The notes under the pieces were generated by a model. It was not told the DNA's origin. It was given only the letters and a program-made list of their open reading frames with translations, and did no database searches. The translations under genes were made by a program, and so were the position numbers. A stretch of 64,000 nt of DNA, from NCBI RefSeq assembly GCF_030294945.1, contig NZ_AP018448.1:6230001-6294000 (forward strand), read 5' to 3'. Of the stretch, positions 1 to 64,000 are shown one piece after another (position 1 is the first letter of the stretch; each line of letters begins with the position of its first letter). The stretch is from Streptomyces graminofaciens (lineage in GTDB: Bacteria > Actinomycetota > Actinomycetes > Streptomycetales > Streptomycetaceae).

Positions 1-276
1 TATGCACACCGGACGTCGGAGGTGGCTGCGGGCTAGCGCCCGTCACCACACTCAGTGCGGTGCCGGACCCGCGTGCGATCTGCGTGCGCAGCCGGCCCAA
101 TCTCAAGCAGTCACCCGACCCGCGGGCTCGCCGGTACGTCCGGCCGGCTCCCTCGTCGTTCAGACGAGGGGACCAGAGCCTGCGGGTCGTCTGCGTTTCC
201 TGGGGCCTGTGACAGGGTTTCCCCTAGGAATCCTCAGTCTGTGATGCGAGGCACTTTCGGAATCTCGGGAACGCAG
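1..276. other. Upstream non-coding stretch
   Basis: No convincing gene is seen here. An 8-bp hairpin (CCCTCGTC, loop GTTCA, GACGAGGG) lies at 150-170 and may be a terminator of a gene outside the window or part of a longer leader. The one long reading frame running through it into the oxygenase has no Streptomyces-like codon bias. Confidence 0.4.
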
Positions 277-282
277 TATCCT
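277..282 (+). promoter_or_regulatory. Candidate -10 box for leader peptide and oxygenase
   Basis: TATCCT lies eight bases before the ATG of the leader peptide, so the transcript would be leaderless or nearly so, which is common for Streptomyces attenuator peptides. No clear -35 is seen. Inferred from position and sequence only. Confidence 0.4.
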
Positions 283-289
283 TGTGATC

Positions 290-367
290 ATGCTTCCGAT
301 ACTCGTCCGACGTCGGCACGTGGACTACGTGCGCGTCACGAGCATGGGCTGTCAGCGCTCCGTCTGA
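290..367 (+). CDS. RRHVD-type leader peptide (putative Cys attenuator)
   Basis: A 25-codon reading frame begins MLPILVRRRHVDYVRVTSMG and ends CQRSV. The core RRHVD..RV.S..C matches a small actinobacterial leader-peptide family in which a Cys codon near the end is thought to sense cysteinyl-tRNA supply and control the downstream gene. Here the single Cys is residue 21, and the stop lies 41 bases before the oxygenase start. The peptide is probably a regulatory translation event, not a functional product. The motif is read directly; the attenuation role is family knowledge applied by inference. Confidence 0.6.
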   Translation: MLPILVRRRHVDYVRVTSMGCQRSV

Positions 368-408
368 CCCCGGCCCTCCCTTTCCTTCACCTTCTCCGGA
401 CGCATCTC

Positions 409-1419
409 ATGACGATCAGCACGCAGCTTCCGATCATCGATCTCTCCGCCGCCGAGCGCGGGCCCGAGGCGCGGGCCCTGTTGCGGGCGCAGCTTCACAG
501 TGCCGCCCATGACGTGGGGTTCTTTCAGCTCGTCGGGCATGGGGTGAGTGAGGGGGAGATCCAGAGGCTCAACCGTGTCATGCGGGAGTTCTTCGCTCTG
601 CCCGAGCATGAGCGGCTCGCCATCGACAACGTCAACTCGCCGCATTTCCGGGGGTACACACGCACCGGGGACGAGCGGACCGGGGGGCGGCAGGACTGGC
701 GGGACCAGTTGGACATCGGGGCCGAGCGGGCTGCTCGGGTGCCGGGGGCCGATGAGCCTTCGTACTGGTGGCTCGAAGGGCCCAATCAGTGGCCCGAGGC
801 CCTGCCTGAGCTGCGGAGCGTTGCCCTTGCGTGGGTCGATCGGCTCAGCGGTGTCGCCGAGCGGCTGCTGCGGGAGTTGCTTGTGTCCATCGGGGCGCGG
901 GCCGACTTCTACGATCCGATCTTCGGGGAGCGGGCGCATCCGCATCTGAAGCTTGTGCGGTATCCGGGGAGCGCGGGGAGCGGGGCCGATCAGGGCGTGG
1001 GGGCCCATAAGGACTATGGGTTCTTGACTCTCCTGCTGCAGGACCAGGTCGGTGGGCTTCAGGTCGAGCGGGAGGACGGGGTGTTCCATGACGTGCCGCC
1101 CATCCCTGGGGCGTTCGTCGTCAATCTTGGTGAGCTGCTGGAAGTGGCCACCAATGGGTATTTGGTTGCCACCAATCATCGGGTGGTGTCTCCGCCGCAC
1201 GCCGTCGAGCGGTTCTCCGTGCCGTTCTTCTACAACCCCCGGCTCGATGCGCGGGTCGAGCCGCTGGTGTTTCCGTATGCGTCCGGCGCGCCCGGTGTCA
1301 CCGACGATCCGGCGAATCCGCTGTTCGCGGAGTACGGGTTCAATGAGCTGAAGGGCAAGCTGCGGGCGCATCCGCTCGTTGCCGAGCGGCATCACGCGGG
1401 GCTGCTCAGCCCCGCGTGA
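409..1419 (+). CDS. Isopenicillin N synthase-family 2OG-Fe(II) oxygenase
   Basis: 336 aa. Non-heme iron dioxygenase of the isopenicillin N synthase/DIOX fold, cytosolic, substrate unknown. An N-terminal DIOX_N segment (LPIIDLS, residues 7-13) precedes the jelly-roll core. The iron ligands are visible as H200-x-D202 and H257, and the 2-oxoglutarate-binding RFS motif is R268-F-S270. The ATG at 409 is preferred because the frame upstream lacks coding character and a separate leader peptide ends at 367. The gene is convergent with citrate synthase, and an 11-bp hairpin covers its stop codon. Possible roles are oxidation of a small metabolite or sulfur compound; the leader peptide hints at control by cysteine supply. 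Family is certain, substrate is not. Confidence 0.9.
   Translation: MTISTQLPIIDLSAAERGPEARALLRAQLHSAAHDVGFFQLVGHGVSEGEIQRLNRVMREFFALPEHERLAIDNVNSPHFRGYTRTGDERTGGRQDWRDQLDIGAERAARVPGADEPSYWWLEGPNQWPEALPELRSVALAWVDRLSGVAERLLRELLVSIGARADFYDPIFGERAHPHLKLVRYPGSAGSGADQGVGAHKDYGFLTLLLQDQVGGLQVEREDGVFHDVPPIPGAFVVNLGELLEVATNGYLVATNHRVVSPPHAVERFSVPFFYNPRLDARVEPLVFPYASGAPGVTDDPANPLFAEYGFNELKGKLRAHPLVAERHHAGLLSPA
1393..1418. terminator. Hairpin terminator overlapping the oxygenase stop
   Basis: Perfect 11-bp stem (CACGCGGGGCT, loop GCTC, AGCCCCGCGTG). It lies between the convergent oxygenase and citrate synthase genes, so it could stop transcription from both sides. No U-tract, as is common in Streptomyces. 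Confidence 0.6.
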
Positions 1420-1435
1420 CGGCCGCCGGGAGGCG

Positions 1436-2536
1436 CTAGCGCGCGATGTCGCCGTAGCCCTCGATCTCGCGGGGGTTGCGCGGGCCGGGGCCGATGTAGC
1501 GGGCGGAGGGGCGGACCAGGCGGCCGGTGCGCTTCTGTTCCAGGATGTGTGCCGACCAGCCGGCCGTGCGGGCGCAGGTGAACATCGAGGTGAACATGTG
1601 TGCCGGGACCTCGGCGAAGTCGAGGACGATGGCGGCCCAGAACTCGACGTTCGTGGCGAGGACGCGGTCGGGGCGGCGGGCGTGGAGTTCCGCCAGGGCC
1701 GCCTTTTCGAGGGCCTCGGCCACCTCGAAGCGGGGGGCGCCGAGGTCGCGGGCGGTGCGGCGGAGGACCCGGGCGCGGGGGTCCTCGGCGCGGTAGACGC
1801 GGTGGCCGAAGCCCATCAGGCGTTCGCCCTTGTCGAGGGCTTGCTTGACGTATGCGTCCGCGTCGCCCGTGCGTTCGATCTCCTCGATCATGCCGAGGAC
1901 TCGGGAGGGGGCGCCGCCGTGCAGGGGGCCTGACATGGCGCCTACGGCACCCGAGAGCGCTGCTGCCACGTCCGCGCCCGTGGACGCGATGACGCGCGCC
2001 GTGAAGGTGGACGCGTTCATGCCGTGTTCGGCCGCGCTGGTCCAGTAGGCGTCGACGGCTGCCACGTGCTTGGGGTCGGGTTCGCCGCGCCAGCGGATCA
2101 TGAAGCGTTCGACGACGGACTGGGCCTTGTCGATCTCGCGCTGCGGGACCATGGGCAGGCCCTGGCCGCGGGCGGACTGGGCGACGTAGGACAGGGCCAT
2201 GACGGCGGCGCGGGCTAGGTCGGCGCGGGCCTGCTCCTCGTCGATGTCGAGCAGCGGTTTCAGGCCCCAGACGGGGGCGAGCATGGCGAGCGCGGACTGG
2301 ACGTCGACGCGGATGTCACCGGAGTGGACGGGGATCGGGAACGGCTCGGCGGGGGGCAGGCCGGGGCGGAAGGCGCCGTCGACGAGCAGGCCCCAGACGT
2401 TGCCGAACGAGACGTGGCCGACCAGATCCTCGATGTCGACGCCTCGGTACCGGAGTGCGCCGCCCTCCTTGTCCGGTTCGGCGATCTCCGTCTCGAACGC
2501 GACGACTCCTTCGAGTCCGGGTACGAAGTCGGACAT
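1436..2536 (-). CDS. Citrate synthase (type II-like, 366 aa)
   Basis: Condenses acetyl-CoA and oxaloacetate to citrate in the cytosol. Catalytic residues are visible: H206 in GPLHGG, H245 in GFGHRVYRA and D306 in VLDF. At 366 aa it matches the short citrate synthase 2 class of actinobacteria rather than the roughly 430-aa hexameric enzyme. The start at 2536 gives MSDFVPGLEGVVAFETEIAE, the usual N-terminus of this class; the open frame further upstream has no similarity. It is divergent from pdxH across a 209-bp intergenic region with repeated TGAGTGCCAC motifs. A 2-methylcitrate synthase side activity cannot be excluded. Confidence 0.93.
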   Translation of the reverse strand: MSDFVPGLEGVVAFETEIAEPDKEGGALRYRGVDIEDLVGHVSFGNVWGLLVDGAFRPGLPPAEPFPIPVHSGDIRVDVQSALAMLAPVWGLKPLLDIDEEQARADLARAAVMALSYVAQSARGQGLPMVPQREIDKAQSVVERFMIRWRGEPDPKHVAAVDAYWTSAAEHGMNASTFTARVIASTGADVAAALSGAVGAMSGPLHGGAPSRVLGMIEEIERTGDADAYVKQALDKGERLMGFGHRVYRAEDPRARVLRRTARDLGAPRFEVAEALEKAALAELHARRPDRVLATNVEFWAAIVLDFAEVPAHMFTSMFTCARTAGWSAHILEQKRTGRLVRPSARYIGPGPRNPREIEGYGDIAR

Positions 2537-2647
2537 CAGGCGGCTCCTCTTGATGTGTGCGACAGGGGCGGTACTGGGCGTGCATGCGAAGGCTGAGGGG
2601 CCGACGGCTCGTGCGGGCCCCATCAGAATGTTCCAGCACGATACGCC

Positions 2648-2689
2648 TGAGTGCCACGTTTGGGGAGAGTGCGCGGCACTGAGTGCCAC
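2648..2689. promoter_or_regulatory. Repeated motif in the citrate synthase-pdxH divergent promoter
   Basis: TGAGTGCCAC occurs at 2648-2657 and again at 2680-2689. Overlapping inverted repeats are AGTGC-GCG-GCACT (2668-2680) and GGCAC-TGA-GTGCC (2675-2687). The layout suggests one dimeric regulator with two sites controlling both genes. The regulator is unknown. Confidence 0.4.
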
Positions 2690-2745
2690 ATTCTGTCTGC
2701 CTCATCGGCCTGTGCGCGGCAGGGCCCGTACGGCAGGATGACCAT

Positions 2746-3411
2746 GTGAACGATCACGATCCGGTGCCCGATCCCGCCCATATGCGCAAGCAGTACCGGG
2801 CCGAGGGGCTCGACGAGAGCGACCTGGCCGAGGGGCCGATGGAGCAGTTCGCGCGCTGGTTCCGGCAGGCCGCGGCCGAGGGTGCGGTGTTCGAGCCGAA
2901 CGCCATGGTCGTGTCGACCGCGGACGCCGAGGGGCGCCCCAGTTCCCGTACGGTCCTGATGAAGGCGTACGACGAGCAGGGCTTCGTCTTCTACACGAAC
3001 TACGACTCCCGCAAGGCCCGCGATCTCGCCGAGAACCCGTATGTCTCGTTGGTGTTCCCCTGGCACGCGATCGCCCGGCAGGTGGTCGTCAGCGGTACGG
3101 CGCGGCGGACCGGGCGGGACGAGACGGCGGCGTACTTCCGTTTGCGGCCGCATGGCTCGCAGTTGGGGGCGTGGGCCAGCGCGCAGTCCTCGGTGGTCTT
3201 CTCGCGGGCCGAGCTGGACGCGGCGTACGAGGAGTTGAACGCCCGCTATCCGGAGGGCGAGCAGGTGCCGGTGCCGCCGAACTGGGGTGGTTTCCGGGTG
3301 GCGCCGCAGACGGTGGAGTTCTGGCAGGGGCGGCACGACCGGCTGCACGACCGGCTGCGGTATGTGGCGGAGCAGGACGGGTCGTGGCGGGTGGAGCGGC
3401 TCAGCCCGTAG
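2746..3411 (+). CDS. pdxH: Pyridoxamine 5'-phosphate oxidase
   Basis: 221 aa. FMN-dependent oxidase making pyridoxal 5'-phosphate from pyridoxine or pyridoxamine phosphate; cytosolic homodimer. The family signature is present: [20 protein letters not shown], then [15 protein letters not shown] contacting FMN, and the C-terminal [20 protein letters not shown] at 2746 is chosen because it gives the normal short N-terminus ([17 protein letters not shown]) with an AGGAT-like ribosome site upstream. The 3' end overlaps the convergent tetR gene by 11 bases. Confidence 0.95.
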
Positions 3412-4021
3412 CCCGGTCCAGCAGGTCGTCGAGGAGGACCGCCCACTGGGCCACCACCTTGTCGCGGCGACCGGTGTCGTCGGTGAGGAGGTTGGCGAGG
3501 CCGAGGCCGCGGGCCATGTCGAGCATGCCCTGGACGGTTTCGCGGACGCCGGGGAGGGACTCGTCGGCGCCGAGGAGGTCGACGGCGATGCGGTGGGTCT
3601 CGCGGCCGACGCGTGCCTCCAGCTCGGTGACGCGGGGGCGGAGCTGGTCCTCGTTGGAGGCGGCGACCCAGAGGTGGAGGGCGGCGCGGAAGAGGGGGCC
3701 GGTGTAGAGGTCGACGAGGGCGGCGACGACGGCTCGGCGGTCGGTGGGGCCTTCGGGGAAGAGTGCGCGCAGGGCGGTGGAGCGCTCTTCGGCGACGTAT
3801 TCGACGGCGGCGGTGAACAGGTCCTCGCGGGTGCGGAAGTGGTGTTGGGCGGCGCCCCGGGAGACGCCGGCGCGTTCGGCGACGACGGCGACCGTGGAGC
3901 CCGCCCAGCCGTGCTCGGCGAGGCAGGCGACGGCGGCCTCCAGGAGCCGCTGCCGGGTGGCCCGGCTGCGGTCCTGCTTCGGTGCGCGGTCGAAGGCGCC
4001 TACCACGGTCACACCACCCAT
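3401..4021 (-). CDS. TetR-family repressor of the acyl-CoA operon
   Basis: 206 aa. A TetR_N helix-turn-helix covers about residues 18-75 ([20 protein letters not shown], then [20 protein letters not shown]), followed by a helical ligand domain. It is the last gene of the leftward operon and its start overlaps the enoyl-CoA hydratase stop by 13 bases, so translation is probably coupled. By analogy with AtuR/LiuR-type regulators it may repress the operon in response to an acyl-CoA. The best candidate operator is the palindrome at 11945-11958. A GTG at 4012 is an alternative start. Confidence 0.85.
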
Positions 4022-4755
4022 TGCGGATCCCGTCTTTCTCGGAAGGACGTCATCCCCTCGCGGGCCTCGTCGGAGGCGAACAGCCTGGCCGAGAGTCCGC
4101 TCAGCCCGCCCGCGTCCAGGGCGAAGGATTCCAGCACCTTAGCTGTGAGCAGCCGTTTCGTCTCCGCCAGGGCCTTCGGGGAGGCTCGGCGCAGTCCGTC
4201 GAGGACGGGTTCGAGTACGTCGTCGACGTCGGCGCCGGCCGCTGTCAGCAGGCCGGCGCGGGCGGCCTCGGCGGGTCCGAACTGTTCGCCGGTGAGGTAG
4301 TAGCGGGTGAGGGCGCGCGGGTCGGTGCGGGGCAGCAGGGTGAGGGAGATGACGGCGGGGGCGACGCCGATGCGTACCTCGGTGAAGGCGAAGGTGGCCT
4401 CAGGGCCGGCCGCGGCGATGTCGCAGGCGCCGAGGAGGCCGAGGCCGCCCGCGCGGACATGGCCGGTGACGCGGGCGACGACGGGTTTGCGCAGGTCGAT
4501 GATCTGTTTGAGCAGTGCGACGAGTTCGTCCGGGTGGGGAGGGTGGCGCAGGTCGGCGCCCGCGCAGAACGTGTTCCCGGTGTGGGTGAGGAGGACGGCG
4601 CGTACGTCGTCGTCCTCGCCGGACCGGGTCAGGGCTTCGGCCAGTTCGCGTACCAGCCGGACCGACAGCGCGTTGCGGTTGGCCGGGGAGTCGAGGGTGA
4701 GGGTGGTGATGCCCCGGTGGTGCGTGGCACGTACGAGGGGTTCGATGTCGGTCAC
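4009..4755 (-). CDS. Enoyl-CoA hydratase/isomerase family protein (AtuE/LiuC-like)
   Basis: 248 aa, crotonase fold. It probably hydrates an unsaturated acyl-CoA made by the upstream dehydrogenase and carboxylase. Oxyanion-hole segments are NTFCAGADLRHP and VRAGGLGLLGACDI; the acidic residue in TEVRIGVAP is retained, while the other Glu of classical hydratases is replaced in the GGLGLLG segment. Such substitutions occur in non-canonical hydratases, so the reaction is uncertain. GTG start at 4755 has an AGGAG ribosome site five bases upstream. It lies 25 bp after the dehydrogenase gene. Confidence 0.88.
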   Translation of the reverse strand: MTDIEPLVRATHHRGITTLTLDSPANRNALSVRLVRELAEALTRSGEDDDVRAVLLTHTGNTFCAGADLRHPPHPDELVALLKQIIDLRKPVVARVTGHVRAGGLGLLGACDIAAAGPEATFAFTEVRIGVAPAVISLTLLPRTDPRALTRYYLTGEQFGPAEAARAGLLTAAGADVDDVLEPVLDGLRRASPKALAETKRLLTAKVLESFALDAGGLSGLSARLFASDEAREGMTSFRERRDPQWVV

Positions 4756-4780
4756 GTGCGCTCCTGTGGTTCGCGGCGGG

Positions 4781-5917
4781 TCAGTACGACTTCGGCAGGC
4801 CCAGGGTCTGGTGGGAGACGTAGTTGAGGATCATCTCCCGGCTCACCGGGGCGATACGTGACACTCGGGCGGCCGTGATCAGTGAGGCGAGGCCGAACTC
4901 CTTGGTGAGGCCGTTGCCGCCGAGGGTCTGCACGGCCTGGTCGACGGCCCGTACGCAGGCCTCCCCCGCCGCGTACTTCGCCATGTTGGCGGCCTCGCCC
5001 GCGCCGGCGTCGTCGCCCGTGTCGTAGAGGTGGGCCGCCTTCTGCATCATCAGGCGGGCCAGTTCGAGTTCGATGTGGGACTGGGCGAGGGGGTGGGCGA
5101 TGGCCTGGTGGGCGCCGATGGGGCTGTTCCAGACCGTGCGGTCGCGGGCGTATTCGACGGCCTTGGAGATCGCGTACCGGCCCATGCCGATCGCGAACGC
5201 CGCCGTCATGATCCGCTCGGGGTTGAGGCCGGCGAAGAGCTGGAGGAGGCCGGCGTTCTCGTCTCCGACCAGGGCGTCGGCGGGGAGGCGTACGTCGTCG
5301 AGGGTGAGCTCGAACTGCTTCTCGGCGGCGTTGAGTTCCATGTCGATCTGGCGGCGCTCGAAGCCGGGGGTGTCGCGGGGGACGATGAAGAGGCAGGGCT
5401 TCAGGGAGCCGGTGCGGGCGTCCTCCGTGCGACCGACTATGAGGGTGGCGTCGGCGATGTCCACGCCGGAGATGAAGACCTTGCGGCCGTTGAGGATCCA
5501 GTCGCCCGTCTCGTCCTTGCGGGCGGTCGTGGTGATGCGGTGGCTGTTGGAGCCGGCGTCGGGTTCGGTGATTCCGAAGGCCATGATGCGGGTGCCGTCG
5601 GCGAGGGCGGGGAGCCAGTGTTGTTTCTGGGCGTCCGTGCCGAAGCGGGCGATGATCGTGCCGCAGATCGCCGGGGAGACGACCAGCATGAGGAGGGGGC
5701 AGCCCGCGGCGCCGAGTTCTTCGAGGACGATCGAGAGTTCGCTCACGCCTCCGCCGCCGCCTCCGTAGGCCTCGGGGAGATTGACGCCCAGGTAGCCGAG
5801 TTTCCCTGCCTCGGTCCAGAGTTCGGGGGTGGTGAAGTCTCGGCCGTGGCGTTTGCCGAGGGTGGAGACGGCGGTTCGTAGGGCTTTCTGTTCTTCGGAT
5901 TCGATCGTGGGTGGCAT
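4781..5917 (-). CDS. Acyl-CoA dehydrogenase (isovaleryl/citronellyl-CoA type)
   Basis: 378 aa, complete acyl-CoA dehydrogenase: N-terminal helical domain, a beta domain with the FAD signature AFGITEPDAGSNSHR, and a C-terminal helical domain ending in IAPVSREMILNYVSHQTLGL. FAD-linked alpha,beta-desaturation of an acyl-CoA, passing electrons to ETF. Located between the biotin-carboxylase subunit and the hydratase, it fits the AtuD/LiuA step that precedes carboxylation. The chain length used cannot be told from sequence. ATG at 5917 has GGAAGGAAT-like purines just upstream. Confidence 0.9.
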   Translation of the reverse strand: MPPTIESEEQKALRTAVSTLGKRHGRDFTTPELWTEAGKLGYLGVNLPEAYGGGGGGVSELSIVLEELGAAGCPLLMLVVSPAICGTIIARFGTDAQKQHWLPALADGTRIMAFGITEPDAGSNSHRITTTARKDETGDWILNGRKVFISGVDIADATLIVGRTEDARTGSLKPCLFIVPRDTPGFERRQIDMELNAAEKQFELTLDDVRLPADALVGDENAGLLQLFAGLNPERIMTAAFAIGMGRYAISKAVEYARDRTVWNSPIGAHQAIAHPLAQSHIELELARLMMQKAAHLYDTGDDAGAGEAANMAKYAAGEACVRAVDQAVQTLGGNGLTKEFGLASLITAARVSRIAPVSREMILNYVSHQTLGLPKSY

Positions 5918-5953
5918 GGGATTCCTTCCGGCTGCGGTTTCGTCGTGGTGTCT

Positions 5954-5974
5954 CGCGCAGTTCCCCGCGCCCCT
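5954..5974. repeat. Dispersed intergenic element, truncated copy
   Basis: CGCGCAGTTCCCCGCGCCCC is the reverse complement of the core of the element seen at 41811, 42608, 55781, 62590 and 63761. It fills most of the 55-bp gap between the dehydrogenase start and the carboxylase alpha-subunit stop. Confidence 0.5.
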
Positions 5975-7820
5975 AACCCGGCTGCACCACCGCGAGCAAC
6001 ATGCCCAGCTCCACCTGCTGGCCGGGTACTGCGTTCAGGGTCGTCAAGGTGCCCGTTGCCGGGGCCGTGATCCGGTGTTCCATCTTCATTGCCTCCAGCC
6101 AGAGGAGGGGGTCGCCCGCCTTTACCTCGGACCCTTCCGTGAGGCCCTCCGCCACTCGTACGACCGTGCCGGGCATCGGGGCCAGGAGGGAGCCCGGGAG
6201 CTGTTGGGTCGTGGGGTCCGGGAAGCGGGGCAGGGCGGTGAGGGGGGTGGTGTTGACGTAGATCTGGTCGCCGTACCGTGCCACCTCGAACTTTTGCTGG
6301 ACGCCGTCCACTTCGAGGAGGACGAGGCCGGGTGCGGCTCGTACGACCCGGACTCCTTCCGCCGTCAGGCCCTCGCGGGTGTGGTGGTAGGTGACCTCGA
6401 TCTCCTCGCCCCCCGTGGCGTAGCGCTTGCTCTGGGGGTGGGCCGGCAGGTTGCGCCAGCCGCCGAAGCGGGAGCGGCCGTGGGCGTCGGCGAGGGCGGC
6501 GGCCAGGGGTGCGTACGGGTCGGGGGCCGGGGCCGTGAGGGCGTCGAGGTGGCGGTCGTAGAAGCCCGTGTCCATGGCCGCCGACGTGAACTCCTGGTGT
6601 CGGAGTGAGCGGACGAGGAGGTCTCTGTTGGTCGTCGGGCCATGGATCGTCGTGTGGTCCAGGGCGCCCGCGAGGCGGCGGATCGCCTCGGCTCGGGTGG
6701 GGGCGTGGGCGATGAGTTTGGCGAGCATCGGGTCGTAGTGGACGCCGATCTCGTCGCCGTCCGTGTAGCCGGTGTCCAGGCGGGTGCCGGGTGGGGCGGT
6801 CAGGCGGTGGAGGGTGCCTGTCTGGGGGGTCCAGTCCTGTGCGGGGTCCTCGGCGTAGAGGCGGGCCTCGATGGCGTGGCCACGCGCGCGCGGGGGGCCG
6901 TCGGGGTCCAGGGCGTGGCCTTCGGCGACGCTGAGCTGGAGGGCGACCAGGTCGATGGCGTGGATCGCTTCCGTCACCGGGTGTTCGACCTGGAGGCGGG
7001 TGTTCATCTCCAGGAAGTGGGCGCGGTCGTCGTCGGCGATCAGGAACTCGACCGTTCCGGCGCCCACGTAGTCGACGGCTCTCGCCGCCCGTACCGCCAT
7101 CTCGTACAAGGAGTGGGTCAGTTCGGGATTCAGACCCGGTGCGGGTGCCTCCTCGATGACCTTCTGGTGGCGGCGTTGGAGGGAGCAGTCGCGGGTGCCG
7201 AGGGTCCAGACGGTGCCGTGGGTGTCGGCGAGGATCTGGACCTCTACATGGCGGCCGCCCTCGATGTAGGGCTCGACGAAGACCTCGCCGTCGCCGAAGG
7301 CGCTCGTGGCTTCGGCTCGGGCGGCGGTCAGGGCGGGGTCCAGGTCCGCGAGGTGGCGTACGACGCGCATGCCGCGGCCGCCGCCGCCCGCCGCCGCCTT
7401 GACCAGGACGGGTAGGTCCGCCTCGGTAACCGCTTTAAGGGGTTTCAAGCCCATCAGGTGCTTGGCGCGGGGCTTGGACGCCATCGTCTCGATCGCCTCG
7501 GGGGGCGGGCCGATCCAGACCAGGCCCGCGTCGAGGACGGCACGGGCGAAGTCGGCGTTCTCGGAGAGGAAGCCGTAGCCGGGGTGGACGGCGTCGGCGC
7601 CGGCGGTGAGGGCCGCCTTCACGATCAGGTCGCCGCGCAGGTACGTGTCGGCGGGGGCCGCGCCCGGGAGTCGTACCGTCGCGTCGGCCACGCGCGCGTG
7701 GAGGGCGTTTTCGTCGGCGTCGGAGTGCACGGCGACCGTTTGGATTCCCAGCTCACGGCAGGTGCGGAAGATCCGGCAGGCGATCTCGCCCCGGTTGGCC
7801 ACGAGGAGTCTCGAAATCAT
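5973..7820 (-). CDS. Acyl-CoA carboxylase alpha subunit (biotin carboxylase + BCCP)
   Basis: 615 aa. An N-terminal biotin carboxylase (VANRGEIACRIFRTCRELGI, then KAAAGGGGRGMRVV) carboxylates biotin with ATP and bicarbonate; a C-terminal biotinyl domain carries EAMKMEH with the biotinylated Lys near residue 579. It pairs with the beta subunit just upstream (8-bp gap), as in methylcrotonyl- or geranyl-CoA carboxylase. Odd feature: the stretch after K116 (about residues 121-132, HLMGLKPLKAVT) is shorter than I expect for the family, and its codons (TTG AAA CCC CTT AAA GCG GTT) are AT-rich for this genome. ATG at 7820 matches the invariant family start. Confidence 0.92.
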   Translation of the reverse strand: MISRLLVANRGEIACRIFRTCRELGIQTVAVHSDADENALHARVADATVRLPGAAPADTYLRGDLIVKAALTAGADAVHPGYGFLSENADFARAVLDAGLVWIGPPPEAIETMASKPRAKHLMGLKPLKAVTEADLPVLVKAAAGGGGRGMRVVRHLADLDPALTAARAEATSAFGDGEVFVEPYIEGGRHVEVQILADTHGTVWTLGTRDCSLQRRHQKVIEEAPAPGLNPELTHSLYEMAVRAARAVDYVGAGTVEFLIADDDRAHFLEMNTRLQVEHPVTEAIHAIDLVALQLSVAEGHALDPDGPPRARGHAIEARLYAEDPAQDWTPQTGTLHRLTAPPGTRLDTGYTDGDEIGVHYDPMLAKLIAHAPTRAEAIRRLAGALDHTTIHGPTTNRDLLVRSLRHQEFTSAAMDTGFYDRHLDALTAPAPDPYAPLAAALADAHGRSRFGGWRNLPAHPQSKRYATGGEEIEVTYHHTREGLTAEGVRVVRAAPGLVLLEVDGVQQKFEVARYGDQIYVNTTPLTALPRFPDPTTQQLPGSLLAPMPGTVVRVAEGLTEGSEVKAGDPLLWLEAMKMEHRITAPATGTLTTLNAVPGQQVELGMLLAVVQPG

Positions 7821-7828
7821 CTGGTTCC

Positions 7829-9427
7829 TCACATCCGGAAGACGCCGAAGCCACCGCGTGCGCCCTCGTACGGCGCCGTGTGGATCGCGGACAGGCACAG
7901 GCCGAGGACGGTGCGGGTGTCGCGGGGGTCGATGACCCCGTCGTCGTACAGCCGTCCGGAGAGGAACATGGGGAGCGACTCGGACTCGATCTGCTGCTCC
8001 ACCATCGCGCGCAGGGCGGCGTCGGCGTCCTCGTCGTACGGCCGGCCCTTCGCCGTCGCCGACTGGCGGGCGACGATCGAGAGCACGCCCGCCAGTTGCT
8101 GCGGGCCCATCACGGCCGACTTGGCGCTGGGCCAGGCGAAGAGGAAGCGGGGGTCGTACGCCCGCCCGCACATGCCGTAGTGACCCGCCCCGTACGACGC
8201 GCCCATCAGCACGGAGAGATGGGGCACGCGGCTGTTGGCGACCGCGTTGATCATCATCGCGCCGTGCTTGATGATGCCGCCCTGCTCGTACTCCTTGCCG
8301 ACCATGTACCCGGTGGTGTTGTGCAGGAAGAGGAGGGGGATGTTCCGCTGGTTCGCCAACTGGATGAACTGGGCGGCCTTCTGGGACTCCTCGGAGAACA
8401 GGACGCCCTGCGCGTTGGCCAGGACGCCCACCGGATATCCGTGGAGGGTCGCCCAGCCGGTGGTGAGGCTGGTGCCGTAGAGGGGCTTGAACTCGTCGAA
8501 GTCGGAGGCGTCGACGATCCGGGCGATGACCTCGCGGGGGTCGAAGGGCACTTTCAGATCGCCCGGGACGATCCCCAGCAGCTCCTCCTCGTCGTACTCG
8601 GGGGGCGCGGCGGGGGCCGGATCGTCGTACGCCTTGCGGTGGTTGAGGCGGGCGACGACCCTGCGGGCCTGGCGGAGCGCGTCCCGCTCGTCGACGGCGA
8701 AGTGGTCGGCGAGGCCCGACACGCGCGCGTGCATCTCGGCGCCGCCGAGGGACTCGTCGTCGCTCTCCTCGCCGGTCGCCATCTTGACCAGGGGCGGGCC
8801 GCCGAGGAAGACCTTGGCGCGCCCCTTGACCATGATCACGTGGTCGGACATACCGGGGATGTACGCGCCCCCGGCCGTCGAGTTCCCGAACACGACCGCG
8901 ATCGTCGGGATGCCGGCGGCGGAGAGCCGGGTGAGGTCGCGGAAGATCGCGCCGCCGGGGATGAAGATCTCCTTCTGAGAGGGGAGATCGGCACCGCCGG
9001 ACTCGACGAGGCTGATGCAGGGCAGACGGTTGGCGAGGGCGATGTCGTTGGCGCGGAGGGCCTTCTTCAGGCTCCAGGGGTTGCTGGCGCCGCCGCGTAC
9101 GGTCGGGTCGTTCGCGGTGATCAGGCACTCCACGCCCGCGACGACACCGATGCCGGTGACGAGGGAGGCGCCGACCGTGTACTCGCTGCCCCAGGCGGCG
9201 AGCGGGGACAGTTCCAGGAAGGGCGTGTCGGGGTCGAGGAGCAGCTCGATGCGCTCACGCGCGAGGAGTTTTCCGCGCCCCCGGTGCCGCTCGACGTACT
9301 TCTCGCCGCCGCCCGCGAGGGCCTTCGCGTGCTCGGCGGTCAACTGGTCCAGCTTGGCGAGCATGGCTTCGCGGTGTGTGACGTACTCGGGGCTCGTCGG
9401 GTCGAGGGTGGTGGGCAGGACGGTCAC
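7829..9427 (-). CDS. Acyl-CoA carboxylase beta subunit (carboxyltransferase)
   Basis: 532 aa. Carboxyltransferase with both crotonase-like halves; it transfers CO2 from biotin to an acyl-CoA. Motifs include RGRGKLLARERIELLLDPDT, NSTAGGAYIPGMSDH and FLHNTTGYMVGKEYEQGGII, which point to the methylcrotonyl-CoA/geranyl-CoA carboxylase branch rather than propionyl-CoA carboxylase. The GTG start at 9427 overlaps the previous stop as GTGA, so translation is coupled. Substrate assignment to leucine or acyclic-terpene catabolism is inferred from neighbours. Confidence 0.92.
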   Translation of the reverse strand: MTVLPTTLDPTSPEYVTHREAMLAKLDQLTAEHAKALAGGGEKYVERHRGRGKLLARERIELLLDPDTPFLELSPLAAWGSEYTVGASLVTGIGVVAGVECLITANDPTVRGGASNPWSLKKALRANDIALANRLPCISLVESGGADLPSQKEIFIPGGAIFRDLTRLSAAGIPTIAVVFGNSTAGGAYIPGMSDHVIMVKGRAKVFLGGPPLVKMATGEESDDESLGGAEMHARVSGLADHFAVDERDALRQARRVVARLNHRKAYDDPAPAAPPEYDEEELLGIVPGDLKVPFDPREVIARIVDASDFDEFKPLYGTSLTTGWATLHGYPVGVLANAQGVLFSEESQKAAQFIQLANQRNIPLLFLHNTTGYMVGKEYEQGGIIKHGAMMINAVANSRVPHLSVLMGASYGAGHYGMCGRAYDPRFLFAWPSAKSAVMGPQQLAGVLSIVARQSATAKGRPYDEDADAALRAMVEQQIESESLPMFLSGRLYDDGVIDPRDTRTVLGLCLSAIHTAPYEGARGGFGVFRM

Positions 9428-11121
9428 AGGAGGCTCTCCGGTATGTCCAGGTGGCGGGAGCGCAGCCATTCGCCGAGGGCTTTGGCCTGGGGGTCGAAGC
9501 GGTGCTGGGCGGCCACGCCTTCGCCGAGGAGGCCTTCGACGACGAAGTTGAGGGCGCGCAGGTGCGGCAGCGTGTGCCGGGTGACGGGCAGGTCGGCCGT
9601 CTCGGGGAGGAGTGCGCGGAGGCGGTCGGTGGTGAGGGTGTGCGCGAGCCACCGCCAGGCGTCGTCCGTGCGGGCCCAGACGCCGATGTTGGCGTTGCCG
9701 CCCTTGTCGCCGCTGCGGGCACCGGCGACGAGGCCGAGGGGGGCGCGCTTCACCGGTCCGAGGGGCGGCGGCTCCGGAAGGGCCGGTTCCGGCACGTCCG
9801 CCAGTACGAGGGTGTCGCGGGCCGGGGCCACGGGGATGCGGCGTCCGTCGTGGAGGACGGCCACATGCTCGACGGTGTCCTGGTCGACGTACACGTCCTC
9901 GAAGACGCCGTAGGGCGATCCGTTGCCCGGTGGTGCCAGGACGTGGAAGCCGGGGTAGCTCGCGAGGGCCAGTTCGACGGCGGCGGCGCCGAGGGCGCGG
10001 CCGACGGTCCGCTGGTCCGGGTCCCGTACGACGAGGCGGAGCAGGGCGCTCGCGGTCTCCTCGGTGGGGGCGTCGGGGTGGTCGTTGCGGGCGAGGTCCC
10101 AACGGACGTCGGCCGGCATGGACTTGGCGAGGACCTCGGTCATCTGGGCGCGGACCAAGGCGGCCTTCGCCTCGATGTCGAGGCCGGTGAGGACGAAGGC
10201 GACCTCGTTGCGGTAGCCGCCGAGGCGGTTGAGGCCGACCTTGAGGGTCGGCGGCGGGGCCTCGCCCCGGACGCCCTCGATACGTACGCGGTCGGGGCCT
10301 TCGTGCGTGAGGCGGGCGGTGTCGAGGCGGGCGGTGACGTCGGGTCCGGCGTAGCGGGCGCCGGCCGTCTCGTACAGCAGCTGTGCCGTGACCGTGCCGA
10401 GGTCGACGAGGCCGCCGGTGCCGGGGTGTTTGGTGATGACGGCGGTGCCGTCCTCGTGGAGTTCGGCGAGGGGGAAGCCGGGGTGGTGGAGTGTTCGCGG
10501 GTCGTGGTCGGCGAAGTGGGCGTAGTTGCCGCCGGTGGCCTGGGTGCCGCACTCCAGCACGTGCCCGGCGACGACGGCTCCGGCGAGCCGGTCGTGGTCC
10601 GTTCGTCTCCACCCGAAGTGGGCGGCGGCGGGGCCGGTGACGAGGGCCGCGTCGGTGACGCGCCCGGTGACGACGACGTCCGCGCCCTCCCGCAGACAGG
10701 CCGCGATGCCGAAGCCGCCGAGGTAGGCGTGGGCGGCGAGGCTGCCCGGGTGTCGGGCGGTGAGGTCGTCGCCCTCGACGTGGGCGACGCGGACGGGGAT
10801 GCCGAGCCGGTCCGCCAACTCCCTTACGGCGTCGGCGAGTCCGGCCGGGTTGAGGCCGCCGGCGTTGGTGACGATCCGTACGCCCCGGTCGTGGGCGAGG
10901 CCCAGGCACTCCTCCAGCTGGCGCAGGAAAGTACGGGCGTATCCGGCGTCGGGGTCCTTCAGCCGGTCCCGGCCCAGGATGAGCATGGTCAGCTCGGCGA
11001 GGTAGTCACCGGTGAGGACGTCGAGGGTGCCGGCCGGGCCGCCGCCGGTGAGCATCTCGCGCATCGCGTCGAAGCGGTCGCCGTAGAAGCCGGAGGCGTT
11101 GCCTATGCGGAGGGGGGTCAC
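9424..11121 (-). CDS. AtuA-like protein (DUF1446 fused to AtuA ferredoxin-fold domain)
   Basis: 565 aa. The DUF1446 domain ([20 protein letters not shown] through about residue 440) is followed by the small AtuA-like C-terminal domain ([20 protein letters not shown] onward). Homologues sit in acyclic terpene utilisation (atu) clusters of Pseudomonas; the biochemical role of AtuA is unsettled. The GTG start at 11121 overlaps the preceding stop (GTGA), and its own stop overlaps the carboxylase beta start. Its presence separates this operon from a plain leucine (liu) cluster. Confidence 0.88.
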
Positions 11122-11912
11122 TGGGCGGTGCCCTTCCGGGCGCGGCCCTTGCCCGGCGGTCCCGCGAAGGCCTGGGCGATGTCCAGCCACCGGTTCGCGT
11201 CGGGGCCGTCGGCCCGGAGGGCGAGGTCGGCGCGGTGGGCGCGCCGGGTGGCCAGGAGGCAGAAGTCGAGGGCGGGGCCGGTGACACGCTGTGCGGCGTC
11301 GTCCGGGCCGTAGGTCCACAACTCCCCTGATGGGCTGAGGAGTTCGATGCGGAACTCGTCGAACGGCGGGGTCAGGCCGTGCAGGCCGAAGGCGTAGTCG
11401 CGGGTGCGGACGCCGAGGCGGGCGATGTGCCGGAGGCGGTCGGTGGGGGTGCGGGTCACGCCCAGGGTGTCGGCGATGTCCAGGCCGTGGGCCCAGGTCT
11501 CCATGAGGCGGGCGGTGGCCACGGAGGCGGCGGACATGGGTGGGCCGTACCAGGGGAAGCGGGCGTCCGGGGGTGCGGCGCGCAGTGCCTCGGCCAGGGC
11601 GGCCCGGCCGGTCCGCCACTCCGCGAGCAGCCGGGCGGTCGGCTTTGCGGCACCCTCCTCGGCTCCGTTGTCCACGAAGTCGCCGGGCGAGGTCAGCGCG
11701 GCCTCGACCTCGCGAGCGAAGGCGTTCTGATCGGTCACTGCCAGCACGGAGGAGCGGTCGGTCCAGGCGAGGTGGGCGATCTGGTGGGCGATGGTCCAGC
11801 CTGGGGCGGGGGTGGTCAGCGACCATTGCTCCGCGCTCAACTCGGCTACGAGCCGGTCGAGTTCGTCGCTCTCCGCAGAGAGGGCGTTGATCACGGGGGT
11901 TGGGTCGGCCAT
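11118..11912 (-). CDS. TIGR03084-family metal-binding protein (DinB/MDMPI fold)
   Basis: 264 aa, first gene of the acyl-CoA operon. The N-terminal four-helix DinB/mycothiol-dependent maleylpyruvate isomerase-like domain carries metal-ligand His residues in [16 protein letters not shown]; a second conserved segment is [20 protein letters not shown]. Family members occur beside AtuA-like and carboxylase genes in actinobacteria, with no established activity. A thiol-dependent isomerase or hydrolase role is possible. ATG at 11912 chosen from the conserved [20 protein letters not shown]-terminus. Confidence 0.85.
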
Positions 11913-11944
11913 GGGGGGAGCATGGCAGCCTGGGGGATAAACAA

Positions 11945-11958
11945 GCAAGCGTGCTTGC
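11945..11958. promoter_or_regulatory. Candidate TetR operator upstream of the acyl-CoA operon
   Basis: Inverted repeat GCAAGC-GT-GCTTGC, extendable to AAGCAAGC/GCTTGCAT with one mismatch, 33 bp upstream of the first gene. Size and symmetry fit a TetR-family site. The regulator gene at the end of the operon is the obvious partner. Confidence 0.55.
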
Positions 11959-12169
11959 ATTATTTTTGGGGGTTGGATTTACCACTGCCCGCCGCTGCCG
12001 CCGCTGCCGCCGCCGCCTTGGCGGCCGTAGGCCCGGGTCGGGCGGGAGGGGCGGGAAGGGGGACGCGGGAGGGGGCAGGGAAACAGACTGGCGGGAGCAG
12101 AGAGGAGTCCATTACTCTGAACTTCGCAGTCCAACCGACTGAACGAACCGCTCTCCCTGGACGGCCCCC

Positions 12170-13168
12170 GTGACACTCCCCGGCACTGACCAGTCCGTAC
12201 CCGCGACGGCACCGGCGACGGCCGCGACCACCCCTGCGAGCCGTGGCCGTGGGGGCGCTCTCGGGCCAGTGGGTCTGGTGCTGGTCGGTGGCATCTCGGT
12301 GCAGTTCGGTGGGGCGCTGTCGGTGCTCGTGATGCCGAGGGCGGGGGGAGCGCTGGGGGTGGTGACCCTGCGGCTCGTGGTGGCGGCGCTGGTGCTGCTC
12401 GTGGTGTGCCGCCCCCGGTTGCGCGGGCACTCGCGCGCCGACTGGGGCACCGTGGTCGTCTTCGGCGTCACCATGGCCGCGATGAACGGCCTCTTCTACC
12501 AGTCGGTCGCCCGTATCCCGCTGGGCCTGGCGGTCACGCTGGAGGTGCTTGGCCCGCTCGTCCTGTCCGTCCTGGCCTCGCGCCGGGCGGTGAACCTGGT
12601 CTGGGCCGGGCTGGCGCTGTGCGGTGTCTTCCTGCTGGGAGGCGGGGGTGAACTGCTGCTCGGGGGCGGCGGCGGGAGCGAGGGCAGGGGTGGCGGCGGG
12701 GGCGGCTTCGGCGCGCTGGACCCGCTGGGCGTGGCCTTCGCCCTGTCCGCCGGGGCGATGTGGGCGGCGTACATCGTGTTCAGCGCGCGTACGGGGCGGC
12801 GGTTCCCGCAGGCCGACGGGCTGGCGCTGGCCATGGCGGTGGCGGCGGTGCTGTTCCTGCCGCTGGGGGTGGTGGAGTCCGGGACGCGGCTGCTCGACCC
12901 GACGACGGTGGCACTGGGCGCGGCCGTGGCGATGCTGTCCTCCGTCCTCCCGTACACCCTGGAACTGGTGGCCCTGCGCCGGCTGCCCGCCTCCACCTTC
13001 GCGGTGCTGATGAGCCTGGAGCCCGCGCTCGCCGCGACGGCCGGTTTCCTGATCCTGGACCAGGCGCTGTCCGCGATGGAGACCTTGGCGATCGCGCTGG
13101 TGATCGGGGCGAGCATGGGGGCGGTGCGGACGCAGGTGGGGCGGGGGAAGGCGGATGTTCCGGGGTGA
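12170..13168 (+). CDS. EamA/RhtA-type drug-metabolite exporter
   Basis: 332 aa integral membrane protein with about ten predicted helices in two EamA repeats (GPVGLVLVGGISVQFGGALSVL; GVAFALSAGAMWAAYIVFSA; LSSVLPYTLELVALRRLPAS, the last typical of RhtA-like amino acid exporters). Unusual is a Gly-rich loop (residues about 158-180, GGGGELLLGGGGGSEGRGGG) between the halves. GTG start at 12170. The 257 bp upstream hold the operator at 11945, a GCC/GCT triplet run (about 11988-12018) and a purine-rich run (12039-12076). Confidence 0.9.
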   Translation: MTLPGTDQSVPATAPATAATTPASRGRGGALGPVGLVLVGGISVQFGGALSVLVMPRAGGALGVVTLRLVVAALVLLVVCRPRLRGHSRADWGTVVVFGVTMAAMNGLFYQSVARIPLGLAVTLEVLGPLVLSVLASRRAVNLVWAGLALCGVFLLGGGGELLLGGGGGSEGRGGGGGGFGALDPLGVAFALSAGAMWAAYIVFSARTGRRFPQADGLALAMAVAAVLFLPLGVVESGTRLLDPTTVALGAAVAMLSSVLPYTLELVALRRLPASTFAVLMSLEPALAATAGFLILDQALSAMETLAIALVIGASMGAVRTQVGRGKADVPG

Positions 13169-13277
13169 GGGAGGCACGTTCCGAGGGGAGCGGGGGGGCG
13201 TCCGGGGCGAGTGGGGTTGCGCGGTGCGTCGGCCTCGCTAGGTTTGGAGTCGAACGGGCCATCAACTGGGGGGTGCG

Positions 13278-14135
13278 ATGCCGGGGATCGAGCTGTCGGC
13301 GGGACCGATCGACTATCAGGACACCGGTGGTGGGGGGCCGGTGCTGGTGTTCGGCCACGGCCTGCCGATGAACGAGACGCAGTGGCGCAAGGTCGTACCG
13401 CTGCTGGACGGGTATCGCTGCGTCCTGCCCACGCTCCCGCTCGGCGGTCATCGCAGACCGATGAACCCGGACGCCGACCTGTCCCATCGCGGTGTCGCGC
13501 GGCTGCTGGGCGAGTTCATCGAACGGCTGGGGCTGGACGACGTGACCCTCGTCCTCAATGACTGGGGCGGCGGCCAGTTCCTGGTCACGGAGGAACAGGG
13601 CCGGCGGGTCGGGCGGCTGGTGCTGGTGGCCTGCGAGGCGTTCGACAACTTCCCCCCGGGGCCGGCCAAAGCGGTGGCCCAGGTATGCAGGGTCCCCGGC
13701 GGCGTCCGGCTGCTGACGCGGCTGATGCGCGTCCCCGCCTTCCGGAACAACCGCAACGGCTACGGCGGGATGAGCCTGCGCGGGATCCCGGACGAGGTCA
13801 TGGACGACTGGTTCGGTCCCGCGACCCGGAGCAGGGCCATCCGCAGGGACTTCGCCAAGTTCGCGACCTCGGCGCCCGGACGGAAGGTCCTGCTGGAGTG
13901 GAGCGAGCGGCTACGGGACTTCGACGGCCCCGTACTGGTCGTCTGGGCGACCGAGGACCGCTTGATGCCACGTGAGCACGGCCCCCGGCTGGCGGAGCTG
14001 TACCCGAAAGGCCGACTGATAGAGATCGCAGACTCGTCGACCCTCGTCCCCGAGGACCAGCCGGAGCGACTGGCGGAGGCGCTCATCGACTTCCTGACCG
14101 AGACGGGGGCGGGGGCGGTGCGACGCGCCGAGTGA
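13278..14135 (+). CDS. Alpha/beta hydrolase (haloalkane dehalogenase-like) lacking the catalytic His
   Basis: 285 aa. Alpha/beta fold with oxyanion GHG (27-28), nucleophile elbow VLNDWGGG with Asp95 as in haloalkane dehalogenases, and an acid in WATEDRLMP (D227). The position where His is expected reads ADSSTLVPEDQPERLAEAL: the usual DxxHFxxEDxP motif has no His. The protein may be a non-hydrolytic family member or use another base. A -10-like TAGGTT lies near 13239. ATG at 13278 follows a GGGGG ribosome site. It is convergent with a secreted protein gene across a G-rich gap. Confidence 0.85.
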   Translation: MPGIELSAGPIDYQDTGGGGPVLVFGHGLPMNETQWRKVVPLLDGYRCVLPTLPLGGHRRPMNPDADLSHRGVARLLGEFIERLGLDDVTLVLNDWGGGQFLVTEEQGRRVGRLVLVACEAFDNFPPGPAKAVAQVCRVPGGVRLLTRLMRVPAFRNNRNGYGGMSLRGIPDEVMDDWFGPATRSRAIRRDFAKFATSAPGRKVLLEWSERLRDFDGPVLVVWATEDRLMPREHGPRLAELYPKGRLIEIADSSTLVPEDQPERLAEALIDFLTETGAGAVRRAE

Positions 14136-14137
14136 GT

Positions 14138-14172
14138 GGTGGGTAGGGGTAGGGGTGGGGGTGGGGGTGCGG
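14138..14172 (+). other. G-rich tract, potential G-quadruplex
   Basis: A run of G3-G5 tracts (GTGGGTAGGGGTAGGGGT, then more) fills the 75-bp gap between the convergent hydrolase and secreted-protein genes. More than four G-tracts with one- or two-base loops satisfy the usual quadruplex rule; it could act as a transcription barrier. Confidence 0.45.
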
Positions 14173-14210
14173 GCGCCGCCACCGACACCCGCACCCCTGG
14201 GTCTCCAGCG

Positions 14211-14801
14211 CTACTTGTACTGACCCGCCAGACCAGCCGACGCGAAGTGCACCGGGATGTACTGGTCGTACAGCCGCTCGTTCGTGGCCGTGAAGTCGGC
14301 GCGGGTCACGATCGCGCAGCGTACGGTCTCGCCGCAGACGACTCCGTCGGAGATCTCGGGCTTGAGGTTGAGCGTCGCACGGAAGCGGCCGCCGTCCTCG
14401 TACGGGATGGTGACGCCCGGTGTGCCGGTCCCGGTGTCGGTGATCCGGCGCGACGAGCCGTCCTGGGCGGCGCGACCGCCGAGGCAGGGGCCGGGGAGGG
14501 CGGTGTACGTCGAGGGGTCGCCGACACGCACGCCCTCCGGGATCACGCAGAAGGCCAGGAAGACGCCCTGGGCGCGGTTGTATCCGGCGCCCTTGACGTC
14601 GACCGTGCCACCGCCGGCGGGCAGCACGGCGGGGCCGGCCTTCAACCGGAGGTGGAAGGTGTCACCGTCGGCGGTGGTGACGGTGCGGTGGGCGTGACCG
14701 GGCCACTGCGGGGTGGCGGCGGCGGTCCCGGCCAGCGGCAGCACGGCGGCGAGCGCGGCGGCGGTGACGGCGAGGGTGGACATGAATGTGGGGGGCTTCA
14801 T
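14211..14801 (-). CDS. Secreted protein, Ig/neocarzinostatin-like beta fold
   Basis: 196 aa with a Sec signal peptide (MKPPTFMSTLAVTAAALAAV, cleavage near ATA-ATP). The mature part is beta-rich: VLPAGGGTVDVKGAGYNRAQ, then FCVIPEGVRVGDPSTYT, and C-terminal CAIVTRADFTATNERLYDQY, where TRADFTAT..R..DQ resembles a segment seen in HtaA-associated secreted proteins of actinobacteria. Three or four Cys may form disulfides. No enzyme motif is seen. ATG at 14801 places the signal peptide correctly. A palindrome (14873-14882) lies in its promoter region. Confidence 0.75.
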   Translation of the reverse strand: MKPPTFMSTLAVTAAALAAVLPLAGTAAATPQWPGHAHRTVTTADGDTFHLRLKAGPAVLPAGGGTVDVKGAGYNRAQGVFLAFCVIPEGVRVGDPSTYTALPGPCLGGRAAQDGSSRRITDTGTGTPGVTIPYEDGGRFRATLNLKPEISDGVVCGETVRCAIVTRADFTATNERLYDQYIPVHFASAGLAGQYK

Positions 14802-14872
14802 GGTGCGGAGGCGGGCCTTTCGCTTATGCGTTCGTTGTGAACGGAACGCCTTGATCGCATGCCTAAAACATG

Positions 14873-14882
14873 ACTGATCAGT
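14873..14882. promoter_or_regulatory. Palindrome ACTGATCAGT upstream of the secreted-protein gene
   Basis: Perfect 10-bp palindrome inside a looser inverted repeat GCCTA(14861-14865)...TAGGC(14882-14886), 72-85 bp before the gene start. It could bind the neighbouring GntR-like protein or another regulator. Confidence 0.4.
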
Positions 14883-14952
14883 AGGCAATACCGATCAAGG
14901 CCATTCACGGTTCACACACGGGACCGCTACAACGGGGCGGCGCCCACCGCGA

Positions 14953-15555
14953 TCACCGGCTGTCGCTCGCGCTCCCGCTCCCGCTCGCGCCCTGGTTCCC
15001 GCTCCCGCTCCCGCTCCCGATCTCGATCTCGTAGCGCAGTCGTTGGCGTCGGGCGGGCATCACCATGCGGTCCACCTGGATCGGCCGGCCGTCACGGTCG
15101 AGGGTGAGCCGGGTCAGGCGCAGGACCGGCTCACCCGGTGCGGTACGCAGGGCCTCCCGCTCCTCGTCATCCGGTACGTCGGCCGTGACGTCCTCGCGGA
15201 CGAGGGCGCCGACGTACCCGAGTTCGGCGAGCAACGTGACCGCGCCGCCGGGGATCTTGGCGGTGCCGGCGAGGCGGGTGCCGCGGGCGACGGCGGTCGG
15301 GTAGTAGGTGTCGGTGAGTTCGTTGGGCTGGTCGTCGAGGAGGATCAGGCGGCGGCGTACGACGACCGACTCGCCCTCGGCGAGCCCCAGCAGCCCCGCC
15401 ACCTCGGCGGACGCCGGCACCTCTCCGGCGTACAGGATCCGTTGCGTGCCCCGGCGCCCCCGAGCCGCCGCGTCGGCGCCCCAGGCGTCGCCCCGCCCGT
15501 TCTCACGCGGCGTCAGATACGGCATCGACGTGCTGACCCATCTGTTGGCGCTCAC
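14953..15555 (-). CDS. GntR/UTRA-type regulator, ligand domain (HTH probably frameshifted)
   Basis: 200 aa from a GTG at 15555 with an AGGGAGG ribosome site four bases upstream. The protein is essentially a UTRA ligand-binding domain (VVVRRRLILLDDQPNELTDTYYP; AKIPGGAVTLLAELGYVG; GEPVLRLTRLTLDRDGRPIQ) and ends in a repetitive Gly/Ser tail encoded by GCTCCC-type repeats. No complete DNA-binding domain is in frame. Reading the same frame upstream gives RRRVAAAVEARPEFGIAAST then ARKVAGRL, which looks like a helix-turn-helix but has no start codon; the likely original ATG at 15680 is in another frame. Either a real frameshift or a sequencing error is possible. Confidence 0.65.
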   Translation of the reverse strand: MSANRWVSTSMPYLTPRENGRGDAWGADAAARGRRGTQRILYAGEVPASAEVAGLLGLAEGESVVVRRRLILLDDQPNELTDTYYPTAVARGTRLAGTAKIPGGAVTLLAELGYVGALVREDVTADVPDDEEREALRTAPGEPVLRLTRLTLDRDGRPIQVDRMVMPARRQRLRYEIEIGSGSGSGNQGASGSGSASDSR

Positions 15556-15680
15556 GAGCCTCCCTGCCACCTTCCGCGCGGTCGATGCCGCGATGCCGAA
15601 CTCGGGTCGGGCTTCGACGGCTGCCGCGACCCGGCGCCGGACGGGGCGGGTGCGGTCGAGTGGTCGAGCTCGGCACTCAT
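15552..15680 (-). other. Detached N-terminal frame of the gntR gene
   Basis: ATG at 15680 begins MSAELDHSTAPAP and runs 42 codons to a TGA overlapping the GTG at 15555. In the regulator's own frame the same DNA encodes RRRVAAAVEARPEFG and STARKVAGRL, an HTH-like segment. The two readings join if one base is missing (or two are extra) near 15635-15650. Interpreted as the broken or misread 5' end of the regulator. Confidence 0.5.
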
Positions 15681-15729
15681 GACGTGACCGACCTTAGCCG
15701 CGGCAGCAGCGCCCGCGGCGGATTCGTCT

Positions 15730-15852
15730 AGGCGAAGGCGAAGGCGGAGGCAGGGGCGGAGGCAGAGGCGGAGGCAGAGGCAGGGGCGGAGGCGAAGGCG
15801 GAGGCGAAGGCGGAGGCGAAGGCGGAGGCAGGGGCGAAGGCGGAGGCGGGGG
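15730..15852. repeat. Hexanucleotide tandem repeat (GGCGGA/GGCGAA)n
   Basis: About twenty units of GGCGAA, GGCGGA, GGCAGA and GGCAGG. It occupies the divergent intergenic region between the GntR-like gene and the NACHT gene. The whole 376-bp gap otherwise contains the detached gntR N-terminus and a -10-like TAGCGT at 15884-15889 with CGTGG/CCACG arms at 15887-15902. Confidence 0.85.
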
Positions 15853-15931
15853 CTCTGGGGCGGAGCCTGGGGTGGGTGTGCGCTAGCGTGGGGCGCTCCA
15901 CGTGCTCGCGTGTTCTTCGAGGTGGCAGCCA

Positions 15932-18900
15932 ATGGCCTACGAGGGCCGGCGCGACGGCGATGTGTACAACTCCTTCCACGGGAACGCAGACATCGTCGTC
16001 CAGTTTCGCGACAACTACGGCGAGATCCACATAGATCGCCCACCGGCGGCCGCGCCGCTGGAACGGGCCGCCGACGCCCTGGCCGAGGCGGTGTACCGGC
16101 AGTGGCGTGGTGAGGCAAGGGTCTGGGGCGTGGGTGGCGACCGGGTGCCGTTGGCGGTGCGCTGGGCGCCCCGGTCCCGGCGGGCCGACCATCCCCGGAA
16201 CGTGGGCGGACAGGTCGCGGGGCAGGGCGATCAACTGGACGGTCTGCTCGCCTCGTTCCTCGGTCTGCCGATCAGCCGTCTCGCGATCCTGGGCGAGGCC
16301 GGCTCGGGCAAGACCACCCTCGCCGTACTGCTGACGCTCGAACTGCTCAGCCGTCGGCTGGCGGCGGGGGCGGCAGGCAGGGGGGCCGGTGCGCACCGGG
16401 GTGCCCCGCCCGTGCCCGTGCTGTTCTCCCTCTCCTCCTGGGACCCCGACCGCGAGGAGTTCGGGGTCTGGATCACCCGGCGGCTCGCGGAGGATCACCC
16501 CGGGCTGCCCCGGATCGACGGGCGGCACCCGGCGCGGGAGTTGTGGCGCGACAGCGGTTCCCCGCTGCTGCCCGTGCTCGACGGGCTGGACGAGATGCCG
16601 GCCCATCGGCGTCACGCGGCGGTGGTCGCGATCAACTCTGCGCTGTACGACCGGCCGCTGATCCTCACCTCACGGACTGCGGAGTTCGACGCGCTCGCCC
16701 CGGCGGAGCTGGTGCTCCGCTCGACGGCCGTCATCGAGGGGCAGCCGGTCACCGCCGAGGACGCCGCCACGCACCTGGAGTTGAGTACGGCACCCGACGC
16801 GGAGGGGCAGGGGCGCTGGTCAGGGCTCTTACGGCGGGTTCGGGAGGACCCGTACGGGCCGGTGGCGGCCGCGCTGTCGACACCGCTGATGCTGTCGCTG
16901 GCCCGCACGGTCTACGCCCGGCGCTGGACCGATCCGGGCGAGCTGGCGGACAACGCCCGTTTCCCTGACCGGAGTTCGGTCGAGGAGCGGCTGCTCGACG
17001 AGTTCGTACCCGCGGTGTTCTCCGGGGAGATAGCCCCGCTCGACCGGGAGAATCCGCCGCGCCGCTGGTCGCCGCGGAGCGCCCGGCGCAGGCTGGGCGT
17101 CCTCGCCAGGCACCTCCAGCGGCAGGACACCACCGAGCTGGCCTGGTGGCGGCTGCACCTCTTATCCCTGCCCCGGTTGATGATCCTGCCCGCCATCATC
17201 CTGCTGGGGCTCGCGGTCTCGGAGGTGGCACGGGCGCTCGGCGAAGCGGTCACCGGGCCCCTGTCCACCGGCGACATGGACCAGCAACTGACCAGGCTGG
17301 TCGGCGAGCGCCTCGACTCCCCCGCCTACGGCGGCGCGCCCCCCGGCGGTTTCGGCCCGGCCCGCACGGCGGCCACGTCCGGGCTGGTCACCGGTCTGGT
17401 GTTCGGTACGGGTATTCAGGTCATGCTCCGCACCTGGTTCGCGCATTACCGCTTCGGCGAACCACGACGCCGGGCGAGCCTGCTGCGGCCGGGCGCGGCG
17501 GCCCGGTCCGCGCTGCACGCCACCTCCCCGCTCCGCGCCGTGATGGCGGTCCTGCTGATCCTCGTCCTCCCCGGCATCTCCGTGGTGCACGCCACCCTGT
17601 ACTACAACGGCGTCACCGGCATGGACGCGGCGCTGTCCCTGAGCTTCGGGTGCCTCACCGCCGCGTTCGTCTTCACCGTGCTGTTCGCCGCGCCGGCCGA
17701 CACCGAGCGGGACACGACCACACCCCGGGCGCTGATGCGTGCCGAACACATCGCACTGGCACGGTCGTTCGGCATCGTCGGCCCGCTGGTCGGCGTCGGG
17801 ACCGGCGCGAGGTTCTGGCCGTACGATCCCGTTGAAGGTGTCGCCGCCGGGCTCACGGCATGGATCGGTACGACGACGATGCTGGTGGTGATCAGCCCCT
17901 GGAGCCGCTGGGCCCTCGCCAAGGTCACCCTGGCCGTGACCGGTCAGGCCCCGTGGTCGCTGCTGCGGTTCCTGGAGGACGCCCGCCGCCAGGGCGTCCT
18001 GCGCCAGGTCGGCGGCAGCTATCAGTTCCGCAACGCCCGGCTCCAGGAACGCCTCGCCGAGGGCACCGCGCGCGGCGGCACCCGGCAGGCAGACGTACGC
18101 CGTGGTGCCCCGCCCCGCCTGCCCAACCCCTGGCTGCTCCGGCTGGACGGTGTCACGCCCACGGCGGACGCGGGGTGGAGCTTCCGGCTGCGCGTACGCC
18201 AGGTCACCCTCGCCCCGCTGAAGGCGGCACCCGCGGCGGCGGGCCTGTGGACACTCCAGGTCGCGGCCCGCGACGGCGTCGAGTCCCTGCCCTACCTCTG
18301 GGCCCCCGCCGTCCTCTTCCTCGGCGTCGGAGCCTTCATGTCGGGCCTCACCTGGCTCCTGCCCCGGCACACGGTGCGGGTGTGGGTGTCCCCGTACGCC
18401 GTCGCCTGCCACCGGCAGCGCCGCGAGTTCCGCTTCGACTGGCCCCACGTCGAGGAGGTCGCCGTCCGCCGCACCCGCCGCCTGGGCATGGACACCGGCC
18501 TCTACGGCATCCACGTACGCCTGCACCCCGACGCCCCGCGCGGCTCCCGGCTGCTGAGGAGCGACGGCAACTGGTACGTCCTCACCGACATCGGCCTGCG
18601 GCCCGTCCTGCCGCCCGGGCTGGAGGCGGCGCTCAGCGACTACGCCGGGGTGCGGTGGCGGCCACCGCACCAATCGGCCGTTCCGGTGGGCGCGGGTGGA
18701 GGCACGGGTGCGGTTCCCACGCCGGTGCCATCGCCGCCTCCACCCCCGCCGGTGCCTGTGCCATCGCCGCCCCCACCCCCACCCCCACCCCCGCCGGTGC
18801 CGGTGCCTGTGCCTGTGCCGGTGCCATCGCAGCCCCCTCCCCCGCCCGTCCCCCGCCAACCGCTCCTCATGCACGACCCCCGGTCCTGGTCGGGGCCGTC

Positions 18901-19828
18901 GGTCCCGCACAAGCAGGCGGACGACGGGACGGCGGCGGACGACGGCGGTCACTGGTTCATCGGCGTGCTGGGATGCGCCGCCGTGTTGGCGGCGACGCTC
19001 CCGGTCGTCGTACGGGCATGGCTGTCGACATCCGGCGACACCGGCTCCGTCGTGCCCGTCTGGGCCCCGGTCGTCGCGCTCGTCGGCCATCTGTTCCTCG
19101 CCGGTTACGGCACCGACCCCGCGACCGGCAGGCTGCCCGCCCCGGCAAGGGTGCTGCGACTGGTCGCCGCGGCGGCGTCGACGGCCACGGTCGTCGCCGT
19201 GACCGTCCCGGCCCGCGCCCTCGGCTGGATCGACCTCGCCCAGCTCACTGTCCTCTGCCTGGGCGTGCTCGTCTGCGCGGGCGACGGGGAGAGCGGAAAG
19301 GCCGGTGCGGCCGACGAGGAGGGCGGCTCCGCGTCCTGGTGGACGGAGCCGGTCACCGGCATCGCCCTCGTCTGCGCCGGCCTGGCCATCCCTCCCGCCG
19401 CGGCCTCCTCCACGACGGCGGTGGCGGCTCTCGCCCACCTGGTGGCCGCCGCTGCCGTCTTCGTCGGCAGCGGCGCCGTCTACCCCCTCAAGGCCCCCGA
19501 CCCCCGCCGCATCCCACCCGGCCCGTCCCGCTCCGGCCTGCTCTGGAACCGTCTGGCCCTGCCCGTCGCCCTGCTGCTCGGCGGCGGTTACACGGTCCTG
19601 TACGGCGGCACGGTCGGCTGCTGGCTCCTCGGCGCCGAAGCCGTGGTACTGCTCCTGGTGGCGTTCATGACGGACTCCCCGGCCACACCGGACGCGCAGG
19701 ACCCACAGGACCCACAGGACCCACAGGACCCACAGGAGACACCAGAGACACCAGACACACCTGAGCCGACCGACGCGACGCAGGACCCCTCGGCCACCTC
19801 GCCGAGCCCCCGGACCGACGAAGCCTGA
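15932..19828 (+). CDS. Membrane NACHT NTPase with N-terminal amyloid-signalling-like motif
   Basis: 1298 aa. Residues 11-34 (VYNSFHGNADIVVQFRDNYG, then EIHI) resemble the N-x-hydrophobic-G...VVQ...G-hydrophobic RHIM/PP-type motif found before bacterial NLR-like NTPases. A NACHT NTPase follows: Walker A GEAGSGKTT (121-129), Walker B LLPVLDGLDEM (212-222), sensor LTSR. A multi-helix membrane region spans about 405-660, then a PH-like beta segment (about 750-900), a Pro-rich repeat linker (about 925-985) and further C-terminal helices, ending in QDP repeats. Two TTA codons (16829-16831, 17162-17164) suggest bldA-dependent translation. It begins a rightward block with conservon genes. Ligand and output are unknown. 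Confidence 0.8.
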   Translation: MAYEGRRDGDVYNSFHGNADIVVQFRDNYGEIHIDRPPAAAPLERAADALAEAVYRQWRGEARVWGVGGDRVPLAVRWAPRSRRADHPRNVGGQVAGQGDQLDGLLASFLGLPISRLAILGEAGSGKTTLAVLLTLELLSRRLAAGAAGRGAGAHRGAPPVPVLFSLSSWDPDREEFGVWITRRLAEDHPGLPRIDGRHPARELWRDSGSPLLPVLDGLDEMPAHRRHAAVVAINSALYDRPLILTSRTAEFDALAPAELVLRSTAVIEGQPVTAEDAATHLELSTAPDAEGQGRWSGLLRRVREDPYGPVAAALSTPLMLSLARTVYARRWTDPGELADNARFPDRSSVEERLLDEFVPAVFSGEIAPLDRENPPRRWSPRSARRRLGVLARHLQRQDTTELAWWRLHLLSLPRLMILPAIILLGLAVSEVARALGEAVTGPLSTGDMDQQLTRLVGERLDSPAYGGAPPGGFGPARTAATSGLVTGLVFGTGIQVMLRTWFAHYRFGEPRRRASLLRPGAAARSALHATSPLRAVMAVLLILVLPGISVVHATLYYNGVTGMDAALSLSFGCLTAAFVFTVLFAAPADTERDTTTPRALMRAEHIALARSFGIVGPLVGVGTGARFWPYDPVEGVAAGLTAWIGTTTMLVVISPWSRWALAKVTLAVTGQAPWSLLRFLEDARRQGVLRQVGGSYQFRNARLQERLAEGTARGGTRQADVRRGAPPRLPNPWLLRLDGVTPTADAGWSFRLRVRQVTLAPLKAAPAAAGLWTLQVAARDGVESLPYLWAPAVLFLGVGAFMSGLTWLLPRHTVRVWVSPYAVACHRQRREFRFDWPHVEEVAVRRTRRLGMDTGLYGIHVRLHPDAPRGSRLLRSDGNWYVLTDIGLRPVLPPGLEAALSDYAGVRWRPPHQSAVPVGAGGGTGAVPTPVPSPPPPPPVPVPSPPPPPPPPPPVPVPVPVPVPSQPPPPPVPRQPLLMHDPRSWSGPSVPHKQADDGTAADDGGHWFIGVLGCAAVLAATLPVVVRAWLSTSGDTGSVVPVWAPVVALVGHLFLAGYGTDPATGRLPAPARVLRLVAAAASTATVVAVTVPARALGWIDLAQLTVLCLGVLVCAGDGESGKAGAADEEGGSASWWTEPVTGIALVCAGLAIPPAAASSTTAVAALAHLVAAAAVFVGSGAVYPLKAPDPRRIPPGPSRSGLLWNRLALPVALLLGGGYTVLYGGTVGCWLLGAEAVVLLLVAFMTDSPATPDAQDPQDPQDPQDPQETPETPDTPEPTDATQDPSATSPSPRTDEA
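18725..18850 (+). repeat. Pro-rich repeat in the NACHT gene
   Basis: CCGCCTCCACCCCC and GGTGCCTGTGCC units alternate and encode PPPPPPVPVP-type linkers. In-frame expansion or contraction would alter the spacing between the PH-like part and the last membrane helices. Confidence 0.7.
19696..19764 (+). repeat. 9-bp tandem repeat at the 3' end of the NACHT gene
   Basis: CAGGACCCA is repeated about five times, encoding QDPQDPQDP, then grades into CACCAGAGA-type units encoding ETPETPDTP. The unit is a multiple of three, so copy changes keep frame. Confidence 0.8.
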
Positions 19829-20139
19829 GCCCCTGCCCCCGCTGCCGCCCCCGCCCCGCCCCCGCCCCCGCCCCCGCCGCATGCCGCCAACCCGGCTTCC
19901 GCTCATCCGGAACGTCGGCGGCACGATCACATACAGCCCGGCCCGGGGCGTCACTGCCCGCATCCCGGACGCCTCCTGGGAACGCGACCGCATACCGACC
20001 ACATGCCCATCGAATGCCGTGCGGATTGCGAGGACACCCTCGGAAAGGTGCCCGAGCCAATCGCTAACTCCCATATAGTGACGGCCAATTGAGCACCAAG
20101 TGTCGCTTCTCGATCAGGAACCGACCGAGGACAATATCC
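19829..20139 (+). promoter_or_regulatory. Intergenic region with cvn-operon promoter
   Basis: 311 bp without a gene. It begins with a C-rich CCGCCCC run (19835-19880). TATAGT at 20074-20079 is a good -10 candidate 60 bp before cvnA; no clear -35 is visible. Nothing else is recognised. Confidence 0.4.
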
Positions 20140-22302
20140 ATGACCCCGCCCGCGCCCAGTCCCCCAGGCGAACGACCGACCCTCCGCAGCATCCTGCCTC
20201 TCCCCCTGGTCACCGCCCTGCTCGGCGCGGTCGCGGTGGGCACCGCCGTCGCCCTGGCACCGCGCTCGGTACGGCTGCCCCTGGCCTGCGGCGCGGGCGC
20301 CGCCGCCTTTCTGCTCACCCTCGCCGTCGCGTTCGCCGTCCACGCCCGCCGCTCGGCGGGGCTGCTGCGCCACCGGTTGAACGCCGTCTCCCGTGACACC
20401 GGTCTGCTGCTCCAGGAACGGGCGCGGCTGGCCGAGGACTTCGGACAGGAACGGGGGCGGCTGACCGAGGAGTTCGTGCGCGAACGGGCCCGGCTCGCGG
20501 AGGAGTACGCACGTGAACGGGCGCGACTCGCCAAAGAGTTCGAGCGCGAGCGCGGCCGCACGGCCGACGAGCGGACCCGCTGGGACGAGGCCCGCTCGCA
20601 CCTCGCCGAACGCGCCCGCCGCGCCGAGTCCGACCGCACCGCCGCCCTCGCCGTGACCGCCAACGTGGCCGGCCGGATGCAGGCCCTGGCCACCGGCACG
20701 CTCGCCGATCTACGCGCGATGGAGGAACGTCACGCCGACGAGGACGTCCTCGCCGACCTGCTCCATCTCGACCACCGCACCGCGCAGGCCGGCCGTCTCG
20801 CCGACTCCGTCGCCGTCCTCGCGGGCGCCCGCTCGGGCCGCCGCTGGGCGCGCCCCATCCCGATGGAGTCGATCCTGCGCGGCGCGATGGGCCGCATCGG
20901 CGCCTACCGCCGGGTCCGGCTGCACTCCTCCAGCGACTCCGCCGTCGCCGGGCACGCCGCAGAGGGCGTGATGCACGCGCTCGCCGAACTCCTCGACAAC
21001 GCGGCCAACTTCTCGCCGCCGACCGCCGAGGTGCACGTGTACGTGGAGGAGGTACCGGCCGGTGTCATCGTCTCCGTCGAGGACGCGGGCCTGGTCATGA
21101 GCGACGTCCAGCTGCGCCGCGCCGAGCGCGCGGTGTCGGGCGAGGCCTCCGACCTCACCAGCCTGACCGGCACCCGCCTCGGCCTCGCCGTCGTCGGCCG
21201 CCTGGCCCGCAAGTACGGCCTGACGGTCTCCTTCCGCCCGTCCGCCCGCGGCGGCACGGGTGTGTTGATGCTGATCCCCCAGGACGTCCTGGCCAGTACG
21301 GCACCTCCGGCCACCCCCGCACCGGCCGCGCCCACGCCCGCGGCCCCCACGTCCGACGGCCTGTCGTACGCGGCCCTCTCCGGCTCGCTTCCCGGCCCCG
21401 GCCCCGGCCCACAGGACCCGCGCCCCGAACCGACGCCGACACACGAGTCCCCGTCGTCCACCTGGGAGTCCGCGGGCTCCGGGGGCTTTGCGGGCTCCGC
21501 GGGCTCCGGGGGCTCTGCGGGCTCCGGGGACCACGGCGACTCCGGGGACCCCGGGTCCGGCGAGTACCCCGGCCTCCCCCGGCGCCGCCGCGGCCGCTCC
21601 CTCGCGGAGGCGGAGGCCCGCACCCGTGCCCAGGCCGACGCCGACACCGGGTCCGGCGCCAGGAGGGCAGACGACGGCGACGACCGGGACGACACCGGCG
21701 CCCAGGCGGCCGCCCGCTTCAGCAGCTTCCGCCGCGCGGTCCGCGGCACGGGCGGACTCGACCAGGCGTTCGTCCAGGGGACGGCGACGGAAGCGGACAC
21801 CGTCGAGGAGACCGAGGGCATCAAGGCGGTCGAGACGGTCGAGGCCGTCGCCGCGTTCGAGGACGAGGAGGTCGTCGACGTACGACCGCCGGTACCGCTC
21901 CCCGCCCCGGAGCCGCCCGCCGTTCAGGAGCCCGCGTACTACTCCCTCGACGCCGCCTCCGGCATCCCCGTCGTCGACGCCGTCGTACTCGAACCCGTGC
22001 GGGACCTCCGTGAGTCCCTGCCCGAGGCCGTACGAGAGCTGCTGCGGGAAGCCGTACGGGACCCAAAGCCCGAACCGCACCCCGCCCCGCACCCCGAACC
22101 GCACCCCGAACCACACCCCGATCCGTACCTTTCAGCGGAACCGCAGCCCGCATCCCGCCTCGAACCGCACTCCGAACCGCACTCCGAACCGCACGCCGAA
22201 CCGGACGAGACCCAGCCCGCCCCCGCCTACGACCCGTACAGCCCGTACACCTCCTACTCCACGTACCCGCAACCGCACCCGGAAGGCGGCCCCACCCCAT
22301 GA
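20140..22302 (+). CDS. cvnA: Conservon sensor histidine kinase-like protein (CvnA type)
   Basis: 720 aa. Two N-terminal helices (about 18-40, 48-69) anchor it in the membrane. A cytoplasmic coiled coil is built from five 11-residue units (93-147, ERARLAEDFGQ type). Then a HisKA-like segment (LLHLDHRTAQAGRLADSVAV) and a HATPase_c domain with N-box LLDNAANFSPP, G1 VEDAG and GTRLGLAVVGRLARKYGL. The tail is long and Pro/Glu/His-rich (EPHPEPHP repeats at about 645-690). CvnA proteins are thought to form a membrane complex with CvnB-D. ATG at 20140 has GAGGA upstream; cvnB overlaps its stop by four bases. Confidence 0.88.
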   Translation: MTPPAPSPPGERPTLRSILPLPLVTALLGAVAVGTAVALAPRSVRLPLACGAGAAAFLLTLAVAFAVHARRSAGLLRHRLNAVSRDTGLLLQERARLAEDFGQERGRLTEEFVRERARLAEEYARERARLAKEFERERGRTADERTRWDEARSHLAERARRAESDRTAALAVTANVAGRMQALATGTLADLRAMEERHADEDVLADLLHLDHRTAQAGRLADSVAVLAGARSGRRWARPIPMESILRGAMGRIGAYRRVRLHSSSDSAVAGHAAEGVMHALAELLDNAANFSPPTAEVHVYVEEVPAGVIVSVEDAGLVMSDVQLRRAERAVSGEASDLTSLTGTRLGLAVVGRLARKYGLTVSFRPSARGGTGVLMLIPQDVLASTAPPATPAPAAPTPAAPTSDGLSYAALSGSLPGPGPGPQDPRPEPTPTHESPSSTWESAGSGGFAGSAGSGGSAGSGDHGDSGDPGSGEYPGLPRRRRGRSLAEAEARTRAQADADTGSGARRADDGDDRDDTGAQAAARFSSFRRAVRGTGGLDQAFVQGTATEADTVEETEGIKAVETVEAVAAFEDEEVVDVRPPVPLPAPEPPAVQEPAYYSLDAASGIPVVDAVVLEPVRDLRESLPEAVRELLREAVRDPKPEPHPAPHPEPHPEPHPDPYLSAEPQPASRLEPHSEPHSEPHAEPDETQPAPAYDPYSPYTSYSTYPQPHPEGGPTP
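20416..20580 (+). repeat. Five 33-bp units encoding a hendecad coiled coil
   Basis: Residues 93-103, 104-114, 115-125, 126-136 and 137-147 are variants of ERARLAEEFxR. The 11-residue period predicts a right-handed or straight coiled coil between membrane and kinase domain. Confidence 0.8.
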
Positions 22303-22712
22303 CCGGCACCGGCACCACCGCCGACGACAGGCTCACCTGGCTCATGGAAGGGCTTCTGGAACGCACCCCGGGTGCCCGGCACGCGCTCGTGCTCTCCCGG
22401 GACGGGCTGAAACTGTGCCGTACGCCGGAGCTGTCGATCGACCGGGCCGACCAGCTCGCCGCGATCGCCGCCGGCATCCAGTCGCTGTCCCACGGGGCGT
22501 CGGTGGAGTTCGGCGACGGCAGCGGCGGGGTGCGCTCGGCGATCGCGGAGTTCTACGGCGGGGTGCTGTTCATCGTGGAGGCGGGCGAGGGCGCGCATCT
22601 GGCCGTCGTCACGGACGAGGAAGCGGACGCCGGGCTGGTCGGACACAACATGGGCGAGCTGGTCGAACAACTCGGTGAACACCTGAGCGCTCGGCCACGT
22701 ACGACGTCATGA
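22299..22712 (+). CDS. cvnB: Roadblock/LC7-domain protein (CvnB type)
   Basis: 137 aa, one Roadblock/LC7 domain (LTWLMEGLLERTPGARHALV, then LSRDGLKLCRTPELSIDRAD). These proteins are regulators of small Ras-like GTPases such as MglA, and in conservons the normal partner is CvnD. That partner is missing here. Start overlaps the cvnA stop (ATGA) and the stop overlaps cvnC in the same way, so the genes are translationally coupled. Confidence 0.9.
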   Translation: MTGTGTTADDRLTWLMEGLLERTPGARHALVLSRDGLKLCRTPELSIDRADQLAAIAAGIQSLSHGASVEFGDGSGGVRSAIAEFYGGVLFIVEAGEGAHLAVVTDEEADAGLVGHNMGELVEQLGEHLSARPRTTS

Positions 22713-23056
22713 GCCGCCCCGGCAGGGACGACGCGCCCGACCGGCTGTACACCCTCACGGGAGGGCGCATCCGGTCCGCGCCCGGGACCCCGTTCGACCT
22801 GGTGACACTCGTCGTCGCCGAGGTCGGTCCGGTGCCGGGGATGCAGTCGGAGCACGCGACGATCCTGCGGCTCGCCAAGCGGCCGACGGCGGTGGTGGAG
22901 ATCGCCGCCGAGCTGCGGCTGCCGGTGAGCATCACGAAGGTCCTGCTCTCCGACCTCCTGGCCGCGGGCCGCGTCAGCGCCCGGCATCCGCGCCGGGCCA
23001 CGCTGATCGACCTAGACATTCTGGAGCAGGTACTAGTTGGACTCCGCAACCTCTGA
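22709..23056 (+). CDS. cvnC: DUF742 protein (CvnC type)
   Basis: 115 aa DUF742 with the conserved RLYTLTGGRIRSAPGTPFDL opening and a winged-helix-like centre (ILRLAKRPTAVVEIAAELRL, then PVSITKVLLSDLLAAGRV). It may bind DNA or bridge CvnB and the GTPase; the function is not established. The last codons (ILEQVLVGLRNL) overlap the next start by 20 bases, exactly where cvnD would normally begin. Confidence 0.9.
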   Translation: MSRPGRDDAPDRLYTLTGGRIRSAPGTPFDLVTLVVAEVGPVPGMQSEHATILRLAKRPTAVVEIAAELRLPVSITKVLLSDLLAAGRVSARHPRRATLIDLDILEQVLVGLRNL

Positions 23057-24365
23057 GAACGACGGGCCCGGGTGGACGGCCGGGGACGACTGGGTCATCG
23101 AGCCACCCGGTCCCATGCCCGGTCCCATGCCCGACCCGACGCCCGACCCGATGCCCGCCCCCATCCCCGTCATCGGCGCCCGCTTCCAGGGCGAACCCGC
23201 CACCCTCTACCGGGAGTTGCGGCGCGAGCACGGCGATGTCGTACCCGTGCTGCTGGACGGGGGCGTACCGGCGTGGCTGGTGCTCGGCTATCGCGAGCTG
23301 CATCAGGTGACCAGCGACCCGGTGCTGTTCAGCCGGGACTCGGAGCTGTGGAACCAGTGGGCGAACATCCCGCCCGACTGGCCGCTGCTGCCGGTGATCA
23401 GCCGGGAGCAGCCGTCGATCCTGGGCACGGTCGGCGAACGGCACCGCGAGCGGGCGACGATGGTCGGGGACGCGCTGGAGGCCGTCGATCCGCTGGCGTT
23501 GCGCGGTCATGTCGAGCGGTTCGCCGACGAGTTGATCGACGCGGTGTGCGAGACGGGCCGGGCGGACCTGGTGACGCAGTACGCGGCGCTGCTGCCGGTG
23601 CGCGTGCTGGCGTTCCTCTTCGGTTTCCCGGAGGAGCAGGGTCCGGGGCTGGTCGCCGCCATGAACGACATTCTCGACGGGCACGAGCGGGCGATGGCCG
23701 GCGAGGCCCATCTGACGTCTTCGATGGCCCGGTTGGTGGACGAGCGCCGCCACCGCCCCGCCGACGACGTGGTGTCCCGTGTCCTCGCCAACCCCTACGG
23801 CTTCACGGTCGAGGAGGTCACCCACGACGTGATGGTCATGCTGGCGGCCGGGCACCAGCCGACGGCCGACTGGATCGGCAACTCGCTGCGGCTGATGCTG
23901 ACGGACGAGCGGTTCGCGGCCTCGCTGTTCGGGGGACGCAGCAGTGTGGCGGAGGCCATGAACGAGGTCCTGTGGGAGGACGCGCCCATCCAGAACGCGG
24001 CCGGCCGCTGGACCACCCGCGACACCGGCCTCGGCGGCCGTCGCCTGCGCGCCGGCGACCTCGTCCTGCTCGGCCTCCAGGGCGCCAACTCCGACCCCCG
24101 GGTCCGTACCCCCGGCGCCGCGCTCACCGGCGGCAACAACGCCCACTTCTCCTTCGGCCACGGCGAACACCGCTGCCCGTTCCCGGCCCAGGAGGTCGCC
24201 GAGGTCATCGCCCGGACCGGCATCGAGGTCGTACTGGACCGCCTGCCGGACATCGACCTGGCCGTCCCCGCGGAGCAGTTGAGGCGCCGCGCTTCGCCGT
24301 GGCTGCGGGGGTTGGTGGGGTTGCCGGTGCGGTTCGAGCCTACGGCGGCTGTCGGGCGGGGGTGA
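23037..24365 (+). CDS. Cytochrome P450, CYP157-like, lacking EXXR
   Basis: 442 aa from a TTG at 23037 (ATG at 23115 is an alternative). The heme-binding motif is FGHGEHRCPF with Cys380; the I-helix reads MVMLAAGHQPTADW. The K-helix EXXR motif reads E310-V-L-W, so the normally invariant Arg is Trp, as described for the CYP157 family (EQSLW in S. coelicolor). CYP157 genes are often attached to conservons. The N-terminus has a Pro-Met-rich repeat (PGPMPGPMPDPTPDPMPAP) without family similarity, and the first residues (MDSATSEN) overlap cvnC, which would fit fusion to a deleted cvnD start. Substrate and redox partner unknown. Confidence 0.9.
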   Translation: MDSATSENDGPGWTAGDDWVIEPPGPMPGPMPDPTPDPMPAPIPVIGARFQGEPATLYRELRREHGDVVPVLLDGGVPAWLVLGYRELHQVTSDPVLFSRDSELWNQWANIPPDWPLLPVISREQPSILGTVGERHRERATMVGDALEAVDPLALRGHVERFADELIDAVCETGRADLVTQYAALLPVRVLAFLFGFPEEQGPGLVAAMNDILDGHERAMAGEAHLTSSMARLVDERRHRPADDVVSRVLANPYGFTVEEVTHDVMVMLAAGHQPTADWIGNSLRLMLTDERFAASLFGGRSSVAEAMNEVLWEDAPIQNAAGRWTTRDTGLGGRRLRAGDLVLLGLQGANSDPRVRTPGAALTGGNNAHFSFGHGEHRCPFPAQEVAEVIARTGIEVVLDRLPDIDLAVPAEQLRRRASPWLRGLVGLPVRFEPTAAVGRG

Positions 24366-24411
24366 GCCGCCGAGTCGCGGGGTCGGGCGAGGGCTGGTAG
24401 TTCTGGAAGTC

Positions 24412-27400
24412 ATGGGGTACGAACTCCAGCGGCGCAAGGTCAGGATCGTCACGGGCCCGCCGGCAGCGGGGCCTCTGCGAGAACTGGGGGCTCACGCCCG
24501 GCGCCCGTTCGTGGCCGTTTTCTGGCGGCTGCGCACCCGGTGGCTGCTCCAGCGGGGCGTGACGCATGCGAGGCGGTGGTGGAATCCGCCGGGGACGACG
24601 TTGTTGGTGACGGTTGTGTCGCTGCTGACGCTGGCGCTCGTCGCCTGGGTGGTCGCCGGGGTGGTGGGCCTCTTCGCGAAGAATACGAAGTACAGCCCGG
24701 ACGCGGTGTGCGAGGGAAAGAGCGAGGCGTGCGGTGCCATCTCCGGCGTCCTGCTCCCCGTACTCGTCGTCGCCTTCTCCACCCTCCTGTTCCTGTCCTG
24801 GCGCCTGTGGCGGGTCCGCCGCTTCTGCACGTGCCGGGCGCGGAACGAGCCCGGCCGTCTGGTGCAGACCGCGGGCAGTCTCATGGACGAGGTGGTCGGA
24901 CGCGACCAGCTCTGCAACGCCATCATGTCGAACCTCGGTGACAAGAGCGTCCGACGGCCACATGTCGTCGTGGGCGGCGTGGGTGTCGGCAAGACCGCGC
25001 TGCTGGTCCGGCTGGCTCAGAAACTCGCGGCGGAGGGGGCCGTTCCGATCCCCGTGCGGCTGCGCGACGCCCAGGGCCGGGACTCGCTGGACTTCAGTGC
25101 GCTGGCGCTCGAACGCTTCCGCGAGATCGTGCAGTCGAAGGTGCAGTCCGAGGGCGAGATCGACAGGTTGTGGAAATGGCTGCGGCAGCGGGCCGACCGG
25201 ATCGTGGTCCTCGCGGACGGACTGGAGGAGGCGTTCTGCGAGGACGACATGAGGGGCCGGCGCGACAACCTGATCCGGGAGGGGATACGCCGGGCCGGTG
25301 AGGAAGGACTGCCGCTCGTGATCGCCTCCCGGCCGCACGACCCGCTGCGCGCGATGCAGGCGGCCGTGTCGGAGCTGGAGCCGCTGAGCAACGAGGCGGC
25401 GCTGCGCTACATCGCCGGCAGCGGCAGCTGGCGCTCCGATCCGACGCTGCTCGACCGGATCGTGGAGGCCACCGACATGCCGGAGTCCCCGATCTATCTG
25501 AAGATCGCCAAGGATCTGCACAGCAAGGACCTGCTGGAACCCCTGTGGACCGGCGACAACCCGGATCTCCGGCTCCACGACAGCTGGAAGCTACGGGTGG
25601 AACTGCTGGAAACCTGGATCCGCGCGCTGGCCGACGGGGACGTCCACCCCGAACTCCCCATCGCCCACGACACGAGGCTGGCGGTCGTCGAGTACATCTC
25701 CGCGCTGGCGTGTATCGGCCTGGCCTCGGACAGCGCCGACGTCGGCCTCGGCGAACTCGACCCCTCCCTCGGCGAGTGGAACCGACGCGTCGGACAACGG
25801 CTGGACCAGCGGCTGGAGGAGCTGCGGTGGCGGCCGAAGGTGTACGCCCGGCAGCACGGCAGCGCGTCGCCCCGGCGAGGACGCCACTGCGAGGAGGCCC
25901 ACGGTGACGCCGACTGGTGGGTGGGCCCCCGGGTCGACGTCCGGATCGCCGCGACCTGGGGTACGCGGATGGGCCTGGTCCACGAGGACGGTGACAAGGT
26001 CCGCTTTCAGCACAGCATCGTGCAGGCGTATCTCGGCTCCCGCTTCCTCGACAAGATGTTCGAGCACTCGGAGATCGCCACTCTGCCGGACGAGGCCCAC
26101 CTCACCCGGGCGCTGCGCCGGGGCGGCCGCGAACTCCTCATCGCCCTCACGCTGTACTCCCGCACTCGGAAAGGGAGTTGCACCTGTGCCGACGGCTCGG
26201 CAGACGGCTCGGGGCCGCGCGCGCAGTGGTGCCCCGTCAACAGGATGTGCGCCCAGTTGCAGCAGCAGGCCAAGAAGCTGCTGGCCGAGGCGTACCGGGC
26301 ACGGCTGGTGTCCGAGCAGGCGCACCCGCACCCCGACGGCAACGGCAACGGCAACGGGCCCGACGACCGGGGCAGTCCACGGCTGAGAGCGATCGAGATC
26401 TACGGTGCCGCCGTGGAGATCGACAGCGTCGGGGCCGCACCGAGGCAGCACGCCCTGATCACGGAGATCGAGAAGGACTGGAACCGGCTCGGCCAGGACG
26501 AGGACCCCGCGCGGCTCCGCGAGGCGAAGCTCGCCCTGGTGAAGCAGTGCGGAACGGCGGTACGCCGCGTGGCCGCCGCCCGGAGCGTGGAACCGGGCGC
26601 CACGCACACGCCGTACCCGCCCTACGGCGTCCTGTTCCGGATCGGCCGCAAGGAGTCGGACCGCCGGGTGTGCGAGGCACTCGTCAAGGAGATCGGGGCG
26701 GGCGGCGAACCGGCGTACCGGGCACTGTGCGAGAAGCTCTCCGCGGCCTGTGTCTCGGTCGCGACCGGGCGGCAGTGCGGCAGCCGGAAGGCGAACCGGA
26801 AGGTCGCGCGGCAGTTGAAGCCCACACCCGATTCGGCGATCGAAGAGGCGTCCCCGACGGCGCACGAGGACGGCTGCGGGTCGGCGGCACGGAACCGGAC
26901 CGCCCCGCCGGGATGGGACGACCGCAGGTCCGCCGAGGAGGAGGCACTGGCGGAGAAGGGCAGATGGAACTGCAACGCCATGCGCGCCTGGCTCCTCCCC
27001 CTGCTCGTCGACTCCTCCCTGATGTCCCGTCACCTCGCCAGCCCCCACGACGACCTGGACAACTGGGTCAAGGTGGCGACCGGCGAGAACGCCGACGCCG
27101 ACATCCACGAGGACGGCCCCGGCGCCGCCATCGGCCTCGGGGTCGCGCTGGCCCGAGGGTTCAAGTACGCCGCCAACCGCCGGCCCGGCCCCGGGTCCGA
27201 CCGCAAGGCCCGCGAGTTCCTCGTCAAGCAGGCCCAGGAGCTGCTGAAGCACAGCACGTTCTGGTACACGCGGCTGACGCTGCTGCACGCGCTCACCTTG
27301 TGGAGCCTGCCCGACGACGTCAACGCGGACCAGCCGATCCGCGGCCACGGCGCGAACCCCAAGGGGCAGGTCAGGGAGTGGCTGTCGCTGGGCGGTGGCG

Positions 27401-28080
27401 GCCGGGACGGAGACCGGAAGGAGCATCCGCTGGTGGAGGCGGCCGCGAAGCTGGCGGTCCGCGCGCTGCAGACCCGGCGGCCCGAGCGGTTCCTGTGGAT
27501 CGACGAGGCGGCCCAGGCGGCCGGCATCGGCACCGAGGTCGGGCTCCCCGGGGAGCAGCGGGCCCACAACCTGTGGATACCGCCGTCCACCGGGTGGAGC
27601 ACCCTGGACCCCACGGCCCAGCAACTGCTGGCGGACGTACTGCTGCTGATGGTGCTCGGCGAGCGGTCGTACCGCCCGAAGGACGGATTCCGCCTACTGG
27701 AACTGTGTTCCCATGAGTCGGACCGGATGCCCTCCTGCGTACGCAAGGACCGCACCCGGCTGGCCCCCGTCCGAGGCGCGGAACGCACGTCGCAGCCCGG
27801 CTCCAACTGCACGGACGACTGCCGGCTGAAGATGTGCCCCTATCCGGCGAAGGCGGAGAACCTGCGGGCGGAGTTCAGCGAGGTCTTCTGTCTGCACCAG
27901 CGCGACCTGCTCAAGAAGTGGCAACCCTGGGCATGGGCGTCCCTGCGCTTCCGCCGCGAGGCCCCCTGGCAACGCAAGGTCCCCATCGCCGGCCTGCGCC
28001 GCTTCTGGGACCAGATGAGCGACCGCGCCCGCGACATGGACCCGGACGACACGGAGACCAGCCACGCGCACGTCTGCAGG

Positions 28081-28083
<3 letters not shown>
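24412..28083 (+). CDS. Membrane-anchored STAND/NACHT-like NTPase, Cys-rich
   Basis: 1223 aa. Two membrane helices (about 62-87 and 109-131) precede a cytoplasmic P-loop NTPase: Walker A GGVGVGKTAL (188-197), Walker B RIVVLADGLEE (263-273), RPHD sensor-like segment, and a winged-helix-like FQHSIVQAYLGSRFLDKM. The long C-terminal part is helical with no known repeat. Many cysteines are clustered: C139/C141 after the second helix, a CTC...C...C group near 585-620, and C1099, C1109, C1133, C1137, C1142, C1160 near the end. A metal or Fe-S site is conceivable. It starts 46 bp after the P450 gene, so it is likely co-transcribed. Effector unknown. Confidence 0.75.
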
Positions 28084-29480
<1,397 letters not shown>

Positions 29481-29522
29481 TCGTTCCCACGTCCACACGT
29501 TCACGCGTCCGCACGACCGTTG

Positions 29523-29554
29523 CGTACGACCGTTTCGTATGAAACGGTCGTACG
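29523..29554. terminator. 14-bp inverted repeat after serC
   Basis: Perfect CGTACGACCGTTTC-GTAT-GAAACGGTCGTACG. It may be the first of two hairpins ending serC transcription; its symmetry also resembles a TetR-type operator, but it lies between convergent genes. Confidence 0.5.
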
Positions 29555-29561
29555 ACCATGA

Positions 29562-29589
29562 GGGGCGCCCGGCACCGGCCGGGCGCCCC
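29562..29589. terminator. Strong bidirectional terminator between serC and the kinase gene
   Basis: 12-bp perfect stem GGGGCGCCCGGC-ACCG-GCCGGGCGCCCC, located in the 123-bp gap between the convergent genes. Confidence 0.8.
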
Positions 29590-29603
29590 TCGTCACATCC
29601 GGC

Positions 29604-31796
29604 TCATGTCGTGCCCACGCGCGGAACCATGAAGTCCTCGCCGAACAGGGGCGGTGCGGGGAGCGCGTGCCGGGGGGGCGCAAGAGCCGGCCGCTCGCCG
29701 ATGCCGGCCGCGCCATGGGCGATGCCGTCGGGAAGCATGACCAGCGAGGTCGTACCGTCCTGCTCGTCCGAGGGATGTAGCTGGACGCGGATGCCGTGCC
29801 GTTCGGCCAGCCGGCCGACCACGAACAGACCCATGCGCTGCGAGACGGCGACGTCCACCGTCGGCGGGGCGGCCAGCTTGTGGTTGATGTCCACGAGGTC
29901 GTCGGGCGTCAGACCGATGCCCTTGTCGTGGATCTCGATCATCACGCGGCCGTCGGCCAGCCGGGCGGCGGTGACGCGGACCCTGGTCCGTGGCGAGGAG
30001 AAGGTGGTGGCGTTCTCCAGCAGTTCGGCGAGCAGGTGCACGAGGTCGGTCACGGCGCGGCCGTGGATGTCGCAGTCGGCGACATCGCTCATCTCGATGC
30101 GCTCGTACTGCTCCACCTCGGAGGTGGCGGCGCGCAGTACGTCGATGAGGGGGACGGGCTGGTCCCAGCGGCGGCCGGGTTCGTCGCCGGAGAGGACGAG
30201 GAGGTTCTCGCCGTTGCGGCGCATACGGGTCGCCAGGTGGTCCAGCTTGAAGAGGTTCTCCAGCTGGTCCGGGTCGGCCTCGTTGTTCTCCAGGTCGGTG
30301 ATCAGGGTCAGCTGGCCCTCGATCAGGGACTGGTTGCGGCGCGAGAGGTTGGTGAAGATCGCGTTGATGTTGCTCCGCAGCAGGGCCTGCTCGGCGGCGA
30401 GCCGGACGGCCTCGCGGTGGACCTGGTCGAAGGCGCGGGCGACCTCGCCGATCTCGTCGGTCGAGGTGATCGGGATGGGGGTGACCCGGGTGTCGACCCG
30501 GCCGGGGTCGGTGCGCGAGAGCTGCTCGACCAGCATCGGCAGCCGCTGGTCGGCGATGCCGAAGGCGGCGTTGCGCAGACGGCGCATCGAACGGCTCATC
30601 CGGCGGGCCATGATCCCGGCGATGATGAACGCGGCGAGCAGGGCCACGACGACGACCCCGCCGTTGACGAAGGCGTCACGCCGGGCCTCGGAGGCGACCT
30701 CGCCGGCGTCGTCCACGGCCCGGTCGATCAGCTCGGTCTCGACCTGGCTGTAGCCCTTGAACCGCAGGGTGGCGGCCGTCATCCAGGTCGCCGGTGTGAT
30801 GCCCTTCTCCGCCATGACGGCGGGCTCCTGGCCACCCCCGAGGGCTTCCTTCATCCGCTCCAGGGCGGGCGGCGCCACATGGCTGCGGCCCGCCTCCCGC
30901 GCCTTGTCCTTCTCCTCGGCGGCCAGCTCCTCACCTTCCGCCGTCATCTCCTCCATGACAGCGGCGAACCGGGCGGTGTCCTCCTCGGTCGCGCTGCGGA
31001 CGTACTCCCGGTAGGCGATGCCTTCCAGGTTGGCGTACGTCATGAAGGAACCGGCCTGCCCCGCCAGCGTCTGCGCGTCACCGCTGGGCTTGACCAGCAG
31101 ATGCACGCCGATCGCGCGCTGCATCGACTGCGCGCCCTTGGCCAGGGAGAGGGCGTACACCATACGGCCGTAGGACGAGGTGTTTCCCGTACCGAACCCC
31201 AGTTCGTTCGCGAACCCCGCGAGCTGTTGGCCCAACAGGAGGTAGGTCTCCTCGGTCTGTACCGGGTCCATGTCCCCGCCGAACGCCCGCGCGCGCACGG
31301 CCGCCAGCCGCGGTTCGACGTCGTCGACCTTCGCCAGCCGCCCCTCCAGGCCCAGGCCGGCCGGCATGTCGGTGACCGCCCGGCGGAAGTCGGCGGCCCG
31401 CCGATCCGTACGGGCACGGACCTTCTCGACCTCTGGACTGTCGCGCTCGCCCCGCAATAAGGGGGCCGCGGATAAATCGCGCTCGTCGAGGAGGGCTTCG
31501 TTGTAGGCGTCGGCGGCGGCGACGATCTCCGCGACCCGCTGCGCGTCCCTGGCCGCCCGCCAGGTGTCGACCGACCTCTTCACCTGGAGACCGCCCATCA
31601 CCAGGGCGACGAGAACCGGAAGGAGAAGGATGGCGTTCAGCCGAGTCGACACGTGCCAGTTGCGTGGATGCACGCGACTGTCGCCGTCGAGCGCGTGCCG
31701 GCCGGCCGGTTCGGGATGGTGAACCGGTACGACCGGCGCCGGTGCGGACTCCCCCCGCACCGGCATCGGCTCAGGACTCTCCTTGCTTCGCCTCAT
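29604..31796 (-). CDS. Nitrate/nitrite-sensor-type histidine kinase (orphan)
   Basis: 730 aa. TM helix 53-71, an extracellular NIT-type sensor region (about 75-370), a second TM (about 383-405, GGVVVVALLAAFIIAGIMAR), HAMP (TSTDEIGEVARAFDQVHREA), a dimerisation-like segment LFKLDHLATRMRRNGENLLV and HATPase_c (LLENATTFSSP; DKGIGL; GLFVVGRLAERHGI). It has the CvnA1-like plan but no cvnB-D genes beside it, and no response regulator adjacent. TTA codons encode L108 and L113, so translation may need bldA tRNA. ATG at 31796 gives the common MRRSKxSPEP start; upstream candidates exist. Confidence 0.85.
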   Translation of the reverse strand: MRRSKESPEPMPVRGESAPAPVVPVHHPEPAGRHALDGDSRVHPRNWHVSTRLNAILLLPVLVALVMGGLQVKRSVDTWRAARDAQRVAEIVAAADAYNEALLDERDLSAAPLLRGERDSPEVEKVRARTDRRAADFRRAVTDMPAGLGLEGRLAKVDDVEPRLAAVRARAFGGDMDPVQTEETYLLLGQQLAGFANELGFGTGNTSSYGRMVYALSLAKGAQSMQRAIGVHLLVKPSGDAQTLAGQAGSFMTYANLEGIAYREYVRSATEEDTARFAAVMEEMTAEGEELAAEEKDKAREAGRSHVAPPALERMKEALGGGQEPAVMAEKGITPATWMTAATLRFKGYSQVETELIDRAVDDAGEVASEARRDAFVNGGVVVVALLAAFIIAGIMARRMSRSMRRLRNAAFGIADQRLPMLVEQLSRTDPGRVDTRVTPIPITSTDEIGEVARAFDQVHREAVRLAAEQALLRSNINAIFTNLSRRNQSLIEGQLTLITDLENNEADPDQLENLFKLDHLATRMRRNGENLLVLSGDEPGRRWDQPVPLIDVLRAATSEVEQYERIEMSDVADCDIHGRAVTDLVHLLAELLENATTFSSPRTRVRVTAARLADGRVMIEIHDKGIGLTPDDLVDINHKLAAPPTVDVAVSQRMGLFVVGRLAERHGIRVQLHPSDEQDGTTSLVMLPDGIAHGAAGIGERPALAPPRHALPAPPLFGEDFMVPRVGTT

Positions 31797-31995
31797 TCGA
31801 AGACCATGACCTCTCGGCATCGGCGCGAATTGCCCACCCCACGGATCGCGCGGGCCCGGGCTACACCTCCCTTACGTAAACCGGGGGTGCCACAAACACG
31901 CCGCTCGGAAGGTCTACTCGGCCTGGGGATGTCGCCCACTGCCCCGCCTCCGGCATGTCACGCCGGCCGAGGTGCGGTTGAAGAGGACAACGGGA

Positions 31996-32028
31996 AGAGG
32001 CGCCCGATGGTCACCACCGGACGCCTCT
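31996..32028. terminator. Hairpin downstream of the AraC gene
   Basis: AGAGGCG (31996-32002) pairs with CGCCTCT (32022-32028), with an inner TGGT/ACCA pairing. It sits just beyond the araC-type stop codon. The rest of the 238-bp gap to the kinase start holds nothing I recognise. Confidence 0.55.
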
Positions 32029-32034
32029 ACGCTC

Positions 32035-32916
32035 TCAGCCCCGCTCCCGCTCCACCGGGAGCCACAGCTCCGCGTCCGCCTCGGTGCCGTCCGGCGACAG
32101 GTGGGTGCGCAGTATCTCCGGGCCGGGGCGGCTCCGGTACGGGTTGGACGGGAACCACTCCGTGAACACGTCCCGCCACAGGTACTGGATGGCCTCCGGC
32201 ACCGGCCCGGAGGTGGTGAAGACCGCCCAGGTGCCGGCCGGCACGTCCAGGACGCTCATGCCGTCGGAGCCCGCTCCTTCCACGGGAGCCGCCGACGTGA
32301 CCACTCCGTGGTAGTAGTCGAGTTCGGTGCCCTCGGCCCGGCCCGGATCCAGGTCGTCGCAGACCGCGAGGATGCCCTGCGGGTCCTGGTCCGACAGCTT
32401 CTCCAGTCGCTCCCGGGCCTGCGGTTCGATCCCCCGGACGAAATCGATGATCGCCTGGTTCGGCCCCGTGTGCACCAGCGGCACCCGGGCCTTGAAGCCG
32501 ACGACGGCGAAGGCCGGCCTGTCCACTACGCGATAGCGCATACTGCTGCTCCCCTCGACGGTGAGGCGGAAGGTCAACCTGGGCTGGGAGACGAGCGCGG
32601 TGCCGCCGCGCCGGGCTTCACCCGGCCCGACACCGTGCATGACACGGAACGCCCGGGCGAACGCCTCACCCGAGCCGTAGCCGTAGCGCACGGCGATCGT
32701 CAGCAACGGCTCGCGCCCGGCGAGCACCTCGGCGCCCGCGACGGTGAGCCGCCGACGGCGGACGTACTCCGACAGCGCCATGCCCGCGAGCGCGGAGAAC
32801 ATCCGGCGCAGGTGGTACTCGGACGTGGCCGCGACACGGGCCACCTCGGCCACGTCGACGACCTCGTCGAGGTGATCCTCGATGTACCCCATGGCCTGGT
32901 TGAGCCGCTCCAGCAC
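32035..32916 (-). CDS. AraC-family regulator with GyrI-like effector domain
   Basis: 293 aa. The N-terminal AraC HTH (residues 1-105; EVARVAATSEYHLRRMFSAL, then GSGEAFARAFRVMHGVGPGE) is followed by a GyrI-like/Bacterial transcription activator effector-binding domain (about 125-290; YRVVDRPAFAVVGFKARVPL; PAGTWAVFTTSG; PEILRTHLSPDG...AELWLPV), as in Rob and SbmC-like drug-binding proteins. It probably responds to a small cationic or amphipathic ligand. GTG at 32916 gives MLERLNQAMGYIEDHLDEVV, with GGAAGGGGA upstream. Confidence 0.88.
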   Translation of the reverse strand: MLERLNQAMGYIEDHLDEVVDVAEVARVAATSEYHLRRMFSALAGMALSEYVRRRRLTVAGAEVLAGREPLLTIAVRYGYGSGEAFARAFRVMHGVGPGEARRGGTALVSQPRLTFRLTVEGSSSMRYRVVDRPAFAVVGFKARVPLVHTGPNQAIIDFVRGIEPQARERLEKLSDQDPQGILAVCDDLDPGRAEGTELDYYHGVVTSAAPVEGAGSDGMSVLDVPAGTWAVFTTSGPVPEAIQYLWRDVFTEWFPSNPYRSRPGPEILRTHLSPDGTEADAELWLPVERERG

Positions 32917-33067
32917 GTCGGGTCCCCTTCCTCTTCCGTCCACCAAGCTAGGCGGCCCCCACCCCGCCGGACCCGACATCCTGTGCCCGATCGGATCGGG
33001 TCCGCACGGAGGCCTCCGCGGTGCGGCGAGCGCGGGGGAAACGGTGGACCGACAGCCGTACGTGGCT

Positions 33068-33102
33068 GGGGGGCGCCCGGTGACCACCACCGGGCGCCCC
33101 CC
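33068..33102. terminator. 15-bp stem-loop terminator of the cellulase gene
   Basis: GGGGGGCGCCCGGTG-ACCAC-CACCGGGCGCCCCCC, perfect stem, 17 bases past the cellulase stop on the minus strand. Confidence 0.8.
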
Positions 33103-33118
33103 TCTCACACCCCACCTC

Positions 33119-34738
<1,620 letters not shown>

Positions 34739-34927
34739 TCAAGGCTGCGAGCGCGCCTTGGTACGGGACTTCCGCTGAGCAGCCCGGGCTGCCCCTGGCC
34801 GGGCCGACGATGTGGTGAGCGGGCCGTCGAGGGGCTGTCGTGTCGAGGCGTCCCAGAGCTGGAGGGTGCCGATGCCGCCGCACACGGCGAGGGTGCGGCG
34901 GCCGGGGTTGAGGGCGAGCGCGTCGAC
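34739..34927 (-). pseudogene. WD40-repeat gene remnant
   Basis: The minus strand encodes VDALALNPGRRTLAVCGGIG and then TLQLWDASTRQPLDGPL at 34814-34927, a recognisable single WD40 blade (xxLAF.P.GR.LA...G.V.LWD..T). Nothing before it continues the propeller: it runs into a minisatellite. There is no start codon with ribosome site and no second blade, so this is a decayed fragment of a WD40 (often kinase-fused) gene. The tail after the blade (TSSARPGAARAAQRKSRTKA) is not informative. Confidence 0.6.
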
Positions 34928-34943
34928 GACTTCGGGGGGCTGC

Positions 34944-35127
34944 TGAGGGGCCGACGGCCTCGGGGGTGCCACCGAGGGACGCCGACGGCCTCGGGGAACG
35001 CTGAGGGACCAACGGCCTCGGGGGTCGCTGAGGGACCAACGACCTCGGGGGCCGCTGAGGGACCAACGACCTCGGGGGTACCGCCGAGGGACCAACGGCC
35101 TCGGGGGTGCCGCCGAAGGACGCCGAC
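34944..35127. repeat. 27-30-bp minisatellite (CCGACGGCCTCGGGGGTGCC type)
   Basis: About seven imperfect copies of GGGACCAACGGCCTCGGGGG plus GTCGCTGA. It replaces the upstream part of the WD40 remnant. From here to 35276 no gene is seen. Confidence 0.85.
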
Positions 35128-35276
35128 GCGGTGCCGTACATCCGTGTCACACAGCGTGCCGGAGCCACTGACACTGCTGCCGGCGCCCGCGTGCCGGCAC
35201 CGGACGCGACCAGCCGCCACCCCGGCGGCCGTGATCCGATCCCGTCCGACCACGCTCAGCCTCTAGGAACGGTGTT

Positions 35277-36266
35277 TCACGACGTCGGCCGCCGCAGCAG
35301 CCGCTTCAACCCCCACACGACGACGACGCCCCCGGCAAGAGCGACAACCCCGATCTTGAACTCGGAACTGGTCCCCTCCTTGTCGCCCTCCTGCGCGGAC
35401 CCGGACCCTCCGCTGCCGGAGGACGACCCCGACCCCCCGGAACCCCCGCCGGGCGCGTCACGCGCCACGACCGCCGTGTCCTCGCCCTCGCTCCCGTACA
35501 TGATCTTGGAGCCGTCGGTGGTGTACGTCATCGACTCGCCCTGCCCCTGCAACGGCACGCTCAGCCGCTGGACCCTCTTGATCTTGCCGTCGTTCCAGTC
35601 GTAGAGGATGCCGCCGAAGTACCCGCGTACGGCGAGCCGCTTGCCGTCGGGCGAGAAGGCCCCGTCGGTGACCCAGAGGTCGATGGCGGTAACCCGCTTG
35701 AAGACATTGGTCCCGGAGGCGGAGAGAGTGGCCGGCCCCTCGTACAGGGAACCCCCTTCCTCCTTCTTGTCGGCGATATAGACCCGCCCGGTCTTCGGAT
35801 GCACCATCAGCGCCTCCGCGTCCCGCGCCCCGTCCTCGTACTTCACGACGTACTGCGTGGCCTTGACCGTCTGGTCCTTCAGCTCCTTCGGCTCGGGCAG
35901 CTCGTAGATCCAGACGTAGTCCCAGGTGCCGCCGAGGTTGTCGCCGATGTCGCCGACGTAGATCTTGTTGCCGGGGCCGATGGAGATGGCCTCGACGTCA
36001 CGCGGGGTGCCGACGCCGGTCAGGGTGACGGTGGCGACCGTCTTGCCGGTCCTGCTGTCGACGGCGTAGAGGTACGCCCCGTCGTCACTGTCGTTGTGGG
36101 TCCAGTAGACGCCGGGGTGCAGCCGTGAGGCGGCGAGCCCGCTGGACTCGGTGATCCTCGGATCCTTGAGCGTGAACCCATCGTCGTCATCCGCGTACGC
36201 GGGCACGGCGACGAGCAGGATCGCGGCAAGGCCCGCGAAGAGAGGGCGCAGGAGGCGACGGCACAT
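35277..36266 (-). CDS. Secreted, C-terminally anchored beta-propeller-like protein
   Basis: 329 aa. Signal peptide MCRRLLRPLFAGLAAILLVA (cleavage near AYA-DDD), then a propeller-like ectodomain (DPRITESSGLAASRLHPGVY; HNDSDDGAYLYAVDSRTGKT; DVEAISIGPGNKIYVGDIGD N; DAEALMVHPKTGRVYIADKK), a Ser/Gly linker and a C-terminal helix FKIGVVALAGGVVVVWGLKR with basic end. It likely faces outward and is tethered to the membrane. The DN-SD-GA/DAEAL pattern resembles SdiA-regulated or esterase-like phytase propellers; no catalytic role is shown. ATG at 36266 is set by the signal peptide. Confidence 0.82.
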   Translation of the reverse strand: MCRRLLRPLFAGLAAILLVAVPAYADDDDGFTLKDPRITESSGLAASRLHPGVYWTHNDSDDGAYLYAVDSRTGKTVATVTLTGVGTPRDVEAISIGPGNKIYVGDIGDNLGGTWDYVWIYELPEPKELKDQTVKATQYVVKYEDGARDAEALMVHPKTGRVYIADKKEEGGSLYEGPATLSASGTNVFKRVTAIDLWVTDGAFSPDGKRLAVRGYFGGILYDWNDGKIKRVQRLSVPLQGQGESMTYTTDGSKIMYGSEGEDTAVVARDAPGGGSGGSGSSSGSGGSGSAQEGDKEGTSSEFKIGVVALAGGVVVVWGLKRLLRRPTS

Positions 36267-36283
36267 GCCCCCAGCCTGCCATC

Positions 36284-36350
36284 CCGCGCCCCTCCGAAGG
36301 GGCGTGGGGAACCCCGCGAACGGGTCCGGGGCGGAGCCCCGAGTCTTCGA
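36284..36350. repeat. Dispersed intergenic element, diverged copy
   Basis: CGCGCCCCTCCGAAGGGGCG, then GGGGAACCCCGCGAACGGGT and the CGGGGCGGAGCCCCGAG motif. It lies in the 280-bp divergent gap between the propeller and SGNH-hydrolase genes; short GGACGGGAC direct repeats follow at about 36400-36427. Confidence 0.5.
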
Positions 36351-36546
36351 CCTCGACGGAGGAGGCGACGGGGTCGAAGGGACAGCCGCCACCGGAGGAC
36401 GGGACGTGGACGGGACCTGGACGGGACCCGTAGGGGCGGCCGGGGGGCGAAAACCCTCCGGTCACCCCACCACGTGGCCAGCCTCACAACCCCCGAGAGC
36501 GAGGTTCACCTATTACCCCCTGGTAGCGATCGTCCATCATGAGCCC

Positions 36547-37230
36547 ATGCTCAGGTTCATGCCCGTAGGCGACTCCATGACGATCGGCAGCGCGGGCGAA
36601 CACACATGGCGCCACCGCCTCTGGCAACACCTCCGCGCGACACACCACGGCCCCTTCGAGATCGTCGGCCCGCGCGAGACGCTCTACGACAAGGCGACGG
36701 AGACACCCACGTCGTACGAGTACGCCGACACCGACCCCCGTTTCCCGCGCGCCCATCTCGCCGGCTGGGGCGAGGGCTGGCTGCACATGGCCCCCCTGAT
36801 CGCCGACGCCATCCGTGAACACCGCGCGAACGTCCTGCTCGTCTCCCTCGGCCTGATCGACCTCGGCTTCTACACGAACGCCGGCCAGACCGCCGAGAAC
36901 GCCCGCCGCTTCATCGCGGCCGCCCGTGAGGCGGACCCACGCGTCCGCATGGCCCTGCTCCCGGTGATCCCCAACGTCCGCGCGGAATCGGACGCCCCCT
37001 TCGCCGCCCAGGTCGCCCACTTCAACGAACTCCTCGCCAAAACGGCCGCCGACCTGGACGAACCCCGCTCCCCGATCCTCCTGGCGTCCCCGCCCCAGGC
37101 GTGGGACATCAACTGGGACACCTACGACGGCACCCACCCGAACGCCTCCGGAGAACACAAGATCGCGGCGGCCTTCGCGGGGGCGATGCACGAGGCGTGG
37201 GACTTGGGCGGCCCGTACGAACTGCCGTGA
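36547..37230 (+). CDS. SGNH/GDSL-family hydrolase
   Basis: 227 aa. Block I is FMPVGDSMTIG with the nucleophile Ser10 in GDS; Block V is DGTHPNASG with the catalytic D-x-x-H. An esterase or lipase-like activity on an unknown ester is expected. No signal peptide, so it is probably cytoplasmic. Where other SGNH enzymes have GxND, the text is LLVSLGLIDLGFYTN: the Asn is replaced, which may weaken the oxyanion hole. ATG at 36547 puts the GDS motif close to the N-terminus, as normal. Confidence 0.82.
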   Translation: MLRFMPVGDSMTIGSAGEHTWRHRLWQHLRATHHGPFEIVGPRETLYDKATETPTSYEYADTDPRFPRAHLAGWGEGWLHMAPLIADAIREHRANVLLVSLGLIDLGFYTNAGQTAENARRFIAAAREADPRVRMALLPVIPNVRAESDAPFAAQVAHFNELLAKTAADLDEPRSPILLASPPQAWDINWDTYDGTHPNASGEHKIAAAFAGAMHEAWDLGGPYELP

Positions 37231-37237
37231 CCGACCA

Positions 37238-37423
37238 GGAGACGACGGTCTCGACAGCTCTCCGGGCCGGCTCTCCAGGCAGCTCTCTCGGCAGCTCTCC
37301 AGGCAGCTCTCTCGACGCCCCCCGGGCGCTCACCACCTGCAGCCAGCCGGGGTCGTACGCGGCGGAGCGGGGGTGACGATCGAGTCGGACGAGGGCGGCG
37401 AGGGCGTCCTGGGCGTCGGTCAC
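37238..37423 (-). pseudogene. Possible gene remnant with short direct repeats
   Basis: A GTG at 37423 opens VTDAQDALAALVRLDRHPRS then AAYDPGWLQVV, which has coding-like composition and recalls methyltransferase N-termini, but it decays after 30 residues into ELPGELPRELPGEP encoded by GGCAGCTCTC repeats (37252-37317). I cannot assign it; it may be a degraded gene. The remainder of the 327-bp gap up to the Uma2 gene shows nothing else. Confidence 0.25.
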
Positions 37424-37557
37424 GAGGGGCGAGGCAAGCGGATCGGGGGCGGGGCCGCAAGGGAGTTTCGAGGTGCCGCCCGTGTCCCGGTCACCGAACG
37501 TATCGTTGTACTGCGCGGCTGTGTGCGACCGAGCGACAGCCGGGGAGGAGCGCCACG

Positions 37558-38148
37558 ATGACCGTCCTTGAAGACAGGATCGCGATGGCCGAGAGCGACA
37601 ACACGCGCCAGCTCGACGAAATGTTCGAACGGCTCGAGAAGATGCCCGTCCCCGAGGGATACAAGGTAGAGATCGTCGGGGGGGCCATCTTCATGTCACC
37701 GCAGCGGGACATCCACTGGGAAACCATTCGCATGGTCATCTGGGCGTTGGAGGATCGCTTCGGACGGAAAGCGAAGGTGTTCTCGGACGTCCGCATCGAC
37801 TTCCCCGGCCGTCTGAACGGTTACTGCCCTGACGTGGCCAAGCTGCGCGATGGCGCCACGAAGAACGACGAGGGTCGCTGGCGCTACCAGGACGTGGAGT
37901 TCATCGCCGAGGTCATCTCCAAGGACACGGCCCTGAACGACTACGGCCCCAAAAAGACCGCGTACGCCCTCGCCGAAGTCCCCGTATATGTGGTCGCCGA
38001 CCCGTACACAGGCAAGTGTCGCCTGTTCACCCAGCCCAAAGAGGGCGACTACATGAGTGACACGTCCCTCACCTACGGCACCGACGTCGACATGACCAGC
38101 ACCCCGCTCGACCTCGTCCTCAAGACCGACGAGTTCCCGCGCGACTAG
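37558..38148 (+). CDS. Uma2-family (DUF820) putative restriction-fold nuclease
   Basis: 196 aa. PD-(D/E)XK-like DUF820 protein: YKVEIVGGAIFMSPQ, CPDVAKLRDG, then the core DVEFIAEVISKDTALNDYGP (E-x-x-S-K with D) and YALAEVPVYVVADPYTGKCR. The acidic and Lys residues of the predicted active site are present. Uma2 genes are numerous in Streptomyces and cyanobacteria, with no firm function. Good ribosome site GGGGAGGAG ten bases before ATG 37558. Confidence 0.88.
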   Translation: MTVLEDRIAMAESDNTRQLDEMFERLEKMPVPEGYKVEIVGGAIFMSPQRDIHWETIRMVIWALEDRFGRKAKVFSDVRIDFPGRLNGYCPDVAKLRDGATKNDEGRWRYQDVEFIAEVISKDTALNDYGPKKTAYALAEVPVYVVADPYTGKCRLFTQPKEGDYMSDTSLTYGTDVDMTSTPLDLVLKTDEFPRD

Positions 38149-38236
38149 GACCATTCGAAGGGCCCTCCCCCCCCCTCACCCCCCACCGGACACGCCCTAA
38201 GGTCGACCGGACGCGGCGACGAGGGGTGGACCGGGG

Positions 38237-39676
<1,440 letters not shown>

Positions 39677-39683
39677 CGCGGGC

Positions 39684-40622
39684 TCAGAACATCGTGTTGT
39701 CGTTCGCCGAAGTCTCCGGCACGTCCTGGATGACGTCCCAGTGCTCGACGATCTTCCCGTTCCGTACCCGGAACAGGTCGATGATCGCCTGGCCGCGTTC
39801 GCCCGGCGCGTTGACGTAGTGGCTGTGGACGGCGACGAGGTCACCCTCGGCGATGACCCGCTTCGGGGTCACGGACAGCTTCGGGAACTGGTCGAAGTAC
39901 GCGCCCAGGCCGGCCTTCACGCCGTCCACCCCGTTGGGGATGTTCGGGTTGTGCTGCTGGTACTCGGGGCCCCAGTACTTGTCGATCGCCGACAGGTCCT
40001 TCCGCACCAGCAGCCGGTCGAACGCCTTGGTGACGAGCTTCTGGTTGTGCGCCGTCCGCCACGCCGGGCCCGGCGCGCTGGTCCGCGGCCGGCTGACCGT
40101 GGAGAACATGTCGTTGCCGTTCGCGGAGGACTCCGGAACCGTCTGCCCGACGTCCCAGTGCTCGGCGATCCGCCCGCCCTGGAAGCGGAAGATGTCGAAC
40201 ACGGCGGTGCCCCGCGTGCCCGGTGTCAGCACCAGGTTGGAGTGCACGAGCACCAGGTCGCCCTGCGCGATCACCCGCTTGACGGCGTACTCGGCGTCGG
40301 GGAACTGCTGGTGCACCGCGACCCCGAGGTTCTTCAGCGTCTCGGCGCCGTCGGGCGCGAGCGGGTTGTGCTGGATGTAGTCGGGGCGTACGTAACGGTC
40401 CACGACCTCCGTGTCCCCCCGCTCGAACACCCCCTTGAGGACGCGCACGGCGACGGACTTCCTGTAGCCGAGGCGCGCGGCGTCCCCGTACTCCCCGTAG
40501 GACACCTGGTGTGCGGCGCTCGGCGTGGCCGCGACGGCCGGCACGACGACGACGGTCGACGTGAGCGCGACGGCCGCGAAGGCGGCGGCGAGGGCGCGGC
40601 GGGCGTGCGTGGTGGGGGTCAC
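39684..40622 (-). CDS. Secreted protein with two SnoaL-like (NTF2) domains
   Basis: 312 aa from GTG 40622 (GGGAGCATC before it). Signal peptide RALAAAFAAVALTSTVVVVP then AVAA. Two SnoaL/NTF2-like domains follow in tandem (about 45-165 and 185-312), each with a Y-x-QHNP motif (RPDYIQHNPLAPDGAETLKN and GPEYQQHNPNIPNGVDGVKA), an EGDLVAVHSH-like strand and EHWDV. The parallel motifs show an internal duplication. Members include SnoaL cyclases and steroid isomerases, but secreted forms are unassigned. Two palindromes lie just upstream (40655-40668, 40692-40706). Confidence 0.85.
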   Translation of the reverse strand: MTPTTHARRALAAAFAAVALTSTVVVVPAVAATPSAAHQVSYGEYGDAARLGYRKSVAVRVLKGVFERGDTEVVDRYVRPDYIQHNPLAPDGAETLKNLGVAVHQQFPDAEYAVKRVIAQGDLVLVHSNLVLTPGTRGTAVFDIFRFQGGRIAEHWDVGQTVPESSANGNDMFSTVSRPRTSAPGPAWRTAHNQKLVTKAFDRLLVRKDLSAIDKYWGPEYQQHNPNIPNGVDGVKAGLGAYFDQFPKLSVTPKRVIAEGDLVAVHSHYVNAPGERGQAIIDLFRVRNGKIVEHWDVIQDVPETSANDNTMF

Positions 40623-40654
40623 GATGCTCCCATCTGAGGCGGTCGAAGCAATAA

Positions 40655-40668
40655 CTTGAAGCTTCAAG
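40655..40668. promoter_or_regulatory. Palindrome CTTGAAGCTTCAAG before the SnoaL-like gene
   Basis: Perfect 14-bp palindrome 33 bp upstream of the GTG. A second, imperfect one, CTAAC-GATCG-GTTAG (40692-40706), lies between it and the aldo/keto reductase gene. Both could serve the divergent pair; the regulators are unknown. Confidence 0.5.
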
Positions 40669-40789
40669 AGGACACTAACCACAGGAAAGCACTAACGATC
40701 GGTTAGCGTCAAGATCGGAGGAGGAGCGCGCCCGGATCTCCCCAACCCTCCTTGCCTAGAGCCCACTCCACCGCGTTGGCTAGAGACTC

Positions 40790-41782
40790 ATGAAGTACAC
40801 ACAGCTCGGACGCACGGGACTCAAGGTCAGTCGGCTGGTCCTCGGGACCATGAACTTCGGTCCGCAGACGGACGAAGCGGACAGCCACGCGATCATGGAC
40901 GCGGCGCTGGACGCGGGCATCAACTTCTTCGACACGGCGAACGTGTACGGCTGGGGCGAGAACAAGGGCCGTACGGAATCGATCATCGGCAACTGGTTCG
41001 CGCAGGGCGGCGAGCGGCGCGACAAGGTCGTCCTCGCCACCAAGGTCTACGGCAACATGGCGGCCGACGGCGACGCCTGGCCCAACCACGACAAGCTGTC
41101 GGCGGTGAACATCCGGCGCGCCGTGGACGCGTCGCTCAAGCGGCTGCAGACCGACTACATCGACGTCTACCAGTTCCACCACATCGACCGCGCCACTCCC
41201 TTCGAGGAGATCTGGCAGGCCATCGACGTACTGGTGCAGCAGGGCAAGATCCTCTACGCCGGTTCCTCCAACTTCCCCGGCTACAAGATCGCCCAGGCCA
41301 ACGAGACCGCCGCCCGGCGCGGCAACACCATCGGCCTCGTCAGCGAGCAGTGCCTCTACAACCTCGCCGAGCGCCGCGCCGAGATGGAGGTCATCCCGGC
41401 CGCGCAGGAGTACGGCCTCGGTGTCATCCCCTGGTCGCCGCTGCACGGCGGACTGCTCGGCGGGGTCATCAAGAAGGAGGTCGAGGGGGGTCGCCGCGCC
41501 TCGGGGCGGGCCGCCGACACCCTCGCGAACCCCACCGCGCGCGCCCAGATCCAGGCGTACGAGGACCTGCTCGACAAGCACGGCCTCGAACCCGGCGAGG
41601 CGGCCCTGGCCTGGCTCCTGACCCGCCCCGGCGTCACGGGCCCGATCGTCGGCCCCCGTACGGCGGAACAGCTGGACTCCGCCCTCCGGGCCGCGGAGCT
41701 CGAACTGAGCGAGGAGCTCCTGGCATCACTGGACGAGATCTTCCCGGGCCCGGGCCCGTCCCCGGAGGCCTTCGCCTGGTAG
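40790..41782 (+). CDS. Aldo/keto reductase
   Basis: 330 aa NADPH-dependent TIM-barrel oxidoreductase. The tetrad is Asp in FFDTANVYGWGENKGRTESI with Tyr, Lys in KVVLATKVYGNM and His in VYQFHHID; the cofactor loop is in the C-terminal GPIVGPRTAEQLDSALRAAE. Substrate unknown; related enzymes (YghZ/AKR11-like) reduce aldehydes. ATG at 40790. A dispersed element follows the stop. Confidence 0.92.
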   Translation: MKYTQLGRTGLKVSRLVLGTMNFGPQTDEADSHAIMDAALDAGINFFDTANVYGWGENKGRTESIIGNWFAQGGERRDKVVLATKVYGNMAADGDAWPNHDKLSAVNIRRAVDASLKRLQTDYIDVYQFHHIDRATPFEEIWQAIDVLVQQGKILYAGSSNFPGYKIAQANETAARRGNTIGLVSEQCLYNLAERRAEMEVIPAAQEYGLGVIPWSPLHGGLLGGVIKKEVEGGRRASGRAADTLANPTARAQIQAYEDLLDKHGLEPGEAALAWLLTRPGVTGPIVGPRTAEQLDSALRAAELELSEELLASLDEIFPGPGPSPEAFAW

Positions 41783-41790
41783 CCCCGCTG

Positions 41791-41872
41791 AGGGGCGCCC
41801 CGTAGGAGGCGCGGGGAACTGCGCGACCAGCCCCCACCGGCCCGCAGCCGACAAGGCAACGCGCAGTTCCCC
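41791..41872. repeat. Dispersed intergenic element, best copy
   Basis: Core GCGGGGAACTGCGCGACCAG plus CCCCCACCGGCCCGCAGCCG at 41811-41850, followed by an inverted partial core (GCGCAGTTCCCC, 41861-41872). It lies between the aldo/keto reductase stop and the small membrane gene, so it could form a terminator-like structure. Confidence 0.75.
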
Positions 41873-41877
41873 AGTCG

Positions 41878-41967
41878 TCACTTACCGAGGGCAGCCGCCA
41901 CGCCGACGACGACGAACATCAGCACAAGCACAACGGCCATGATCCGGTTACGGGTTTTCGGGTCCAC
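41878..41967 (-). CDS. 29-residue membrane peptide
   Basis: GTG at 41967 encodes MDPKTRNRIMAVVLVLMFVV followed by VGVAAALGK and a TGA stop. A basic N-terminus is followed by a single hydrophobic helix, a topology typical of small membrane proteins. It begins only 10 bases after the 2'-5' RNA ligase-like stop, so it shares that transcript. I believe close versions occur at the same place in other Streptomyces, but this is from memory. No function is known. Confidence 0.6.
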   Translation of the reverse strand: MDPKTRNRIMAVVLVLMFVVVGVAAALGK

Positions 41968-41977
41968 GTATGTGAGC

Positions 41978-42550
41978 CTAACCGCCCCCACCGAGCGGCC
42001 AACGGGCGACCGCCTCGTACCGCGGCTGCTCCCCCGCCACCCCCGACGTCGGCAGATTGCTGCGCACGAGCACCAGCTCGGCCACCGTCCAGGTACGGCC
42101 GGCGAAGGCGTGCAGCGCCTCTACGTACGGCCGCGCCTCGAACGCCTCCCGGCTGCGGGCCACCGTCAGATGCGGCGTGTAGCGGCGGTGCTCCCCCATG
42201 TCGACCCCCGCCTTGCGCCCGGCCGCCTCCGCGCGGTCGGCCAGCAGCCGCAGGGTCCGCAGGTCGCCGTCCGCGCCCGCCCACAGCGCCCGGCCGTGCC
42301 CGAACTGGCCGCCGCCGGTCACCGCCAGCGCGAACGGTTCCGTACGGTGTGCGGCACGCTCCAGCCGCGCCGACAGCTCCGGTACGAGCTCCGCATCGAC
42401 CTCCCCGTAGAAGGCCAACGTGAAGTGCCACCCGGCCACCTCGGTCCACCGCAGCCGGTCGGCGCCGGCGATCCCCTTCAACTCGCCGACCGCCGAACCC
42501 AGTTCGTCCATCGCCTCGGACGGCGGCAACACGGCCGCGAACAACCTCAT
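41978..42550 (-). CDS. thpR: 2'-5' RNA ligase / RNA 2',3'-cyclic phosphodiesterase
   Basis: 190 aa, 2H phosphoesterase. Both HxT motifs are visible: WHFTLAFYG and PHLTVARS, with the expected spacing of about 85 residues. It hydrolyses 2',3'-cyclic phosphate ends or ligates RNA in vitro; the physiological substrate is uncertain. ATG at 42550 gives MRLFAAVLPPSEAMDELGSA, the conserved start. Upstream lies a repeat-rich non-coding stretch. Confidence 0.9.
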   Translation of the reverse strand: MRLFAAVLPPSEAMDELGSAVGELKGIAGADRLRWTEVAGWHFTLAFYGEVDAELVPELSARLERAAHRTEPFALAVTGGGQFGHGRALWAGADGDLRTLRLLADRAEAAGRKAGVDMGEHRRYTPHLTVARSREAFEARPYVEALHAFAGRTWTVAELVLVRSNLPTSGVAGEQPRYEAVARWPLGGGG

Positions 42551-42898
42551 ACGGCCACCCTTCCAGGCAACGATCACTTTGTCGCCCCCGGCCGCGCCCC
42601 TCGATGAGCGCGGGGAACCGCGCGAGCAACCCGATCGAACCGCAAGAACACGCAGAACCCGCAGCACCCGCACCCGCACCCGCACCCGCACCCGCCGACG
42701 AACCCGCACCCGCCGACGAACCCGGACCACCCGGGCTCTCAGCCGTCAGCGGCGAGGTCGAAGGGGCGGGGTCGAAGGGGCGGGGTCGAAAGGCGGGGTC
42801 GAAAAGGCGGCAGCCCCTGCATGACGGGACGAGGACGGGCCGAGGATGAGGCGAGGACGGGGCGAGGACGGGGCGAGGATGGGGCGGCGGGGGCGAGA
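42551..42898. repeat. Repeat-rich gap: dispersed element plus three microsatellites
   Basis: 348 bp without a gene. It holds a copy of the dispersed element (42608-42646), a run of CACCCG hexamers (about 42658-42722), GGGGCGGGGTCGAA units (about 42768-42802) and GGGGCGAGGAC units (about 42830-42885). It separates the ligase-like gene from the 3' end of the MFS gene. Confidence 0.8.
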
Positions 42899-44332
42899 TC
42901 ACCCGGCCGAGGCAGCCGCCGCCACCACCGTCTCCTTCGGCACGAACCGCACCCGCGGACACCCGCGCCGCCACCCCACGGACACCCGCAGCCCCCCGAC
43001 CCGAGCCAACACCAGCCCCACGAACACCGCGGCGACAGCCGAGACCGCACCCCCCGCGACAAACCCGACCCTCGGCCCGTACGCGTCCGTCACCCATCCC
43101 GCGATCGGCGCACCCAGCGGCGAACCCCCGAGAAACACCATCATGTACAGGGCCATGACCCGCCCGCGCATGACGGGATCCGTCCCCATCTGAATGGCCG
43201 TGTTGGCGGTGACGTTCACCGTCAGACCGAACATCCCTATCGGCGCCATGAGCAGCACGAACACCCAGTACGACGGAGCCAGCGCGGCCACGACCTCCAG
43301 CACACCGAAGGCCAGCGCCCCGGCGATCAGCACCCGCAGCCGAGCAGTGCCGCGCCGGGCCGCGAGCAGCGCGCCCGAGACCGAGCCGACCGCCATCAGC
43401 GTGTTGAAGAGGCTGTACGAACCGGCACCGGCGTGGAAGACGTCGTCCGCGTACGCCGACAGCCAGACGGGGAAGTTGAAGCCGAAGGTGCCGATGAAGC
43501 CGACCAGCACGATGGGCCAGAGCAGCTCGGGCCGGCCCGCCACATACCGCAGGCCCTCCCGCAGCTGCCCCTTGCCGCGCGGAGCCCGGCGTGCGGGGTG
43601 GAGTTCCTTCGACCGCATGAGCAGCAGACCGGCGATGGGAGCGACGAAGGAGAGGCCGTTGTAGAGGAACGCCCAGCCCGTGCCCACGGTGGTGATCAGC
43701 ACACCGGCGACGGCGGGGCCGATCAGCCGGGCCGACTGGAAGTTCGCCGAGTTGAGGCTGACCGCGTTCTGCAACTGCTCGGGGCCGACCATCTCGGACA
43801 CGAACGACTGCCGGGCCGGGTTGTCGACGACCGTGGCCATGCCCACGGCGAAGGCGACGACGTAGACGTGCCAGACCTGGACCTGCCCGGAGAGGGTCAG
43901 CGCGGCGAGCGCGAGCCCGGTGACCGCCATCGACGTCTGTGTCAGGAACAGCAGCCGCCGCTTGGGGAACCGGTCGACGAGCACCCCGCCGTACAGCCCG
44001 AACAGCAGCATCGGCAGGAACTGCAACGCCATCGTGAACCCGACCGCGGTCGACGACCCGGTGAGACTGAGCACCAGCCAGTCCTGCGCGATGCGCTGCA
44101 TCCACGTACCGGTGTTGGAGACCGACTGCCCGATGAAGAAGAGCCGGTAGTTCCGGACCCGGAGGGATCGGAACATGGAGGCGTTGCGGGTGTTCCGGGC
44201 GTCACGGGCGCCGCGGGCGCGGGTGTCGGAGCCGACGGTATCCGGTGGGGCTTCGGGGATGTCCGGTGCGGACGGGGGCTCGTGTGCGGTCAACGGTGCG
44301 GGGGCGGAATCTGCTCCGGGTCCCGAACTCAA
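42899..44332 (-). CDS. MFS transporter (MFS_3/enterobactin exporter type)
   Basis: 477 aa, 12 helices after a 50-residue hydrophilic N-terminus: FRSLRVRNYRLFFIGQSVSN, GTWMQRIAQDWLVLSLTGSS, VDNPARQSFVSEMVG, MRGRVMALYMMVFLGGSPLG. This is a common actinobacterial exporter class found beside MarR genes. TTG at 44332 is preferred because AAGGAGG lies nine bases upstream; earlier in-frame starts lack such a site. The MarR gene 171 bp upstream is on the same strand, so the pair is probably co-regulated. Substrate, perhaps a drug, unknown. Confidence 0.88.
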   Translation of the reverse strand: MSSGPGADSAPAPLTAHEPPSAPDIPEAPPDTVGSDTRARGARDARNTRNASMFRSLRVRNYRLFFIGQSVSNTGTWMQRIAQDWLVLSLTGSSTAVGFTMALQFLPMLLFGLYGGVLVDRFPKRRLLFLTQTSMAVTGLALAALTLSGQVQVWHVYVVAFAVGMATVVDNPARQSFVSEMVGPEQLQNAVSLNSANFQSARLIGPAVAGVLITTVGTGWAFLYNGLSFVAPIAGLLLMRSKELHPARRAPRGKGQLREGLRYVAGRPELLWPIVLVGFIGTFGFNFPVWLSAYADDVFHAGAGSYSLFNTLMAVGSVSGALLAARRGTARLRVLIAGALAFGVLEVVAALAPSYWVFVLLMAPIGMFGLTVNVTANTAIQMGTDPVMRGRVMALYMMVFLGGSPLGAPIAGWVTDAYGPRVGFVAGGAVSAVAAVFVGLVLARVGGLRVSVGWRRGCPRVRFVPKETVVAAAASAG

Positions 44333-44416
44333 AGGGGCTCGCCTCCTTGTGGCAACGCGTGAACCTGGCGCGGGGTGCGTCGGCCTCACTGCTCCGGTTC
44401 TGTCTTCTGTGTCCTG

Positions 44417-44465
44417 CTGCCTTTCTGTCCCGCTGCTTTCCTGTCCCGCTGTATTTCTGTCTGCG
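44417..44465. repeat. 16-bp pyrimidine-rich direct repeats
   Basis: CTTTCTGTCCCGCTG-like units occur three times in the marR-MFS gap. Possibly a transcript spacer; no hairpin. Confidence 0.6.
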
Positions 44466-44503
44466 GCGCACCGGGGATCACCCCGGTCTCGTACGTACCG
44501 CTC

Positions 44504-44941
44504 TCAGAGATGCGCGAGCTTCTCCAGCACCGGCGCGGCCGCGCTGAGCTTCGCCCACTCGTCCTCGTCGAGGCCCTCGACCAGGGACGCCAGGAACGCG
44601 TTGCGCTTGCGGCGGCTCTCCTCGAGCATCGCCTCGGCCCGCTCGGTCTGGGTGACCACCTTCTGCCGCCGGTCCTCGGGGTGCGGCTCCAGCTTCACCA
44701 GGCCCTTGCTCTCCAGCAGGGCGACGATGCGGGTCATCGACGGCGGCTGCACATGCTCCTTGCGGGCGAGCTCGCCCGGGGTGGCGGTGCCACAGCGGGC
44801 GAGGGTGCCGAGCACCGACATCTCGGTGGGGCTCAGCGACTCGTCGACCCGCTGGTGCTTGAGCCGGCGGGACAGGCGCATCACGGCGGACCGGAGCGCG
44901 TTCACGGCGGCCTCGTCGTCGCCATGGTTCAGGTCAGGCAT
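44504..44941 (-). CDS. MarR-family regulator
   Basis: 145 aa winged helix. The HTH is LSPTEMSVLGTLARCGTATP then GELARKEHVQPPSMTRIVAL, and the wing is KLEPHPEDRRQKVVTQTERA. It precedes the MFS exporter gene, so control of efflux is likely. ATG at 44941 is immediately followed (upstream side) by a 9-bp inverted repeat that overlaps the promoter, indicating autoregulation. Confidence 0.92.
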   Translation of the reverse strand: MPDLNHGDDEAAVNALRSAVMRLSRRLKHQRVDESLSPTEMSVLGTLARCGTATPGELARKEHVQPPSMTRIVALLESKGLVKLEPHPEDRRQKVVTQTERAEAMLEESRRKRNAFLASLVEGLDEDEWAKLSAAAPVLEKLAHL

Positions 44942-44943
44942 GT

Positions 44944-44975
44944 TCTTTAGCGTAACTCATTACTCTCGCTAAAGA
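44944..44975. promoter_or_regulatory. MarR operator candidate
   Basis: TCTTTAGCG (44944-44952) and CGCTAAAGA (44967-44975) are perfect inverted arms with 14 bases between. The repeat starts two bases from the marR start codon, so binding would block its transcription and translation. Confidence 0.65.
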
Positions 44976-45105
44976 CCACCGAATGGCACAGCTCTGCCCG
45001 TGAGGCCCGCCACGCATACGGAACCCGACCTGTTTATCACTCAAACGGGTGAGCTGAACGCGGAACGTGACTCACCGGGCCAGAGCAACCCCGAACCTGG
45101 TACTC

Positions 45106-45288
45106 ATGGGGACCAGTGTGCTCAGCCTGCGGATAGACGGGGAGCTGCTCGAACGGCTCCGCACCCACGCGGCGAAAAGGGGAATGAGCGTCCAGGACTA
45201 CGTGATCGGGACGCTCATTCGGGACGACTTCGACGAGCGGTTCCAGACCGCGGTCGACGAGACGGAGAAGTTCTACGGGGTCACGTGA
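45106..45288 (+). CDS. Small ribbon-helix-helix-like protein
   Basis: 60 aa from ATG 45106 (GTG 45067 would add 13). VLSLRIDGELLERLRTHAAK then RGMSVQDYVIGTLIRDD is the strand-helix-helix pattern of MetJ/Arc repressors, as in small antitoxins and plasmid regulators. The acidic tail (DERFQTAVDETEKFYGVT) is not typical of DNA contact. No toxin gene lies adjacent, so a solitary regulator is more likely. The stop lies inside a terminator stem. Confidence 0.8.
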   Translation: MGTSVLSLRIDGELLERLRTHAAKRGMSVQDYVIGTLIRDDFDERFQTAVDETEKFYGVT

Positions 45289-45315
45289 CCCCCGCCCGGA
45301 CGGACGGGGGTCACG
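45284..45315. terminator. Bidirectional terminator
   Basis: 11-bp perfect stem CGTGACCCCCG (45284-45294) and CGGGGGTCACG (45305-45315) between the convergent RHH and NCS2 genes; it includes the RHH stop codon. Confidence 0.8.
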
Positions 45316-45322
45316 TCGGACG

Positions 45323-46741
45323 TCAGGTCAGACCCAGCGCCGGCATCAGGTAGTAGAAGCCGAACACCGCCGACACCACGTACATCGCGACCGGAACCTC
45401 GCGCCCACGCCCGGCGGCCAGGCGCAGCACGACGAAGGTGATGAAGCCCATGCCGATGCCATTGGTGATCGAGTACGTGAACGGCATCATCACCATGGTC
45501 ACGAACGCCGGGATCGCGATCGTGTAGTCGGCCCAGTCGATGTCGCGGACCGAGTTCGCCAGGATCAGGAAGCCGACCGCGAGCAGGGCCGGGGTGGCCG
45601 CCTGGGACGGGACCATCGTGGCGACCGGCGTCAGGAACAGCGCGAGCCCGAAGAGCGCGCCGGTGACGACGTTCGCGAAGCCCGTGCGCGCGCCCTCGCC
45701 GACACCGGCCGTCGACTCGACGAAGCAGGTGGTGGCGGACGAGGAGCTGGCACCGCCCGCGGCGACCGCGATGCCGTCGACGAAGAGGACCTTGTTGATG
45801 CCGGGCATCTGGCCGTCCGCGTCCGTCAGCTTGGCCTCGTCGCCGACGCCCATGATCGTGCCCATCGCGTCGAAGAAGCACGACAGCAGGACCGTGAAGA
45901 CGAAGAGAACGCCGGTCAGCACGCCGACCTTCGAGAAGCCGCCGAAGAGGCTTACGTCGCCGATGAGCCCGAAGTCGGGGCTGGCGACGGGGTTGCCGGG
46001 CCACTTCGGCGCTGTCAGCCCCCAGGAGCCGGCGGGCAGCTTGACGATCGCCTCGACGGCGACGGCGAGCAGGGTCATCGCGACGATCGAGATCAGGATC
46101 GCGCCCGGCACCTTGCGCACGATCAGCGCCAGGGTCAGCAGGGTGCCGAGGACGAAGACGAGAACCGGCCAGCCGTCGAGATGACCGGTCGCGCCCAGCT
46201 GCAGCGGCACTGTCGTCTTCGCGATGTCCGGGATACGGGTGACGAAACCGGAGTCGACCAGGCCGATCAGCATGATGAACAAGCCGATGCCGATCGAGAT
46301 GCCCTTGCGCAGACCGAGCGGCACGGCGTTCATCACGCGCTCCCGCAGCCCCGTCGCCACCAGCAGCATCACGACGAACCCGGCGAGCACCACCATGCCC
46401 ATCGCGTCCGGCCACGACATACGCGGCGCGAGCTGGAGCGCGACGACCGTGTTCACCCCGAGGCCCGCCGCGAGCGCGATCGGCACATTGCCGATGACAC
46501 CCATGAGAAGCGTGGTGAAGGCGGCGGTGACCGCGGTCGCGGTGACCAGCTGGCCGTAGTCCAGCTGATGGCCGTACATGTCCTTCGCACTGCTCAGGAT
46601 GATCGGGTTCAGGACGATGATGTACGCCATCGCGAAGAAGGTGGCGAAACCGCCCCGGATCTCGCGCGACAGCGTGCTGCCGCGTTCCGAGATCCTGAAG
46701 TAGCGGTCGAGGGAGCCCTGTGCGGACACCTGCGAGGACAT
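45323..46741 (-). CDS. NCS2/AzgA-type purine permease
   Basis: 472 aa, about 12-14 helices. AzgA-family signatures: GFATFFAMAYIIVLNPIIL, GLGVNTVVALQLAPRMSW (N-x-x-V motif), GLRKGISIGIGLFIMLIGLV, FFDAMGTIMGVGDEAKL, and ATTCFVESTAGVGEGARTGF. It imports adenine, guanine or hypoxanthine with protons. ATG at 46741 has GAGG six bases upstream. A LacI-like operator sequence lies in the divergent region shared with the DUF2530 gene. Confidence 0.92.
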   Translation of the reverse strand: MSSQVSAQGSLDRYFRISERGSTLSREIRGGFATFFAMAYIIVLNPIILSSAKDMYGHQLDYGQLVTATAVTAAFTTLLMGVIGNVPIALAAGLGVNTVVALQLAPRMSWPDAMGMVVLAGFVVMLLVATGLRERVMNAVPLGLRKGISIGIGLFIMLIGLVDSGFVTRIPDIAKTTVPLQLGATGHLDGWPVLVFVLGTLLTLALIVRKVPGAILISIVAMTLLAVAVEAIVKLPAGSWGLTAPKWPGNPVASPDFGLIGDVSLFGGFSKVGVLTGVLFVFTVLLSCFFDAMGTIMGVGDEAKLTDADGQMPGINKVLFVDGIAVAAGGASSSSATTCFVESTAGVGEGARTGFANVVTGALFGLALFLTPVATMVPSQAATPALLAVGFLILANSVRDIDWADYTIAIPAFVTMVMMPFTYSITNGIGMGFITFVVLRLAAGRGREVPVAMYVVSAVFGFYYLMPALGLT

Positions 46742-46810
46742 GCGAAACCTCATCCCCAACAGGCTTCTCCCAGCCACGGTTGGAGTTTTCTACGAACAGA
46801 AGTGGTCAAT

Positions 46811-46825
46811 CGGAAACCGTTTCAG
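46811..46825. promoter_or_regulatory. LacI-like operator sequence
   Basis: CGGAAACCGTTTCAG holds the inverted repeat GAAAC-C-GTTTC (46813-46823), similar to LacI/GalR-family sites. It is 72 bp before the permease start and 70 bp before the DUF2530 start. No LacI gene lies in the window. Confidence 0.45.
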
Positions 46826-46892
46826 TATGAACATATGATGCACGGATCTCCATCTCCGCGCGTAGACCCGTCCGCCTCGTAAGCTGTGCCCC

Positions 46893-47177
46893 ATGGCGAA
46901 GTGGACCCCCAAGCACGAGGCACCCGAACCCCTTGAGGGCCCCATCGTGCCGACCATCACCGGCGGAACGATCCTGTGGTTCGTCCTCTTCGTCGTCCAG
47001 GTCCCCTTCTACGGCTGGTACGACGACCGGGGTCTGACGTGGTGGGTGTGGACCTGTCTGGCGGGCGGCGGGCTCGGGATCATCGGCATCTACTACGTCC
47101 GCAAGCGGGACGCGGCCATCAAGCGGAATGCTCCCGCCGAGGACGCGGATGCCGCTGATGTGACGCCGGTGGAATAG
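46893..47177 (+). CDS. DUF2530 membrane protein
   Basis: 94 aa with two helices (TIT-GGTILWFVLFVVQVPFYG and TWWVWTCLAGGGLGIIGIYY) and a hydrophilic tail; matches actinobacterial DUF2530 (PEPLEGPIVPTITGGTILWF). Function unknown. ATG at 46893. Confidence 0.88.
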   Translation: MAKWTPKHEAPEPLEGPIVPTITGGTILWFVLFVVQVPFYGWYDDRGLTWWVWTCLAGGGLGIIGIYYVRKRDAAIKRNAPAEDADAADVTPVE

Positions 47178-47338
47178 GGCACCGTCTCGCGCAGGCCACG
47201 TCCGGGGGTCCTCCATCGGCGAGCGGGCTTGTGGTGTACCACCACGGCACGACTCGCCCCCAGCGCCCGTCCTCCCCGAGTCGGATCTTCGGCGCACTCG
47301 GCGGGTGAACCCCCAAATCCGCACGTACCGTCGAAGGC

Positions 47339-49738
47339 ATGACGCACATCGACGCGGGCACCGACCTCGACCCTGTGCACCCCACCCCTGCCCGGAGAGA
47401 CGGGCGGGCGCTCGGTCTCACCGCCGCCGAGGTGGCCGAGCGGGTGGCCCGCGGCGAGGTGAACGACATCCCCGTGCGCAGCAGCCGCTCCACGGTCGAC
47501 ATCGTCCGCGCGAACGTCTTCACCCGCTTCAACGCCATCATCGGCGTGCTCTGGCTGGTCATGCTGTTCGTGGCGCCGTTCCAGGACAGCCTCTTCGGCT
47601 ATGTGATCATCGCCAACACCGGGATCGGCATCATCCAGGAGTGGCGGGCGAAGAAGACCCTGGACTCGCTCGCGGTGATCGGCGAGGCGAAGCCGATGGT
47701 CCGGCGGGACGGGCTGGCGGCGGCGGTCGCCACCTCCGAGATCGTGCTGGGCGATCTGATCGAGATCGGGCCCGGTGACAAGATCGTCGTGGACGGCGAG
47801 TGCGTCGAGACCGACGGTCTCGAAATCGACGAGTCACTGCTGACCGGCGAGGCCGACCCGGTCGTCAAACAACCCGGCGACCAGGTCATGTCGGGCAGTT
47901 TCGTGGTCGCGGGCGGCGGCGCCTTCACCGCGACGAAGGTGGGCCGGGAGGCGTACGCGGCGCAGCTGGCCGAGGAGGCGTCCCGGTTCACCCTCGTCCA
48001 CTCCGAGCTGCGTTCCGGCATCTCCACGATCCTCAAGTACGTGACCTGGATGATGGTCCCGACGGCGATCGGCCTGGTCGTCAGCCAGCTGGTGGTGAAG
48101 GAGAACGACTTCAAGGAGTCAGTGGCGCGCACGGTCGGCGGCATCGTCCCCATGGTCCCCGAGGGCCTGGTCCTGCTGACCTCCGTCGCCTTCGCGATCG
48201 GCGTGATCCGTCTCGGCCGCAAGCAGTGCCTGGTCCAGGAGCTGCCGGCCATCGAGGGCCTGGCCCGGGTGGACACGGTCTGCCTGGACAAGACGGGCAC
48301 CCTCACCGAGGGCGGCATGGACGTCACGGAGCTCCGCCCGCTGGGCGGCAACGACGAGTCGTACATACGGCGTGTCCTCGGCGCCCTCGGCGAAGCGGAC
48401 CCCCGCCCGAACGCCTCCCTCCAGGCCGTCATCGACGCCTATCCGCGCAGCGAGGACTGGCGCTGCACGCAGTCGCTCCCCTTCTCCTCCGCGAGGAAGT
48501 ACAGCGGCGCGTCCTTCAGCGAGGGCGACGGCGAGTCGAGCACCTGGCTGCTGGGCGCCCCCGACGTCCTGCTCCCGCCCGACGACCCGGCGCTCACCGA
48601 GACCGAGCACCTGAACGAACAGGGCCTGCGCGTCCTGCTCCTGGTCCGTGTCTCCCGCGACCTCGACGACCCGGAGGTCGCCCTCGCCGCCAAACCGGCC
48701 GCCCTCGTCGTCCTGGACCAGCGGCTGCGCCCCGACGCCTCCGACACCCTGCGCTACTTCGACGAGCAGAACGTACGAGCGAAGGTGGTCTCCGGCGACA
48801 ACGCGGTGTCGGTGGGCGCGGTGGCCGCGAAGCTCGGCCTGCGGGGCGAGGTCGTGGACGCCCGCCGGCTGCCCGCCGAGCGCGACGAGATGGCGCAGGC
48901 CCTCGACTCCGGCACGGTCTTCGGCCGGGTCACCCCGCAGCAGAAGCGGGACATGGTCGGCGCCCTGCAGTCCCGCGGCCACACGGTCGCGATGACGGGC
49001 GACGGGGTGAACGACGTACTGGCCCTGAAGGACGCCGACATCGGCGTGTCGATGGGCTCGGGCTCGGAGGCGACACGGGCGGTCGCCCAGATCGTCCTCC
49101 TGAACAACAGCTTCGCCACGCTCCCGTCGGTGGTGGCGGAGGGGCGGCGGGTGATCGGCAACATCACCCGCGTGGCGACGCTCTTCCTGGTCAAGACGGT
49201 GTACTCGGTCCTGCTGGCCCTCCTGGTGGTGTGCTGGCGGGTCGAGTACCCGTTCCTGCCCCGCCATCTGACGCTCCTGTCCACCCTCACGATCGGCGTC
49301 CCGGCCTTCTTCCTGGCCCTGGCCCCCAACAGGGAGCGGGCGAGACCGCACTTCGTACGGAGGGTGATGCGGTACGCGATCCCGGGCGGCGTCCTGGCCG
49401 CCGTGGCCACCTTCGCCACCTACCTGATCGCCCGCAACCACTACACGGGCGAGGGCGCCCTGGACGCGGAGACCAGCGCCGCGACCCTCACCCTCTTTCT
49501 GATCTCCATGTGGGTGCTGGCGATCATCGCCCGCCCGTACACGTGGTGGCGCCTGGGACTGGTCGCGGCGATGGGCGCGGGCTTCCTGCTGGTCCTGGTC
49601 GTGCCGTGGCTCCAGGACTTCTTCGCCCTGAGGCTGGTCGGTACGACGATGCCGTGGCTGGCGGTGGGCATCGCGGCGGTGGCGTCGGGTGCGCTGGAGT
49701 TCATGTGGCGGTGGGTGGACCGGCGGTTCCCGGCGTAG
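47339..49738 (+). CDS. P-type cation-transporting ATPase (CtpE-like)
   Basis: 799 aa. Actuator motif LLTGE (167-171), phosphorylation site DKTGTLT with Asp317, M4 motif PEGL (274-277), and hinge TGDGVNDVLALKDADIGVSM. PEGL and the lack of N-terminal metal-binding domains fit the P2/P3-like group with M. tuberculosis CtpE and similar Ca2+-linked ATPases, rather than a heavy-metal CPx pump. About ten membrane helices. ATG at 47339 gives MTHIDAGTDLDPVHPTPARR. Ion specificity unproven. Confidence 0.9.
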   Translation: MTHIDAGTDLDPVHPTPARRDGRALGLTAAEVAERVARGEVNDIPVRSSRSTVDIVRANVFTRFNAIIGVLWLVMLFVAPFQDSLFGYVIIANTGIGIIQEWRAKKTLDSLAVIGEAKPMVRRDGLAAAVATSEIVLGDLIEIGPGDKIVVDGECVETDGLEIDESLLTGEADPVVKQPGDQVMSGSFVVAGGGAFTATKVGREAYAAQLAEEASRFTLVHSELRSGISTILKYVTWMMVPTAIGLVVSQLVVKENDFKESVARTVGGIVPMVPEGLVLLTSVAFAIGVIRLGRKQCLVQELPAIEGLARVDTVCLDKTGTLTEGGMDVTELRPLGGNDESYIRRVLGALGEADPRPNASLQAVIDAYPRSEDWRCTQSLPFSSARKYSGASFSEGDGESSTWLLGAPDVLLPPDDPALTETEHLNEQGLRVLLLVRVSRDLDDPEVALAAKPAALVVLDQRLRPDASDTLRYFDEQNVRAKVVSGDNAVSVGAVAAKLGLRGEVVDARRLPAERDEMAQALDSGTVFGRVTPQQKRDMVGALQSRGHTVAMTGDGVNDVLALKDADIGVSMGSGSEATRAVAQIVLLNNSFATLPSVVAEGRRVIGNITRVATLFLVKTVYSVLLALLVVCWRVEYPFLPRHLTLLSTLTIGVPAFFLALAPNRERARPHFVRRVMRYAIPGGVLAAVATFATYLIARNHYTGEGALDAETSAATLTLFLISMWVLAIIARPYTWWRLGLVAAMGAGFLLVLVVPWLQDFFALRLVGTTMPWLAVGIAAVASGALEFMWRWVDRRFPA

Positions 49739-49813
49739 GCCTGTAGGCCTGTCGGCCTGATTGTCAGTGGTGGCTGCCAGACTCGGCCGTCCCCGCCAGA
49801 AAGGCAGCCGACG

Positions 49814-50362
49814 ATGCCCGACACACCCGCGCCCGAGCAATACTCACCCCGCTGGCCCGACGACACCCGCACCCCACCGCCCTCCGTCGGCGGCGAGCGA
49901 GAGACGCTGTGCGCGGTCCTGGACTGGCAGCGGGCCACGTTCGAGCTCAAGTGCGCCGGTCTGCCGCCGGAGCGACTGTCCGAGCGGGCGGTGCCGCCCT
50001 CGACGTTGTCCCTCCACGGCCTCGTACGCCATCTGGCGGGCGTCGAGCGCTGGTGGTTCCGTATCCAGTTCGCCGACGAGGACGTGCCGATGCTCCATTA
50101 CTCGGACGAGGACCCCGACCAGGACTTCGACCGCCTGGACGGTGACGTGTACGAGGCCTTCGCCCTCTGGCGGGCGGAGTGCGAACGCTCCCGGCGGATC
50201 ACCGAAGCCGCCGTGTCGCTGGACGAGACGGGGATTCGCAGGAGCACGGGCGAGCCGGTCTCGCTGCGCAGGATCCTGGTGGACCTGATCGCCGAGTACG
50301 CCCGGCACAACGGCCACGCGGACCTGCTGCGCGAACACATCGACGGCTCGACGGGCATGTGA
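49814..50362 (+). CDS. DinB/DUF664 family metal-binding protein
   Basis: 182 aa, four-helix DinB fold. Likely metal-ligand His residues are in LHGLVRHLAGVERWWFR and AEYARHNGHADLLREHIDG. Related to mycothiol- or bacillithiol-dependent enzymes; a thiol-S-transferase activity is possible, substrate unknown. AAAGG sits upstream of the ATG at 49814. Confidence 0.88.
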   Translation: MPDTPAPEQYSPRWPDDTRTPPPSVGGERETLCAVLDWQRATFELKCAGLPPERLSERAVPPSTLSLHGLVRHLAGVERWWFRIQFADEDVPMLHYSDEDPDQDFDRLDGDVYEAFALWRAECERSRRITEAAVSLDETGIRRSTGEPVSLRRILVDLIAEYARHNGHADLLREHIDGSTGM

Positions 50363-50392
50363 CCCGCCGAGCCGCCGAGACAGTCACATCGG

Positions 50393-51244
50393 CTACTTCA
50401 CGTCGACGTAGTCACCGGTCGCGTTGACCGACGCGGTGGTCGTCGTGCCCGCGAAGCTGAGCCGCCAGTACCCGTCGGAGGCGGCGGTGGCGGTGGCCTT
50501 CACATTGCCGGACGTGTCGGAGTAGACGGTCTTCACGGTGGTATACGTGCTGGTGCCCGCCTTCTTGAACTGCAGCTTGACCGGCTGCTTGGTGAAGGCC
50601 TTGTAGGTGTGGCTCTGCCAGTCGGCGCGGGTCAGCTTGCCGGTGGTGGTGATGGTCTTGCCCTTGGCCACGGGCTCCGGACCGGCGTTGGCCGTCAGCT
50701 TGGCGAGACGCAGGACGGAGGTGGAGGCGAGGCCGCCCTGGTCCTTGAAGCCGACCTTGCTGATGTCGAAGCCGCTGCCGCCGGTGGGGTCCTGGCCGTT
50801 GAACGCGGTGGCGTCGGCGCCGGCCTCCCAGGTGCCGGCCTGCGAGTTGAGCAGGTCGTCGTCGGCCGGGTAGATGTTGATGGTGGCCTTGCAGGTCGCC
50901 GTGGTCGACGAGGTGGCCGTGCAGGTGGCGAAGTCGTCGCTGAAGAGCTGCGGGGTGTCGTCGTCGCCGAAGGTGCCCCGGTAGAGGAAGGGCTCGGAGA
51001 AGAAGTCGTCCGCGGTGATGTCGACGGAGGCGTCGTGGGTCAGCGTGTAGCTGACCGGGGCGCTGACCATGGCGCTCGTGCCGACCTTGATCGACTTGGC
51101 GATCTTGAAGTTCGAGAAGCTGACAGCGAGCGTGTACGGCGTACCGCTGGTCGCGGCCGAGTCCGCGGCCTGCGCGGACGGCACGGCGAGGGCGGAGAGG
51201 GCCAGGGCGCCGAGGGCGGCGGCCACAGTGGCTCTTGTGCGCAT
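50393..51244 (-). CDS. Secreted protein with repeat-like C-terminal domain (paralogue 1)
   Basis: 283 aa. Signal peptide MRTRATVAAALGALALSALA (cleavage near AQA-ADS). A variable N-terminal beta domain is followed by a conserved C-terminal module from about residue 185: EPVAKGKTITTTGKLTRADW, VKLQFKKAGTSTYTTVKTVY, SDTSGNVKATATAASDGYWR, ending GDYVDVK. The neighbouring gene has the same module. The module resembles a surface immunoglobulin-like domain; no enzyme motif. ATG at 51244 fixed by the signal peptide. Confidence 0.82.
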   Translation of the reverse strand: MRTRATVAAALGALALSALAVPSAQAADSAATSGTPYTLAVSFSNFKIAKSIKVGTSAMVSAPVSYTLTHDASVDITADDFFSEPFLYRGTFGDDDTPQLFSDDFATCTATSSTTATCKATINIYPADDDLLNSQAGTWEAGADATAFNGQDPTGGSGFDISKVGFKDQGGLASTSVLRLAKLTANAGPEPVAKGKTITTTGKLTRADWQSHTYKAFTKQPVKLQFKKAGTSTYTTVKTVYSDTSGNVKATATAASDGYWRLSFAGTTTTASVNATGDYVDVK

Positions 51245-51446
51245 GTGTTCCCCAAGTGGAGAAAGGTGATCGTGGGGCCTCTTGGCCCGGATGATCTGAA
51301 CACGAGTTCGCCTGTCCCATTCCGCCGGGAACACGAATTTGAGCCGGGCATGCGCAGTCTTGGGAGAGCTATACGGAACCCTTGGTTCAGCCGTTACGCA
51401 GGGCGCGACCTGCCGCACGACAAGCCACGGTCGGCCGCACGACAAG

Positions 51447-51479
51447 CCCGCCGGCCCCGGAAGAACCGGGACCGGCGGG
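51447..51479. terminator. Hairpin downstream of paralogue 2
   Basis: CCCGCCGGCCCCGG-AAGAA-CCGGGACCGGCGGG, 13 of 14 bases paired, 50 bp beyond the stop of the second secreted gene. Confidence 0.7.
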
Positions 51480-51529
51480 AGGTGATGCTCAGCTACAGCG
51501 GAATCCGCCGCGCGTCGTGCTGAGCCGTC

Positions 51530-52300
51530 TTACTGCACGTCGATCGTGTCGCCGACGGCCGTCGCCGCCGCCGTGCCGGAGCTGCCGGCGAAGACGTAAC
51601 GGTACGTGCCGTCGACGGTCGCCTTGACGGTGGCCGTCACCGCGCCCGTGGAGTCGGACTTGACCGTCTTGACGTCCTTGTAGGTGGACGTGCCCGCCTT
51701 CTTGAACTGGAGCTTCACGGACTGGCTGCCGTAGCCGCCGGTCGTGCCCGTGTTCCAGTTGGCGCGCGTCAGCTTGCTGGTGACCGTGACGGACTCGCCC
51801 TTGATCACCGGCTCGGGAGAGGCGTCGGCGGTCTCGAGCTTCGTGGCGCGCTGGACCTTGAAGGACTTGGCGTTGTCCTTCTGGACGTAGTTGTTGTCCT
51901 TGGCCTGGGCGATGGCCCAGGTCTTCCAGGTGCCGGCGACCGAGTTGTTGGCGTTGGCGCCGGCCGTGAAGGTGTAGTTCGCCGAGCAGGTCGCCTTGGT
52001 GGAGCTGACCTTGGTGCACTTGATCCAGGTGCTGCCGGAGGCGGCGGCGCTGTCGGCGGTCTCGATGCTCTTGCCGTGGAACAGCTGCGCGGCGGCCCGC
52101 CACACACCGGAGTTGTCCGTGACGGTGAACTTGACCTTGACCGTCTTCTTGGCCGTCGCGCCCAGGACGATGGGCTTGCCGCCGTTGACGACGACGTTGG
52201 AGATCTTCGTGTTGCCGACGTGCTCGTCGGCCTGCGCGGCCGGAGCGGCGAAGGCGGTCAGGGCCAGGGCGCCGGTGACGATGCCCAGAGTGGCACGCAT
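51530..52300 (-). CDS. Secreted protein with repeat-like C-terminal domain (paralogue 2)
   Basis: 256 aa. Signal peptide MRATLGIVTGALALTAFAAP then AAQA. The C-terminal module matches paralogue 1: EPVIKGESVTVTSKLTRANW, VKLQFKKAGTSTYKDVKTVK, SDSTGAVTATVKATVDGTYR, ending GDTIDVQ. The N-terminal halves differ, so the pair arose by duplication with domain divergence. The terminator between them argues for separate transcripts. Function unknown. ATG at 52300, GGGGAA upstream. Confidence 0.82.
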   Translation of the reverse strand: MRATLGIVTGALALTAFAAPAAQADEHVGNTKISNVVVNGGKPIVLGATAKKTVKVKFTVTDNSGVWRAAAQLFHGKSIETADSAAASGSTWIKCTKVSSTKATCSANYTFTAGANANNSVAGTWKTWAIAQAKDNNYVQKDNAKSFKVQRATKLETADASPEPVIKGESVTVTSKLTRANWNTGTTGGYGSQSVKLQFKKAGTSTYKDVKTVKSDSTGAVTATVKATVDGTYRYVFAGSSGTAAATAVGDTIDVQ

Positions 52301-52519
52301 GTGCAATGTATTCCCCACGTGGAAGGGACCGCGCGGCGCGCCGCCGGAGGCGACGTCAAGGCACACGGGTCCAGTTGTTTGGTCTGCTGAGCCCCGAGGG
52401 GCTCCCGGGGTCAGATCTACGAGAGTGGCGAATGGTTGTACGGAAGTTGGGCCACTCTCGCACATGTGTCCGGGATCACACCCGCACAGCACATCCACAG
52501 AACCGCCACTTCTCGCCGC

Positions 52520-55500
52520 TCAGTCGAACCAACGATCCCGCGCCAACTCCTCCGTCCTGGACGGGTCCTCCAGCAGCGCGGCCACCTCGAAGCGGCGCGG
52601 CCACTGGCCCGCCGCCCAGGCCAGCCCCGCCGCGACGCCCTCCAGCGTGGCCGCGTGCAGCACACCGTCGCGCGTCCGGCGCCAGTCCAGCTCCACCCCG
52701 TCCACGACGAGTTCCTCGTGCTCGACGTACGAGGCGGGGGTGGCCGGGCCGAGAAGGACCCGGACCGACTCCGGTACGTCGTGCTCCGTGCCCTCGGAGT
52801 CGACCTCGCCCGTCACCGACTCGCTCAGCCGCCGCACCTGAAACAGCTCGGCCAACTCGGCGGCCCGGGACGGCCGTACGGGCAGGAGCGGGACTCCGGC
52901 CGTGAAGGGCAGCAGATCGGGGGAGTCGACGACCACGGCGTCCGCCGCGTCCACGACCGTGACCTCGCCGTCCACCACCGCCCGCACCTCTTCGGGCAGG
53001 GTCACCTGCTCGGGATCCAGGTCGGCCAACGCCCCGTAGAGACCGTGGAGTTGGGCGGAGGTGACCTCGCGGTCCGGGTCGGACAGGCGGTCGAGCAGCT
53101 CCGCCGCGCCGCCCGGCTCGTCCAGCAGGGCCGCCACCGACGTGCGTACGCCCAGCGCGCGCAGCACCTGCTCGTCGTCGAAGCCGGTGGCGTCGGCCTC
53201 GTCGTACAGGCCGCGCAGCAGCGGGTCGCCGCCGGCGGCGAGCAGGCCGGCGGGCCGACGGCCGTTCAGCACGGGATGTCCCCGAAGCCACCAAGCCGTG
53301 TACGGGCGTACGACCTCGTGCGTGCCGTCCGGCAGCAGGATCCGCACCGGCTGGACGAGCGCGTCCCGCAGCGGCGGCTGTGCGAGCAGCGCGAGCGTCT
53401 GCGGCCAGCGGTCGTCGTCGACGAGGTCCAGATCGCGGACCGCGACCAGCTCGGTGGCCACCGGGGGCACGGGCGAGTCCGGGAAGCGGTCCAGGATGTC
53501 CTCGCTCCACACGTCCACCGCGTCCAGCAGACCGGCGTCGTCAGGCTCGGCGAAGTCGCCGTCGCGGGGCTCCAGTTCGTCGGGGTCGAGGACGACGTCG
53601 GTGGCGCGTACGAGGGCGAAGTTGGCCAGCACTCCGCAGGCGGCCAGCGGCTGTTCGCCCCACCGGTCCGCCAGTTCGGCTTCCACGAAGGCGAGTTCGT
53701 CCTCGCGCATGACCTGGGCGAAGGGGCTGCCGGGGAGGACCAGTTCACCGGCGGGGGCCAGTTCGCCGTCCTCGTCGGGCAGGGCGAGGGCGCCGAGCCA
53801 GGGCTCGTCACCGGGGTCGAGGGCGGCGTCACGGACGAGGGTCAGGACCAGCTCGGCCAGCTCGTCGGCGTCCGGACGGCCGTCCTCCTCGTCCCACACA
53901 CCGCCGTCGTCGTCCAGCGACGCGGCCACGGCGGCCCGTACCTGCGGGGTGGTGAGCACCGCGCGCGGGGTGGCGGGCAGGGCGCCGAGCTTCTCCAGGA
54001 GGGGATGCGTGGCGTCGGGATGGGCGACCTTCAGGCCGAGGCGGGCGAGGGTCTCGGGCGCGGTCCGCGGCCCGTCGGAAGTCGGAAGGAGCACCTGCCG
54101 GGGGCCGATCGTCGTCCGCCCGTCCGCGAGCGGCACCGGCAGCCCGGACAGTCGGTCCGGGTCGACCCCGGCGAGGCTGTCGTAGAGCCGCCGCCACCAG
54201 TCGGGGGCCTTCTCCAGCCCCGCGAGCCGGTCGATCGCGTCGCCCAGCGGGACGCGCGCGACACCGAGCGTGCGCAGCTCCACGCGCCGCTCAAGGCCGG
54301 CGGGCAGCAGGCTCGGCAGTACGTCGGCGAGGACCTGGACGGTCTCGGCCCCGGCGCCCTCCACGACCTCGGCGTCACGCGGCCGGAGGGAGGCGGGGAG
54401 GTCGTCGTCGTCACCGGGGTCATGGGCCGGCGGCAGGAACGACGTGCGCGGCAGCCGGTCGAGGATCGCCTGGCGCAGGGCGCCGTCCAGCTCGCCCTTG
54501 CCGAGCGGGCCGGGCACGAGGTCGATGACGCCCTCGGCCACCGGCTCCCAGTCGGCGAGGAGTTCGGCGTACGCGTCCGCCGCGCGCTGCACGAGGAAGT
54601 CGGTGAGCGGGCCGGGCGCGGCGTGCCGCCGGGTCGGGTCGAGCGGCAGCGAGGCGATGAGCAGGGCCGGTACGCCGAGGGCCTCGTCGCTGGGCGTGGG
54701 CGCGTGCACGACCGGGCTGGTGCGCGGCCGGACCGGGGCGCCGTCGTCGCCGGTGGGCACGGCCCAGGTGACCGACCAGTGCGGCCGCCGCCGCTCCTCG
54801 ACCGGCCGGTCGGCGAGCAGCGCGGCGTCGAGCGCCCCGTGCGCGGCGGCCGTACGCCAGCGGGTGAGGCCGTCGCGGGAGTCCTCGACGACGGTGTACG
54901 GGCCGTCGGCGCGCCGCTGGACGGTCCTCACCGGGTGGTCGCCGTTCTCGATGACCACCTCTTCGAGCCCCGGCAGGGCGAGCAGGAGGGCGTCGTCGAC
55001 GCGTTCGAGGAGCCGCTCGGCGAGATCGGTGGCGGCGGCGTCCCGCAGCGGCAGGATCACGACGGTGTCGTACGGCGCCGGGGCGGACCCCTCTGCCGCG
55101 AACGGCAGCCGGAGCAGGGGCACGTGCCCGTCGCGGCGCCGGATCTCGTCACCCAGTCCCGGGCTGTGCCGGGCGGTGTCGCCCGCCAGCTCGCGCGCCT
55201 CGGCGAGGGACCAGCGGATACCGCCGTGCCGCCCCACGACGGCGGGCTCGTCGGTCACGGCGAGCACGGCGGCGAACCCCACACCGAACCGCCCCACCGC
55301 GCCGTTGTCATGGCTGTCCCGCTTGGCGGAGGCACGCAGGGTGGAGAGGGACTCGACACCGGCCGCGTCGAGGGGAGCGCCGGTGTTGGCGGCGACGAGG
55401 ACGCCGTCGCGGAGGGTGAGCCGGAGTCGGCCCGGCACCTTGGCCCGTGCCGCGGCATCGGCGGCGTTCTGCGCCAGCTCGACGACAAGCCTGTCCCGGT

Positions 55501-55648
55501 AACCGCCGAGGACGAGGTCCTCCTCGGCGTTGGCGTCCTCGCGGAACCGGGCCGGGCTGGTGGCCCAGGCGTCCAGCACCCCGCGCCGCAGTCGCGCCGT
55601 CCCGAACGGGTCCGCACCCTCGGCCGCCGGCCGCACGAACTTGCTCAC
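52520..55648 (-). CDS. Sacsin/Hsp90-type GHKL ATPase domain protein
   Basis: 1042 aa. The N-terminal 250 residues form a sacsin N-terminal ATP-binding-like domain: N-box VVELAQNAADAA (N61), NTGAPLD, and GAVGRFGVGFAAVLAV (lid/G2). The rest is alpha/beta with no recognised catalytic domain; Asp/Glu-rich linkers recur. Such proteins are conserved in actinobacteria, and a chaperone-like role is inferred from the ATPase only. The ATG at 55648 is preceded by GGAAGGTGA. The 300 bp between it and DUF3027 hold dispersed repeats. Confidence 0.88.
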   Translation of the reverse strand: MSKFVRPAAEGADPFGTARLRRGVLDAWATSPARFREDANAEEDLVLGGYRDRLVVELAQNAADAAARAKVPGRLRLTLRDGVLVAANTGAPLDAAGVESLSTLRASAKRDSHDNGAVGRFGVGFAAVLAVTDEPAVVGRHGGIRWSLAEARELAGDTARHSPGLGDEIRRRDGHVPLLRLPFAAEGSAPAPYDTVVILPLRDAAATDLAERLLERVDDALLLALPGLEEVVIENGDHPVRTVQRRADGPYTVVEDSRDGLTRWRTAAAHGALDAALLADRPVEERRRPHWSVTWAVPTGDDGAPVRPRTSPVVHAPTPSDEALGVPALLIASLPLDPTRRHAAPGPLTDFLVQRAADAYAELLADWEPVAEGVIDLVPGPLGKGELDGALRQAILDRLPRTSFLPPAHDPGDDDDLPASLRPRDAEVVEGAGAETVQVLADVLPSLLPAGLERRVELRTLGVARVPLGDAIDRLAGLEKAPDWWRRLYDSLAGVDPDRLSGLPVPLADGRTTIGPRQVLLPTSDGPRTAPETLARLGLKVAHPDATHPLLEKLGALPATPRAVLTTPQVRAAVAASLDDDGGVWDEEDGRPDADELAELVLTLVRDAALDPGDEPWLGALALPDEDGELAPAGELVLPGSPFAQVMREDELAFVEAELADRWGEQPLAACGVLANFALVRATDVVLDPDELEPRDGDFAEPDDAGLLDAVDVWSEDILDRFPDSPVPPVATELVAVRDLDLVDDDRWPQTLALLAQPPLRDALVQPVRILLPDGTHEVVRPYTAWWLRGHPVLNGRRPAGLLAAGGDPLLRGLYDEADATGFDDEQVLRALGVRTSVAALLDEPGGAAELLDRLSDPDREVTSAQLHGLYGALADLDPEQVTLPEEVRAVVDGEVTVVDAADAVVVDSPDLLPFTAGVPLLPVRPSRAAELAELFQVRRLSESVTGEVDSEGTEHDVPESVRVLLGPATPASYVEHEELVVDGVELDWRRTRDGVLHAATLEGVAAGLAWAAGQWPRRFEVAALLEDPSRTEELARDRWFD

Positions 55649-55780
55649 GGTTCACCTTCCATGTCGCGGGGCACGAAGGTACCGCGTCCGGGGGCGTCCG
55701 ATAGCTCGGGTTCGGTGGGGTACGTCGGCGGGTGCGGGTTCGTCGCGCTTTCTCGCGCGGGGGCCGTTGCCTTCAGGGAC

Positions 55781-55858
55781 GCGGGGCACTGCGCGACAAG
55801 CCCCACCTGCCCGCAGCCGAAGAACTCACCCGGGGGTCCGGGGGCGCAGCCCCCAGCT
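55781..55858. repeat. Dispersed intergenic elements in tandem
   Basis: GCGGGGCACTGCGCGACAAG then CCCCACCTGCCCGCAGCCG (55781-55819), followed by CCGGGGGTCCGGGGGCGCAG and CCCCCAG (about 55830-55856). They occupy the DUF3027-sacsin-like gap (55649-55948). Confidence 0.65.
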
Positions 55859-55912
55859 TGCGGATGGGACGGGTAGGGCCGGCGGGGGCGAGAAAATCCC
55901 ACGCGAACCCGC

Positions 55913-55978
55913 CGACTACGAGTGCCCCAAGTCCGCCTCGTCCCTCGACTACGAGTGCCCCAAATCCGCCTCGTCCGC
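55913..55978. repeat. 33-bp direct duplication across the DUF3027 stop codon
   Basis: Units at 55913-55945 and 55946-55978 are near identical (CGACTACGAGTGCCCCAA...). On the minus strand each encodes DEADLGHS followed by TAG. The upstream unit supplies the real stop at 55949-55951; the other repeats the same tail in frame. Confidence 0.9.
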
Positions 55979-56875
55979 CGACTCCTCCACCGGCACCGAC
56001 CCCGAATCCGGCGCGGGCCGCAGCGGGAACGGATCCACCCGCGTCTCATCGATCACCGGCTCCGCGGGCCGCGGCGGCTTCGGCATGACCGCCGCCTCGG
56101 AGTGCCCCCCGCACCCGTACGTCAGCGACACCACCCGCCCGTCCGCCGGCGCGAACTCATTCGCGCACACCCCGAACGCCTGCCCGAGCGACCCACCCAT
56201 CGGCACAAGGAACCCGCAGCTCAGACAGCTCGCGGGCGCGGCCTGCGCCATCGGCGTCTTCGCCCCGAACCCTTCCTCCCACCGGTCCGCCGCGACATGC
56301 AGCCCGTAGCGCGACAGCACACGCGCCCGGCGCATGCCCAGCTCCTCCGCGACCGCCGCGATCGACCCGCGCGACGGCGCGATCGGCAGGTTCGCCGGCA
56401 CCCGGGCGGTGACCTCGGCGTCCTCCGCCTCCACCAGCTCGGCCATGTCGTGCGAGACCGCGGCGTTCGGCGGCGGCTCCTCCTCGCCGGAGAAACCGGG
56501 CTCCAGCCGCAGATCCTCGGCGTCGGTGGGCAGCAGATCGCCGGGGCCCATGTCACCGGGCCTCAGCCGCTCGCTCCACGGCACCCACTCGGGCGCGAGC
56601 AGCGCGTCGGGGCCGGGCAGCAGCACGACCTCGTCCAACGTCACGATCTTCGCGCGTGAGGCCCGGGCGACGGTCACGGCCCAGCGCCAGCCGCGGTACC
56701 CCAGTTCCTTGCACTCGAAGAAGTGGGTGACGACTCGGTCCCCTTCGACGACGAGTCCCGCGTGCTCGCCCACCACGCCGGGTGCGGCCGCCTCCTCGGC
56801 GGCGCCGCGGGCGAGGTCGACGGCCTCGGCGCACAGGCGGTCGGGGGTGCGGCTTCGCGTTGTCGCTGCGCTCAC
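55949..56875 (-). CDS. DUF3027 protein
   Basis: 308 aa, actinobacterial DUF3027. Conserved text: DRVVTHFFECKELGYRGWRW, EWVPWSERLRPGDMGPGDLL, EELGMRRARVLSRYGLHVAA, and a CLSCGF...CANE...CGGHSEA Cys/His group that may bind zinc. Function unknown. GTG at 56875 has AGGAGAGA upstream and gives MSAATTRSRTPDRLCAEAVD. The end lies in a 33-bp duplication. Confidence 0.88.
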   Translation of the reverse strand: MSAATTRSRTPDRLCAEAVDLARGAAEEAAAPGVVGEHAGLVVEGDRVVTHFFECKELGYRGWRWAVTVARASRAKIVTLDEVVLLPGPDALLAPEWVPWSERLRPGDMGPGDLLPTDAEDLRLEPGFSGEEEPPPNAAVSHDMAELVEAEDAEVTARVPANLPIAPSRGSIAAVAEELGMRRARVLSRYGLHVAADRWEEGFGAKTPMAQAAPASCLSCGFLVPMGGSLGQAFGVCANEFAPADGRVVSLTYGCGGHSEAAVMPKPPRPAEPVIDETRVDPFPLRPAPDSGSVPVEESADEADLGHS

Positions 56876-57264
56876 AGGTATCGCTTCTCTCCTACGCCGT
56901 CTCACGAGTGCGCCTCCCGTCGACGGGGAGCGCGGACGGAGCGGACCGGAGGGCCGCGTCGACGTCCGCGCCCGATCGCACTCGGGCGCACCTATGTCAT
57001 CCATTCTGCGGGATGAACTTCAGGCGCGCGGCCGAGAACAACCGCCGCAGGCGCGTTATGCACGCTACCTTCTCCGAGCCTCCGCGCCCACACCGGCCGC
57101 TCCGCGGACTGTGCGGGGTTCGCCGACGGGGCTACGCCGAACCGCGCGAGCGACCGCGACGAACCCGCACCCGCCACACGCCCCCAAGCCCCCAGCTATC
57201 AGACAGCACCCCCATACGAGCGGTAACCGCACTACTGACCCCCATCCCGGGGCACTATGACGTC
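56876..57264. other. Divergent intergenic region
   Basis: 389 bp between DUF3027 and the MFS gene. Frames run through it from the MFS side but lack a suitable start. Apart from GC-rich low complexity I recognise no site. Confidence 0.4.
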
Positions 57265-58665
57265 GTGGCTGCCCTCAAGCGGAGCACAAGCGGCAAGAGC
57301 GAGGGCGGATCGGGCCGACTCGGCGGTGCCGTCCGCTCCGTCGCCCGCGCCCTGCACTTCCCGGTCACCGGCACCGCCAGGGGCATCCGCAAGGCCACCC
57401 ACGCGCACGGCGCCGGTGAGTCCGGCCTCGGCAAACTGATCGAACTGCACGGAGTGAACGGCGCCGGCGACGTGATGATCACCATCTCCCTCGCCTCCAC
57501 CGTCTTCTTCTCCGTCCCCACCGACGAGGCCCGCGGCCGGGTCGCGCTCTACCTCGGCATCACACTCGCCCCCTTCGCCCTCCTCGCCCCGGTCGTGGGC
57601 CCCCTCCTCGACCGCCTCCCGCACGGCCGCCGCGCCGCGATGGCCGGCGCGATGCTGGCCCGCGCCCTGCTCGCCCTGGTCCTGGTCGGCGCCGTCGAGT
57701 CCGGCACCTTCCAGCTCTACCCGGCCGCCCTGGGCGTCCTGGTCGCGTCGAAGGCGTACGGGGTGGTCAGAAGCGCGGTCGTCCCCCGGCTCCTCCCGCC
57801 CCGGTTCTCCCTGGTCAAGGCCAACTCCCGGGTCACGCTCTGCGGGCTCCTCGCCACCGGCGTCGCCGCGCCCGTCGGCGCCGGGCTCCAGGCCATCGGC
57901 CCGCGCTGGCCGCTCTACGGCGCCTGCGTGATCTTCATCGTGGGTACGGTCCTGTCGTTCTCCCTCCCGCACAAGGTCGACTCGGCGAAGGGCGAGGACA
58001 CCGCCCTGCTGGCCGCCGACCCCGAGCATCTGCACGGCCCGCACCGCAGCAGCACCCTCAAGCGCCCGGGTCTGCGTACGGTCGGCCCGGCCGTCACCCA
58101 CGCGCTCGGCGTCAACGCCGCCCTGCGCTGCCTCTCCGGCTTCCTGATCTTCTTCCTGGCGTTCCTGTTGCGCGAGCATCCGCTCTCCGGGCAGAGCGCC
58201 GCCGTCTCCCTCGGCATGGTCGCCGTCGCGGCCGGTACGGGAAACGCGCTCGGCACGGCCGTGGGGGCGTGGGTGAAGCAGCGCTCGCCGGAGCTGATCA
58301 TCGTGACCGTCGTCGCCGTCGAGCTGGGCGTGGCCGTCACGGCGGCGTTCTTCTTCGGGGCGTTCCTCATCGCCGTGCTCACCGCGGTCGCCGGTTTCTC
58401 GCAGGCCCTGTCCAAGCTGGCCCTGGACGCCCTGATCCAGCGCGACGTCCCCGAGGTCGTCCGCACCTCGGCCTTCGCCCGCTCCGAGACCCTGCTCCAG
58501 ATGGCCTGGGTGCTCGGCGGCGGCATCGGCATCGCGCTCCCCCTCAACGGCACCCTGGGCCTGGCCGTCGGCGCCACGATCGTCGCCGCCGGCTGGCTCA
58601 CCACGGTCCGCGGCCTGCTCGCGTCGGCGAGACACGGCTCAGCGCCCCACCCCCGGGTGGCGTGA
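57265..58665 (+). CDS. MFS-type membrane transporter
   Basis: 466 aa. A hydrophilic, basic N-terminus of about 70 residues (ALKRSTSGKSEGGSGRLGGA) precedes 12 helices: GDVMITISLASTVFFSVPTD, LAPVVGPLLDRLPHGRRAAM, VVRSAVVPRLLPPRFSLVKA and GFSQALSKLALDALIQRDVP. The class is conserved in Streptomyces beside DUF3027 and DUF2771 genes. Substrate unknown. GTG at 57265 is the first plausible start. Confidence 0.85.
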   Translation: MAALKRSTSGKSEGGSGRLGGAVRSVARALHFPVTGTARGIRKATHAHGAGESGLGKLIELHGVNGAGDVMITISLASTVFFSVPTDEARGRVALYLGITLAPFALLAPVVGPLLDRLPHGRRAAMAGAMLARALLALVLVGAVESGTFQLYPAALGVLVASKAYGVVRSAVVPRLLPPRFSLVKANSRVTLCGLLATGVAAPVGAGLQAIGPRWPLYGACVIFIVGTVLSFSLPHKVDSAKGEDTALLAADPEHLHGPHRSSTLKRPGLRTVGPAVTHALGVNAALRCLSGFLIFFLAFLLREHPLSGQSAAVSLGMVAVAAGTGNALGTAVGAWVKQRSPELIIVTVVAVELGVAVTAAFFFGAFLIAVLTAVAGFSQALSKLALDALIQRDVPEVVRTSAFARSETLLQMAWVLGGGIGIALPLNGTLGLAVGATIVAAGWLTTVRGLLASARHGSAPHPRVA

Positions 58666-58761
58666 GCTCTCCCCGTGTCTCAGAAGGGCCCTGGGTCACG
58701 GACACGGCACGCCGCACCCCCACGTAGGAGGTCTCCCGGAGGCGCCCGATAGCCTTCGCCC

Positions 58762-59256
58762 ATGACCTCCATGCCCCGCGGCGGAGCCGCTGATCGACGC
58801 AGCCGTCGCGCCGCAGCCGCTCTCGGCGCCGTTTCCGCCGGACTTCTCGTCCTGTCCGCCTGTGACAAGCCGTCGCCGATCGCCACCGTCACGGTCGGCG
58901 GGAAATCGGTGAGCACCGAGACCGACTGCTACACCGACGGCAAGGAGGTGACGCAGGAGGAGATCGCGAAGTGCCTCAAGGCCAAGGACCTGAAGTCGAT
59001 CACGATCGACACCGATGAGAAGGTCCGCTTCGGCGTCGACCCGGAGATCGCCGACAAGGGCTGGACGATCCTCCTCAACGGCCAGCCGCTCATGGGCGAG
59101 CCCACCAAGAAGACCTACCTGTCGGTCGGCGGCTACGTCTTCTTCAACGCCCAGTACGGCATCCAGGGCGACACCGTCGTGGTCTCCATCCGTGAGGGCA
59201 AGAACAAGGCCACCGGCGTGTGGTCCTTCAAGTTCAAGAAGGAAGACGACAGCTGA
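58762..59256 (+). CDS. DUF2771 lipoprotein
   Basis: 164 aa. Lipobox LVLSACDKP with Cys at about residue 34 for lipid attachment after a basic stretch (DRRSRRAAAAL). The exported part (VTVGGKSVSTETDCYTDGKE; VSIREGKNKATGVWSFKFKK) is DUF2771. Function unknown. ATG at 58762. Its stop is overlapped by the mqnB frame. Confidence 0.9.
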   Translation: MTSMPRGGAADRRSRRAAAALGAVSAGLLVLSACDKPSPIATVTVGGKSVSTETDCYTDGKEVTQEEIAKCLKAKDLKSITIDTDEKVRFGVDPEIADKGWTILLNGQPLMGEPTKKTYLSVGGYVFFNAQYGIQGDTVVVSIREGKNKATGVWSFKFKKEDDS

Positions 59257-59996
59257 CGCCGCCCGCCCAGGCACGCATCCTCGTGGCCACCGCGGTCCCC
59301 GCCGAACGGGACGCGGTGGCACGGGCGTTCACGGCGTGCACGCCCGTCACGGCCGAAGGCGAGGACGTACGGCTCCCGGGCGCGACCGTGCGCCGTCTCG
59401 GTGGCGGCTACGACCTCCTGGCCGCCGGTGTGGGCCCCGCCCTCGCCGCCGCCTCCACCGCCGCCGCGCTGACCGCCGCGGCCCTCGCCGGCACCCCGTA
59501 CGTCCTGGTCGTCTCCACCGGCATCGCGGGCGGCTTCCAGCCCGAGGCGCCGGTCGGCTCGCTGGTCCTCGCCGACGAGATCACGGCGGCGGACCTGGGC
59601 GCGGAGACTCCGGACGGCTTCCTCCCCGTCACGGACCTCGGCTTCGGCACGATCGCCCACACCCCGCCCCCGGCGCTCGTACGCGAGGCCGCGACGGCGA
59701 CGGGCGCCCGCACCGGCACGGTACTCACGGTCTCCACGGTCACCGGCACCGCCGAGCGGGCCGCGGCCCTCCGCACCCGCCACCCCCGGGCCCTGGCCGA
59801 GGCGATGGAGGGCTTCGGCGTGGCCGAGGCTGCGGCGGCCCACCGCACCCCCCTCCTCGAACTACGAGCGATCTCCAACCCCGTCGGCCCCCGTGACCGC
59901 GCGGCCTGGCGCATCGGCGAGGCCCTCACGGCCCTGACGGAGGCCTTCGGGAAGCTGGAGCCGGTCCTGAAGAGTTGGAGCAGCCATGACCAGTGA
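59220..59996 (+). CDS. mqnB: Futalosine hydrolase
   Basis: 258 aa from GTG 59220, about 247 aa from CTG 59253. Nucleosidase fold cleaving futalosine (or the aminodeoxy form) in the futalosine menaquinone route: RILVATAVPAERDAVARAF, AGVGPALAAASTAAAL, STGIAGGFQPEAPVGSLVLA, EAMEGFGVAEAAAAHRTPLL with catalytic Glu. The start is uncertain: a CTG overlapping the previous TGA (CTGA) follows AAGGAAG, while GTG 59220 overlaps the lipoprotein gene by 37 bases. mqnD follows with an 11-bp overlap. Confidence 0.92.
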   Translation: MVLQVQEGRRQLTPPAQARILVATAVPAERDAVARAFTACTPVTAEGEDVRLPGATVRRLGGGYDLLAAGVGPALAAASTAAALTAAALAGTPYVLVVSTGIAGGFQPEAPVGSLVLADEITAADLGAETPDGFLPVTDLGFGTIAHTPPPALVREAATATGARTGTVLTVSTVTGTAERAAALRTRHPRALAEAMEGFGVAEAAAAHRTPLLELRAISNPVGPRDRAAWRIGEALTALTEAFGKLEPVLKSWSSHDQ

Positions 59997-60840
59997 CGAG
60001 CAGCCCCTGCGGATCGCGTACTCCCCCTGCCCGAACGACACGTTCGTCTTCGACGCGCTCGCCCACGGCCGGGTCCCGGACGCGCCGGCCCTCGATGTGA
60101 CGTTCGCGGACATCGACATCACCAACGGCATGGCCGAGCGCGGCGAGTTCGACGTGCTGAAGGTGTCGTACGCCGTCCTGCCGTACGTCCTCGACGAGTA
60201 CGCCCTGCTGCCCTGCGGCGGCGCGCTGGGCCGTGGCTGCGGCCCACTGGTACTGACGCGCGAGCCGGACGCGGACCTCACCGGCCGCACGGTCGCGGTC
60301 CCGAGCGAGCGCTCGACGGCGTATCTGCTCTTCCGCCTCTGGACGGCGGACACCCTCCCGTCCGGCGTCGGCGAGATCGTCGTAATGCCCTTCCACGAGA
60401 TCATGCCGGCGGTCCGGGACGGGAAGGTCGACGCGGGCCTCGTCATCCACGAGGCACGCTTCACGTACCGGAACTACGGCCTCCATAAGCTCGCAGACAT
60501 GGGCGAGCACTGGGAGGCGACGACGGGCCTGCCGATCCCGCTGGGCGCGATCATCGCGAAGCGATCACTGGGCGCGAACACCCTGACGGGCCTGGCCGGC
60601 TCGATCCGCACCTCGGTGCGCGCCGCCTGGGACGACCCCGAGACCTCCCGCCCGTACGTCCTCGAACACGCCCAGGAGATGGACCCGACCGTCGCCGACC
60701 AGCACATCGGTCTGTACGTCAACGAGTTCACCGACGCGCTGGGCGAGGACGGCTATGCGGCGGTCCGGGGCCTGCTGACGCGCGCGGCGGCCGAGGGGCT
60801 GGTGCCGCCCCTCGGCCCGAACGCACTCGCTTTCCCGTAG
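59986..60840 (+). CDS. mqnD: 1,4-dihydroxy-6-naphthoate synthase
   Basis: 284 aa. Periplasmic-binding-protein-like fold enzyme of the futalosine pathway that opens cyclic dehypoxanthinylfutalosine. Motifs: RIAYSPCPNDTFVFDALAHG, DVLKVSYAVLPYVLDEYALL, PSERSTAYLLFRLW, GLVIHEARFTYRNYGL with the catalytic His (VIHEARFTY), and GLPIPLGAIIAKR. Its start overlaps the mqnB stop, so the two are coupled. The MITE begins 22 bp after the stop. Confidence 0.96.
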   Translation: MTSDEQPLRIAYSPCPNDTFVFDALAHGRVPDAPALDVTFADIDITNGMAERGEFDVLKVSYAVLPYVLDEYALLPCGGALGRGCGPLVLTREPDADLTGRTVAVPSERSTAYLLFRLWTADTLPSGVGEIVVMPFHEIMPAVRDGKVDAGLVIHEARFTYRNYGLHKLADMGEHWEATTGLPIPLGAIIAKRSLGANTLTGLAGSIRTSVRAAWDDPETSRPYVLEHAQEMDPTVADQHIGLYVNEFTDALGEDGYAAVRGLLTRAAAEGLVPPLGPNALAFP

Positions 60841-60862
60841 CCGGCCGGAGTTTCGGTCGGCC

Positions 60863-61043
60863 CTAGGGCGTGTTTCGAAAGTCCCGTCTGCCCCGCGACG
60901 CCTGGCACGGCACCTCGCCGCGTTGTCGGAATCGTCCACGTACGCCCAGTACGCGGACGACCCTCCGCCTTGCGACGCACCGCACCAGACGCCGCGGGCC
61001 CCGCCCTCCGGGCGGACGACGCCACTTTCGAAACACGCCCTAG
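60863..61043. mobile_element. 181-bp MITE with 20-bp perfect terminal inverted repeats
   Basis: Left end CTAGGGCGTGTTTCGAAAGT (60863-60882) and right end ACTTTCGAAACACGCCCTAG (61024-61043) are perfect inverted complements. No transposase is inside, so it is a non-autonomous element, probably mobilised by an IS5-type transposase; CTAG at both ends fits a YTAR target duplication. The interior holds inverted GC-rich repeats (around 60938-60961) but no gene. It lies between mqnD and the csp gene and overlaps the csp stop. Confidence 0.85.
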
Positions 61044-61423
61044 ACGTCCAACTGGTCGGCCACGGCGCGCAGGAGGCCCGCGATCTTCTTGCCGGAGGTG
61101 CGCTCGGGGTAGCGGCCCCTCTCCAGCATCGGCGTGATGTTCTCGAGCAGAGTCGTCAGGTCCTGCACGATCGAGGCCAGCTCGTCGGGCTTCTTTCGCT
61201 GGGCGGCGGCGACCGAGGGCGCCGGCTCCAGGATCGTCACGGAGAGGGCCTGGTCCCCTCGCTGACCGGCGACGACTCCGAACTCGACCTTCTGGCCCGG
61301 CTTGAGTGTGTCGACACCGTCGGGCAGTACGGAGGAGTGGACGAAGACATCGCCGCCGTCGTCGCGGGAGAGAAAGCCGAAGCCCTTCTCGCTGTTGAAC
61401 CACTTGACCTTGCCGGTAGGCAC
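61040..61423 (-). CDS. Cold-shock-domain protein
   Basis: 127 aa. Cold-shock domain at residues 1-66: [20 protein letters not shown] with RNP-1 KGFGFL, RNP-2 VFVHSS. The C-terminal extension (residues 67-127) is helical and is seen in Streptomyces CSPs of this length ([40 protein letters not shown]). It binds single-stranded nucleic acid. The stop TAG at 61040-61042 lies within the terminal repeat of the MITE. Confidence 0.92.
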
Positions 61424-61627
61424 GTCTGTCCTCGTCCTCGTACTCGTCGGAAACTGCGTCGGAAAGTGTTCGGTATGTGTTCCACACGTGTTCCGGGTGT
61501 GCGGAAACGGCCCTTGATAGCACTACAGCGGGTCGTCGGGACCCGCCGCTCCCAAGGCTAGTGGTCCGGAGGCCGGTGACAAGGCGTCGCCCGACTGTTC
61601 CTTCGCGCTGGGAACTACCCTGGTCGG

Positions 61628-61879
61628 GTGCGTGACAAAACCCAACCGAATTCCGCCGAACCCGGTGACCGGCTGATCCGTGCCGGTGTCATCGTCTTCT
61701 TCGTCGGTGCCGTGGCCACTCTCGTCACCGTGGCCCCGCTGTTCCTCGGAACGACGCCTTTCCCGACGTACATGTTCCTTTTGAGCATGCTCATGGGCGT
61801 CGGTTTCCTCATCGCGGGCGCCGGAGTGCTGCAAGCGGTCTCAGCGGGGCGCAGGAAGGCGCGAGAGGCGCGTTCTTAG
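61628..61879 (+). CDS. Small two-helix membrane protein
   Basis: 83 aa. Helices at about 18-40 (AGVIVFFVGAVATLVTVAPL) and 46-69 (TYMFLLSMLMGVGFLIAGAG), with a basic tail (RRKAREARS). Conserved family beside HAD genes in Streptomyces, role unknown. GTG at 61628. Its stop overlaps the convergent HAD gene by four bases. Confidence 0.8.
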   Translation: MRDKTQPNSAEPGDRLIRAGVIVFFVGAVATLVTVAPLFLGTTPFPTYMFLLSMLMGVGFLIAGAGVLQAVSAGRRKAREARS

Positions 61880-62517
61880 CGGTCGGCCGGGCCTTCGGCG
61901 CGACCGTTGGCGTATATGGCCAGCCACTCCGGGAACGCCGTCAGATCCGTGAGGACGACGTCGGCGCCCGCCTCGCGCAGCTCCCGGGCGTCGCAGGGAC
62001 CGGTCGCCACGGCCACGGAGTACGCCCGTGCCGTGCGCGCGCCGCGTACGTCGCCGGTGTGGTCGCCGACGTAGACATCGGCGCCGTGCTCGCGCAGGGC
62101 GTCCGCCTTGGCCTCGGCCCACAGGTTGCCGACGACCGCGTCGGGCTCGATGCGCAGGTGCTTCATATGCAGCTTGGCGTTCGGCTCGTACTTGGCGGTG
62201 ACGACGATCGCCCGCCCGCCGGCCGCCCGCACGGCCTCGATCGCCTGGCGGGCGCCGGGCATCGCGGGGGTCGCGGTGATGGCGATGTCGACGTACATCG
62301 CCCGATAGAGATCGGCGACGGCGGGGATGTCGTCCGCCGGGAACCAGTACGCCAACTCCTCCTCGAGCGGCGGCCCGAGCCGCGTGACCGCGAGATCCGC
62401 GTCGACGTACGTCCCCGTGCGTGCCGTCAGCTCCCGGTAACAGGCGTGGATGCCCGGCCGCGAGTCGATCAACGTCATGTCGAGATCAAACCCGACGGTC
62501 AGCCCAGAAGAGGTCAT
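61876..62517 (-). CDS. HAD-superfamily phosphatase
   Basis: 213 aa, PGP-like HAD hydrolase. Motif I TVGFDLDMTLIDSRPGI (DLDMT), motif II VVTAK, motif III/IV VYVGDHTGD. D-x-D and VGDHTGD acids are present. Likely phosphoglycolate-type or nucleotide phosphatase; substrate unknown. ATG at 62517 chosen by the conserved MTSSGLTVGFDLDMTLIDSR start; GGGAGG lies only one base before it, so a nearby start is possible. Confidence 0.87.
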   Translation of the reverse strand: MTSSGLTVGFDLDMTLIDSRPGIHACYRELTARTGTYVDADLAVTRLGPPLEEELAYWFPADDIPAVADLYRAMYVDIAITATPAMPGARQAIEAVRAAGGRAIVVTAKYEPNAKLHMKHLRIEPDAVVGNLWAEAKADALREHGADVYVGDHTGDVRGARTARAYSVAVATGPCDARELREAGADVVLTDLTAFPEWLAIYANGRAEGPADR

Positions 62518-62550
62518 GCCTCCCATTGTGACGGGGCGCATGTGGTTGCT

Positions 62551-62632
62551 CGCGCGGTTCCCCGCTCCCCGTGCTTCTGCCTTCAGGGGCACGGGGAACC
62601 GCGCGACAAGCCCCCACCGGCCCGCAGAAAAT
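62551..62632. repeat. Dispersed element copy forming a hairpin
   Basis: CGCGCGGTTCCCCG (62551-62564) pairs perfectly with CGGGGAACCGCGCG (62592-62605), followed by the CGACAAGCCCCCACCGGCCC segment. Placed after the HAAS gene stop on the minus strand, it may act as a terminator. Confidence 0.7.
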
Positions 62633-62638
62633 CCCCGG

Positions 62639-63718
62639 TCAACGCGCCCGCTGCGAGCGCCACAAGAGGTAGAGGGCCGACCCGACGGCCGCCACCCGCA
62701 CCACCCACGGCCAGGTCTCCGCGACCGCCGCGTTCATCTGCCCCTGAACGATGGGGTCACCCCACCGCCCATCGGCACGCCCCCACAGCCAGACGACACC
62801 CCCCGCCGCAGCCAGCCCCGGAATGATCACCACGGCCCACTTCGACTCGTTCTGCGACAACCTCCGCGAGAGATACGCGATCAACCACCCCGCCGCCAAC
62901 GGCACCAGACTGCCGACGACCGCCCCTGCCACCAACAACCCCGCCGCCAACAGCAGAAGCGGATTGCTCCAGCCCCCGCCGAGCGGCCGCAGACGGGGAA
63001 GACGGCGGCGCCTGGCACCGGTCTCGTCCGCCTCCGGCGCTGACGGCTCGGAGGGCGCGGAGGGTCCAGACGGCGCGGCGGCCCCCGGCACCGTCTTCTC
63101 GACCGACCGGCCCTTCCCTCCCGCCTCGGTGTCCCGCACGGGCGGCGGCTTCAACAGCTCGGGAATCTCCACGCCCCCGACGAACCCCGGTACCGCGTCC
63201 CCGAGCCCGAACTCCCCACCCCCGAACCCACCCCCGCCGGATCCCCCGCCCCCGACCTGCCACCAGTCCGGCCGCGCCACCCCGTTCCCCAGCTCGTGCT
63301 CGGGCGCGAGATGCGGCGGGGAGGGCCCGTCGTCAGGGGCGACCGCCGGCTCCGTCCGCCGCGGCCGGGGCACCCCTCGACGCCGCAGCCCCTTGGTGAG
63401 CCCACCGGCCCACCCCGTGGCCTCGTCGTCGACATCCGCGGCCGTCACCCGCTGCACAGGCACGGCCGTCCGCGGCTCGGGCACGTCACCGGACCCGCCC
63501 GCGGCGGCCACGACCTCGTCGGGGCTGCCGAGCCGGGAGATGATGCGGCGCACGGCGACCGGGCTGTCCACCGGCGCCTTCGCCCGGGCCCGGTCGATCT
63601 CGTCCCGCAGCGCCGACACCAGCCGCATCCGGGTCGCCGACGGCAACTGCTGTTGCTGAGCCAGATCACCGACCCGGCTCAGATACTCGTAGACGACCTG
63701 GTCACTCTCAATCCCCAC
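62639..63718 (-). CDS. HAAS-like N-terminal membrane protein
   Basis: 359 aa. An N-terminal HAAS-type helical segment (VVYEYLSRVGDLAQQQQLPS; RMRLVSALRDEIDRARAK; RIISRLGSPDEVVAAAGG), as in proteins working with PadR-type regulators, then a Pro/Gly-rich cytoplasmic spacer (about 85-245) and a C-terminal bundle of four helices (LLLLAAGLLVAGAVVGSL; WAVVIIPGLAAAGGVVWLW). GTG at 63718 has CGGAGGGG upstream. Role unknown, probably membrane signalling. Confidence 0.83.
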   Translation of the reverse strand: MGIESDQVVYEYLSRVGDLAQQQQLPSATRMRLVSALRDEIDRARAKAPVDSPVAVRRIISRLGSPDEVVAAAGGSGDVPEPRTAVPVQRVTAADVDDEATGWAGGLTKGLRRRGVPRPRRTEPAVAPDDGPSPPHLAPEHELGNGVARPDWWQVGGGGSGGGGFGGGEFGLGDAVPGFVGGVEIPELLKPPPVRDTEAGGKGRSVEKTVPGAAAPSGPSAPSEPSAPEADETGARRRRLPRLRPLGGGWSNPLLLLAAGLLVAGAVVGSLVPLAAGWLIAYLSRRLSQNESKWAVVIIPGLAAAGGVVWLWGRADGRWGDPIVQGQMNAAVAETWPWVVRVAAVGSALYLLWRSQRAR

Positions 63719-63760
63719 GAGGCCCCTCCGGGGTACATCCGGTTGTGAACCGACCGTATC

Positions 63761-63819
63761 GCGCCCCGTAAGGGGTGCCGGGAACGGCGCGAGCAACCAC
63801 AGCGCGACCCGCAGCCGCC
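63761..63819. repeat. Dispersed intergenic element, diverged copy
   Basis: GCGCCCCGTAAGGGGTGCCG, then GGAACGGCGCGAGCAACCAC and GCGACCCGCAGCCG, in the gap between the HAAS gene and the next, divergent gene. Confidence 0.5.
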
Positions 63820-63869
63820 AACGACCGCGCACCCCCACCCCACTGGGCACACCCGCTACCGTTGACCGG

Positions 63870-64000
63870 ATGAGCACCGAGGAGCCCACCCCCGCGCCCC
63901 TGAGCGGAGCCCCCCGCTCGCTGGCCGAAGCCCTGCGCGCAAGGGACGACGGTTCGCTGGCCGTGCTGCTCCGCGCGCGGCCGGACCTCATCACGCCGGT
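63870..64000 (+). CDS. Helicase-associated domain protein, 5' end only
   Basis: Only the first 43 codons are present: MSTEEPTPAPLSGAPRSLAE then ALRARDDGSLAVLLRARPDL. This matches the N-terminus of Streptomyces helicase-C-terminal/winged-helix proteins located near the XPB-like helicase gene, as I remember them. Truncated by the window edge. Confidence 0.55.
   Translation, partial: MSTEEPTPAPLSGAPRSLAEALRARDDGSLAVLLRARPDLITP

Follow-up and report, generated by a model that had tools for sequence, protein, structure and literature searches.

A serC-linked Streptomyces conservon lacking its own GTPase gene, and the NLR-like gene in its second-P450 slot

Genes of the block

The window, that is, the whole stretch of 64,000 nt that was analysed, comes from a Streptomyces chromosome of 11.6 Mb, which is represented by one contig. 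Open reading frames and Pfam matches place the genes of the block on the + strand, in the order and at the positions originally predicted, and the locus up to its right-hand landmark reads as follows.

15932..19828, + strand: upstream gene for a polytopic NACHT-like protein (ATG at 15932, stop at 19828; weak Pfam match, hydropathy and family alignment)
20140..22302, + strand: cvnA, membrane sensor-ATPase-like protein (HATPase_c, 6.7e-12; hydropathy; invariant stretches)
22299..22712, + strand: cvnB, roadblock/LC7 protein (Robl_LC7, 9.5e-23)
22709..23056, + strand: cvnC, DUF742 protein (DUF742, 6.1e-34)
23037..23060, + strand: cvnD scar, the start and first ~8 codons (LDSATSEN) fused in frame to the P450
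23037..24365, + strand: CYP157-type P450 (cvnE), frame open from TTG 23037 to the stop, candidate start ATG 23127
24373..24411, + strand: leader block of the STAND gene, a possible promoter that also precedes solitary relatives of this gene
24412..28083, + strand: gene for a membrane-anchored NACHT/STAND protein, in the slot of the second P450 (PF05729, 41.9 bits; NLR-like model)
28285..28361, + strand: conserved stretch before serC, probably the serC promoter (approximate borders)
28362..29480, + strand: serC, phosphoserine transaminase, right-hand landmark of the locus (TIGR01366, 1.1e-215 for the frame 28137-29480)

Neighbouring frames really overlap from cvnA to the P450 (4 nt for cvnA/cvnB, 4 nt for cvnB/cvnC and 20 nt for cvnC and the P450 frame), and 46 nt part the P450 from the STAND gene. 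The upstream NACHT-like frame, which is also open from a GTG at 15902, ends 311 nt before cvnA and shows no coupling to it. Scans for promoters and terminators returned 0 and 2 candidates, respectively, against 0.2 and 2.0 in shuffled sequence, and Rfam gave a single match in the window (Ms_IGR-5, at its left edge). The window also carries a degenerate copy of an amyloid-like motif; searching all six frames of the window for a partner gave no match, with a pattern that also missed the degenerate copy itself.

CvnA has two predicted membrane helices and no sensor domain (as judged by Pfam and hydropathy only), and its stretches LDHRTAQ and ELLDNAA are invariant across eight aligned orthologues. 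CvnA proteins of this sensor-less type have been reported for conservons having a P450 (cvnE) or a GAF protein (cvnF), and the combination of CvnABC with a P450 is already known from cvnE conservons (PMC8510531, PMC13343842). The window set resembles this kind in the order and domains of cvnA, cvnB and cvnC, the sensor-less CvnA and the accessory P450 gene, but it is without cvnD, is without a second P450 and has a NACHT/STAND gene downstream. Three of the defining features of a conservon (AGPS) are thus found, namely an HATPase with membrane helices, an adjoining roadblock/LC7 protein and an adjoining DUF742 protein, whereas the fourth, a Ras-like GTPase (CvnD) adjoining cvnC, is missing from the block; on its gene content, we file the set as derived from a conservon and not as a full one. 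In the K-helix of the P450, EVLW replaces ExxR, as reported for CYP157A (PMC3599690), and the haem cysteine is kept (GHGEHRC); the name CYP157-type is given from these two motifs. The likeness extends to conservon linkage, which that source describes for the family, but the frame of the window P450 differs in opening at a former cvnD start. The second P450 of a relative carries ETLR.

According to the original prediction, two membrane-tethered STAND-type NTPases flank the conservon. This stands for the downstream protein, the NACHT match of which is above the Pfam cut-off, and less clearly for the upstream one, which scores 18.2 bits against a cut-off of 26.7, although its family alignment shows Walker-type motifs and the protein is predicted to be polytopic (hydropathy only). 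The upstream gene was not found at the conservon in any of 24 relatives (20 in one set, three of them, L070, L078 and L084, truncated at contig ends, plus L100, L101, L103 and L109), which is 0 of the 21 with readable upstream sequence, and in all three relatives whose upstream region was run against Pfam, cvnA is preceded by a divergent FAD-oxidase/Fe-S gene. Its family occurs in 152 of 295 genomes (query residues 1-853, many matches being to the NACHT part only), and the seven neighbourhoods that were read differ from one another. We judge this gene to be a third part that does not belong to the same unit.

Loss of the conservon GTPase

Orthologues of the P450 (E <= 1e-165) were found in 136 of the 295 sampled Streptomyces genomes; with one locus left out (its contig begins at the P450) and four named loci added, this gives 139 distinct loci, the window and 138 relatives, in which genes were called with a crude finder that leaves start sites uncertain. 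The usual order is cvnABCD-CYP157-second P450, with serC within reach downstream in 86 of the 139 loci. Where cvnC is visible (137/139), cvnD is present in 124 loci and absent from 13, which a tree covering 29 loci resolves into three lineages: the window clade (the window plus nine relatives; support 1.0), G033 by itself, and G032 with its sister G133 (support 1.0). Throughout the window clade (ten loci), a remnant of cvnD, its start plus about eight codons, is joined in frame to the P450; it is recognised because cvnD begins at the same position and in the same frame in relatives. This fusion keeps the overlap with cvnC, and stubs of cvnD remain in the other lineages as well (12 codons in G033, 31 in G032, 13 in G133). 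The GTPase was thus rightly predicted to be missing from the block, and the scar indicates that in the window clade cvnD was lost through an in-frame deletion that fused its start to the P450.

Relocation of cvnD to another part of the genome was considered and ruled out. The genome encodes 12 CvnC and 11 CvnD genes, the latter being 51-60% identical to the query orthologue, whereas the orthologues listed share 73-86%; all but one of the 11 begin no more than about 300 nt from a CvnC, and the exception lies 3.7 kb from its own, with a gene for 1,207 residues inserted between. Since identity is low and each CvnD lies with a CvnC of its own, the missing CvnD was lost, not moved. CvnD is reported to be the best conserved conservon component in Streptomyces coelicolor (PMC8510531), and literature searches on conservons returned nothing on GTPase-less ones in titles or abstract beginnings.

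That the loss recurs in three lineages would suit a system that signals without any GTPase, its output being the CvnA ATPase and CvnC, and CvnA-type proteins are described as having ATPase activity of their own (PMC13343842). We consider this unlikely for CvnABC-CYP157 of the window clade, with eleven other CvnD proteins in the genome and cross-talk between Cvn systems having been suggested (PMC8510531).

The loss of two genes in the clade, and a site that takes other inserts (in locus L029, an interval of 1,039 nt there includes an open frame), could alternatively mean that the conservon is decaying and inactive and that its neighbours are chance insertions. The four remaining conservon frames are however open in the window, the CvnA motifs are retained, the fusion preserves the cvnC overlap, and amino-acid change per 4-fold-site change is not raised in the CvnD-less clade when compared with CvnD-bearing loci (0.255 vs 0.291 for CvnB, 0.511 vs 0.621 for CvnC and 0.436 vs 0.525 for the P450), in what is a rough test based on 22-38 vs 4,993-6,855 pairs that overlap and are unequally diverged. 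CvnB, CvnC and the P450 thus seem to be under no relaxed selection after the loss of CvnD, therefore the GTPase-free CvnABC-CYP157 set probably still works, and decay looks decidedly improbable.

An NLR-like gene with its own history

The STAND protein (1,223 residues) has a NACHT domain (PF05729, 41.9 bits vs a curated cut-off of 26.7) with the motifs GGVGVGKTA and VVLADGLEEA, and two N-terminal membrane helices (predicted by hydropathy only). Fold matches to its predicted structure are led by NLRs, with other, mainly AAA+ folds less than 2 Z units behind, and hardly cover the C-terminal part, which is helical in the model. On this model it is a membrane-anchored NLR-like NACHT protein, resembling NLRP3, NLRC4 and NOD2 by fold only and differing from NLR proteins in its two N-terminal helices and apparently in its helical C-terminal part, which has a conserved cysteine set. 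A sequence search of the PDB gave only weak AAA+ matches, PADLOC (2023 library) had no match for this or the upstream NACHT protein, and we saw no solved NACHT from bacterial defence among the 50 fold matches listed, an absence on which we place no weight.

As predicted, this NLR-like membrane NTPase lies directly downstream of CYP157, in the window and in eight other genomes; of these nine, in which it sits between CYP157 and serC, eight are without cvnD and one, L100 (Streptomyces sp. GQFP), has it. The window-clade members L068 and L069 are without the gene. Across the sampled Streptomyces genomes, its family is found in 42 of 295, at the conservon site in five and elsewhere in 37; in ten of these 37 the orthologous P450 lies far off or on a different contig, and in 27 there is none at the threshold (neighbourhoods were read for seven of the 37). 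Named genomes gave 112 matching loci, of which 80 were kept, six of them at the conservon. Among the 86 serC-linked loci, which are related to one another so that counts are not independent, the second P450 is kept in 66, none with STAND, and missing from 20, nine of them with STAND, a restriction that could mean more than free space.

Divergence of STAND at 4-fold sites is out of step with that of the flanks. Between the sister loci L066 and L067, the values are 7-15% in five flanking genes vs 23% in STAND, and between L066 and GQFP 28-48% in the flanks vs 22% in STAND. In GQFP, 354 nt separate the P450 from the STAND leader; they fold strongly (-278 vs -177 kcal/mol for shuffles, including the last 20 nt of the P450), and 79 nt of them agree with the sequence at this site in the sisters of GQFP, L212 and L204, where the site is empty. 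Downstream of the STAND leader and gene, the sequence in front of serC matches that of the window clade (81/84 to L109 vs about 64-66/79 to the sisters). Six 120-nt segments of the serC body (bases 241-960) are 1-9% from the sisters vs 5-20% from L109, L066 and the window; the two 120-nt segments that precede them do not discriminate. Since the stretch before serC matches the window clade and the serC body follows the sisters, STAND moved with the stretch upstream of serC and without the conservon. These patterns indicate that STAND passes between strains separately from the conservon and that in L100 it was imported into a CvnD-bearing locus. Counting against independence, the STAND proteins at the conservon site form a group of their own (support 0.913).

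The window's 46-nt leader matches the leaders of solitary STAND genes. When 1,663 upstream regions were scored, five of the top six were STAND leaders and one (L173) was not; more distant STAND leaders had background scores (25-26) or fell outside the 240 nt, since gene starts are crude. A pattern scan for the leader was discarded, the pattern being too loose. The short gap and the overlaps of the original prediction are thus real, but since the leader also precedes solitary relatives, the gap does not prove a single operon. It is nevertheless only 46 nt long and has no strong hairpin, and therefore read-through (co-transcription) is possible.

The position of STAND directly after CYP157 in nine genomes (eight without cvnD), the single group of STAND proteins at the site and the short gap in the window could suggest that STAND replaced the Ras-like GTPase CvnD as nucleotide switch, with CvnA and CYP157 sensing and CvnB/CvnC gating the membrane NACHT protein. 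This is very unlikely: L068 and L069 have neither cvnD nor STAND and L100 has both, G033 and G032/G133 lost cvnD without having STAND at the site, STAND diverged out of step with the conservon and entered L100 without it, and there the strongly folding 354 nt part it from the P450. The four-part signalling system that was originally proposed, including the upstream NACHT, is rejected by the same STAND distribution, discordant histories and exceptional loci, and by the missing upstream gene in all readable relatives; the outcome that the prediction itself named as refuting it, each part alone in unrelated places, is seen for the upstream NACHT and mostly for STAND. In the literature searched, no paper has 'conservon' and 'NACHT' together.

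What the locus may do and why it matters

The reading that we favour, and hold to be reasonably probable, is that a serC-linked conservon lost its own CvnD and its second P450, and that a separately moving gene for a membrane NLR-like NTPase occupies the second-P450 slot. The gene losses, the fusion scar, the lack of relaxed selection in the rough test, the NLR-like model and the separate history of STAND are the parts of this reading that come from sequence. As for function, we infer that (i) CYP157 would still act on CvnA, (ii) CvnB and CvnC would continue to control the nucleotide state of a GTPase of CvnD type, which in the simplest mechanism is a foreign one from one of the 11 other conservons, and (iii) STAND would work as a sensor-effector switch of its own, assembling at the membrane in response to a cue and probably serving defence or self-recognition; its expression may start in the leader, come from conservon read-through, or do both.

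CvnD has been treated as a core part of bacterial G-protein systems, and here it has been lost cleanly and repeatedly, with CvnABC-CYP157 kept under what seems to be no relaxed selection. If, against our expectation, STAND had taken over as the switch, a bacterial G-protein-like sensory system would have been rewired to an NLR. The site itself shows that Streptomyces strains exchange an NLR-like gene, along with its leader and the sequence in front of serC, and that this gene enters a slot usually occupied by a second P450. Finally, the GTPase-less set makes it possible to test whether conservons have GTPases in common and what role CvnB and CvnC play when a GTPase is missing.

The orphan CvnA-like gene past serC

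Directly past serC, the window encodes a second CvnA-like protein, whose HAMP match falls slightly under the cut-off:

29604-31652 (-), second CvnA-like protein (NIT 4.8e-26, HATPase_c 2.7e-13)

None of cvnB, cvnC and cvnD adjoins this gene in the window, and its product is an orphan sensor next to a conservon that lacks its GTPase. Another conservon of the same genome carries an insertion, a 1,207-residue gene between cvnC and cvnD:

L280 6583-11140 (G000:C1:10446582-10451139), conservon with the inserted gene

The upstream NACHT gene and the window's left edge

The protein encoded by the upstream NACHT gene starts with NSFHGNADIVVQFRDNYGEIHI (15932-16060), a stretch that takes the form of NVMQGTAEYVLQIGHVHGNV and similar versions in relatives, and which we take to resemble the RHIM/BASS3 amyloid signalling motifs. 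BASS3 is described as related to RHIM in PMC12261475. A six-frame scan of the window, with a pattern that also missed the window's own degenerate copy, found no partner for this amyloid-like motif. At the window's edge, which interrupts the element, lies an incomplete match to an RNA family:

1-195 (+), Rfam Ms_IGR-5 (45.3 bits against a cut-off of 45)

Boundaries of the STAND gene

The CYP157-STAND interval of Streptomyces sp. GQFP holds a very long inverted repeat (L100 9528-9881). At the other end of the gene, in five of the compared loci (L067, L070, L101, L102 and L103), STAND and serC may interfere with each other, because the STAND frame crosses the conserved stretch preceding serC and stops about 10 nt upstream of the serC start.
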